Assembly: GCA_016935665.1 (NCBI GenBank)
Contig: JAFGQN010000152.1
Coordinates: forward strand, 1-36,322
Length of the DNA stretch: 36,322 bases
Origin: Deltaproteobacteria bacterium
Lineage (GTDB): Bacteria > Myxococcota_A > Polyangia > JAAYKL01
Reading direction: 5' to 3'
The notes beneath the pieces are model-generated. The model worked only from the letters and a program-made list of their open reading frames with translations. It was not told the DNA's origin and made no database searches. Shown one piece after another: positions 1-36,322 of this stretch (its first letter is position 1; each line of letters begins with the position of its first letter). A program made the position numbers and the translations under genes.

Positions 1-417
1 AAAGGTAAGGAATACAAAAACAGTCGTCCCGTGTTTACTATCGACCCGAAAGACTCGGCATCGAAACCTAAGACTGCTCTGGTTATCGATGTGGCAGAAA
101 TCGTTCGATTCGCTACAGAAAATGGGCTCTCCATACCCACTTCGAAAACGAAAAAAGGCAAAACACAAATCAGGTTGCATTTCAGACCGGCATCCATTGC
201 CGTTCATCCGAAAACAGGAGAATTTTTTATCATCTCCGCAGTAGATAGAACCCTTGCATCATTTGACCGCAGTGGAAAAGTGACCGGGTTCCAGCATCTC
301 CCCACCCACTTGTTCAGACAACCGGAAGGCATCACTTTTTTACCAGATAATACGATGGTAATTATTAATGAGGCAGCTGGTCATCAGCCAACACTGCTGC
401 AGTTTACATGGCAGTGA
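1..417 (+). CDS. SdiA-regulated-like beta-propeller protein, C-terminal part (5' end outside window)
   Basis: The frame is open from base 1 to the TGA at 415-417, so only the last 138 or so residues are present; the GTG at 31 is internal. The visible stretch has the look of the SdiA-regulated family (PF06977): a segment reading HPKTGEFFIISAVDRTL, followed by SFDRSGKV, then LFRQPEGITFLPDNTMVI and NEAAGHQPTLLQF near the end. In that family these are the last blades of a six-bladed beta-propeller in a periplasmic or surface-anchored protein whose biochemical role is unsettled. No signal peptide can be judged because the N-terminus is missing. The assignment rests on motif recognition alone; another NHL/phytase-like propeller is possible. 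Confidence 0.7.
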   Translation, partial: KGKEYKNSRPVFTIDPKDSASKPKTALVIDVAEIVRFATENGLSIPTSKTKKGKTQIRLHFRPASIAVHPKTGEFFIISAVDRTLASFDRSGKVTGFQHLPTHLFRQPEGITFLPDNTMVIINEAAGHQPTLLQFTWQ

Positions 418-461
418 CAGCGCCCGCATTTTTTTTAAAAATAAACTTGCGACGCCACAAA

Positions 462-866
462 TCAAACGGAGTAAATCGTTCGAAAAATCAGCCACCCATT
501 GTATCCGACATATGTGAGCAATAAAGTCATTCGTTCAGCCCTGTTGATGCGACCGGGACGTCCTTTGAATCCATATCCTATGAAAAAAAGTGAAAGCGTC
601 AGTGTGCCCATAACCAACATGTCCCTTGTGAGCGTTTCGGCACCCACTTCGAATGGACGAATTGAACCGGCGATTCCCACAACTGCCAATGTGTTAAACA
701 GATTGGCGCCGATAATATTGCCCATCGCAATATCATGATCGTTTTTGCGTGCGGGCACAACAGATGACGCCATCTCCGGCGCGGATGTGCCAAACCCAAC
801 GATGATCATTCCAATCAGCAAAGGCGGCATGCCGAAATATCGGGCAGTTGCCGCGGCCCCTTCCGC
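462..866 (-). pseudogene. CaCA-family Na+/Ca2+ antiporter, C-terminal fragment
   Basis: This fragment begins around AEGAAATARYFG and continues through PLLIGMIIVGFGTSAPEM and DIAMGNIIGANLFNTLAVVG, which are the alpha-2 repeat hallmarks (G-T-S-A-P-E and G-N-x-x-G-x-N-x-F-N) of cation/Ca2+ exchangers of the YrbG/NCKX type. Two hydrophobic segments follow before the stop at 462. A whole YrbG-like protein has about 320 residues and two such repeats. Here only the second is present, and the frame is closed by in-frame TGA codons just upstream of residue TDCSAP, so no N-terminal half can be read. The upstream DNA belongs to an unrelated reading frame. I read it as a truncated remnant joined to another remnant, probably by an old deletion. 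Confidence 0.65.
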
Positions 867-869
867 CGG

Positions 870-1217
870 CGCAGAACAGTCCGTTCATCATGCTCTGTAA
901 TGTTCCGCTCACATTTTGCGAGTGCGTCATTGAACTGTTTGAGCAATTCGTTCACTTTCAGGGTATCAACATTCTCATGAGATTGTTCCAGCACGAAGGT
1001 TTCAAAAGTGCGCAGGGTATGCTCCATCTTTTTGGCTTCCTGAATACTGCGGTAGTTTTAGGATAAAATTCGTCCGGCCGTTTTTTTCGAGATGGACCAG
1101 GAATACGATACCTGTAACGCCAACAGTGCCAATCAATATTGCGGCTATTAGTATCGGTACAATAAGTTTTTGTCTGAGCGGCATTGCTTTTGTTTTGAAT
1201 ATGAAAATATTTTTCAT
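870..1217 (-). pseudogene. Membrane sensor / chemotaxis-type protein, N-terminal fragment (frameshifted)
   Basis: From the ATG at 1217 the frame reads a short basic start, MPLRQKLIVPILIAAILIG and a hydrophobic helix ending VFLVHLEKNGRTNFI, which is typical of the first transmembrane segment of methyl-accepting or HAMP-type sensors. After about position 1060 this frame degenerates. Another frame continues plausibly with NYRSIQEAKKMEHTL and FVLEQSHENVDTLKV, charged helical sequence like a periplasmic four-helix sensor domain. An indel around 1050-1065 explains both. The second frame then runs into the antiporter fragment near 870. The family assignment is loose; a truncated N-terminal membrane sensor is as far as the sequence allows. 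Confidence 0.45.
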
Positions 1218-1248
1218 GAAAATAACATTGCTTTCAACGGGAGTGTCG

Positions 1249-2583
1249 TTACGAGCGAATTAATTCGAGCAGTTCGCTTGTCGACAGTTTGCCGCTCACA
1301 TCAGCGCCTTCGAGGAGGCTGTCGGCGAGGGCGCGTTTTTCTCTGTGGAGCGCCTGAATCTTCTCCTCCACGGTACCCTGCGCAATAAAGCGATAAATGG
1401 TGACCGGTCGTTTTTGCCCCATTCGATGCGCCCGGTCGGATGCCTGATCCTCAACGGCGGGATTCCACCACGGGTCCATGTGAATGACATAGTCCGCAGC
1501 GGTCAGATTCAATCCAAGTCCGCCGGCTTTTAAACTGATGAGAAACACGCTCCCTTCACCGACCTGAAATGCATTGATGCGTTCCCTGCGTGCTTTGGCC
1601 GGGGTGCTGCCATCCAGGTACTGGTATGAAATATTTCGGTTTTCAATTTCAGTTTTCAAGATGGCCAGATGGTCGACAAATTGGCTGAAAACCAACACTT
1701 TGTGGTGATTGTCCACCAGTTCATTAATGGTTTCCAGAAACAGCGCCAGTTTGGCAGCGGGCATATCCCACGATGGCAACACCAGCCGGGGATGACAGCA
1801 GGCGCGACGCAGTCGCATCAATTCGGCCAGAATCTGTATATGGCCCGGCCCATCTTTGCTGGTGTCATTCAGCTTCTCCATGGCCTTCTGGCGTAACGCT
1901 TCATACAACGCGGTTTCCTCCGCTGAGAGCACCACTTTACGGATGATTTCGGTTCGCCCCGGCAGCTCGTCAAGCACCTGTGCTTTGGTTCTTCGCAAAA
2001 GGTATGGCTGAATGAGTCGTTTCAGATTCTGGCGCGTCTGTTTGCAGTTGTTCGTCTCAATAGGAATCAAAAATCGCTCCTGAAATGATTCAGCTGAACC
2101 GAGCAACCCCGGATTGACAAAATCAAAAAGATTCCACAATTCTCCAAGGTGGTTTTCCACCGGCGTGCCGGTCATTATCAGTCGAAATTCAGCCTGCAAT
2201 CCTTTGGCAGCCTTTGAACGCTTTGTGGCCTCATTTTTGATAAATTGCGCCTCGTCGAGTATGACAGTTCCCCACTTCACCGTTCCAAGTCGGCTGGATT
2301 CCGTATTTAACAGACCATAGGTACAGATGATGACATCGGATTCACTCGCGTTCTCGAGTTGGGCCGATCTGTCATTCTCTCCAAACATCTGCACATTGAG
2401 CGTGGGAGCGAATCGCATCGTTTCACTTTGCCAGTTCCCCGCAACAGAGGTGGGGGCAATCACCAGCGCCGGCCCCGTCTTTGCCCGATGCAGCAGCAGT
2501 GCCAATGCCTGAACAGTTTTACCAAGACCCATATCGTCCGCCAGCAGTGCGCCCAATCCCAGTTCGGAAAGACGCGCCATCCA
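1249..2583 (-). CDS. SNF2-family ATPase, C-terminal motor half (split by frameshift from the upstream frame)
   Basis: This is the ATPase motor of a bacterial SWI2/SNF2 protein. Counting from the ATG at 2580, the Walker A motif DDMGLGKT ends at residue 22, DEAQ (Walker B) lies at 109-112, and GTPVEN and LLRRTK follow. The helicase C-terminal domain contains VLVFSQFVDHL, QYLDGSTPAKAR and the arginine-finger region QASDRAHRMGQ from residue 379. The frame starts abruptly in the middle of motif I-proximal sequence (WMARLSELGLG). The missing N-terminal portion is encoded immediately upstream in another frame, so this is the 3' half of one gene rather than a separate protein. The ATG at 2580 lacks its own convincing ribosome binding site. 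It is paralogous to the intact gene at 7329-11540, and the same motifs align one to one. Confidence 0.85.
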   Translation of the reverse strand, partial: WMARLSELGLGALLADDMGLGKTVQALALLLHRAKTGPALVIAPTSVAGNWQSETMRFAPTLNVQMFGENDRSAQLENASESDVIICTYGLLNTESSRLGTVKWGTVILDEAQFIKNEATKRSKAAKGLQAEFRLIMTGTPVENHLGELWNLFDFVNPGLLGSAESFQERFLIPIETNNCKQTRQNLKRLIQPYLLRRTKAQVLDELPGRTEIIRKVVLSAEETALYEALRQKAMEKLNDTSKDGPGHIQILAELMRLRRACCHPRLVLPSWDMPAAKLALFLETINELVDNHHKVLVFSQFVDHLAILKTEIENRNISYQYLDGSTPAKARRERINAFQVGEGSVFLISLKAGGLGLNLTAADYVIHMDPWWNPAVEDQASDRAHRMGQKRPVTIYRFIAQGTVEEKIQALHREKRALADSLLEGADVSGKLSTSELLELIRS

Positions 2584-5369
2584 TAAAAGCCGTCTTGCTG
2601 ATACTCACGTAATTCCGCCTGCAGGGTGGAAGGAATGTGAATCTGCAAGGCGTTTGCCTCGCGTATTTTTGCTGTCCACGCTTTCCAGTGTCTGTCAGCG
2701 CGAACCTTTGCGTCCGCAGCCAACGCTTCGAGTGCGGCGGTGCGCGCGTTTGGGAATTGAAGGCTGTTTTGACCGACGCGTTTATCGCCGTACATAGCCA
2801 GTGCTTCGATATGCCGGCGCAAGGTGTCGGTCAGCGCCAGAAATCGATTATTCTCCAGCTTGATGTATCTGGCGGGGCTGGTCTCGAGCAAATCAATAAT
2901 CCGCATTAACTCAAGAGTGAAGTCGTCATTCACTGTCAATTTGCCTGATACTTCGAACAGGTTTTTCTTTTTGCGAATGTTCAGTCCAAGGCCATCCATC
3001 GATGCCCGACCGGCCAGTGAAAACGGCTTTCCCTCCGGCCAGTGAAGCTGCGCCGCGTTCTGCTCGACCAGCGGTTCCAATTCCAGCAGTACGTCGAGGG
3101 CGTCCGTCACTGTCGGCATGTAAAATGCGTTATCCGTCACGACGAATGAAGCCATTGTTGGACAGGCAGCAAGAAGTTCATTTTTCAGGGTGAGTTCGTT
3201 GGCTGGATTCCGAACGGCAATCAGCGGCTGACCATCGATATGGGTGAACACATTGGCGCCGCCCTGTCCCGGGTGATACATCAGGGCGGAGGTTCTAAAC
3301 GGATACACAAAAACTTCCGCCTGAAGACCAGCCTTTGTCGGAGACAGGTGAATTTGAAGGGTGGAATCCGCAACGACATGTTTTCCTTCGGGCGCGGCAG
3401 GACTGGCCTCGGCTCCGATTTCAGAATGAACCGGAATAATCGATGCCAGCTTCTGTGCTGCCTTTATCAGATCATCCACCGCATCAGCAGGTGCTGTCAA
3501 TGTGCCGTTTAGCAGTTTATGCAGTGAGAATTGCCTGTCGTTGAAAAAGATGATTGATACCTGATGCTCGGCATCAACAATAACGCGATACCGTTTGAAT
3601 TCAATGTCCAAAGACGGTTCCATGGACAGCGTGATGGCGCCATTCGCCTTACGGGCCATTTTCAGTTGAGGCGTCTTTTTCCTGATTTCGATGGGCGTAT
3701 CCCGATCTCCGGGCAAAAAGATGCAGGGATGCCCCACCAACGCGGCTGCGACGCCTTCTTCATCGAAAGCGTAATGGGTCTCGGGATAGTAGCTGTAATT
3801 TCGGGTCACATAGGTTCCCAGCGTTTGACAGATGGCCATATCCTGTGCGGTCAGAAAGCCGAATTCCGATGTGTCCGAAAAATTTTCGAATAGCCGCGCA
3901 AGTCCCACCTTTCGCCCCATAGACCAGCCATTCCGTGTTTTTTTCTGGTGATAGGGCGCAAGGTCAATCGGGCTTTCCCCGGGATCCCATTCCCATATCA
4001 TGCGCTCCGTAGCCGAACTGTCGTCTTCCTTTGTGTCGCCCTGCGCCAGCGCCATCATTGCGTCCAGAGACCTGCGCCAGGAAGGAGCAGCAACTGTCAG
4101 TTCGATGATGCTTCCCGTGCCCAGCCGGTTGTGAATTTCCTGTGCCTTCCTTGCGCACTGCTGCGCGTTTTCGTTTTCTGACGATCTGCCTTCAAGACCG
4201 AGCAACTCGGCGGCGAGCCAGTCCAGCCCAAGTTTCTCGAATGCACTTATGGCATCCAGTAATTCCTGGGCGTTCAGCGCATTGTCCCCGGGGGCCAGAC
4301 ACCATCCGACAACATACCCTGCTGTCAGCGCAGACAAAGGAGCCTTGCAACTCTGCGACAGGTGCGTCTTAAACAATAAGCTGTGTACAGGGAACTGTTT
4401 GAACTCAATTCCAATATGTGCGGTATGGGCGACAACGCGGTATCGTCCGTGGTAACTCGTGGCGGTTTTAAATATTTCCTCCGCCTGCGCCAGCGCATTC
4501 GCTGTACCTCTGGCAAGTAATACCAGCATCATAAAAATCCCCGGCAACCGGTGGTGCGGCCCCAGTTTTCCCCGACGCTTTTTACCCCCGGGCATCATGG
4601 GCAGCAGCATATCCGCAAACGCTTTCGTGTCACCTTTAAGCAATGAAATGCACGCCTGTATTTCGGGGTGATTCCCCTGTGTTTGTTCGTTGAGGGTTTT
4701 GAGCAGATTCAAATCCCCTCTGGCCAGCCCAATATCCAGACCCGTGGCGATGAAAGGATGATCCAGCGCATCCCCTTGCGCCAGCCACTCATTAAATGCG
4801 GACATGAAATCAGGGGAATCATCGCAATTTGTCAATACGCGCGGCGCCGAGTCAATCAGGTGCCACTTCTTTAATTCATCTGGCAGCCCATTGAAAATCC
4901 TGTCGTTAAAGGGGTGCAGCAAATTTAAATGTTCGTATGTTTTTTGGGGAGACAGCATATGCATAAAAGCGTCAGTGTCGCCGCAGTAAAAAGCAATCCG
5001 CTGGTCCTTGATTTGGTCTGTCGATGTAAACGCCCATCTGTATTTTGCCCGAAGCCCCGATACGATAGATTGAAACGCGTCATCTTCCACCGCGTCCTGG
5101 ATGGCGAGATCCTGAATCTCCGTGTTGATCATCACAGAATTGTAGGAACTGCCATCGAGAAATTTCTTTTCCAGCAGTTCATCAACAATCAACGTAATAT
5201 CTTTTGAAGCGATTTTTCTCCCTTTTCGCGAAGACCAGCCGAGCCTCGTCGCCAAATCCAGTAAATCGTTTCGATAAAATGAACGGTCTCCCACCGCGCA
5301 CAGCCGCAGGATATTGCGAGTAGTCGTGTCGAGTTCGTTTATTTGAGTTTGCAGTGTTTCAAAGTCCAT
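2460..5369 (-). CDS. SNF2-family ATPase, N-terminal half (same broken gene)
   Basis: This is the long N-terminal region of a giant bacterial SNF2 protein. It carries no catalytic motif itself but ends with LQAELREYQQDGF, the entry to the SNF2 N-terminal ATPase lobe (compare FRDYQMDGYRW in the intact paralogue). After GGC-TTT at 2586-2591 the frame is lost, and the last ~38 residues (from YGWRVFP) are out-of-frame junk. About 900 residues of lineage-specific alpha/beta sequence precede this. They match the paralogue in parts, for example SGKLTVNDDF here against SGRIKVSDKE there. I place the start at the ATG at 5369 (MDFETL), with GGAGA nine bases upstream, rather than the ATGs at 5378 or 5393. 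A DNA translocase or remodelling role is known for the family; the client is unknown. Confidence 0.8.
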   Translation of the reverse strand: MDFETLQTQINELDTTTRNILRLCAVGDRSFYRNDLLDLATRLGWSSRKGRKIASKDITLIVDELLEKKFLDGSSYNSVMINTEIQDLAIQDAVEDDAFQSIVSGLRAKYRWAFTSTDQIKDQRIAFYCGDTDAFMHMLSPQKTYEHLNLLHPFNDRIFNGLPDELKKWHLIDSAPRVLTNCDDSPDFMSAFNEWLAQGDALDHPFIATGLDIGLARGDLNLLKTLNEQTQGNHPEIQACISLLKGDTKAFADMLLPMMPGGKKRRGKLGPHHRLPGIFMMLVLLARGTANALAQAEEIFKTATSYHGRYRVVAHTAHIGIEFKQFPVHSLLFKTHLSQSCKAPLSALTAGYVVGWCLAPGDNALNAQELLDAISAFEKLGLDWLAAELLGLEGRSSENENAQQCARKAQEIHNRLGTGSIIELTVAAPSWRRSLDAMMALAQGDTKEDDSSATERMIWEWDPGESPIDLAPYHQKKTRNGWSMGRKVGLARLFENFSDTSEFGFLTAQDMAICQTLGTYVTRNYSYYPETHYAFDEEGVAAALVGHPCIFLPGDRDTPIEIRKKTPQLKMARKANGAITLSMEPSLDIEFKRYRVIVDAEHQVSIIFFNDRQFSLHKLLNGTLTAPADAVDDLIKAAQKLASIIPVHSEIGAEASPAAPEGKHVVADSTLQIHLSPTKAGLQAEVFVYPFRTSALMYHPGQGGANVFTHIDGQPLIAVRNPANELTLKNELLAACPTMASFVVTDNAFYMPTVTDALDVLLELEPLVEQNAAQLHWPEGKPFSLAGRASMDGLGLNIRKKKNLFEVSGKLTVNDDFTLELMRIIDLLETSPARYIKLENNRFLALTDTLRRHIEALAMYGDKRVGQNSLQFPNARTAALEALAADAKVRADRHWKAWTAKIREANALQIHIPSTLQAELREYQQDGFYGWRVFPNWDWAHCWRTIWVLVKLFRHWHCCCIGQRRGRRW
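2584..2585 (-). other. Frameshift site inside the first SNF2 gene
   Basis: On the coding strand the codons GGC TTT are followed by two leftover bases, TA, and then TGG ATG GCG in the downstream frame. The intact paralogue has DGYRW at this point, so exactly one residue should lie between F and W. Two bases stand where three are needed, so one base has been lost. There is no classic X-XXY-YYZ slippery heptamer, so programmed frameshifting is not favoured. Confidence 0.7.
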
Positions 5370-5616
5370 ACGCGGCATTCTCCATACTGACAAATATGCC
5401 GATTTGTCTGAATCATCAAGCCCGTTTACAGTTCATTTTCCCACCGCCTCTATATCAGCTGTCTGCGCAGTATAACGATAATTTTCAATTCGTCCGCTCA
5501 TACGCAGTATTCCATGATGATTTTTACATCTCTCATCAAATACGTGGGATCGCTCACGGCATTCTTAATGCGTTTCTCGACGGAGACACTGGAATAACCG
5601 ACTGGCAGGAAAAAAA

Positions 5617-5718
5617 ATGACAGAGCGCATCTGGACACCAAGGGCGGGCAATTTTCTGTTCACCGGCGATTACAGTGTCGGTGCAGAGCTCACCATTAAC
5701 GCCGAATTGGCCTTCTGA
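5617..5718 (+). other. Short open frame, possibly the 3' remnant of an outer-membrane protein gene
   Basis: The 33-residue frame ends GDYSVGAELTINAELAF and stops. The alternating pattern and terminal Phe resemble the last beta-strand of an outer-membrane barrel. It begins with ATGA overlapping the stop of an upstream open frame (5354-5620), which itself reads like protein only in its last 40 residues (SYAVFHDDFYISHQIRG). Neither frame is recognisable as a full gene. The 5394-5700 interval is best described as eroded sequence with possible coding remnants. Confidence 0.2.
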
Positions 5719-6108
5719 GGGGGAGATGAATGGAATCAATCCAATTGAACGCCGCCGGCGAGGTGGGGCCACACCACTTTTCAACGGCATTAAGGAGACT
5801 TCCGTCCATGTGGGGCACGGTGGCCAGCAATTGGCGGTCGTCCTCGGTCAGCCGCCCTTTAATCAGGGCCATCTTACCGGATTCTTCGAGATAGGTGCGA
5901 TTGACATTGGCCAGTCCGTTTGGGAACAGCTTTGTCTGCATGGACATGAGTTCTTCCGCTCCATCGGCATCGGCCAAAAGGGCGTTGTTCCCCAGTACGC
6001 CATAAATACCGCGCGCCAGCCGATCGTACACCCCGTCCATTTCAACGGCCTGCTCTGCCGGCTGGCCCAGCGTTTTTTGCAGTTCCGGTTAAGATTGCTG
6101 AACTCCAT
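5696..6108 (-). pseudogene. Unrecognised small gene, frameshifted near its start
   Basis: A good start site lies at 6108: AGGATAGG a few bases before ATG, encoding MEFSNL. After that the frame switches, and the sensible continuation is PELQKTLGQPAEQAVEMDG in the frame of the 114-codon open stretch down to 5696. That stretch reads as ordinary soluble alpha-helical protein (GVYDRLARGIYGVLG, ADGAEELMSMQTKLFPNGLANV, LTEDDRQLLATVPHMDGSL). One indel around 6088-6096 would restore a single frame of about 115-135 codons. The C-terminal ~25 residues (WCGPTSPAAFNW onward) look out of register, so the 3' end may be lost too. No family is recognised. Confidence 0.4.
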
Positions 6109-6280
6109 AGTCCTATCCTTTCCAATAAGCCATTGGCCGCCTCCTCCCATAAAGGAAACGCACCGCAATTGTTGTGAATACCCAAATTTGTAACGGCTCA
6201 GGATATTCATGTAACCCCCTTTTTCCTGTTTTTTCGCAACAAAATCTGAAAACGGCCGAATAGGGGGGCAATTTTTTTTA

Positions 6281-6290
6281 GGAAGGAAGG
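6281..6290 (+). promoter_or_regulatory. Strong Shine-Dalgarno of the Rpn-like gene
   Basis: GGAAGGAAGG ends five bases before the ATG at 6296 and fixes the start of the nuclease gene. Confidence 0.6.
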
Positions 6291-6295
6291 CCCCT

Positions 6296-7285
6296 ATGGA
6301 CAACGATGGCAGCTACAAACGAATTTTTTCGGAGCCGAAGATGGTGGAAGATTTGCTCACCGGATTTATTCGGCAGGATTGGGTAACGGATCTCGATTTT
6401 TCAACACTGGAACGTGTGAAGTCTGATCACATCAGTGACAATTGGGATAGGCGTTTTAACGATACTGTATGGAAAGTGAGACTTCGCGATTCATGGATTT
6501 ATGTATGCATCATGCTGGAGTTTCAAAGTCGTCCCGAGAAATTCATGCCGGTTCGAATTATGACTTACCTGGGACTGCTGTATGAGGATATTGTGCGAAA
6601 CGGTGAGGTGCTTCAGACCGGCAAGCTCCCGCCTGTACTGCCGGTGGTGTTATACAATGGCAAACCCCGCTGGCGGTACTCGCGGGAACTTTTTGATTTG
6701 ATAGAGCATATCTCGGATGATTTGCACACATACATGCCTAAACTGTCATTTGTATTGATTGATGAGGGTGAAATCGAAAATGAGGGCAGGATTTCGCCTG
6801 CGATGCGGGAGTCGCAAAATTTGGTGGCGGCACTTTTCGCCCTTGAAAATGCGGTGGAAAAGCGTGCTATACTCACCGTGGTTGAAGAAATGCTGAGATG
6901 GCTGCAATTGCCGGAGCAGCAGTCTTTATCCCGGGCGCTGGCCGGTTGGTTTGACCGCGTATTGCGTCCTGCAAAAAAAGATGTCGGTGAACTGCCGGCA
7001 TTCGCTGATTTGACGGAGGTCAGCACAATGCTACGTGAAACGGTCCAAGGCTGGTATGAAGAAGCCGAACGAAAAGGCACTGCGGCCGGAATGGAGAAAG
7101 GGCTGAGAGAAGGGATGGAAAAGGGGATGGAAAAGGGGATGGAAAAGGGGATGGAAAAGGGGATGGAAAAGGGGATGGAAAAGGGGATGGAAAAGGTCGC
7201 CAGGACGATGAAGGAAAACGGTGAACCCATTGAGAAAATCTGCCAGTACACAGGCTTGTCAAAAGAATCAGTTGAACAGCTTTAG
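6296..7285 (+). CDS. Rpn/YhgA-like PD-(D/E)XK nuclease (recombination-promoting nuclease family)
   Basis: This is a 329-aa protein of the Rpn/YhgA-like family (PF04754), historically labelled putative transposase and shown in E. coli to have DNA endonuclease activity that promotes RecA-independent recombination. The N-terminal ~100 residues carry the nuclease core: SYKRIFSEPKMVEDLL; the acidic residue D56 in RRFNDTVWKVR; and LEFQSRP, giving E75 and Q77 in the E-x-Q form usual for this family. LPVVLYNG follows near residue 115. The C-terminal region is helical and carries seven GMEK tetrapeptides from residue 273. It ends ENGEPIEKICQYTGLSKESVEQL, a short helix-turn-helix-like tail frequent in the family. 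The gene is intact and convergent with the second SNF2 gene. It probably moves by gene transfer, but no terminal inverted repeats are seen. Confidence 0.88.
   Translation: MDNDGSYKRIFSEPKMVEDLLTGFIRQDWVTDLDFSTLERVKSDHISDNWDRRFNDTVWKVRLRDSWIYVCIMLEFQSRPEKFMPVRIMTYLGLLYEDIVRNGEVLQTGKLPPVLPVVLYNGKPRWRYSRELFDLIEHISDDLHTYMPKLSFVLIDEGEIENEGRISPAMRESQNLVAALFALENAVEKRAILTVVEEMLRWLQLPEQQSLSRALAGWFDRVLRPAKKDVGELPAFADLTEVSTMLRETVQGWYEEAERKGTAAGMEKGLREGMEKGMEKGMEKGMEKGMEKGMEKGMEKVARTMKENGEPIEKICQYTGLSKESVEQL
7112..7195 (+). repeat. Seven tandem copies of a 12-bp in-frame repeat (GGGATGGAAAAG)
   Basis: Seven identical copies lie back to back inside the Rpn-like gene and encode (GMEK)7. The unit is a multiple of three, so copy-number change alters tail length without breaking the frame. 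An imperfect copy (GGAATGGAGAAA) lies just upstream. Confidence 0.95.
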
Positions 7286-7328
7286 CTGTGGCAATTGTCT
7301 TGCTGTTGACGAGTCCAAAATCCCGCTT

Positions 7329-10300
7329 TTAAATCAGGGACATTAATTCGTTCATGTTCAGTTTGGCGACGCTGGCGGTGTTTTCCAGAAGGCCACTGGC
7401 GAGGTCTCGTTTTTCGCCGTGGATTTCCATTACTTTTTCTTCGACCGTTCCCTGGGTCACAAGCTTGTAGACGGTGACCGGGCGGGACTGGCCAATGCGG
7501 TGAACGCGATCGGACGCCTGGTCTTCCACCGCAGGGTTCCACCAGGGGTCCAGGTGGACGACATAGTCGGCGGCGGTCAGGTTGAGCCCGAATCCACCGG
7601 CACGGGTGCTGATTACAAAGAGGTCAAAATGGCCGGTCTGAAAAGCATCCACCGCCTCTGTTCGCTGCTTTTGCGAACTGCTGCCATCCAGGTACTGGTA
7701 AGTAATATTCTGTTCATCCAGCCATTCTCTGACAATGGTGAGAAATTTAACAAACTGACTGAACACGAGTGCGCGATGCCCACCGGATTTCAATTCTTCG
7801 AGAATGTCCTTGAGGCAGTTCAGTTTGGCGCTCTCCATGGTGAGAGATGGTTCAATGAGCCTCGGATGACAGGCGGCCTGACGCAATGTAGTCAGTGCGG
7901 TGATCAGTTCCATCATTTGCTGGTTGCTGTCCGTCAATTTCAGGAGGTTTTGGGCCTGACGTCGGTGCAGCTCGTAAAATGCCGATTCCTCCTTTGACAT
8001 TTCGCAGTACCGCACGATTTCGGTTTTGGGGGGCAGTTCGTCCAGCGTCTCTTCTTTGGTGCGTCGAAGCAAAAACGGTTTTACCTGCCAGCGCAGTGAT
8101 TCCAGGGCATGGGGGTCCCCAAATTGCTGAATGCATTTTTCGTACATGTCCGCAAACAGTTTGTGGGGGCCCAGCAATCCTGGGTTGATGAAATGAAAGA
8201 TGCTCCAGAACTCGCTCAGCCGATTTTCCACAGGCGTGCCAGTGGTGACCATTTTAAAGTCGCCCTGCAGTTTAAACGCCGCTTTGGCCCTTGCACTGTC
8301 TTTGTTTTTGATGAACTGTGCTTCGTCGAGCACAATCATGTCAAATTCGATTCTGGCAAGTTTTTGCCCGTCCCGCTGCAAAAGGCCATAACTGGTCACC
8401 AGCACCTGACGCGCTTTGATATTGGCTAAAATAGTGTCCCGCTCCTGGCCGGCGTAATGAATGAGCTTTAAATCCGGTACAAACCGGCGCGCCTCGGCAA
8501 ACCATCCGGGAATAACTGAAACAGGCGCCACAATCAGCGCGGGCTTTTTCATGGCGCGCTGCTGGAGTCGATGCAGCATGATAGCCAGCGTCTGCAATGT
8601 TTTTCCAAGTCCCATGTCGTCGGCCAGACATGCGCCCAGTCCCAGAGTGGACAACCGGTGAAGCCATCGGTAGCCGTCCATCTGATAGTCTCTGAACGTG
8701 GCCTTTACCCCGTTGGGCAGTGTCGATTCCACACAAAGGCTGCGGTCAAGATGTGCCACCTGTTTTTCCCATGCCAGATTGGCCTCGAACTCGCCGGCTT
8801 CATCCGAAAGGCGGCGCACACTGATGACGGCATTTTCGGGGGCCAGAATGGAACCGTCGCTCTGCAGTACGCCCACTCCTTTGAGGTGCAGTAAAAATTG
8901 GCGCAGCGATTTTGATAGCCGGAGGAATTGCCCATCTTTCAGGCGCATATAGCCCTGTTTGGGGGTGTCCATCATATCGGTGAGTTCTGCAATTTCGTAC
9001 AACTCTTTGTCTGATACCTTGATGCGGCCACTCAGCGAGAGCCATTTGCGTTTTTTGTTGATGAGTAAATGGAAATCTTTGGGAAACAGAGTGCGCGTGC
9101 ACTTGAGCTTTACCCCTTTGGGCCATTCCACCTGAAACGGCGGAGTACCATCCGTGGCTTTGCAGTTTTCCAGTTCACTCAAAAATTCGATAGCCAGCGC
9201 TTCGTCTGGAAACTGATAGAGCCCCTCGCCAGACTCCTCGGAATAGAACAGACCAAGGACCATGAGCAACGCATCGAGCTGTCTGGATTCCGCCTGTAAA
9301 TCCCGGGCTGTGGTGCGTTTCTCAATGCCAACGGTGGCAAACACGTGCTCGGGGCCATGTCCCGGCACAAAGGTGGGCCCCTTTTCACCAAGCGGCGAAA
9401 CCAGAAACTGGGCGGAGAGCCCGTGTAAAAAGGGGTGCATGCGAAGGAGCAGTACATCGCAGGTGGGGACCTCAACCGATTTTTTGCCAATATTGGGCAC
9501 ATGGGAATGCACTTCGGCCAGGGCGCTGATGTGGGTTACCGCGTCGGCAATTTCGGTTTTTGCCTTCGCTGGAAATCGGGCGCCGTTTTGTCCCAACGCT
9601 TCCAGCAGTTCCAGTTGCGCCTTTGTAAATCGAGTGACCCGAATCAGATTCGCACTGCGCCTTTCCACGTGATAACCGCGCTCACAGGGATTGGAAGGGC
9701 ATACGCGAATCTCCACATTGTCGCCCACTGAAGTGACCTCCACCTGGGGCGAAGCGGTTTCGATTTCCAGCGGCGCCAGCTGTTCGTCATCCCGGAAAAC
9801 GGCCGGATGCCCGGCCAGTCTGTACAACGCTTCGTTGAAGTTTTCCCTGTACATGCCGTGAGAAGTGCGCCGGTACCGTTCCCGCTCACTTTCCATGATC
9901 ATCAGTATCCGCTCATCCGTTCTGGTGAAAAATGATGTGTCCACTTCTGTATCCAGTCGCCTGGCCGGATCGAAATATTTGCCTTTGGTAAAGCCGCCAC
10001 CTTTTTTCGGTTTTTGAACGTATGCGTGCAGACTCCATCTATCGTTTCCCCCATACCATGCGATGCGAAACGACAGTCGATTGCCCGATTCCTTTGCGTC
10101 TGTATTTTGGGGCTGCACCGCATTGCCAATGCGGGATATATTGTACAAAACCAGTTTCCAGTCGGCATGGCTGCGGGAAAAATCGAACGTGGGCATCGGC
10201 ATTGGAATATCCTCGTTGTCGGGGACGGGGGTGTCGATAATATGATGATACAGCGCCTGAACATTGGCCAGAAACTGCACGTGGGGCGTTCCGTTCAGCT

Positions 10301-11540
10301 GATTTAGCGAGGTCTTCAGATATTCCACTACTCTGCTTTTTTTACGAACAGCGGCCACATCATACATGGTATGGGCCATGATGCCGGCAATGGCAATTTC
10401 AATATCTTTGATGTCGTCGCGGCACAGTCGGTATATGGGAAGTGAAATTTCTTTGTCGGGATACAGGCGGGCTTCCACCAGGGCTTCGAATTGTTCAAAA
10501 ACGCTCTGGTACGGCGACTTATTGGTACGCGATGCGGCGTCCTCAAGGAGTTCCTTCAACCGGACGAAAATCGCCGGCGTGTCAAGACGCAGGCAGGCGT
10601 ATATGAATATCTCGCCAATCAGATTGTTGAAGAAAAACCGTTTTTTTCGAGTTGTCTTGCGCAATTCCCTGAGCGCTTTTTCAAAAAGCCCAACCGCATC
10701 CTCAATTCGATTCTCCGCGAATGCCAAAACGGCCATGGCCGCCATCTGCTGATAACCTGTCATTTGCGAAATCACGGATTCCGCGTTGGACATTTCATTG
10801 CACAGCCAGCATTCGCCCACATGCAGCAGCATCAGTGTCAGCATCGAATCCCGCAATGACGTGTCAGCGATTTCATTGATGGGAAAAAAGTCGTCCGCAA
10901 TTGTCAAAATCGGATCGGTGAACCTCATCAGCTGGCTGTGCTCGAGCTGCGTTGCTTCGATGGCCAAGGGGAGATGCCGAATAAAAAAAGCAGCTGGTCC
11001 TTTTTCAAGGAAAGAAAAGTTGTCGCTTGCGGCGAGTATCTGAGTCAGTGGCGGAGTCGAATATGTTTGCGTGCTCTTTGATTCCTTCAGGTACAAATCA
11101 TACGCGTGACCCATTTCCACGCTGTCACCGGTATAAAGCGCCGCCCTGAACTGACGTTGCAATGTACGAAAAAGATGGAAGCCGTATCGCTGCGCTGCAA
11201 AGGGGTCTGCAGCGAAAGAGGATTGCTGGTATGTATTGCTTCTGCCGGATGCCAGCGCATCTCTGATGGCCAGCTCCTCGAAAACAGGGCTGACCGCAAC
11301 CGCTCCATATTGCTCCAGGAGAAACGCGTCTGTTCGCAGCTTTTTAAACAGCGGCGCAAGATCTTTTTGTTGCAACACGGATTCGCTGGCGACATGCGGC
11401 AATATATGCACCAATTCCTGCAGGAGTTTAAGGCGTGGTATCGCCTGCTCGCAATACGCGGTAAATTCCACCATGTATCGCTCCACATCCGAGAGGCGGT
11501 TGTATCTGGCGAGCAGTGATCTTTTCTCATGCGGATTCAT
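7329..11540 (-). CDS. SNF2-family ATPase, intact 1403-aa paralogue
   Basis: This is an intact giant bacterial SWI2/SNF2 ATPase. The first ~930 residues are mostly helical and have no domain I can name. The motor follows: DYQMDGYRW; Walker A in DDMGLGKT at about 975; APVSVIPGW; DEAQ near 1072; TTGTPVENR; FLLRRTK; then the helicase C lobe with LVFSQFVKFL, QYLDGSSSQK, STRAGGFGLNLT and QASDRVHRIGQ near 1345. SNF2 proteins translocate on double-stranded DNA and displace bound proteins; the bacterial targets are mostly unknown. The ATG at 11540 lacks a clear Shine-Dalgarno. The gene is convergent with the Rpn-like gene, which sits between it and its frameshifted paralogue. Nothing in the motor looks defective. 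Confidence 0.92.
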   Translation of the reverse strand: MNPHEKRSLLARYNRLSDVERYMVEFTAYCEQAIPRLKLLQELVHILPHVASESVLQQKDLAPLFKKLRTDAFLLEQYGAVAVSPVFEELAIRDALASGRSNTYQQSSFAADPFAAQRYGFHLFRTLQRQFRAALYTGDSVEMGHAYDLYLKESKSTQTYSTPPLTQILAASDNFSFLEKGPAAFFIRHLPLAIEATQLEHSQLMRFTDPILTIADDFFPINEIADTSLRDSMLTLMLLHVGECWLCNEMSNAESVISQMTGYQQMAAMAVLAFAENRIEDAVGLFEKALRELRKTTRKKRFFFNNLIGEIFIYACLRLDTPAIFVRLKELLEDAASRTNKSPYQSVFEQFEALVEARLYPDKEISLPIYRLCRDDIKDIEIAIAGIMAHTMYDVAAVRKKSRVVEYLKTSLNQLNGTPHVQFLANVQALYHHIIDTPVPDNEDIPMPMPTFDFSRSHADWKLVLYNISRIGNAVQPQNTDAKESGNRLSFRIAWYGGNDRWSLHAYVQKPKKGGGFTKGKYFDPARRLDTEVDTSFFTRTDERILMIMESERERYRRTSHGMYRENFNEALYRLAGHPAVFRDDEQLAPLEIETASPQVEVTSVGDNVEIRVCPSNPCERGYHVERRSANLIRVTRFTKAQLELLEALGQNGARFPAKAKTEIADAVTHISALAEVHSHVPNIGKKSVEVPTCDVLLLRMHPFLHGLSAQFLVSPLGEKGPTFVPGHGPEHVFATVGIEKRTTARDLQAESRQLDALLMVLGLFYSEESGEGLYQFPDEALAIEFLSELENCKATDGTPPFQVEWPKGVKLKCTRTLFPKDFHLLINKKRKWLSLSGRIKVSDKELYEIAELTDMMDTPKQGYMRLKDGQFLRLSKSLRQFLLHLKGVGVLQSDGSILAPENAVISVRRLSDEAGEFEANLAWEKQVAHLDRSLCVESTLPNGVKATFRDYQMDGYRWLHRLSTLGLGACLADDMGLGKTLQTLAIMLHRLQQRAMKKPALIVAPVSVIPGWFAEARRFVPDLKLIHYAGQERDTILANIKARQVLVTSYGLLQRDGQKLARIEFDMIVLDEAQFIKNKDSARAKAAFKLQGDFKMVTTGTPVENRLSEFWSIFHFINPGLLGPHKLFADMYEKCIQQFGDPHALESLRWQVKPFLLRRTKEETLDELPPKTEIVRYCEMSKEESAFYELHRRQAQNLLKLTDSNQQMMELITALTTLRQAACHPRLIEPSLTMESAKLNCLKDILEELKSGGHRALVFSQFVKFLTIVREWLDEQNITYQYLDGSSSQKQRTEAVDAFQTGHFDLFVISTRAGGFGLNLTAADYVVHLDPWWNPAVEDQASDRVHRIGQSRPVTVYKLVTQGTVEEKVMEIHGEKRDLASGLLENTASVAKLNMNELMSLI

Positions 11541-11649
11541 TGGGGCTTGTGTATCTTAAAACACAGGGATTTACCAGGGGCTTCGACCAACGCATCACCA
11601 TAATTTTTCATAGCCCGCGGTACTGGCTTTGGCATCCCGTCTTTTTATA

Positions 11650-11677
11650 TTGATGCAAACCAATTCTCGTTTAAAAT
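11650..11677 (+). promoter_or_regulatory. Candidate sigma70-like promoter for the 11755 gene
   Basis: TTGATG (11650-11655), a 16-base spacer and TAAAAT (11672-11677) lie about 80 bases upstream of the start codon, in an AT-rich divergent intergenic region. The match is moderate and not verified. Confidence 0.3.
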
Positions 11678-11754
11678 GTATTTCAGTCAATTTAAAAATG
11701 ATTATGGGGTAAGGCTGTGAAATTCTTTGACCCATTGGGTTGGAAAGGAAATGT

Positions 11755-12276
11755 ATGCGCTCACTTCCGATAGTTCATAAAACCAAACTAAACAGAGAAC
11801 AGACATATTTTGTGCATGCGCCGGAACTGGAAAGACTGCTGGCAGACTGCACGGTTTTCAATCAGCTGGCGCTGAATTTCAGCGATGATCCCAGTTTGCA
11901 TAAATCCAACTACGATCGATTTATCAAACAGGAAGGCAAGTTGGTGATTCTGTCCGCCCGATATACGCCGCCATCCGAAGAATTGCCGGAAAACGGGGCG
12001 TCTCTTCAAACCAGACCGTATGTGATTAACGTTTATGCAACGGTTAAGGCCCTGCGCGAAGACCTAATTGCGCAATTCGAAATCGATCATTTTGCCACGC
12101 TTAAACAATGGCTCAATGAGCCAAGAGATGGCGTTTGGCTGCAAAAGCCCCATGCAATCCAGTTCCTCATCGATGTGCAGAAAGAAGAAGTCGAAGTGGC
12201 GTACGACATAGACTTTGACAGCTACAGTCGACACAGCCACAAACAGCGGTTTCGAACAGATATTCGGCGGCACTGA
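11755..12276 (+). CDS. Unrecognised protein, 173 aa
   Basis: I do not recognise this protein. I prefer the ATG at 11755 (MRSLPIVHKTKL) because GGAAAGGA lies about six bases upstream; the TTG at 11740 would start before that signal. The protein looks soluble and mixed alpha/beta, with no signal peptide or membrane segment. It has a helical AP-ELERLLADCTVFNQLAL stretch, an RPYVINVYATVKALREDL stretch and a C-terminal HAIQFLIDVQKEEVEVAYDIDF. The last ~20 residues (SYSRHSHKQRFRTDIRRH) are compositionally unlike the rest. Another frame from 12215 to 12415 continues with protein-like sequence (GFEQIFGGTDNGILAFQW), so the 3' end may be frameshifted. It stands alone between the SNF2 gene and the fibro-slime gene. 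Confidence 0.55.
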   Translation: MRSLPIVHKTKLNREQTYFVHAPELERLLADCTVFNQLALNFSDDPSLHKSNYDRFIKQEGKLVILSARYTPPSEELPENGASLQTRPYVINVYATVKALREDLIAQFEIDHFATLKQWLNEPRDGVWLQKPHAIQFLIDVQKEEVEVAYDIDFDSYSRHSHKQRFRTDIRRH

Positions 12277-12524
12277 TAATGGAATCCTTGCTTTTCAGTG
12301 GGCGGACAGTTCTGTTTTCGCCTTTGGATGTTTCATTTATGCATCGATAAATTTCAATATTGAAAGTGATTGCATAGGTCCGCTGTCTTTTTTTGACAAC
12401 ACATACTGGCAATGACATCTTTTTTTTCCCTTCCCATAGAGCGGTGGATGGCATTTGGGCGAGTTTTAGTTTTTATTGAATTTTTAATTTATATTGTCAC
12501 ACCTCTTGCAATACCAGACTCGCT
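12277..12524. other. Intergenic stretch without a convincing gene
   Basis: Both strands have short open frames here: plus strand to 12415 (GILAFQWADSSVFAFG) and minus strand 12167-12454. Neither has a start signal or recognisable family. The plus frame may be the displaced tail of the preceding gene. The sequence becomes AT-rich after 12460, leading into the promoter of the next gene. Confidence 0.4.
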
Positions 12525-12605
12525 GAATCACTAAATCTGTGATTCCTCCGGGTGGCGATTTAAATCCGACGCCCTGTGCCTATACTTCGACACAGTAACT
12601 GTGTC
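12525..12605 (+). promoter_or_regulatory. Promoter region with three palindromes upstream of the fibro-slime lipoprotein gene
   Basis: There are three perfect dyads in 81 bases. The first is GAATCAC-N7-GTGATTC at 12525-12545, the second GATTTAAATC at 12557-12566, and the third GACACAGT-A-ACTGTGTC at 12589-12605. A TATACT (-10-like) lies at 12581-12586, just before the third dyad, with no good -35 at the right distance, which suggests activator dependence. The third dyad would fall at or just after the transcription start and about 11 bases before AGGAGG, where a repressor could block transcription or an RNA hairpin could form. The dyads are seen directly; their function is inferred. Confidence 0.5.
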
Positions 12606-12615
12606 CAAACGTGTC

Positions 12616-12621
12616 AGGAGG
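12616..12621 (+). promoter_or_regulatory. Shine-Dalgarno AGGAGG deciding the fibro-slime gene start
   Basis: A perfect AGGAGG stands eight bases before the ATG at 12630 and rules out the longer frame from 12576. Confidence 0.7.
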
Positions 12622-12629
12622 CGTTTTCG

Positions 12630-14729
12630 ATGTTTCGACATTTTTTACTGAAGGGTATTGTCTGGTTTGCTCTTGCAATTGTGTCTGCCTGTTCGTCAAA
12701 TGACGACACCAAAGGAAAGGGGGCGGACACATCGACGAAGAGTCCACTTTCCACCGATTTTGCAGGTACCGATTCGGCGCTTCCGTTTTCATCGGACTCT
12801 GACACAGCAACTGTGCCGCTCGATACCAACGGTACGGGTTCTCTTATTGAAACCGACACTCCCGTGGGAACGGATACCGTTACGGATACGGTGGACATTG
12901 ATACATCCGGGTGTGGCAATGGCGTGATGGAATTGCCGCAGGAGGTCTGCGATGACGGCAACAGTGTGTCCCTCGATGGATGCTCGGCACTGTGCGATGC
13001 GGTTGAAGACGGGTTTCTCTGTCCTGTCCCCGGACAACCCTGCAAGTCCACCATGGTGTGCGGCAACGGTCTGGTCAGTGGTAGCGAAACCTGTGATGAC
13101 TTGAACACGGTTGGACTTGACGGATGCTCTGAAAATTGCCAGCTGGAGGCGGGATGGGTGTGTCCGGTGCCTGGTAAGAAATGTGTGGCTGCGGCCTGTG
13201 GCGACGGATTGCTTGCTGGCAGCGAGCAGTGTGACGATGGAGACACGGATCCGTTGGATGGCTGTTCTGAATTGTGCCACCTGGAGGATGGGTGGGCGTG
13301 TGACACCCCTGGCGCGGACTGTCACGAAACCGTTTGCAATGACGGCGTGAAGGAAGGCAAAGAACTGTGTGACGATGACAACGACATCATTGGTGACGGG
13401 TGCAATCCGTTTTGCGAGGTGGAGCCCGACTGCAGCGCCGGCGCGTGTGTGTCCGCCTGTGGCGACGGCATTATTCTTCCGGGGGACAACGAGGCGTGTG
13501 ATGATGGAAATCTGCAAAACAATGACGGCTGCAATGATCAGTGTCAGGTGGAACCCGGGTACGTGTGCACGAATGTGGCGCAGGAGTTGCCGGCGGTTCT
13601 GGAAGTGCCCATTACTTACAGGGATTTTATCTCCAAACCGCTGGCGGGAGAGGCCCGACATCCGGACTTTGAAAAATACAGCGGCAGCAACGTGACCCCT
13701 GGGCTGGTGGCAAACGAGCTGGGTCCCGATGGGAAACCGGTGTACACCGGAATCTGCGAGGCGGGGAACTTTGACACGGATGACTGCCCCTATAATGAAC
13801 AAACCACTTCCGAAGCGGATTTCAATCAATGGTATAATAAGGCGCCGACGGTAAATAAAACGTTGGTTACCAAAATTGCGCTCGACCAGACGGTCGACGA
13901 CACGTATTACTACGGCAACAATGCATTCTTCCCGGTGGACGATTTCGGATGGGTGGCTGAGGGATTTGAAGCGACCACCAATGAACACAACTTCGCGTTT
14001 ACCAGTGAGTTGCGGTACTGGTTCAAATATGAGGGCGATGAATCGTTGCTGTTTACCGGCGATGATGACGTCTGGGTATTTATCAATGGCAAACTGGCGG
14101 TGGATATTGGCGGTCTGCACTCCAGTCAGACCCGGGAAGTGGTGTTGGACAAAACAGTTGGCGACAGTCTGGGACTGGAAGTGGGCAAAATCTACGAAAC
14201 CGTTCTGTTTCACGCGGAGCGCCATACTGCAGCGTCGCGCTTTAACCTGACGCTGTCGGGTTTTTCCACCATTAAGAGCGAATGTGTTACTGACTGTGGC
14301 GACGGAATCGTGGCCGGCGAAGAAACATGTGACGATGGTGTAAATGATGGCAGCTATGGTTCGTGCATGCCCGACTGTACCAGAGGCGAACGGTGTGGCG
14401 ACGGAGTGTTGCAGCCGGAACACGAAATCTGCGATGACGGCGTGAATCTTTCCGTTTATTCCACCACCGGTTCCCCTGGTTGTGCGCCCGGATGTGTGGC
14501 CGGCTCTTTTTGTGGCGACGGTGTATTGAACAGTCTGTTTGGCGAGCAGTGTGACGACGGCGTCAACGCCGGTGGGTATGGCAAATGCGCCGCCAATTGC
14601 ACTCTCGATGCACGCTGCGGCGATCACGTTGTTCAGCCTGAGTTTGGCGAAGAATGCGACGATGGCAACAGCGTGTCCGGCGATGGCTGTTCCGCCGCAT
14701 GTCTGGGCGAAGCCGTATCTGTTGAATAA
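12630..14729 (+). CDS. Lipoprotein with DUF4215 cysteine-rich repeats and a fibro-slime domain
   Basis: This is a predicted 699-aa surface lipoprotein. The signal peptide FLLKGIVWFALAIVSAC puts the lipid-modified Cys at residue 21. A Thr/Ser/Asp-rich linker follows to about residue 90. Next come repeats of the DUF4215 type (CGNG or CGDG, then CDDGN, then DGCS, C), a myxobacterial hallmark. A fibro-slime domain occupies about residues 325-545: ITYRDFISKPLAG, DFNQWYN, LLFTGDDDVWVFINGKLAVDIGG and HAERHTAASRFNLTLSGF, a PA14-like lectin fold. A second block of CGDG/CDDG repeats runs to the end. Fibro-slime domains occur in secreted or surface adhesion proteins, and calcium or carbohydrate binding is plausible from the acidic loops. 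The gene is monocistronic behind a palindrome-rich promoter. Confidence 0.9.
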   Translation: MFRHFLLKGIVWFALAIVSACSSNDDTKGKGADTSTKSPLSTDFAGTDSALPFSSDSDTATVPLDTNGTGSLIETDTPVGTDTVTDTVDIDTSGCGNGVMELPQEVCDDGNSVSLDGCSALCDAVEDGFLCPVPGQPCKSTMVCGNGLVSGSETCDDLNTVGLDGCSENCQLEAGWVCPVPGKKCVAAACGDGLLAGSEQCDDGDTDPLDGCSELCHLEDGWACDTPGADCHETVCNDGVKEGKELCDDDNDIIGDGCNPFCEVEPDCSAGACVSACGDGIILPGDNEACDDGNLQNNDGCNDQCQVEPGYVCTNVAQELPAVLEVPITYRDFISKPLAGEARHPDFEKYSGSNVTPGLVANELGPDGKPVYTGICEAGNFDTDDCPYNEQTTSEADFNQWYNKAPTVNKTLVTKIALDQTVDDTYYYGNNAFFPVDDFGWVAEGFEATTNEHNFAFTSELRYWFKYEGDESLLFTGDDDVWVFINGKLAVDIGGLHSSQTREVVLDKTVGDSLGLEVGKIYETVLFHAERHTAASRFNLTLSGFSTIKSECVTDCGDGIVAGEETCDDGVNDGSYGSCMPDCTRGERCGDGVLQPEHEICDDGVNLSVYSTTGSPGCAPGCVAGSFCGDGVLNSLFGEQCDDGVNAGGYGKCAANCTLDARCGDHVVQPEFGEECDDGNSVSGDGCSAACLGEAVSVE

Positions 14730-14881
14730 CGCACAGAATTGTTCCCCTGCCTGGCCCCATCGACAATCTTTTATTTAGTGCCGTTTTATCCTTGTGGTCT
14801 TGCTTTATTTTTGTAGCATGCGCATTTTAGTGTCGAAAAGTGATTGAACGTCGAAGCAATTTCGGTAAGGAGACCAATATT

Positions 14882-16303
14882 ATGAACAGTAATCGATTGC
14901 GACGCTGGGTGTGGACCACAGTGATTATCTGGACGATGGGGACATTTGGTTTGGCCGCATGGGCAAAGGACGCGAGTGACGCTCCCAAACTGAACATTCC
15001 ATTCGAGAAGTACAAACTGGAAAATGGACTTGAGGTCATTATTCACGAGGATCACAGCCTGCCGCTGGTGGCGGTGAATGTGTGGTATCACGTGGGTGCG
15101 GTTAATGAAGTCAGGGGAAAGACCGGGTTTGCCCATTTGTTTGAACACATCATGTTCCAGGGTTCCGGGCATATTCCCGACGATGGGCATATCCGCATTT
15201 TGGAACAGATTGGCGCCAGCGATCTCAATGGCAGCACCGGGTTTGATAGAACCAACTATTTTCAGACCGTTCCGGCCAATCATCTCGAAACCGCCCTTTG
15301 GCTGGAGAGCGACCGCATGGGATTTTTACTGGACACGCTCACTCAGGAAAAACTGGACAATCAGCGGGACGTGGTGAAAAACGAACGGCGGCAAACCACC
15401 GAAAATCAACCTTACGGTCTGGCGGAGGAGTCGTTCTGGCAGCGCATTTTTCCTGTGGAGCATCCGTACTATGGTCTCATTATCGGTTCCATGGATGATT
15501 TAACCAACGCCACTCTTGATGATGTGCGCAATTTTTTCGCCACGTGGTATTCGCCATCCAACGCCACTTTGACCATTGCAGGGGATATGGACGTGGCCGA
15601 GGCCAAATCGCTGGTGGAAAAATATTTTGGTTCCATCGAAGGAACACAGGCGCCAAAGCTGGCGAAACTGCCCGTGGTTGAAATCAAAGAGTCGTTCACT
15701 ATGGAATACGAGGAGCCCATTGCGCCACTGGCCAAAGTTGAGGTGTCCTGGATTACACCAAAACTGTACGCCAAAGGGGATGCCGAAGCCGATATTCTGG
15801 GGAGCATTCTGTCCTCAGGCAAATCATCGCTGCTGCACAAACGGCTGGTTCGTGAGTTGGAGATGGTGCAGCGTATTTCTGCATATCAGATGTCCATGCA
15901 ACATCTCTCGGTGTTCACAATAGAAGCCGTTGTCCGGGAGGGGGTGTCTGCACAAAACGTACTCGCTGAAATCGATAAGGTGCTCGCCTCTGTGCAGCAG
16001 GGACAAGTGGATGCACAGCTGGTGACACGGGCGGTGAATCAGTTTGAGACGGGGTATTTTCAGGCGCTGGAAAAAATCGGGCACGTGGCCGACCAGTTGC
16101 AAAGCTACAACCATTATGTGGGGACCCCGGATTTCATTTCGGCGGATTTGGCGAGGTACACTCTGGTGACGCCGAATGACGTCATCGAATTTGCCAATGC
16201 GTATCTGTCTCCCAAACACAGAGCCGTTCTGGTTGCGGCACCCAAAGCATCGAAACAAACCGACGCCACCGTTGATAAAACCTCGAAAGGGGAGAACCAA
16301 TGA
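14882..16303 (+). CDS. M16 family zinc peptidase, catalytic subunit
   Basis: This is a 473-aa M16B-type metallopeptidase, expected in the periplasm or on the envelope. It has an N-terminal signal segment (RRWVWTTVIIWTMGTFGLAAWA), then the peptidase domain with the inverted zinc motif HLFEH (H85, E88, H89). The third ligand E168 lies in VVKNERRQ, and a second M16 domain occupies the C-terminal half. I chose the ATG at 14882 because AAGGAGA precedes it by about nine bases; the longer frame from 14840 has none. Its stop overlaps the start of the next gene (ATGA at 16300-16303), so the two are translationally coupled. M16 enzymes of this size usually work as a heterodimer of an active and an inactive chain, which fits the pair here. 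Confidence 0.92.
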   Translation: MNSNRLRRWVWTTVIIWTMGTFGLAAWAKDASDAPKLNIPFEKYKLENGLEVIIHEDHSLPLVAVNVWYHVGAVNEVRGKTGFAHLFEHIMFQGSGHIPDDGHIRILEQIGASDLNGSTGFDRTNYFQTVPANHLETALWLESDRMGFLLDTLTQEKLDNQRDVVKNERRQTTENQPYGLAEESFWQRIFPVEHPYYGLIIGSMDDLTNATLDDVRNFFATWYSPSNATLTIAGDMDVAEAKSLVEKYFGSIEGTQAPKLAKLPVVEIKESFTMEYEEPIAPLAKVEVSWITPKLYAKGDAEADILGSILSSGKSSLLHKRLVRELEMVQRISAYQMSMQHLSVFTIEAVVREGVSAQNVLAEIDKVLASVQQGQVDAQLVTRAVNQFETGYFQALEKIGHVADQLQSYNHYVGTPDFISADLARYTLVTPNDVIEFANAYLSPKHRAVLVAAPKASKQTDATVDKTSKGENQ

Positions 16304-17808
16304 AGTCATTATTACTGAGTATCAGCATTGCATTTTTGATTATATCCTGCTCGTCCGCCAAACCCATTCCGGTGGCGCCCCAGGTGGAAGGGACACAATC
16401 CGATGACGCCAAACCGGTACCAAAACCTCAGGCGGATGTGACAACCTGGCGAAAAATGCCCCCCGAGGTGGGACCCGCGCCAGAAGTGGTGATTCCGGTT
16501 TTCGAACAGACACAGCTGCCCAACGGATTGACAGTGATGGTGGTTCGGCGCGACAGTCTGCCTCTGGTGGACCTGTCGCTGGTTTTGGTAAGCGGCAGTG
16601 CGTCTGAGGAGATTCAAACCCAGGGAATTGCTGACTTAACCTACGAAATGATGCTGGAAGGAGCGGGGGACAGGGACGGCGTGGAATTGGCAGAAGCCTT
16701 TGCGGATCTGGGCAGCCAAATAGGCGTTTTGACCACTGAAGATGGCGCTGCGTTTGAAACAACGCTGCTGAAAAAGAATTTAAATGCCGGTCTTGATTTG
16801 CTGGCCGAGATTGTTATGCAACCCACGTTTAAAAAGAAAGATTTTTTACGCAAGCAAAAAGAGCGCATGGCGGATTTGCAAAGTCTCATGGGCAATCCCA
16901 AATACCTCAGTACCATCGCCACCCCCAAACGGATATACGGCGATTCCCATCCCTATGCCCATCCGGTCATGGGAATGCCAAAGGATGTGTCGGCATTTAA
17001 AAACAGACAACTCAAGGCATTTTATCAAACGCATGTATCGCCAAAGAATGCAGCATTGATATTCGCTGGAGATATTACACTGGATGAAGCGGTTGCGGCA
17101 TCGACAGCCCGGTTGGGCAAGTGGAAGTCCAGCGCAGGTGGCAAAAAAACATCCGCCCAAAACTCCAACGAAACGACTCGGAGGCCATTTTCTCTGGCCA
17201 TTGTCGCGAAACCCGGAATGAATCAAACCATCATTTCCGCCGGGGCAGCGACATTTCCCGCGGGACATCCGGATGAGTGGGCGCTTCGCGTTGCGGTTGA
17301 TGCGTTCGGCGGCATGTTTGGCAGTCGTCTCAACATGAATCTTCGCGAAGAAAAAGGATACACGTACGGGGCACGCGGTCATCTGGATACAATGTTTCTC
17401 GATGGCGCAGCGGTGATTTCCACATCGGTACAGGCAGACGTCACTGGCGCGGCGCTGACCGAAATCATTGCCGAACTCGACGGACTGAAGACGCGTCCCA
17501 TCACCGAGGCGGAATTTCACGCGGCCAAAGAGAACGTTTTAAAATCCGTATCCGGCTGGTTTGAAAGCGTTTCGGGATTGGGGCATGCGGCGCAATCGAT
17601 TTTTGAACGTCATCTGCCTGTAACCCGCTACACCGATATGGTGGCCGCCTACGAAAAACTGACGCTGAACGATGTTCGCCGGGCCGCTGCAACCTATCTG
17701 GAGCGCTCAGTCATGCAGGTGGTTCTGGTGGGAGACCCTTCCGTTATAAAAGAGCAGCTGGCACCACTTTCTCTGGGGACGCCAGAGGTACTGGAACTGG
17801 GACTTTAA
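16300..17808 (+). CDS. M16 family peptidase-like lipoprotein, non-zinc subunit
   Basis: This is a 502-aa M16 homologue with a lipobox signal (SIAFLIISC, Cys at residue 17), then a Pro-rich spacer and two M16 domains. Where the active chain has HxxEH this one reads GIADLTYEMMLEG, so the zinc-binding histidines are missing. It keeps the C-terminal-domain pair R349 and Y354/Y356 in LREEKGYTYGARG, which in two-chain M16 peptidases sits in the inactive partner and completes the active site. It starts in the four-base overlap with the catalytic gene. Its TAA overlaps, tail to tail, the stop of the minus-strand gene at 17805. The predicted complex would be tethered to the envelope through this lipid anchor. 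Confidence 0.9.
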   Translation: MKSLLLSISIAFLIISCSSAKPIPVAPQVEGTQSDDAKPVPKPQADVTTWRKMPPEVGPAPEVVIPVFEQTQLPNGLTVMVVRRDSLPLVDLSLVLVSGSASEEIQTQGIADLTYEMMLEGAGDRDGVELAEAFADLGSQIGVLTTEDGAAFETTLLKKNLNAGLDLLAEIVMQPTFKKKDFLRKQKERMADLQSLMGNPKYLSTIATPKRIYGDSHPYAHPVMGMPKDVSAFKNRQLKAFYQTHVSPKNAALIFAGDITLDEAVAASTARLGKWKSSAGGKKTSAQNSNETTRRPFSLAIVAKPGMNQTIISAGAATFPAGHPDEWALRVAVDAFGGMFGSRLNMNLREEKGYTYGARGHLDTMFLDGAAVISTSVQADVTGAALTEIIAELDGLKTRPITEAEFHAAKENVLKSVSGWFESVSGLGHAAQSIFERHLPVTRYTDMVAAYEKLTLNDVRRAAATYLERSVMQVVLVGDPSVIKEQLAPLSLGTPEVLELGL

Positions 17809-18554
17809 AAGGCTTTTTCCAGGGGGAGATCAAGCTTGTTTTTAGACAGCCCGGTCCACCATGATACGGAGAGTCCAATAAAAATGGAATACACAGAGGT
17901 GGTATCCGCAGGGCCCAGATACACTCCGGCCATCGGCGTCAGCGCCAGACCACCGCTTTTGAGTGGATCTTTGCGACTGCCAGGGAAAAAGTCATATTGC
18001 ACAGTGAGGCCATATGTGGCGCCAAACCGGCCAATCACTTCCGCCATACCGCTTTTTTGCCGTGTGAAATCTGCGAATCCCATCCCCGCCTGAACGCCAA
18101 ACGCCCAAAATCGTGTGGGTTTCAATGTGGCTTCCACACCAAAGTGACCGTGAATCAGGCGTAAATCATTGCCCTTTGCCACGCTGACACCGCCCGCCAG
18201 ACCCAAATCCAGCCAGCGGGTCAATGCTTCGCCCATGCGGAGTTGTCCCCCTCCCGACGGCCATGGTCCAAAGTTTTGCTTCGAATCCACGAACACCAGT
18301 TCAAAAGCGGGCGTCAGGGAAAAGTAATACCCCTGTTTCAACGCCGGTTTTTCGAGTGTCTCGGCCGCCGCGATTGCGGGCAACAGTAACATCACCAGCA
18401 GAACTGCCACCATTGCAGATGCCGTGCCTTCATGACCCTGGGATACCTCGTCATGGCTCACGGTTCGACTACGGCGGGAATCGTTCGTTTCAATTTTGGG
18501 GCCCCATGCGACGTCCTTCGGTTCGAAAACGGGTCTATATTGAATTCGTCTCAT
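17805..18554 (-). CDS. Probable outer-membrane beta-barrel protein, last gene of the TonB operon
   Basis: This is a 249-aa protein. Its body after residue ~65 is a run of alternating short strands (GYYFSLTPAFELVFVD, WLDLGLAGGVSVAKG, FWAFGVQAGMGFADF, YSIFIGLSVSWWTG) ending in KAF, consistent with a small outer-membrane barrel. The start at 18554 overlaps the TonB-receptor stop as TGATG, with GGAG nine to ten bases upstream. This gives an unusually long charged leader of ~47 residues before the hydrophobic signal MVAVLLVMLLLPAIAAA. The true start could instead be Met48 at 18413, although that lacks a good binding site. No specific family is recognised. Position suggests an accessory to the receptor. 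Confidence 0.65.
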   Translation of the reverse strand: MRRIQYRPVFEPKDVAWGPKIETNDSRRSRTVSHDEVSQGHEGTASAMVAVLLVMLLLPAIAAAETLEKPALKQGYYFSLTPAFELVFVDSKQNFGPWPSGGGQLRMGEALTRWLDLGLAGGVSVAKGNDLRLIHGHFGVEATLKPTRFWAFGVQAGMGFADFTRQKSGMAEVIGRFGATYGLTVQYDFFPGSRKDPLKSGGLALTPMAGVYLGPADTTSVYSIFIGLSVSWWTGLSKNKLDLPLEKAF

Positions 18555-21286
18555 CAGAATTCTCCTTTCACGCCAATCACCGGGAGAATAGGCAATCCCT
18601 GCCTCGGGCGACGCTCTGAGGAATCGTAGTTGTACTGGTAGCCGCTCACATTGGGGCTGTTGTAAATATTCTGCACATCGAGATAGGCTGTAAGTATCCA
18701 TCGATCATATATCCAGCGTTTATCGAGACGTAAGTCCGCCTGGTGGAACGTGGGCAGACGTTCGGAGTTGGGTTTGCCATACCTGGGCTCGTAGTAACTG
18801 TCATCCACCGAGTACACCGCGCCCAGACGGGGCGTGGATGGAGAACCGGTCACAATGCGCCAGCGGAACCCCAGCGTCCAGTTTTTGGGCAGGCTGTACG
18901 ACCCGAGCAGCGTCAGGATGTGGGTCTGATCATAGTCGAATCGCCGCCATTCGGTGTCGCCCACATCTTTACGCATAGCTTTGGACAATGTGTAGCTAAT
19001 CCAGCCATTAAAGTTGTTGGCGAACTCGTGCTTCAGCATGACCTCGAGTCCGTATACGCGGCCTTTGCCGCCATTGACATAGTTAACAGGGGACGGGGTG
19101 CCGTCCTGCGCCACGGTGGCATCGGTGCGGCTGACCAGATCATCCATTTCCTTGTAAAAACCGGTCACATCCAGGGTGAGGTATTCCAGCGGGGAATACT
19201 CAAATCCCACCGAGTAGTGCATGGCTTTTTCCAGACCCAAATCCGGATTCCCAAACACTTTGTCGGTTTCATCGAAGGTGGGCTCCTGATGATATGCGCC
19301 GATGCCGCCCTTGATGGTCCATTTGCGCGTAATGTCGAATCGGGAGTTCAACCGGGGCGCCAGGGAGGATTGCCCCACCCTGGAAAAATAATCGAATCGA
19401 ATTCCAGGAACAATGGTCCAGCGGTCGAAGAATCGTGTCTCCAGCTGAGCAAAAGTGCCTACCGAGTGATTGGCGGCGTTGGTACTCTCGGTGTACAGGA
19501 TGTTGCTCAAATCAGGCCGTCCGCCCGCTTCGCCTTCCTTGCCGATTTCCGGAAATTTGATGCGTGCATCGGCAATGCTGTACAGGTAGTCCACCCCGGC
19601 AGCGATACGCACGTTGTCACTGATCCCTACTGAAAACTTGTCGTAGATTTGCGCCACATACGTATTCAGGTCCAGGTAAATCTGATCCCCCAGACCCACA
19701 AAAACTTTATTTCTGCCCGCCGAGGTTTTGAACACATTATTGAACCCGCTCGAAGGTGTGTAGCGATGCTCAAGCACCGTGCGGTAAAATGACGTGGACG
19801 TAGTGCCGCTGGTGGCAGTCAGATCCGGACTGAATTCAGCGGGATTGTCAAACAGCAGTTTCAGTTCGTCATCTGACCCGAAAAAAAATCCGGTAAACTC
19901 ATTGTCTTTGTTGGGACGGTAATTCCCCAGCAACTGATAGTCGTAGTATCTGGGCGCAGTGATGAGATTCACGGATGCATCGTCCGGAACCACGGCATTG
20001 ATGATTCCATCAATGTAACTGCGCCGAAACGCCGCTGCTACAGCCGCTTTCTTACCGATGGGCGCTTCCAGATATACCCCCGAGTCGGCCAGATTGACAT
20101 CCACGTAGCCGCCAATTTTCTGCGGTCGCAACCGTTTCAGTCTCACGTCCACCACACCGCCGGTGGCGCGACCGAATTCCGACGAAAAGTTCCCTGGATA
20201 AAAATCGAGTCCATCCAGCATTCCCAGCGGAATCACGCTGCGCAAACCGCCAAAGTGGTAAATAATGGGAACTTCGACGCCATCCACAAACACCTGTGTA
20301 TCTTCGGGAGAAGAACCGCGCACCACAATGTTGCCTGCTGCGGCGGTGGTTCGGGCAACACCGGGCAGGTTTTTAACCACCGTGAGAACATCCCCAAATG
20401 TGCCGGGGACACGCTCAATCACTTCGGTTTTAAGGGACTTGCGCGAGATTTCCTTGCGCAGTTTTTCACCCTCCACCAGTACGTCGTACGGGTTGTACTC
20501 GCTGCGTTCCACATAGTAGGTGGCCTCGGTCAGTTCGTTCTCGCGGACGTCGTCCCGGGTGCGCAGCGGAAAATACCCTTCCGGTTCCGAAAGCAACATC
20601 CATGTACCGGGCTTGAGATTGTAAAATTCAAATTTACCGTCCGCATCTGTAATGGCTTCATATCCCACCGCCAGATTGCCCATGCCCTTAAAAATAGTCA
20701 CCGTCACACCCACAAGTGGCAGTCTCGTGCCGCGCTCTCTCAGTGTTCCCTTGAAGTTGAGAATGCGTTCCACCTCTTTATCTTCTGCCGGGGCGTTTTG
20801 CACCGTTGAACCGTCATTGTTGGCGTCGGTGTCCATTGTAACCCCCGGGGGCTCAGTTTTTTCGGCCAGCTGGAACACCGTGCGGTAGGTAATGCGCACC
20901 GGAATGGGGAGCCCTCCCTGTGTGGCGGGTTCAAATTCAAACAGATTGGCCGCATCCACTGCCGCTTCGTCAAATCCGTAACCAGCGGGGCTGGCGGGGA
21001 CGACGACCTGGACCCCTTCCACCATGCCTGTCTCATCAATGTCAATCTCCAGAATCACTTCCGACGTGATGCGTTCTTCCAGAGCGCGTGGCGGATATTC
21101 TGCCGGCACTTCCTGTTTTAGAATCGGCGGGACAACCTCCTGGGGCGCTTCGTCACTCGCAGGCGACGCGTCTGTTTGCGCCGATGCGCCATCATCTGTT
21201 TGCGCGCTCACCGACGCCGCCGCCAAAGGGACAATGCCCAATACGTATGCCGCCAATACTACTGCAATCCAGTTATTCCGCATCAT
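18554..21286 (-). CDS. TonB-dependent receptor with N-terminal TonB-C-like and carboxypeptidase-regulatory-like domains
   Basis: This is a 910-aa outer-membrane receptor. Domain order: signal peptide (VVLAAYVLGIVPLAAASVSA); an extra TonB-C-terminal-like domain around 55-145 (QEVPAEYPPRALEERI, VILEIDIDETGMVEGV, AAVDAANLFEFEPA); a carboxypeptidase-regulatory-like beta-sandwich around 175-250 (VGVTVTIFKG, DADGKFEFYNLKPG); the plug around 280-385 (GDVLTVVKNLPGV, IVVRGSSPEDTQVFVDG); then the 22-stranded barrel ending GVKGEF. The ATG at 21286 overlaps the lipoprotein stop (TGATG) behind GAGGAG. This architecture is common in Myxococcota. The substrate cannot be read from the sequence: siderophores, cobalamin, glycans or peptides are all possible, and the regulator upstream makes a cobamide worth testing. 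Confidence 0.93.
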   Translation of the reverse strand: MMRNNWIAVVLAAYVLGIVPLAAASVSAQTDDGASAQTDASPASDEAPQEVVPPILKQEVPAEYPPRALEERITSEVILEIDIDETGMVEGVQVVVPASPAGYGFDEAAVDAANLFEFEPATQGGLPIPVRITYRTVFQLAEKTEPPGVTMDTDANNDGSTVQNAPAEDKEVERILNFKGTLRERGTRLPLVGVTVTIFKGMGNLAVGYEAITDADGKFEFYNLKPGTWMLLSEPEGYFPLRTRDDVRENELTEATYYVERSEYNPYDVLVEGEKLRKEISRKSLKTEVIERVPGTFGDVLTVVKNLPGVARTTAAAGNIVVRGSSPEDTQVFVDGVEVPIIYHFGGLRSVIPLGMLDGLDFYPGNFSSEFGRATGGVVDVRLKRLRPQKIGGYVDVNLADSGVYLEAPIGKKAAVAAAFRRSYIDGIINAVVPDDASVNLITAPRYYDYQLLGNYRPNKDNEFTGFFFGSDDELKLLFDNPAEFSPDLTATSGTTSTSFYRTVLEHRYTPSSGFNNVFKTSAGRNKVFVGLGDQIYLDLNTYVAQIYDKFSVGISDNVRIAAGVDYLYSIADARIKFPEIGKEGEAGGRPDLSNILYTESTNAANHSVGTFAQLETRFFDRWTIVPGIRFDYFSRVGQSSLAPRLNSRFDITRKWTIKGGIGAYHQEPTFDETDKVFGNPDLGLEKAMHYSVGFEYSPLEYLTLDVTGFYKEMDDLVSRTDATVAQDGTPSPVNYVNGGKGRVYGLEVMLKHEFANNFNGWISYTLSKAMRKDVGDTEWRRFDYDQTHILTLLGSYSLPKNWTLGFRWRIVTGSPSTPRLGAVYSVDDSYYEPRYGKPNSERLPTFHQADLRLDKRWIYDRWILTAYLDVQNIYNSPNVSGYQYNYDSSERRPRQGLPILPVIGVKGEF

Positions 21287-22335
21287 CAACGCTCCTCAAT
21301 CCGAATGGTGCGACTGGTCCACGACACGCCACCTCGACCGTCCTGCAACACCACATGAATTGTGGCTTTTCCGTTCACCTCGTCTGCGCGCGGCAGCCAC
21401 CACGTGTTAAGCATCAACTGTTCAAAAGGCGTTTTTGCGGGAATATAGCTGGTGCGTCCAAACTCCGTGTCTCCACCAGTGATGAACCAGGTGATAAACA
21501 GATTTTCGTATTTCATCACCGGTTCCCCTGTTTCGATGGCCAGGGTCTCGTAGGTTTCAGAGGCGGCCTTTGGCACTGTGACGCGCAAATCGATTCTGTC
21601 TTTGGGGGCAAAAGTCATTGGCGAGTCATTCACCAGTTCAACCAGGCCGTTTTCTATGCGTTGATACATCTGTTCCACTCCTGGATTCTGATTGGGCACG
21701 ATGTCGCTGTTTAAAATCAGGTTCATCTGCTTCACGGCTGTCATGGTCTGCTCTTTAGCAGTCACATCCAGGCGAATGGTGCTCACCAGTTTGCCTTCGC
21801 AATCGGGAAGAATCGGCAGTGTATCGCCCAGTTGATTCACCACCTGGTCGCACGCCAGCTGAAGCACGTCTTCACCAATAACGTACGGGAATGACGCGTT
21901 TGGCCCATTTCCAAGGTTAAACAGCGGCACGTCCGGGAGCAGCACGGTGGGCACACCCGTATTCTGCGATATAAGTGACAAAAGCATCTCTTCGGTCACG
22001 GGACACTCATGACCGTTGAGAGACGTTGTGGCAATAGGGCACCAACTCCACTTGTACTGGACGTCTTCACCGTCCGGCGCGTCCACCAGCGCATTGATTG
22101 TGCCGGTTTCGCCTGGGATTAGTTCCGCGGGTTCCACCTGTATGGCCAGAACCCTAAGCTTTGTCACATCTGTAAATTTTTCAAATTCCTCATTGCAGGC
22201 TGCGGTGATGAGCAGCATAAAAAGCCCAGCAATGGACAGCAGCCGATTCCCCTGGGCCTTTTGTGCCACACGAACCTTACCGCGCGATTCGTTATTATCT
22301 GCTTTACCGCCTGTGCGGGTGTGGTTGGTCAACAT
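21286..22335 (-). CDS. Unrecognised envelope lipoprotein of the TonB operon
   Basis: This is a 349-aa protein with a lipobox (LLSIAGLFMLLITAAC, Cys near residue 47) after a long polar leader. The start at 22335 is chosen because AGGAGG lies five bases upstream; the longer frame to 22356 lacks one. The mature part begins NEEFEKFTDVTKLRVLAIQVEPAEL and has beta-sandwich-like segments (GTINALVDAPDGEDVQYKWSW), resembling Ig-like or PKD-like folds seen in myxobacterial lipoproteins placed next to TonB receptors. The C-terminal part has another such module ending in VVLQDGRGGVSWTSRTIRI. No named family is assigned. Tight coupling to the receptor gene (TGATG) suggests a partner that caps or presents substrate at the outer membrane. 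Confidence 0.7.
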   Translation of the reverse strand: MLTNHTRTGGKADNNESRGKVRVAQKAQGNRLLSIAGLFMLLITAACNEEFEKFTDVTKLRVLAIQVEPAELIPGETGTINALVDAPDGEDVQYKWSWCPIATTSLNGHECPVTEEMLLSLISQNTGVPTVLLPDVPLFNLGNGPNASFPYVIGEDVLQLACDQVVNQLGDTLPILPDCEGKLVSTIRLDVTAKEQTMTAVKQMNLILNSDIVPNQNPGVEQMYQRIENGLVELVNDSPMTFAPKDRIDLRVTVPKAASETYETLAIETGEPVMKYENLFITWFITGGDTEFGRTSYIPAKTPFEQLMLNTWWLPRADEVNGKATIHVVLQDGRGGVSWTSRTIRIEER

Positions 22336-22366
22336 GTGAACCTCCTGTGGCGACATGCGTGTTTTG

Positions 22367-23350
22367 CTATGCGCCTTTCATTCGAAACCGGTACGTATAC
22401 TTAAGGTTGTATTCCACTGCCTCGCCGTCTCTTTGGGCTGGACTGTACAGTTCTTTTTTGGCGGCCTTCAGTGCGGCTTCATCAAACTCCCTGTATCCGG
22501 AGCTTTTCAGGATGCGCACCTTTTGCACCGCCCCCTTTTCGTCAATCACAATCAGAACCACCACATTCCCCTCAATGCCCCTGGACTTGAGTTCCGGTGG
22601 ATACGACAAGTCCGCCGATGAGAGCCGTTTGGGCCGCGTGAAATTGCTGGTGACTGTTGGAATGAACGTTGCTTTTCTGTTTACCGTCGCAGTACCATTG
22701 CCGCCTCCAGGGCCGGACAGCTTACCTTTGCTCAGTTTCTCAATCTTTTCTTTTGTTTGTACCGCCCCGGTGGCGCCCATGCGCGTATTGCCCACCGCGT
22801 AGGCGGGACCTGTGCCACCTGTCACGGTTGACGACATGGTGATGCCGACCACCGCGCGTTTCCGTGGTTGCGGTTCGGGCTCCTTTTCAGCGCGATTCAC
22901 CGGATCTGCTTTGGCCATGCGGATGCGTCGCGGTTTTATTTCCTTTGGTGGCGTCACTTCCGGCATGGGCTCCAGGGCCGCTGTTTCCTCGGGAATGTCC
23001 GCCTTCGCCTCCGCCTCGGGTTCCGGCTGTTTCTCCGGTCGTTTTTCCTGTGGCGGTTCGACCACGCGAAAAACCACCTTATCTTCGTTTGTTTGCACCT
23101 TCGTGTGCGCGCCAAACGACATGAGGATAAAGGTCAGGGTTCCATGAAACAGAATTGCTGCCAGCGCGAATCCGCCACCGCGCAACCAGGCTGGGACAGA
23201 CGCTGCAGATGGCTTTGAAACATCCGATTGAACCGGTTTCACCACTCGTGTGGCAAGACGCGCCCTGTTTTCATGTCTTTTATTCGCGCGTTTTTCCGCA
23301 TACGTTGCCACATGAGAATATGCATTTTGCGGGTTTGAATTAACTTTCAT
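22367..23350 (-). CDS. tonB: TonB-family energy transducer
   Basis: This is a 327-aa TonB homologue. A ~54-residue cytoplasmic extension is followed by the single transmembrane helix (GGGFALAAILFHGTLTFILMS). The periplasmic linker is rich in Pro, Glu and Lys (EKRPEKQPEPEAEAK, MPEVTPPKEIKPRR). The C-terminal TonB domain, from about 235, shows DLSYPPELKSRGIEGNVVV, IVIDEKGAVQKVRI and EFDEAALKAAKK. It couples the proton-motive force harvested by ExbB-ExbD to the outer-membrane receptor encoded downstream. GAGGAG precedes the ATG at 23350. Both intergenic gaps (30 and 31 bases) fit a single operon. This is clearly a dedicated rather than housekeeping copy, since its cognate receptor is in the same transcript. 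Confidence 0.93.
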   Translation of the reverse strand: MKVNSNPQNAYSHVATYAEKRANKRHENRARLATRVVKPVQSDVSKPSAASVPAWLRGGGFALAAILFHGTLTFILMSFGAHTKVQTNEDKVVFRVVEPPQEKRPEKQPEPEAEAKADIPEETAALEPMPEVTPPKEIKPRRIRMAKADPVNRAEKEPEPQPRKRAVVGITMSSTVTGGTGPAYAVGNTRMGATGAVQTKEKIEKLSKGKLSGPGGGNGTATVNRKATFIPTVTSNFTRPKRLSSADLSYPPELKSRGIEGNVVVLIVIDEKGAVQKVRILKSSGYREFDEAALKAAKKELYSPAQRDGEAVEYNLKYTYRFRMKGA

Positions 23351-23380
23351 CGCACAACTCTCCTCAGTGAGGAGACGCCC

Positions 23381-23803
23381 TTATTTTGACGCCAGTTGCT
23401 TTCGTTCAATGTTCAGTGCGAAACCGTTGACCCCCGCACCTTTCACCATGTCCACCACACCGATCACATCCCCATAGGGTAATCCTGTATCCGCAGAGAT
23501 GACGGCCTGTATTTTGGGGCTTTCCTTGACTCGACGTTCAATCACATCTCGCGCCCGTTCAAACGACATCTCCTGTCCGTCCACAAAGAGTTCTTTTTCA
23601 AGCGTGTACACAAGGTTTACTGTCGCAGTGACATCCGACCCTGCTGCTGCCGCTTTTGGTAAATCCACTTTTATAGCCGCTTTCACTATCGCTGTGGATG
23701 TCACCATGAATATAATCAGCAGTACCAGTACAATATCAACGAACGGAATAATGTTGATTTGAGCGATAACATCGTCATCTCTTTTTCCAATAGGTCCAGC
23801 CAT
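23381..23803 (-). CDS. exbD: ExbD/TolR-type biopolymer transport protein
   Basis: This is a 140-aa inner-membrane protein with one transmembrane helix (NIIPFVDIVLVLLIIFMVTS) carrying the functionally essential Asp (D23 from the chosen start), followed by a periplasmic domain (IKVDLPKAAAAGSDV and, near the end, PYGDVIGVVDMVKGAGV) typical of ExbD/TolR. I use the ATG at 23803 (MAGPIGK), with AAGGAG seven bases upstream and lying inside the end of exbB. The longer frame to 23833 would overlap exbB without a signal. Only one base separates the exbB stop from this start, so the subunits are coupled. Together with ExbB it forms the proton-driven motor for TonB. Confidence 0.94.
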   Translation of the reverse strand: MAGPIGKRDDDVIAQINIIPFVDIVLVLLIIFMVTSTAIVKAAIKVDLPKAAAAGSDVTATVNLVYTLEKELFVDGQEMSFERARDVIERRVKESPKIQAVISADTGLPYGDVIGVVDMVKGAGVNGFALNIERKQLASK

Positions 23804-23804
23804 C

Positions 23805-24473
23805 TTATCGCTCCTTTGTTGTTGCTGCTTCAACCGGGGCTGCCTTCAAATTTGCCGTCAACACAGATGCCAGCAGCCCAAGGTTCTCTGAAAACTTCTT
23901 CACTTTGGACTTGAATACGTTGAATGCGACCACTGCCGGGATTGCCACCAGCAATCCAACCGCCGTGGCGATAAGCGCTTCTGCAATTCCCGCCATCACA
24001 GAGGAACTGGCTTCAGACATATTCCCTGCAAGTTCATTGAATGCGCGGATGATTCCCAGCACGGTTCCAAACAATCCGATGAACGGTGCATTGGAGGCCA
24101 CCGTAGCCAGCACATTCAACCGTTTGTCGTACCGTGCCTGTTCCTTGCCGGTAGCTCCAGCCAGCAGATCTTCGACTGCCTCGGGTCCCAGCGCATGGCT
24201 TTTAAGTCCATACAGCACCACATTGGTTTCGAGGCTGTCATAACGGGACAGTAATTTGGCCGCAGCGTCGAAATCGCCACTGGTGAGTAAGGTCGACAGT
24301 TCGTCTTTTAACTTGTCCACATCCACTGTGTGACGGCGGTAAAAAATAAAGCGTTCCATCATGATTGCCACCGATACGACCGAAAGACCGATTAGCAGCC
24401 AGAGCACCCATTCCGCCTGAAACACAGGCAATCCCAGCAAGGTGGCGATAATTCCGGTGGATTGTTCATGCAT
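23805..24473 (-). CDS. exbB: ExbB/TolQ-type (MotA/TolQ/ExbB) proton channel protein
   Basis: This is a 222-aa inner-membrane protein with the family's three helices: LWLLIGLSVVSVAIMMERFIF near the N-terminus, and the pair starting NAPFIGLFGTVLGIIRAFNEL and ALIATAVGLLVAIPAVVAFN. The motif GLFGTVLGI and the conserved Thr-rich third helix identify the family. The start at 24473 (MHEQS) is preceded by AGGGAGA. The longer frame to 24608 would translate through a stretch of inverted repeats and is rejected. This is the first gene of the six-gene TonB operon and is divergent from the B12-binding MerR regulator, separated by 246 bases of highly structured DNA. Confidence 0.94.
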   Translation of the reverse strand: MHEQSTGIIATLLGLPVFQAEWVLWLLIGLSVVSVAIMMERFIFYRRHTVDVDKLKDELSTLLTSGDFDAAAKLLSRYDSLETNVVLYGLKSHALGPEAVEDLLAGATGKEQARYDKRLNVLATVASNAPFIGLFGTVLGIIRAFNELAGNMSEASSSVMAGIAEALIATAVGLLVAIPAVVAFNVFKSKVKKFSENLGLLASVLTANLKAAPVEAATTKER

Positions 24474-24494
24474 TGTCTTGTTCTCCCTGTTGAG

Positions 24495-24565
24495 CCCTGC
24501 CACTGGCAGGGGATTCGCTGAATCCGTGTTCAAAAGCGATTCGACTCTTTTTCTGATCAAAAGAG
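24495..24565 (-). promoter_or_regulatory. Structured 5' leader of exbB with three consecutive hairpins
   Basis: There are three perfect inverted repeats in 71 bases. In the order read on the exbB transcript they are: CTCTTTT-N7-AAAAGAG (24565-24545), GGATTC-AGC-GAATCC (24525-24511) and CCCTGCC-AGT-GGCAGGG (24511-24495). The last lies about 21 bases before the start codon. Two have three-base loops. None has a U-run after it, so they are not simple terminators. They may form a leader RNA structure or act as protein-binding DNA dyads. Not a recognisable cobalamin riboswitch: I found no B12-box series on this strand. Confidence 0.5.
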
Positions 24566-24584
24566 CCTTATGCAATTGAATGAG

Positions 24585-24607
24585 TGTCACCAAATCATGC
24601 GGTGACA
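24585..24607. promoter_or_regulatory. Operator-like dyad TGTCACC-N9-GGTGACA
   Basis: A perfect seven-base dyad with a nine-base spacer lies between divergent exbB and the MerR/B12 regulator. A related TGACA occurs again in the regulator promoter at 24677-24681. MerR-type dimers bind such dyads; assignment to the neighbouring regulator is inference. Confidence 0.45.
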
Positions 24608-24675
24608 AATAAATGAGTAATCATTGAATAGATTATGGTCAAATAAAATGGAATAAAATTATTCAGTGATTATAT

Positions 24676-24704
24676 TTGACAAAGTGTTGATGAGTTTTTA
24701 TAAA
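24676..24704 (+). promoter_or_regulatory. Near-consensus sigma70 promoter of the regulator gene
   Basis: TTGACA (24676-24681), a 17-base spacer and TATAAA (24699-24704). The expected transcription start near 24711 leaves a leader of only about nine bases before the ATG at 24720. A regulator bound across this site would autorepress. Confidence 0.55.
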
Positions 24705-24719
24705 AAAGGAACAAATGCT

Positions 24720-25625
24720 ATGAATAAAATTGAAGCTAAAAACAGGCACATTAGTATTGGTGGACTCGCCGCAGGGAGTGGCGTCCCGGTGGAAACCATT
24801 CGAAACTGGGAGCTTCGCTACGGGTTCCCAGAGCCATTGCGTCTGGATTCCGGACATCGACGATATCATATGAATCTCATCAGCCGGTTGCGGAAAATAA
24901 AGTCATTGGTTGATGCGGGGTATAAGCCGTCTTTCGCTGTGAACCTGGATGAACAGGAAATTGACCAGCTATTGCTTTCCGCCTCCGCGGAGGGACATAT
25001 TAATGAAATAGAGAATGAGGATTCTTTGACGGCGGTGCGCAGATGGATGATGCTGGCCCAGGCTATGAATGTGGTGGAGCTCAATCGAATACTGGCCCGA
25101 GATTGGAATCGTGTGGGCGCGAGGCGATTTATTTTTGAGTTGGCGCTTCCGTTTTTGCGGGAAATTGGAAACAGATGGGAAACGGGGGGGTTCTCGGTGG
25201 CTCACGAGCATTTTGCCAGTGAAGTGCTGCAGACGTTTTTCGCATCCCGATGGAGGCCTCTGATCAGCAGCCATCACCACCGCAAACTGGTGCTGGCCAA
25301 TCAGGAAGGGGACCTGCATAGTCTGGGATTGCAGATGGCCGCAGTGCTTTCGGCGCTACATAATGTGGAGCCTCTTTTCCTCGGACCCAACACGCCACTG
25401 CAGGATATTATCATTGCGGCCAAAGAACAGAAAGCCAGTGCGGTTGTTATTGGGCTGTCTTCTGTGTCAGATCCCGAAAAATCCGCTCATTTCCTCGAAA
25501 CGCTGCAGCAGCGGCTTCTGGGCGTCCGGCTGGCGTTCGGTGGCAATGACAAACTCCCCACCATGTCAAACGTGGAGTACATCGCGTCACTGGAAGATTT
25601 TGACGCGTGGTGCCGGAATATTTAG
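24720..25625 (+). CDS. MerR-family regulator with B12-binding domain, CarH/LitR-like
   Basis: This is a 301-aa regulator. Residues ~10-75 form a MerR winged helix (ISIGGLAAGSGVPVETIRNWE, GHRRY). Residues ~100-175 are the helical cobalamin cap, with W153-x9-E163-H164, the CarH/LitR signature in which Trp caps the cobalamin and His is the upper ligand. Residues ~188-300 are the B12-binding Rossmann domain with D198-x-H200-x-x-G203 supplying the lower ligand, then FLGPNTPLQDII and VVIGLSS. CarH proteins bind adenosylcobalamin, form tetramers that repress in the dark, and fall apart in light. Start: ATG at 24720; the GTG at 24666 would precede the promoter. It is divergent from the exbB operon, so it likely controls itself and perhaps that operon. 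A light-independent B12 sensor of the CarA type is the alternative. Confidence 0.9.
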   Translation: MNKIEAKNRHISIGGLAAGSGVPVETIRNWELRYGFPEPLRLDSGHRRYHMNLISRLRKIKSLVDAGYKPSFAVNLDEQEIDQLLLSASAEGHINEIENEDSLTAVRRWMMLAQAMNVVELNRILARDWNRVGARRFIFELALPFLREIGNRWETGGFSVAHEHFASEVLQTFFASRWRPLISSHHHRKLVLANQEGDLHSLGLQMAAVLSALHNVEPLFLGPNTPLQDIIIAAKEQKASAVVIGLSSVSDPEKSAHFLETLQQRLLGVRLAFGGNDKLPTMSNVEYIASLEDFDAWCRNI

Positions 25626-25677
25626 CTTAAAATTCCGAATGGTTACGCGTTTGATACACGCAACGCCATAGAGGCGC

Positions 25678-26049
25678 CTATGCCAGGATTCGGTTGACGC
25701 CCTGAATGCTGTGCATCAATTCTGAATGAACTTTGCTGGATTCACCCCCAAAGCCGCACAGGTATAAATTTCCCACATCGGTGGAAAGGGATAAAATGGT
25801 CACCATTTTTTCCGGACCGTTGTCGATGGCGACTTTGCCCTGCCACACTTTTTTCCCGGGGACCAGACTGGGAGCCAATGCTGCAATTTCCTGATCCTCG
25901 AGCACCTTGCCTGCGCCTGCAACAGCGAACCCCTGGTCTTCGGTCAGTATCACAGACTGAAAATTCGCCCGCTCAACGGATGCCGCCAGTTGCAATTCCA
26001 GTGCTTCGTGTATGTTGTGACTTCTTTTGACTCTACGTTCAGTTCTCAT
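25678..26049 (-). CDS. Roadblock/LC7-like small protein
   Basis: This is a 123-aa soluble protein. The start at 26049 follows GGAGG by about seven bases; the open frame upstream to 26172 is spurious because it overlaps the patatin gene end. The pattern (basic N-terminus; helix EALELQLAASVERANF; strand SVILTEDQGFAVAGAG; helix DQEIAALAPSL; strands with KMVTILSLSTDVGNLYLCGFGG; final helix HSELMHSIQGVNRIL) resembles a single roadblock/LC7 domain. Bacterial examples act as GTPase-activating partners of MglA-like or other small GTPases. No GTPase gene lies nearby. Convergent with the B12 regulator. The fold call is moderate and no catalytic residue can be pointed to. Confidence 0.5.
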   Translation of the reverse strand: MRTERRVKRSHNIHEALELQLAASVERANFQSVILTEDQGFAVAGAGKVLEDQEIAALAPSLVPGKKVWQGKVAIDNGPEKMVTILSLSTDVGNLYLCGFGGESSKVHSELMHSIQGVNRILA

Positions 26050-26081
26050 TGCTAAACCTCCATGCAGATAGCTTTTCACAC

Positions 26082-26094
26082 AATGTACTACATT
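26082..26094. promoter_or_regulatory. Perfect palindrome AATGTA-C-TACATT upstream of the roadblock-like gene
   Basis: A 6-1-6 dyad lies 33 bases before the start codon and 35 bases after the patatin stop. It is operator-like; no matching regulator is known. Confidence 0.35.
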
Positions 26095-26128
26095 ATGCCA
26101 CATGGGGCAAGAAAAGTTCCAAACGGGG

Positions 26129-28714
26129 TCAGAAAGGGGAAATCCACTGCCAGCCGATTTCCAGAAAACCATTTAAAACTGTGGAACCGTTGCTGCTCAT
26201 CGGTTTAAAAAAATCGGGGAACCACTCCATGCCGCCCTGGACACGGACCCGTTCGTAGAATGTCAGTGCCAAAAAGACCTGCCCCACGGGCGCCGAACAG
26301 TCGCGGCTGTCGATGACAAACTGATCCATGTCGCATGCGCCTTTGGAAAAGTGATCACCGGTACTGAGCTGGTAGCCCACTCTAAATCCCAGACGTCCCT
26401 GAATGACCGGAGATGACCACGATGTTTTTTCCAGCTCCAGTCCTAAAAGCGGTGTCATTGCAAATACATTGGGGGCGGGGCTCATCAATTCGTAGAGGCC
26501 TTTGGCCTGCAAACCCAGGTTGAATCGAATCCACCTTGCAGGCGCATACCGACCTGCCGCGCTTAATCCCACCTCCGCGCCTTTTCCCGCACCCACATAA
26601 ATGATAACCTGCGGTGGCTGATATTTAAAAAAGTTAAGCCCTGGCTTTCCAAGCACACGAATGGCCACGCTCTCCGCCTGAGGGAGTTTCTTGGCGTAAT
26701 CGTCCAGGGCGCCCGCCAGAATCTCCCTAATCCGCGACATGGCCTGCCACGCCTCCTGACGACTGAGTCCCAGATCGTTGAACCAGAAATCGTACTGTTC
26801 CAGCAGGCGCATGGTGTATTCGAACTTCGTCTCGTCGCCTTTGCGGACCCAGTCCTTTTTAAAATCACCGTGTCGAATGGGTTGCACCATCGGCGGCAAC
26901 TTGCCTTTCATCCCCTGTATACAGTGCGGGTGGTCAATGGTCTCATCAAGTTTGAGCACACTGCATGTGTCGTACAAACGGTTGAGAGAAATCTGCAGCA
27001 GGATGCGGAAATCCTCCAGATGATCGCCATTGCACGCAGAGGCCAGTTGCTGCTCCCCGTCAAAATATGCGCGCATACAATAGTATGGACTCCAGGAGGC
27101 TTTCTTCGTCGCGGATTCGGTGTGTTCCGGATAGCGAATCCGTATTCCGGACAACTTTTCCATATGGAAGGTGGAAAGAACGTCGTTTTGCAGGTACTGG
27201 TGCGCATCGTGCATACCCATATAAAAATCGTATATTCGGAATTTCTCCTCAAAAAAACCGAAGAAATTAGCCAGAAGTCCACTGGCGGTGGGAAAGCTTG
27301 TCTCTGTGAGAAAAATGCGCTGTTTCACTTCCGGATGGTGATCCAGCAGCACGTAAATTTCCTTCGCCTGAGCGGATTTGACAAATCCCTGAGAATACGA
27401 TCCAAAGGTTGGAAACAATGCTTCAATTCGACGATGCACTGCCTCGGGCTTGTACGTGGGGTATGATTCGTTCAGCGCGTCGAGGTACAGAAAAAAAAAG
27501 TTGTCGGGCAGATTTCCCTCATTACTGTTGGGTATTTCCCGCCATTGGTATTTGTCATTCACGGCTTCCAGACCCGCCTTGCCGATTCGATATGCCAGAC
27601 CCAGCGGATTTCTGTCGAACATGGAGCCATCGACAAACAACTCCCGGTACTCCGGGGTATCGCATTTATGGATGAGATATTCATCCGAACTGGACGACTC
27701 ATGGTTACTTTCTTCGCCCTTGGCCGACGTCATGCAAAACGCCAATTCCTGGGCGGGAAATGCCAGAGGGAACGCGGATGAGGCAAACATCAACTGTTTA
27801 ATGACGCCAAAGTTGGTAACGCTCTTTTGGCTCCCTTCCTTTCCAGGGGTCACAAACGGCAGCAGCGGCTGTGGCGTACCGTGGGCGCGGTCCACGTAGT
27901 TGGTCACCATGGGCAGCTTTCCCTTGCCTCGGCCCTTGATGCGGAAAACAAATTTCTCTTCCTGTCTTGGAACTGAAAAATCACCACTGACACCCACCTT
28001 GCGACTCTTGACGCGTGTCGCCGTGGCGCCCACCACCATATCGAGAGATTCCTCGAGACCTTTGTTCCATTCGGATTCCATTTGATTGGCCAGTGTTTCA
28101 AATATTTTTCTTGACGAAAGCGCCAGTGGCGGCGCATCGGCCACATCGAGCAGCTCGGTGATACTCATGTCGGTCCAGATGCGATAAAAAAGACTTTCGT
28201 CCGGTGAACTGATGAGCTCGTTCCCGAGCGAAATGACCGAAATGAGAGAGTTGATGGTTCCCGCAGAAGACCCCGTTACCACTCGCGGCGCAAACAACTC
28301 CGGATTTAATTTTGCCACTTCCACCAGGTAATACAGATAACCTGCCTGATACGCCCCCAAAGAAACACCGCCGCTGGTTGTCAGCGACAGGTTTACCGGC
28401 AATGCGGGGGGCGACATGTTTTCCTGCGGAACGGGGGCAACGGTGCTCGGCGTTGACAATGTGTCATCCGGGGTGCCGGTTTCATCACTGGTATCGATGT
28501 CGGTATCTTTTTCGGCGGAATCGTTGCTGGAATCCATGCCTGTGGCGTTCGATACAGCACGTCTGTCATCGTCTGCCCCATTCGTTTTCCCGCTGTTTGA
28601 GGGCGCCTTTTTGCCCGAAGCCCCAAAAGAGAAAATACAGAGCAGCGCGACCAGCATCCCGCGCCACCAGATAATCTTCCATGTGTTTGTTTTCCCTCTG
28701 TACATCCGTTTCAT
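26129..28714 (-). CDS. Patatin-like phospholipase with probable C-terminal outer-membrane barrel
   Basis: This is an 861-aa protein. It has an N-terminal signal (WWRGMLVALLCIFSFGASG) and a low-complexity Ser/Thr/Asp linker to about 105. The patatin domain has the oxyanion loop GGVSLGAYQAG at 115-125, nucleophile S150 in GSSAG and D362 of the dyad in VDGSMFDRNP. The dyad is complete, so lipase activity is likely. The last ~170 residues (from GAGKGAEVGLSAAGRYAP) alternate like amphipathic strands and end WQWISPF, consistent with a small beta-barrel. This recalls type Vd patatin autotransporters such as PlpD, but no POTRA domain is recognised between passenger and barrel. No Lgt-type lipobox is seen. 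Divergent from the MscS gene. Confidence 0.88.
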   Translation of the reverse strand: MKRMYRGKTNTWKIIWWRGMLVALLCIFSFGASGKKAPSNSGKTNGADDDRRAVSNATGMDSSNDSAEKDTDIDTSDETGTPDDTLSTPSTVAPVPQENMSPPALPVNLSLTTSGGVSLGAYQAGYLYYLVEVAKLNPELFAPRVVTGSSAGTINSLISVISLGNELISSPDESLFYRIWTDMSITELLDVADAPPLALSSRKIFETLANQMESEWNKGLEESLDMVVGATATRVKSRKVGVSGDFSVPRQEEKFVFRIKGRGKGKLPMVTNYVDRAHGTPQPLLPFVTPGKEGSQKSVTNFGVIKQLMFASSAFPLAFPAQELAFCMTSAKGEESNHESSSSDEYLIHKCDTPEYRELFVDGSMFDRNPLGLAYRIGKAGLEAVNDKYQWREIPNSNEGNLPDNFFFLYLDALNESYPTYKPEAVHRRIEALFPTFGSYSQGFVKSAQAKEIYVLLDHHPEVKQRIFLTETSFPTASGLLANFFGFFEEKFRIYDFYMGMHDAHQYLQNDVLSTFHMEKLSGIRIRYPEHTESATKKASWSPYYCMRAYFDGEQQLASACNGDHLEDFRILLQISLNRLYDTCSVLKLDETIDHPHCIQGMKGKLPPMVQPIRHGDFKKDWVRKGDETKFEYTMRLLEQYDFWFNDLGLSRQEAWQAMSRIREILAGALDDYAKKLPQAESVAIRVLGKPGLNFFKYQPPQVIIYVGAGKGAEVGLSAAGRYAPARWIRFNLGLQAKGLYELMSPAPNVFAMTPLLGLELEKTSWSSPVIQGRLGFRVGYQLSTGDHFSKGACDMDQFVIDSRDCSAPVGQVFLALTFYERVRVQGGMEWFPDFFKPMSSNGSTVLNGFLEIGWQWISPF

Positions 28715-28872
28715 TGTTCCATCATAAAAATTCTTTGAAAATGAGGGGCTTGCTCACAAACCGCATTAATTGTAGAGCTTAATTCAAAATCAGTCATCAT
28801 TCACTTTTATGGAGATCTTCCAGCAGAACGCAAATATTGAATCGATGACAGGCTTATCAGGAAGGACCATAG

Positions 28873-29988
28873 ATGGAAACACTTTTAGCGTTTTTCAAAG
28901 CAGAGCTGCTGGGGATTGCCCTTTGGGTATACCTGGCATCGCTGGGAGCAATTGTTGCGGGCTTCGTTGGCAAAAAGCTGGTGAACATAATATTTCAGCG
29001 GTTGCAAAAACTTACAGCCAAAACGGCAGTGGAATTCGATGACATATTTATTTCCGCGCTCGACAAGCCAGTGGAATGGGGGGTGGCCCTTGGGGGCGTG
29101 TTTATTGCGTTGTTAATATTGCCCCTCCCGGAGGAACCCATCAATTTTGCCCAATTTGTGTCGGCGATGCTCTCCAGCGCCGCACTGGTGTTGATGGTGT
29201 GGTTTTGCATTCGGTTGGTGGACGGCATTACAAACTGGTGGGGAAAAAAGGCCGCACAGACCGAAAGTCGTCTGGATGATCAGCTGGTCCCCATTATCCG
29301 CAAAAGTTTAAAAGCGTTTTTATATGTCATTGGTGTCGTGCTGATTCTGCAAAACCTCGGTTATTCCGTCAGCAGTCTGCTGGCGGGATTGGGAATTGGT
29401 GGTTTGGCCGTGGCTATGGCGGCCAAGGACACGGTAGCCAATCTGTTTGGGTCTCTGGTGATTTTTCTCGATAAGCCATTCCAGGTTGGAGATTGGATTG
29501 AAATGTCCAGTGTCGAAGGTACCGTGGAGGAGATTGGTTTGCGCACCACCCGCATTCGCACCTTTGCCAACAGCCGCATTTCCGTTCCCAATTCCAGTTT
29601 TACCACCGACGCGGTCAACAACTGGTCCCAAATGAAAAAGCGGCGAATCAAAATGACTATTGGCGTCACATATTCCACACCTTCCACCAAACTGAACGAT
29701 CTCGTGATTGCCATCCGGCAGCTCATCGCTGACAACCCCAAAATCAGAAATGATTTTTACCTGGTTAATTTTGACAATTTCGGTTCCAGCAGCCTGGACA
29801 TTTTTATTTACTGCTTCACCGAAACCACCAACTGGGGCGAATTTCTTCAGGCCAAGCAGGAATTTATGCTTTCCATAATGGATACCGTTGAATCCATGGG
29901 GCTCAGTTTTGCATTTCCCACGCAGTCCGTTCATGTGGAGTCTCTGCCGCAGGACAAGGGGGTACTCCTGTCCCAGCGTCCGCGCTAA
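28873..29988 (+). CDS. MscS-family mechanosensitive ion channel
   Basis: This is a 371-aa inner-membrane channel. Four to five hydrophobic helices (LLGIALWVYLASLGAIVAGF, WGVALGGVFIALLILPLP, SSAALVLMVWFCIRLV, FLYVIGVVLILQNLGY) precede the pore helix with Gly/Ala packing, SSLLAGLGIGGLAVAMAAKDTVANLFGS. The cytoplasmic beta domain follows with DKPFQVGDWIEMSSVEGTVEEIGLRTTRIRT and SRISVPNSSFTTDAVNNWS, both family hallmarks. It opens under membrane tension to release osmolytes on osmotic downshift. The start at 28873 is supported by GGAAGGA about eight bases upstream. It is monocistronic, followed by a hairpin. Confidence 0.93.
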   Translation: METLLAFFKAELLGIALWVYLASLGAIVAGFVGKKLVNIIFQRLQKLTAKTAVEFDDIFISALDKPVEWGVALGGVFIALLILPLPEEPINFAQFVSAMLSSAALVLMVWFCIRLVDGITNWWGKKAAQTESRLDDQLVPIIRKSLKAFLYVIGVVLILQNLGYSVSSLLAGLGIGGLAVAMAAKDTVANLFGSLVIFLDKPFQVGDWIEMSSVEGTVEEIGLRTTRIRTFANSRISVPNSSFTTDAVNNWSQMKKRRIKMTIGVTYSTPSTKLNDLVIAIRQLIADNPKIRNDFYLVNFDNFGSSSLDIFIYCFTETTNWGEFLQAKQEFMLSIMDTVESMGLSFAFPTQSVHVESLPQDKGVLLSQRPR

Positions 29989-30026
29989 ACGGTTTGTGTG
30001 TCAAAACCGTCTGCGAAATCTTTTTT
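29989..30026 (+). terminator. Possible terminator after the MscS gene
   Basis: ACGGTTT-N8-AAACCGT forms a seven-base stem starting directly at the stop codon. Six T residues follow after a ten-base gap, which is longer than in classic intrinsic terminators. Confidence 0.4.
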
Positions 30027-30190
30027 CAGCCGCACATTATTTCATGTCTGTTTCCGGTTATTCGGGGGGATTAGCCAAATTGTCTCGGATGGAGAATGTT
30101 TCACAAGTACGTTCGGCAGTTGCCCGCCGCGTTTTATGAGGTAGCTTTGTTACACACTCTTTTAAAAAACGTAATCATGGAGGGATGACT

Positions 30191-31219
30191 ATGAAAAGCA
30201 CCAACTTCAACGACTTGTTCAACCGTGTCACGACAACTCTGTTTTCGATTGCAGCGTTGCTGGTGGTGGCGTGTGGCGGGGCACCACCTCCTGAAACCAT
30301 GCCCGACGAGGAAATGACGTCTGAGGCGGCTCCCGCAGCGGAAGCGGCACCGGACAAAGAAGCCCAGTCTGTCGCAGAAGAGCCTACAGCCGAACCGGCG
30401 CCAGCAGCACAAAGTGATGACAATTCCGCAAAACCCATTGCTGATGAGAAAGCGGCTGAAGCCAAAGAGGCTACCGAGGAAAAAGCGGAGGGGGAAAAAG
30501 AGCCCGAAGAAGCGGCGCCGGCGGTGGAAAAACTGGTGATTTCGGATAAGCCCCTCGATGAACAGATTAAAGAAACCAAAGACCAAATCAAAGAAACTAA
30601 AAAAGCGCTGGCCAATGCTAAAAAAAGTTCAAAATCCGCGGAAGTCAGAATGAAAATGGCGGAAAAGGCCAAGCTGAAGGTCGAAGAGAAAAACAAGGTG
30701 GATGTGACTGCGTTGACCTCGGCGCAGGAAAAACAAACAATGCTGGATGAGCAACTGAAGGAGGCCAACCGTATTCTGGCGCTGGGGGAAGATGCCCTTA
30801 AAACCATGAAGGAACGAGAGGCCGATGCCAAAACGCCCAAAGAGAAAAAGGATGTTGAAGATAGCATTCAATCCCAGAAACAGTTTGTGGGGCAGAAAAA
30901 AGCCCTCGTTAGAAAGAAGACTGAAGCGCTGGAGGAAGTTAAAAAGACCATTGAGTTTGCACAAAAAAAGGCCGACAAAACTGGTGACGCCTTAAAGGAA
31001 AAAACAGCCGCTTACGACGAGGCTGCGAAAATCAGCGTCGCAGAGACGCAGGCGTTTGAAGCCGCCAACGCAAAATTGACTATGCTGAACGAACATCTGG
31101 AAGCGCTTAAAGAGAAACAGAAAGAAGAAAAGGAAGCGGCCAAATTAGCAGCAAAGAAAGCAAAGGAAGACGAAAAGGCCGCCAAAGAAGCTGAAAAAGA
31201 GGCAAAGAAAACTGAATAG
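30191..31219 (+). CDS. Coiled-coil, Lys/Ala/Glu-rich lipoprotein
   Basis: This is a 342-aa predicted lipoprotein. The lipobox in TTLFSIAALLVVAC puts Cys at residue 28. Residues ~30-115 are Ala/Pro/Glu-rich and flexible; residues ~118-342 are almost uninterrupted charged helix with heptad-like spacing (KETKDQIKETKKALANAKK, AKLTMLNEHLEALKEKQ), a probable long coiled coil. GGAGGG precedes the second ATG (30191) by about six bases; the ATG at 30185 is too close. The stop at 31217-31219 interrupts a Lys/Ala tail that continues in another frame. A role as an envelope spacer or cell-wall-binding lipoprotein is plausible, but no family is recognised. Confidence 0.75.
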   Translation: MKSTNFNDLFNRVTTTLFSIAALLVVACGGAPPPETMPDEEMTSEAAPAAEAAPDKEAQSVAEEPTAEPAPAAQSDDNSAKPIADEKAAEAKEATEEKAEGEKEPEEAAPAVEKLVISDKPLDEQIKETKDQIKETKKALANAKKSSKSAEVRMKMAEKAKLKVEEKNKVDVTALTSAQEKQTMLDEQLKEANRILALGEDALKTMKEREADAKTPKEKKDVEDSIQSQKQFVGQKKALVRKKTEALEEVKKTIEFAQKKADKTGDALKEKTAAYDEAAKISVAETQAFEAANAKLTMLNEHLEALKEKQKEEKEAAKLAAKKAKEDEKAAKEAEKEAKKTE

Positions 31220-31371
31220 AAGCGGCCAAAGACGCAAAAGCCACCGGGAAGGCCGACGCAAAAGCAGAGAAAGCAGACGAAAAGGCTGAAAAAGCAGTAT
31301 AAAAGGAAGTCGCAAAGGACGAGAAGAAGGCAGATAAAAAGCCTGAAAAAAAAATGATCTCGACTTAGGGC
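31220..31371 (+). pseudogene. Out-of-frame remainder of the coiled-coil lipoprotein tail
   Basis: Directly after the TAG, another frame reads AAKDATGK-like sequence: A-A-K-D-A-K-A-T-G-K, then A-E-K-A-D-E-K, a TAA, and more of the same composition to a TAG at about 31369. The composition matches the preceding gene exactly. An indel around 31213-31216 cut the tail off, and a second stop arose later. No start signal is present. Confidence 0.5.
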
Positions 31372-31471
31372 GTCGAAGCTGATGTTGCAGTTCCGATTCA
31401 CCCCGAATAATTCTGCGGGTTGAATAAACAAAACAATGGGGTTGTGAACCGGTAAACAAGTGCCAATCTAC

Positions 31472-31517
31472 CGTTCTTCAGTTGTTCGTATTTAATACAG
31501 AACGTCGCTTTTTTTTT
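31472..31517 (+). terminator. Possible terminator before the GH31 gene
   Basis: CGTTCT and AGAACG (31472-31477 and 31499-31504) pair around a loop containing the small palindrome GTATTTAATAC. A run of nine T residues follows at 31509-31517. It would end transcripts of the lipoprotein gene. The stem is short. Confidence 0.35.
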
Positions 31518-31599
31518 CAATTTGTTGATTGCATCCGACAAATTTCAGGGCATGATTGTGAAACATAAAAAATGTATATAAAAAGGAAAGGGGATCCGC

Positions 31600-34500
31600 A
31601 TGAGTACTCTCACCCGAGCGATTGTCATGGGAATAGTGCTAATGTTTTTTTGTGGCAACGTCGCTGCAGAAGTTAAGCGCAGCAAATTTTCGAATGGCAG
31701 TATGTATCTGGTTGTTGAAATTTTAAGTGACAACCTGATTCATTGTGAAGTGTCAGCGATTGGCGAGGGACCGTCTGTGGAACAGGCCCTGTACACTTCG
31801 CCCATGGTGTTGAAAAAAGATTACGACGGTCCGTCGCAGTTTGTTAATACAGGAAATATCCTTGAAACAAAGACCACCCGTATGGAAGTCAACCCGCAGA
31901 ATCTGTGTGTTTCCTTCAAAGGTCGCACCGGCGCACGCCAATATCTGACGACCATTTGCCCTGACGATATGTTTTCGGCGTTTAAGGGGGTGAATATCGA
32001 TGCAAAAAAAATTCAAAGCGTCTATGGGCTTGGGCAGCAGTTTAAAAGCCTGGGGTCCGCAAACGGCGATTGGGTGTCGCTTGGTGTCCGGGAAGGTGGC
32101 CGCATGGGAAACAATTTCGACAACTTTCAAAATGCCGCAGTGGGGAACGTTCAAATTCCGGTAATGTATGCCGTTGGCGAAAAGAACCTGAATTGGGCAT
32201 TGTTTTATGACAATGTGTACAGGCAGCGATGGGACTTCACTGTGAACTGGTGGAAGGTACGCGGCTATGGTGACCAGTTGCGGTTTTATGTGATTACCGG
32301 AGATGACTTACCCGCCCTCCGCAATACATACATGGTGTTGACCGGCACGCCACCGGTTCCGCCGAAGAAGGCGTTTGGTATGTGGGTGTCGGAGTTTGGG
32401 TATGATAATTTCGAACAAATTGACCAGCTGCTTACCGGCCTGCGAAACAACACATTTCCCGTGGATGGATTTGTGCTGGATTTAAACTGGTTTGGTGGCA
32501 TTGATTTAAACGACAAATCCTTAAGCAGAATGGGGCGACTGAATTGGGAGGAATCGGCAGACGGTAAGTACTCTTTTCCGAATCCCGACGCAAAAATAAA
32601 GCAGTACGCAAATGATCACATTTCCATTGCGGCTATTGAGGAGTCCTATCTGGCCAATTCGGAATACGTGGATACATATACACAGATTCCCAAACAATTG
32701 CTCGCCTTCCAGCGGACGGGGGATAAGTGCAACAGCGCAAACCGAGGCACGCCCGCCGAGGTGAAAAACCAGTTCTGGGGCGATGGTCACATGCTGGATT
32801 GGTCCAATCCGGAAACCGGGAAGTGGATTCATAGCAATAGACGCTATCCCAATTTGGCCCTCCCTGGAGTGCATACCCACTGGACGGATTTGGGTGAACC
32901 TGAGGGATATAACGCCGCCGCCTGTTATAACGGTGTAGAAACGACACCCACAGGACAAAAGAATGAACACAGTGATATTCACAATATTTACAATCTGCTA
33001 TGGAACAAGTCTATTTGGGATGGATATGTCAGCAGGCAGGGCGTGGCCGATAAACTTGGCATAGTGAATGCCCGACCATTTATTTTGACGCGATCGGGCG
33101 CCGCGGGAACGCAGCGTTTCGGGGCGGCCATGTGGTCCGGGGATATCGCAAGTAACCTGCAATCTCTGGCGACTCACATGAATGCGCAGATGCATATGTC
33201 ATTTTCAGGCATCGATTACTACTCATCTGATTGCGGGGGGTTCAGACGGGAAGTATTGCCCCATAATGATAAGCAGGGCAGTTATCGCGGCTACGACAGT
33301 GAAAACTATACCCAGTGGTTTGCCAATAGCGCATGGTTCGATGTTCCGGTTCGTCCCCATACCGATAATGAATTTGCCATCGTCAACCCGCCGTACGATA
33401 CAGCGCCGCACCTGGTTGGAAAGGAAATGAGCAACCTGGTGAATATTCGTCAACGATACGAGTTGATTCCGTATTATTACAGCCTTGCCTACAGAGCCTT
33501 TCTGTACGGTGAACCGGTGATTGCACCGCCCGTTTTTTATTATCAGAATGATACGATGCTTCGCCAGATGGGGCATGAAAAGATGATAGGTAAAGATATA
33601 CTGGTGGGTGTTGCCGCTGGTTACGGCGAGTACGACAGAGATGTTTATCTGCCACAGGGAAAATGGGTAAACTATCACACCAATGAGTGGGTGGACAGTT
33701 CAGGAGAGTGGTATGCCAATATCCCCGAATATCGTTCCGGATTTTTCAGACTGCCCGCGTTTGTTCGCGAGGGTGCCATTATTCCTCAAATGGCAGTGGG
33801 CACAGATACCAAAGATGTGTTTGGCCACCGCAAACAGGGTGCGGCCGTTCGCGACGAACTGGTACTGAGAGTGTATGCCGCTCCAAAGAAGTCGGCGTTT
33901 ACCCTGTATGAAGACGACGGCATTTCCCTTGGCTACGACAGTGAAGGCAGACCGCTGTACCAGTATCGTACAACCGACATCTTTCAACAGATGAGAGGGA
34001 AAACAGTGTCTGTGACCATAGACTCAGCGGTGGATGTTAATGCCCAGACTCCCCTTGAGGGACTTCCAGGTGCACGACAGAACGTGGTAAAACTCATTGT
34101 AAAAGACGCCGTTGCCACCGGTGTCACGTTAAATGGCGAACAATTACCCGAACATTCCACCCTTGAGGCTTTTAGAGCCGCCAGAAGTGGGTGGTTCAAC
34201 GCTTCGGTAAACTTCATTGCCGCCAAGTCAGACAGCGAGGATGTTTCAGCGGTAAAAGAATTTAAATTCACTCTCAAAGCGGCGCCACCTTTATCATCGG
34301 TAAACTTCGTTTGCGACCAAAGCTGGACAAACCCCGGCCAGAGCATTTATGTGGTTGGAGACATTCCCGAGTTGGGAGACGGAGATGCGAGCCTGGCGGT
34401 TAAGCTGGACCCCAATGTCTACTGGGAATATATTTACAATCCACCTCCCGGCGGCAATGGCATTGGTCCGTCTCAACCGGTTTGGACCGGAGTAGTAAGG

Positions 34501-34647
34501 GGACTTCCCGTAAATAAAGCATTTAAATGGAAATGTATATTAAAGGAAGAAAACCAATCGGCCAATGTCCTTTCCAAATCGGTGGAGTACGGCTTCCACA
34601 CCCCCGCTGTCTCCGGCTATGCTGGAAAAGCCTACGGTACTCTCTGA
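31600..34647 (+). CDS. Secreted glycoside hydrolase family 31 (alpha-glucosidase/transglucosidase type) with CBM20-like domain
   Basis: This is a 1015-aa secreted enzyme. It has a signal peptide (IVMGIVLMFFCGNVAAE), an N-terminal beta-sandwich to ~250, then a GH31 barrel with GMWVSEFGYDNF, GFVLDLNWFGG, nucleophile D430 in WTDLGEPEGYN, acid/base D515 in MWSGDIAS, and DCGGFRRE. Beta-domains follow to ~880. The last ~110 residues (VNFVCDQSWTNPGQSIYVVGDIPELG, AFKWKCIL) look like a starch-binding CBM20. GH31 enzymes of this layout act on alpha-linked glucans, either hydrolysing or transferring glucose; the exact linkage is not readable. GGAAAGGGG lies about seven bases before the ATG. It stands alone, without transporter or regulator genes beside it, and is convergent with the LysM gene. 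Confidence 0.92.
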   Translation: MSTLTRAIVMGIVLMFFCGNVAAEVKRSKFSNGSMYLVVEILSDNLIHCEVSAIGEGPSVEQALYTSPMVLKKDYDGPSQFVNTGNILETKTTRMEVNPQNLCVSFKGRTGARQYLTTICPDDMFSAFKGVNIDAKKIQSVYGLGQQFKSLGSANGDWVSLGVREGGRMGNNFDNFQNAAVGNVQIPVMYAVGEKNLNWALFYDNVYRQRWDFTVNWWKVRGYGDQLRFYVITGDDLPALRNTYMVLTGTPPVPPKKAFGMWVSEFGYDNFEQIDQLLTGLRNNTFPVDGFVLDLNWFGGIDLNDKSLSRMGRLNWEESADGKYSFPNPDAKIKQYANDHISIAAIEESYLANSEYVDTYTQIPKQLLAFQRTGDKCNSANRGTPAEVKNQFWGDGHMLDWSNPETGKWIHSNRRYPNLALPGVHTHWTDLGEPEGYNAAACYNGVETTPTGQKNEHSDIHNIYNLLWNKSIWDGYVSRQGVADKLGIVNARPFILTRSGAAGTQRFGAAMWSGDIASNLQSLATHMNAQMHMSFSGIDYYSSDCGGFRREVLPHNDKQGSYRGYDSENYTQWFANSAWFDVPVRPHTDNEFAIVNPPYDTAPHLVGKEMSNLVNIRQRYELIPYYYSLAYRAFLYGEPVIAPPVFYYQNDTMLRQMGHEKMIGKDILVGVAAGYGEYDRDVYLPQGKWVNYHTNEWVDSSGEWYANIPEYRSGFFRLPAFVREGAIIPQMAVGTDTKDVFGHRKQGAAVRDELVLRVYAAPKKSAFTLYEDDGISLGYDSEGRPLYQYRTTDIFQQMRGKTVSVTIDSAVDVNAQTPLEGLPGARQNVVKLIVKDAVATGVTLNGEQLPEHSTLEAFRAARSGWFNASVNFIAAKSDSEDVSAVKEFKFTLKAAPPLSSVNFVCDQSWTNPGQSIYVVGDIPELGDGDASLAVKLDPNVYWEYIYNPPPGGNGIGPSQPVWTGVVRGLPVNKAFKWKCILKEENQSANVLSKSVEYGFHTPAVSGYAGKAYGTL

Positions 34648-34706
34648 TACCTCTCCGACAGAGAAAATAATTCGCTCCCAAAGAACAAATGATGTGCGGT
34701 AATATA

Positions 34707-35921
34707 CTATTCGTCCACCGTAAAAGCGACCGGAGCGTCCGCATTCGCGGGTTCCTCGTCCGGGGCGTTGTCTGCTGCCGCTTCCACCTGGTCATCTGTG
34801 GCGCCTTCTCCCGGTTTGATATAGTGCGCGGTTTCACCGGGACCGGAAATATCGGTCCAGGTAGACGACCGGTCACGGACATCCAGATGCACAAAGACCG
34901 AGTTGGGATAGTACCCGGCTCCGGTTTTGGGCAGGGTTTTAATAAATGCAAACAACTCTTTGTTGGAAACATTGGTGACGCGAAAATCCAATGCGGCGCC
35001 CACATTGTGTTTGGAAAGATGCCCTCGCGTTCTGGGAGCGCGATATCCCGAGATAATTTCAATGGTTTCGCCAGGAAAATGGTCCGCTACCCGCTGCAGC
35101 AACTGAATCAGTCGGGGATGAAGCAGTCGGTACCGCTTTTTTCCTCTGCGATCCCGCGCCAGCTTGCTGAGCGCCAGACGACTGCCTTGTATGACGCGCC
35201 CCTTGTTGTTGAGCAGCCGCAGATTAAGACGTTGGGAATTCTGTACGCGGGCAAACCGTACCGTATGGCCGCTGCTGCGTTTGTGAGATGTCTTTCCTGA
35301 TAACGACGCACCGGGAATGACAAGCTCCTGCCCAACGGACAGAGGAGCGGTTTTTTCAATGCGATTTCGCCTTGCGATTCGATCACCGGAAGTATTGTAC
35401 GCCCGGGCAATCAACCAAATGGACTGTCCCGGTTGTACTGTATGCAACACGCCACCTTTGATTTGCCGGCCGCCGTCAATCTTGAGGGATTCTTCACTTG
35501 GCGCAGACGCCTCATAATCCTCATCTTCGCTTCCGGGAATCACGAGGGTTTTACCAAGGGACAAGCGGGACGCTGGCTTTATTTTGTTGGCCTGGGCCAA
35601 ATCCCGAACGGATACCTTATACTTTTTAGCAATCTGAACCAGGGTATCCCCACTTTTAATCACATGACTTTTTTGGGCCCCTTTTCGGAGCACATCGGGA
35701 ATAACCAGCTTGTCTCCAATATCTACAATCGACCCTTTGCCAATTCCGTTGGCATCTTTCAAGTCCCGTTGGGAAACACCGTAAAAGTCTGCAATCCGAG
35801 CAATGGAGTCGCCCTTTTTTACAACGTGCACTTTTTCCGTTGCCGCCGCACCGCCTGCGATCGCGAGGGTTAACCAATAAACAATAACAGATACAAAAAT
35901 TCCAATTGGTGTGCGCTTCAA
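34707..35921 (-). CDS. LysM-repeat protein with C-terminal M15/DUF882-type peptidase domain
   Basis: This is a predicted 404-aa secreted protein. I favour the TTG at 35921, preceded by AGGAAG six bases upstream and giving a standard signal peptide (KRTPIGIFVSVIVYWLTLAIAGGAAA). The ATG at 36044 would add 41 residues without a binding site. Three LysM modules follow (VHVVKKGDSIARIADFYGVS, SHVIKSGDTLVQIAKKYKVS, LHTVQPGQSIWLIARAYNTS), each ending in LVIPD or LVIPG. The C-terminal domain has GYRAPRTRGHLSKHNVGAALDFRV and FVHLDVRD, the His/Asp/His zinc set of M15/DUF882 peptidases. It probably binds peptidoglycan and trims peptide stems in the periplasm. An acidic Ala-rich tail ends the protein. Confidence 0.88.
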   Translation of the reverse strand: MKRTPIGIFVSVIVYWLTLAIAGGAAATEKVHVVKKGDSIARIADFYGVSQRDLKDANGIGKGSIVDIGDKLVIPDVLRKGAQKSHVIKSGDTLVQIAKKYKVSVRDLAQANKIKPASRLSLGKTLVIPGSEDEDYEASAPSEESLKIDGGRQIKGGVLHTVQPGQSIWLIARAYNTSGDRIARRNRIEKTAPLSVGQELVIPGASLSGKTSHKRSSGHTVRFARVQNSQRLNLRLLNNKGRVIQGSRLALSKLARDRRGKKRYRLLHPRLIQLLQRVADHFPGETIEIISGYRAPRTRGHLSKHNVGAALDFRVTNVSNKELFAFIKTLPKTGAGYYPNSVFVHLDVRDRSSTWTDISGPGETAHYIKPGEGATDDQVEAAADNAPDEEPANADAPVAFTVDE

Positions 35922-36217
35922 GAGATACTTCCTAACAAATCGTGCTTCAAACAGTTGCCGCCAATGGGCAACAGATTTCTGGTACCCTTTTGTAACGCTT
36001 TTGGCCTCTGAAATCAACCGTGTCGGCGATGCGTGCAGGGACATGGCGTACTATTCGTTTCGCGGGTTCACTGGCGCCATCGCATTGGTCATATTGGATG
36101 GTGCGGGAATCGAGGCGACGCGTATATCGGCAATGCCTGCCAGATTCGGCATACCGGCTATTTTCACATGACCCGTCAATTTCTGGCTTACATCATGCAA
36201 GCGATTCACGGCTACCT
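35922..36217. other. Intergenic stretch without a recognisable gene
   Basis: Open frames on the plus strand (35911-36171 and 36033-36257) have no start signals, no family resemblance and poor protein-like character. No clear promoter or hairpin was found. The upstream signals of the LysM gene should lie in the first part. Confidence 0.35.
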
Positions 36218-36322
36218 TCAAATATCGACAAGCTCAATCGCCAATTTCACAAGCTGAATCGCCAATATCACAAGCTCAACCGCCAATATCACAAGCTCCA
36301 TTGCCAATTTCACAAGCTCAAT
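36218..36322 (-). CDS. 3' end of a protein with a hydrophobic heptad repeat (start outside window; coding status uncertain)
   Basis: The minus strand is open from the window edge to a TGA at 36220-36218. It reads four and a half heptads of the type (I/M/V)-E-L-V-(K/I)-L-A and ends ELVDI. Differences between copies are mostly conservative in this frame (GCA/GCG, ATT/GTT/ATG), which favours coding. The plus strand is also open with Q-A-Q-S-P-I-S heptads, so the coding strand is not certain. If real, the minus-strand product ends in an amphipathic helical repeat. Confidence 0.35.
   Translation of the reverse strand: MELVKLAMELVILAVELVILAIQLVKLAIELVDI
36229..36322. repeat. 21-bp imperfect tandem repeat at the right edge
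   Basis: About 4.5 copies of a unit beginning CAAGCTCAATCGCC and ending AATTTCA run off the window. The copies differ at one to three positions. There are no spacers, so it is not a CRISPR array. Confidence 0.9.

Follow-up and report, generated by a model that had tools for sequence, protein, structure and literature searches.

A CarH/LitR-type regulator encoded divergently from a TonB uptake operon and a candidate operator between them in one bacterial family

Introduction

The main role described for CarH/LitR proteins is in carotenoid production induced by light (PMC9758184). The class I members, including those of Thermus thermophilus (PDB 5C8D-F), Myxococcus, and Bacillus megaterium, share a MerR helix-turn-helix (HTH), a two-part cobalamin domain with a Wx9EH motif and a lower axial His, the residues GxxW, EH, GxxH, and GxxxP, which make up the light-sensing SignatureFinder set (PMC11796333), and tandem 11-bp direct repeats as operators. 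The published operators are tandem nnnnTnnACAn repeats that overlap promoter elements (PMC9304148). In Thermus CarH, His132, at the position following the Trp (W+1), is the second cobalt ligand in the light, and the H132A variant mostly stays tetrameric in light, while the same paper notes an earlier study that saw disassembly of H132A (PMC10442372). A His at W+1 is present in "many" myxobacterial CarH proteins (PMC9304148). CtMerR of Chloracidobacterium (PDB 8JBS/8JBT), a cobalamin-binding MerR protein reported to be light-responsive, has Arg at W+1 (PMC11796333).

A MerR-type regulator that acts on TonB-dependent uptake genes is MliR of Bizionia argentinensis, which has no effector domain and no B12 link and is an activator of iron genes (PMC9478572). 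In the open-access literature that names both CarH and TonB systems, we found no report of CarH control of, or a link to, such systems.

Here, we describe a CarH/LitR-type gene in a stretch of 36,322 nucleotides, the whole of which is referred to as the window. The source genome has a size of 8.16 Mb in 249 contigs and is an estimated 95% complete; it was compared with relatives of the same family, which are metagenome-assembled genomes named Deltaproteobacteria or Myxococcota. The regulator has the architecture of CarH/LitR class I but differs from it in that its predicted target is a TonB uptake operon rather than carotenoid genes, that the core of its candidate operator reads TnnTCA instead of TnnACA, and that its recognition helix contains an Asn (RNWE), while the W+1 His and the Arg-Asp interface pair are missing.

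Results

The regulator is a CarH/LitR-type protein with a conserved cobalamin signature

The regulator gene has the following position.

24720 to 25625, plus strand: CarH/LitR-type regulator gene, 301 aa, with domains, ligand motifs, and predicted fold as given below

The protein contains a MerR HTH at residues 12-69 (PF13411 MerR_1, E=1.8e-9), a four-helix B12-binding_2 domain at residues 130-174 (PF02607, 35.3 bits, over the cut-off), and a Rossmann-type B12-binding domain at residues 189-275 (PF02310), which at 25.1 bits scored below the curated cut-off of 32.1. Its closest solved relative in sequence searches is Thermus CarH/LitR (E=1.5e-23). Using the AlphaFold model (mean pLDDT 86), Foldseek gave full-length Thermus CarH structures as the top match (E about 1e-14), followed by CtMerR, which is about 24% identical in sequence and, like the window regulator, is without the W+1 His. 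The score against the NCBIfam CarH equivalog NF052513 was 102.5 bits, below the equivalog cut-off of 400, and the regulator is therefore a relative rather than a close orthologue of the members of that model. The recognition helix is of the RxWERRY type and reads RNWELRY, with one Arg changed to Leu, while some orthologues have ERRY. Based on sequence and fold comparison, the winged HTH, the two-domain B12 module, and the motifs of class I are all present, and the product of 24720-25625 is a CarH/LitR-type protein.

Both cobalamin ligand motifs recorded in the first-pass annotation, W153-x9-E163-H164 and D198-x-H200-x-x-G203, were located in the ORF (Wx9EH at residues 153-164; DxHxxG at 198-203). 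Of the downstream part of the D/ExHx2G...SxT/V...GG motif, SSV lies at 247, after a gap of 43 residues (textbook value 41), and GG at 274. Among eight orthologues, including the window protein, all nine signature residues (G150, W153, E163, H164, G197, H200, G203, G222, and P226) belong to the 73 of 301 positions that do not vary, so that the four SignatureFinder elements (G150/W153, E163/H164, G197/H200, and G222/P226) are complete in 8/8 proteins. The Trp and the EH pair were also found in 80/80 kept relatives. Because of this invariance in the orthologues and the wider relatives, the motifs are not a product of chance. A gene for an adenosyltransferase that forms adenosylcobalamin (AdoCbl) is present in all eight genomes with the regulator (CarH+ genomes). 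Judged from these residues, the regulator likely binds AdoCbl.

We consider it very improbable that the protein is a B12-independent regulator of the CarA kind, or an activator instead of a repressor. Myxococcus CarA retains a B12 motif and yet functions without B12, but it is without the Trp of Wx9EH (PMC9304148), which is invariant in the eight orthologues. Moreover, the pattern expected of lost B12 contact is displayed by a different protein of the source genome, a paralogue on contig C158 without the W, the EH, and the lower His. The activator half of this alternative is considered with the operator below.

The regulator gene is divergent from a complete TonB operon

Six genes are encoded on the minus strand, divergently from the regulator gene.

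23805 to 24473, minus strand: exbB (MotA/TolQ/ExbB family; PF01618, E=2.7e-34)
23381 to 23803, minus strand: exbD (ExbD/TolR family; PF02472, E=1.1e-25), start placed from orthologues (MAGPIGK...)
22367 to 23350, minus strand: tonB (TonB C-terminal domain; PF03544, E=6.9e-21)
21286 to 22356, minus strand: lipoprotein-like gene, with a conserved Cys54 after a hydrophobic stretch and a mature part that is largely beta-strand
18554 to 21289, minus strand: TonB-dependent receptor, with N-terminal TonB_C and CarboxypepD_reg-like domains, plug, and barrel
17805 to 18701, minus strand: final gene conserved in the operon; the product is probably a small outer-membrane barrel, and the true start is probably internal

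Alignment with the orthologues suggests that exbD probably starts at the ATG at 23803 rather than at the TTG at 23833. The Pfam matches for ExbB, ExbD, and TonB_C were all over the cut-off, and the three genes lie in one operon with the receptor, as in an ExbB-ExbD-TonB energy system; the last gene had no match in Pfam. The divergent exbB-exbD-tonB-receptor arrangement that had been read from the sequence before is thus confirmed by Pfam for all four genes, and it is extended by the lipoprotein gene and the small outer-membrane-type gene. On the far side of carH, the window encodes an 861-aa patatin-like phospholipase (26129-28714, minus strand), which is not kept there in relatives.

The arrangement is conserved in the family

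Orthologues of the regulator with 42-79% identity were identified in seven other genomes of the same family. All seven (8/8 with the window) are divergent from exbB-exbD, followed by tonB, the lipoprotein gene, the receptor, and the small gene up to the contig limits. The far flank of carH is different in each family genome, and synteny is confined to the exbB side. Six family genomes are without the regulator. Four of these (G003, G006, G012, and G013) are also without a close receptor orthologue and have only paralogues that are ~40% identical; in the other two (G008 and G011), a close receptor is present and the contigs break before exbB and the carH side. Regulator and receptor therefore co-occur in eight genomes and are jointly absent from four (p = 0.002 by exact count), a value to be read with care since three of the four negatives belong to one genus. 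None of the next relatives outside the family adjoins this TonB operon, which indicates that the pairing of carH with the TonB genes is family-specific.

That the two transcription units are neighbors by descent only, with no regulation between them, is scarcely credible. All eight genomes come from one family, as this explanation would have it, but the proteins have diverged down to 42% identity while synteny has been kept on the exbB side alone, regulator and receptor are missing together from four genomes, and the intergenic DNA contains a footprint, unique in each genome, that is conserved far beyond its surroundings.

The shared intergenic region contains 11-bp repeats over a putative exbB promoter

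The carH-exbB intergenic regions in the eight genomes range from 157 to 585 bp and are variable except for a shared block near exbB. The following elements were assigned in the window.

24602 to 24643, no strand assigned: conserved footprint between exbB and carH, the single strong match in each CarH+ genome
24625 to 24630, minus strand: putative operator box 1, TATTCA (TnnTCA), in 11-bp register
24614 to 24619, minus strand: putative operator box 2, TACTCA, 11 bp from box 1, at the place where a -10 element with 17-bp spacing from the exbB -35 would fall
24603 to 24608, minus strand: putative operator box 3, TTGTCA, 11 bp from box 2
24637 to 24642, minus strand: putative exbB -35, TTGACC; the plus-strand GTCAA is invariant in 8/8
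24660 to 24672, plus strand: inverted partner of boxes 1 and 2, TATTCAGTGATTA, 12/13 complementary to 24618-24630, adjoining the carH promoter
24676 to 24704, plus strand: putative carH promoter, TTGACA-17-TATAAA, with the -35 at 24676 and the -10 at 24699

The conservation of the inverted partner is visible in the alignment of the intergenic regions. The putative carH promoter was not flagged by the automated promoter scan because the scan demands a T as the last base of the -10 element.

Three TnnTCA boxes in exact 11-bp register occur in 6/8 regions versus 0.0025/8 expected from dinucleotide shuffles, a figure that overstates independence because the core was picked after inspection of the data and the sequences are related by descent. 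When spacings from 7 to 17 bp were compared, no such pattern was found besides that at 11 bp, the exception being a single region with three boxes spaced by 10 bp. In contrast to the TnnTCA core, which is one base off the published TnnACA, the 11-bp register was predicted by the published CarH operators (PMC9304148). Searched with a 44-bp profile of the footprint, each of the eight CarH+ genomes yielded a single strong site, and no match in family genomes that lack the regulator was stronger than E = 0.07; as the strong hits are the training sequences, only their uniqueness is informative.

The candidate boxes overlap putative promoter elements, as in CarH repressors, and it is on this point that an activator is disfavored, even though many MerR proteins activate (PMC9478572). 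Taken together, the divergence in 8/8 genomes, the conserved footprint with 11-bp repeats in the shared intergenic DNA, and its single occurrence per genome strongly support the link between regulator and operon that the first-pass annotation had drawn from adjacency.

The position that carries the light-state His is occupied by Glu

The residue at W+1 is Glu154 in the window protein, Glu in 7/8 orthologues, Ser in one, and never His. The Arg176-Asp201 interface pair of Thermus CarH is replaced by Leu199-Asn224 (numbering by alignment). These two Thermus-type details, the W+1 His and the Arg-Asp salt bridge of the dimer, vary among members of the CarH/LitR family and do not define it. With the light-state His replaced by Glu, release by light may differ or fail. 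On the other hand, CtMerR, reported to be light-responsive, has Arg at this position, so the wider family can do without the His, and Glu at W+1 is common among Bacillota relatives. From the residues present, light release by the regulator is plausible.

These residues bear on the alternative that the protein is a plain AdoCbl sensor on the TonB divergon, for which the signal would be B12 status rather than light and photolysis may not dissolve the oligomer physiologically. The consistent lack of a W+1 His in the clade and the largely tetrameric state of Thermus H132A CarH in light (PMC10442372) are in agreement with such a sensor, as are the pervasive B12 control in the source genome, with seven cobalamin riboswitches, and the distribution of photolyase, which is encoded in only 3/8 CarH+ genomes, the source genome included, so that exposure to light is not evident for all hosts. 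Conversely, the two residues by which photoreceptors hold the adenosyl group, W153 and E163, are invariant, and the Arg of CtMerR, a protein reported to be light-responsive (PMC11796333), and the frequent Glu of Bacillota relatives also speak against it. We judge this alternative unlikely, though serious enough to keep in view.

Neither carotenoid synthesis nor cobamide import is the favored function

The initial observation that no carotenoid genes lie in the window was strengthened, as phytoene synthase was not found in the whole source genome; it was also not found in 5/8 CarH+ genomes. Among the matches listed for the operator profile, none falls at any of the three crt loci present in CarH+ genomes. 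A carotenoid target elsewhere in the genome was rejected on these two grounds.

The earlier suggestion that the operon takes up cobamides has been weakened. Two of the seven riboswitches in the source genome (contigs C152 and C183) precede other pairs of a TonB receptor and a lipoprotein, which adjoin cobT/cobS/cobQ and cobN-type genes; cobT was assigned by model and the remaining cobalamin genes by eye. These pairs, each with a 417-aa lipoprotein (L169:6904-10356 and L171:2540-6002), resemble BtuB/BtuG pairs. Like the window operon, for which this is predicted, they combine a TonB-dependent receptor with a lipoprotein under B12-linked control, but they are riboswitch-run and lie by cobalamin genes. 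The window operon, in turn, encodes its own exbB-exbD-tonB, and both its lipoprotein and its type of receptor are different. A search for cobalamin riboswitches in the window found none. Against the B12 receptor model TIGR01779 (cut-off 599.7), the window receptor scored 37 bits and the riboswitch-linked receptors 76-80 bits; since the latter fall short as well, a score below the cut-off says little by itself in this lineage. Structure comparison of the lipoprotein model returned nothing informative, BtuG-like or otherwise. The receptor's own matches were rejected as a guide to the substrate because they are too generic, with weak ferric-enterobactin and colicin I receptor matches that span just parts of the barrel or plug.

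With two riboswitch-controlled receptor operons beside cobalamin genes, import of cobamide by the window operon is possible but not favored. For CarH to stand in for a riboswitch in feedback control of cobamide import would make sense in that the end product should be a ligand of the regulator itself, and the receptor does match the B12 receptor model, albeit generically; the riboswitch-controlled operons, the lack of a riboswitch in the window, the receptor score, and the lipoprotein comparison argue against it. We regard this explanation as improbable, and the substrate of the operon is probably not a cobamide.

Several other cobalamin-associated loci were observed. Stand-alone cobalamin-binding proteins are encoded in two genomes, one with W-x9-EH at L035:9349-10646 (plus strand) and one with a W-x9-EH-like stretch at L198:2822-4577 (minus strand). 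A second gene that looks sensor-like (PAS-like by eye) comes after each, and the proteins, which have no DNA-binding domain, are candidate B12 sensors. Cobalamin riboswitches are also located directly upstream of a gene for a CbpB-type peptide-modifying radical SAM enzyme (contig C80, L170:8822-10231, minus strand) and of nrdD, for the anaerobic ribonucleotide reductase (contig C128, L168:7022-9277, minus strand).

The TonB-linked proteins form one clade with a distinct recognition helix

Maximum-likelihood analysis placed the eight TonB-linked proteins together in a single group (support 92/67; recovered in 94% of bootstrap trees), whose sister, on a long branch, is the degenerate paralogue of the source genome. 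A neighboring group includes a CarH beside phytoene synthase (L237), a CarH beside a CrtI-like gene (L234), both neighbors having been named by eye from their translations, and, in another family, a CarH gene with a classic operator of three TnnACA repeats beside it (L235). The second residue of RxWE is Asn in 9/9 family proteins (RNWE); 108 other proteins have A, M, T, V, or I there, with Asn in 0/108. Because the nearest relatives outside the family include CarH linked to phytoene synthase and the source genome is without phytoene synthase, retargeting is likely; the clade would have derived from a carotenoid-type CarH of its class, presumably Polyangia, via a change of target. The Asn in the predicted recognition helix and the TnnTCA core of the candidate boxes fit a change of target accompanied by a changed DNA preference.

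The sister paralogue (L034:9748-10704, minus strand) sits between two cobalamin riboswitches, upstream of an acetolactate-synthase-like gene and metE, for the B12-independent methionine synthase. It was rejected as a second working CarH, as all B12 contacts are lost and there is no operator match. In G226, of the same class, a CarH gene is divergent from a gene for a fasciclin-like lipoprotein, with four 11-bp repeats between them, three of which are TnnACA (L235:1069-3189), and a second CarH copy adjoins a CrtI-like gene. CarH relatives at L232, L236, and L238 lie by sigma-factor-like and B12-binding radical SAM-like genes (by eye), an arrangement kept in G193, G194, and G195.

Discussion

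The TonB operon appears to be a new and conserved target for a known type of regulator. We find it just probable that the regulator acts as a CarH/LitR-type repressor that depends on AdoCbl, controls its own gene, and is dedicated to the shared carH/exbB intergenic region as its sole target. In the dark and with enough AdoCbl, the regulator would form an oligomer, which would bind at two places, to the three TnnTCA repeats that cover the exbB promoter and to the single inverted box next to the carH -35. Occupancy of both sites would block the exbB and carH promoters and give rise to repression as well as autoregulation. Light, by breaking the Co-C bond, or shortage of AdoCbl would release the DNA, and ExbB-ExbD-TonB, the lipoprotein, and the receptor would be switched on.

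A wider reading, which we hold tentatively as quite possible though short of probable, is that this is a photoreceptor that has moved fully out of carotenogenesis, that gates TonB uptake by light and AdoCbl with a co-evolved Asn helix and TnnTCA core, and that is released by light without bis-His ligation. Since the light-state His is absent, the system would test whether light release needs such ligation. If the proposed regulation is correct, the family would also provide a natural case in which operator and recognition helix changed together, and with a TonB operon as the only target of a conserved CarH it would show that nutrient uptake can be gated by light or B12.
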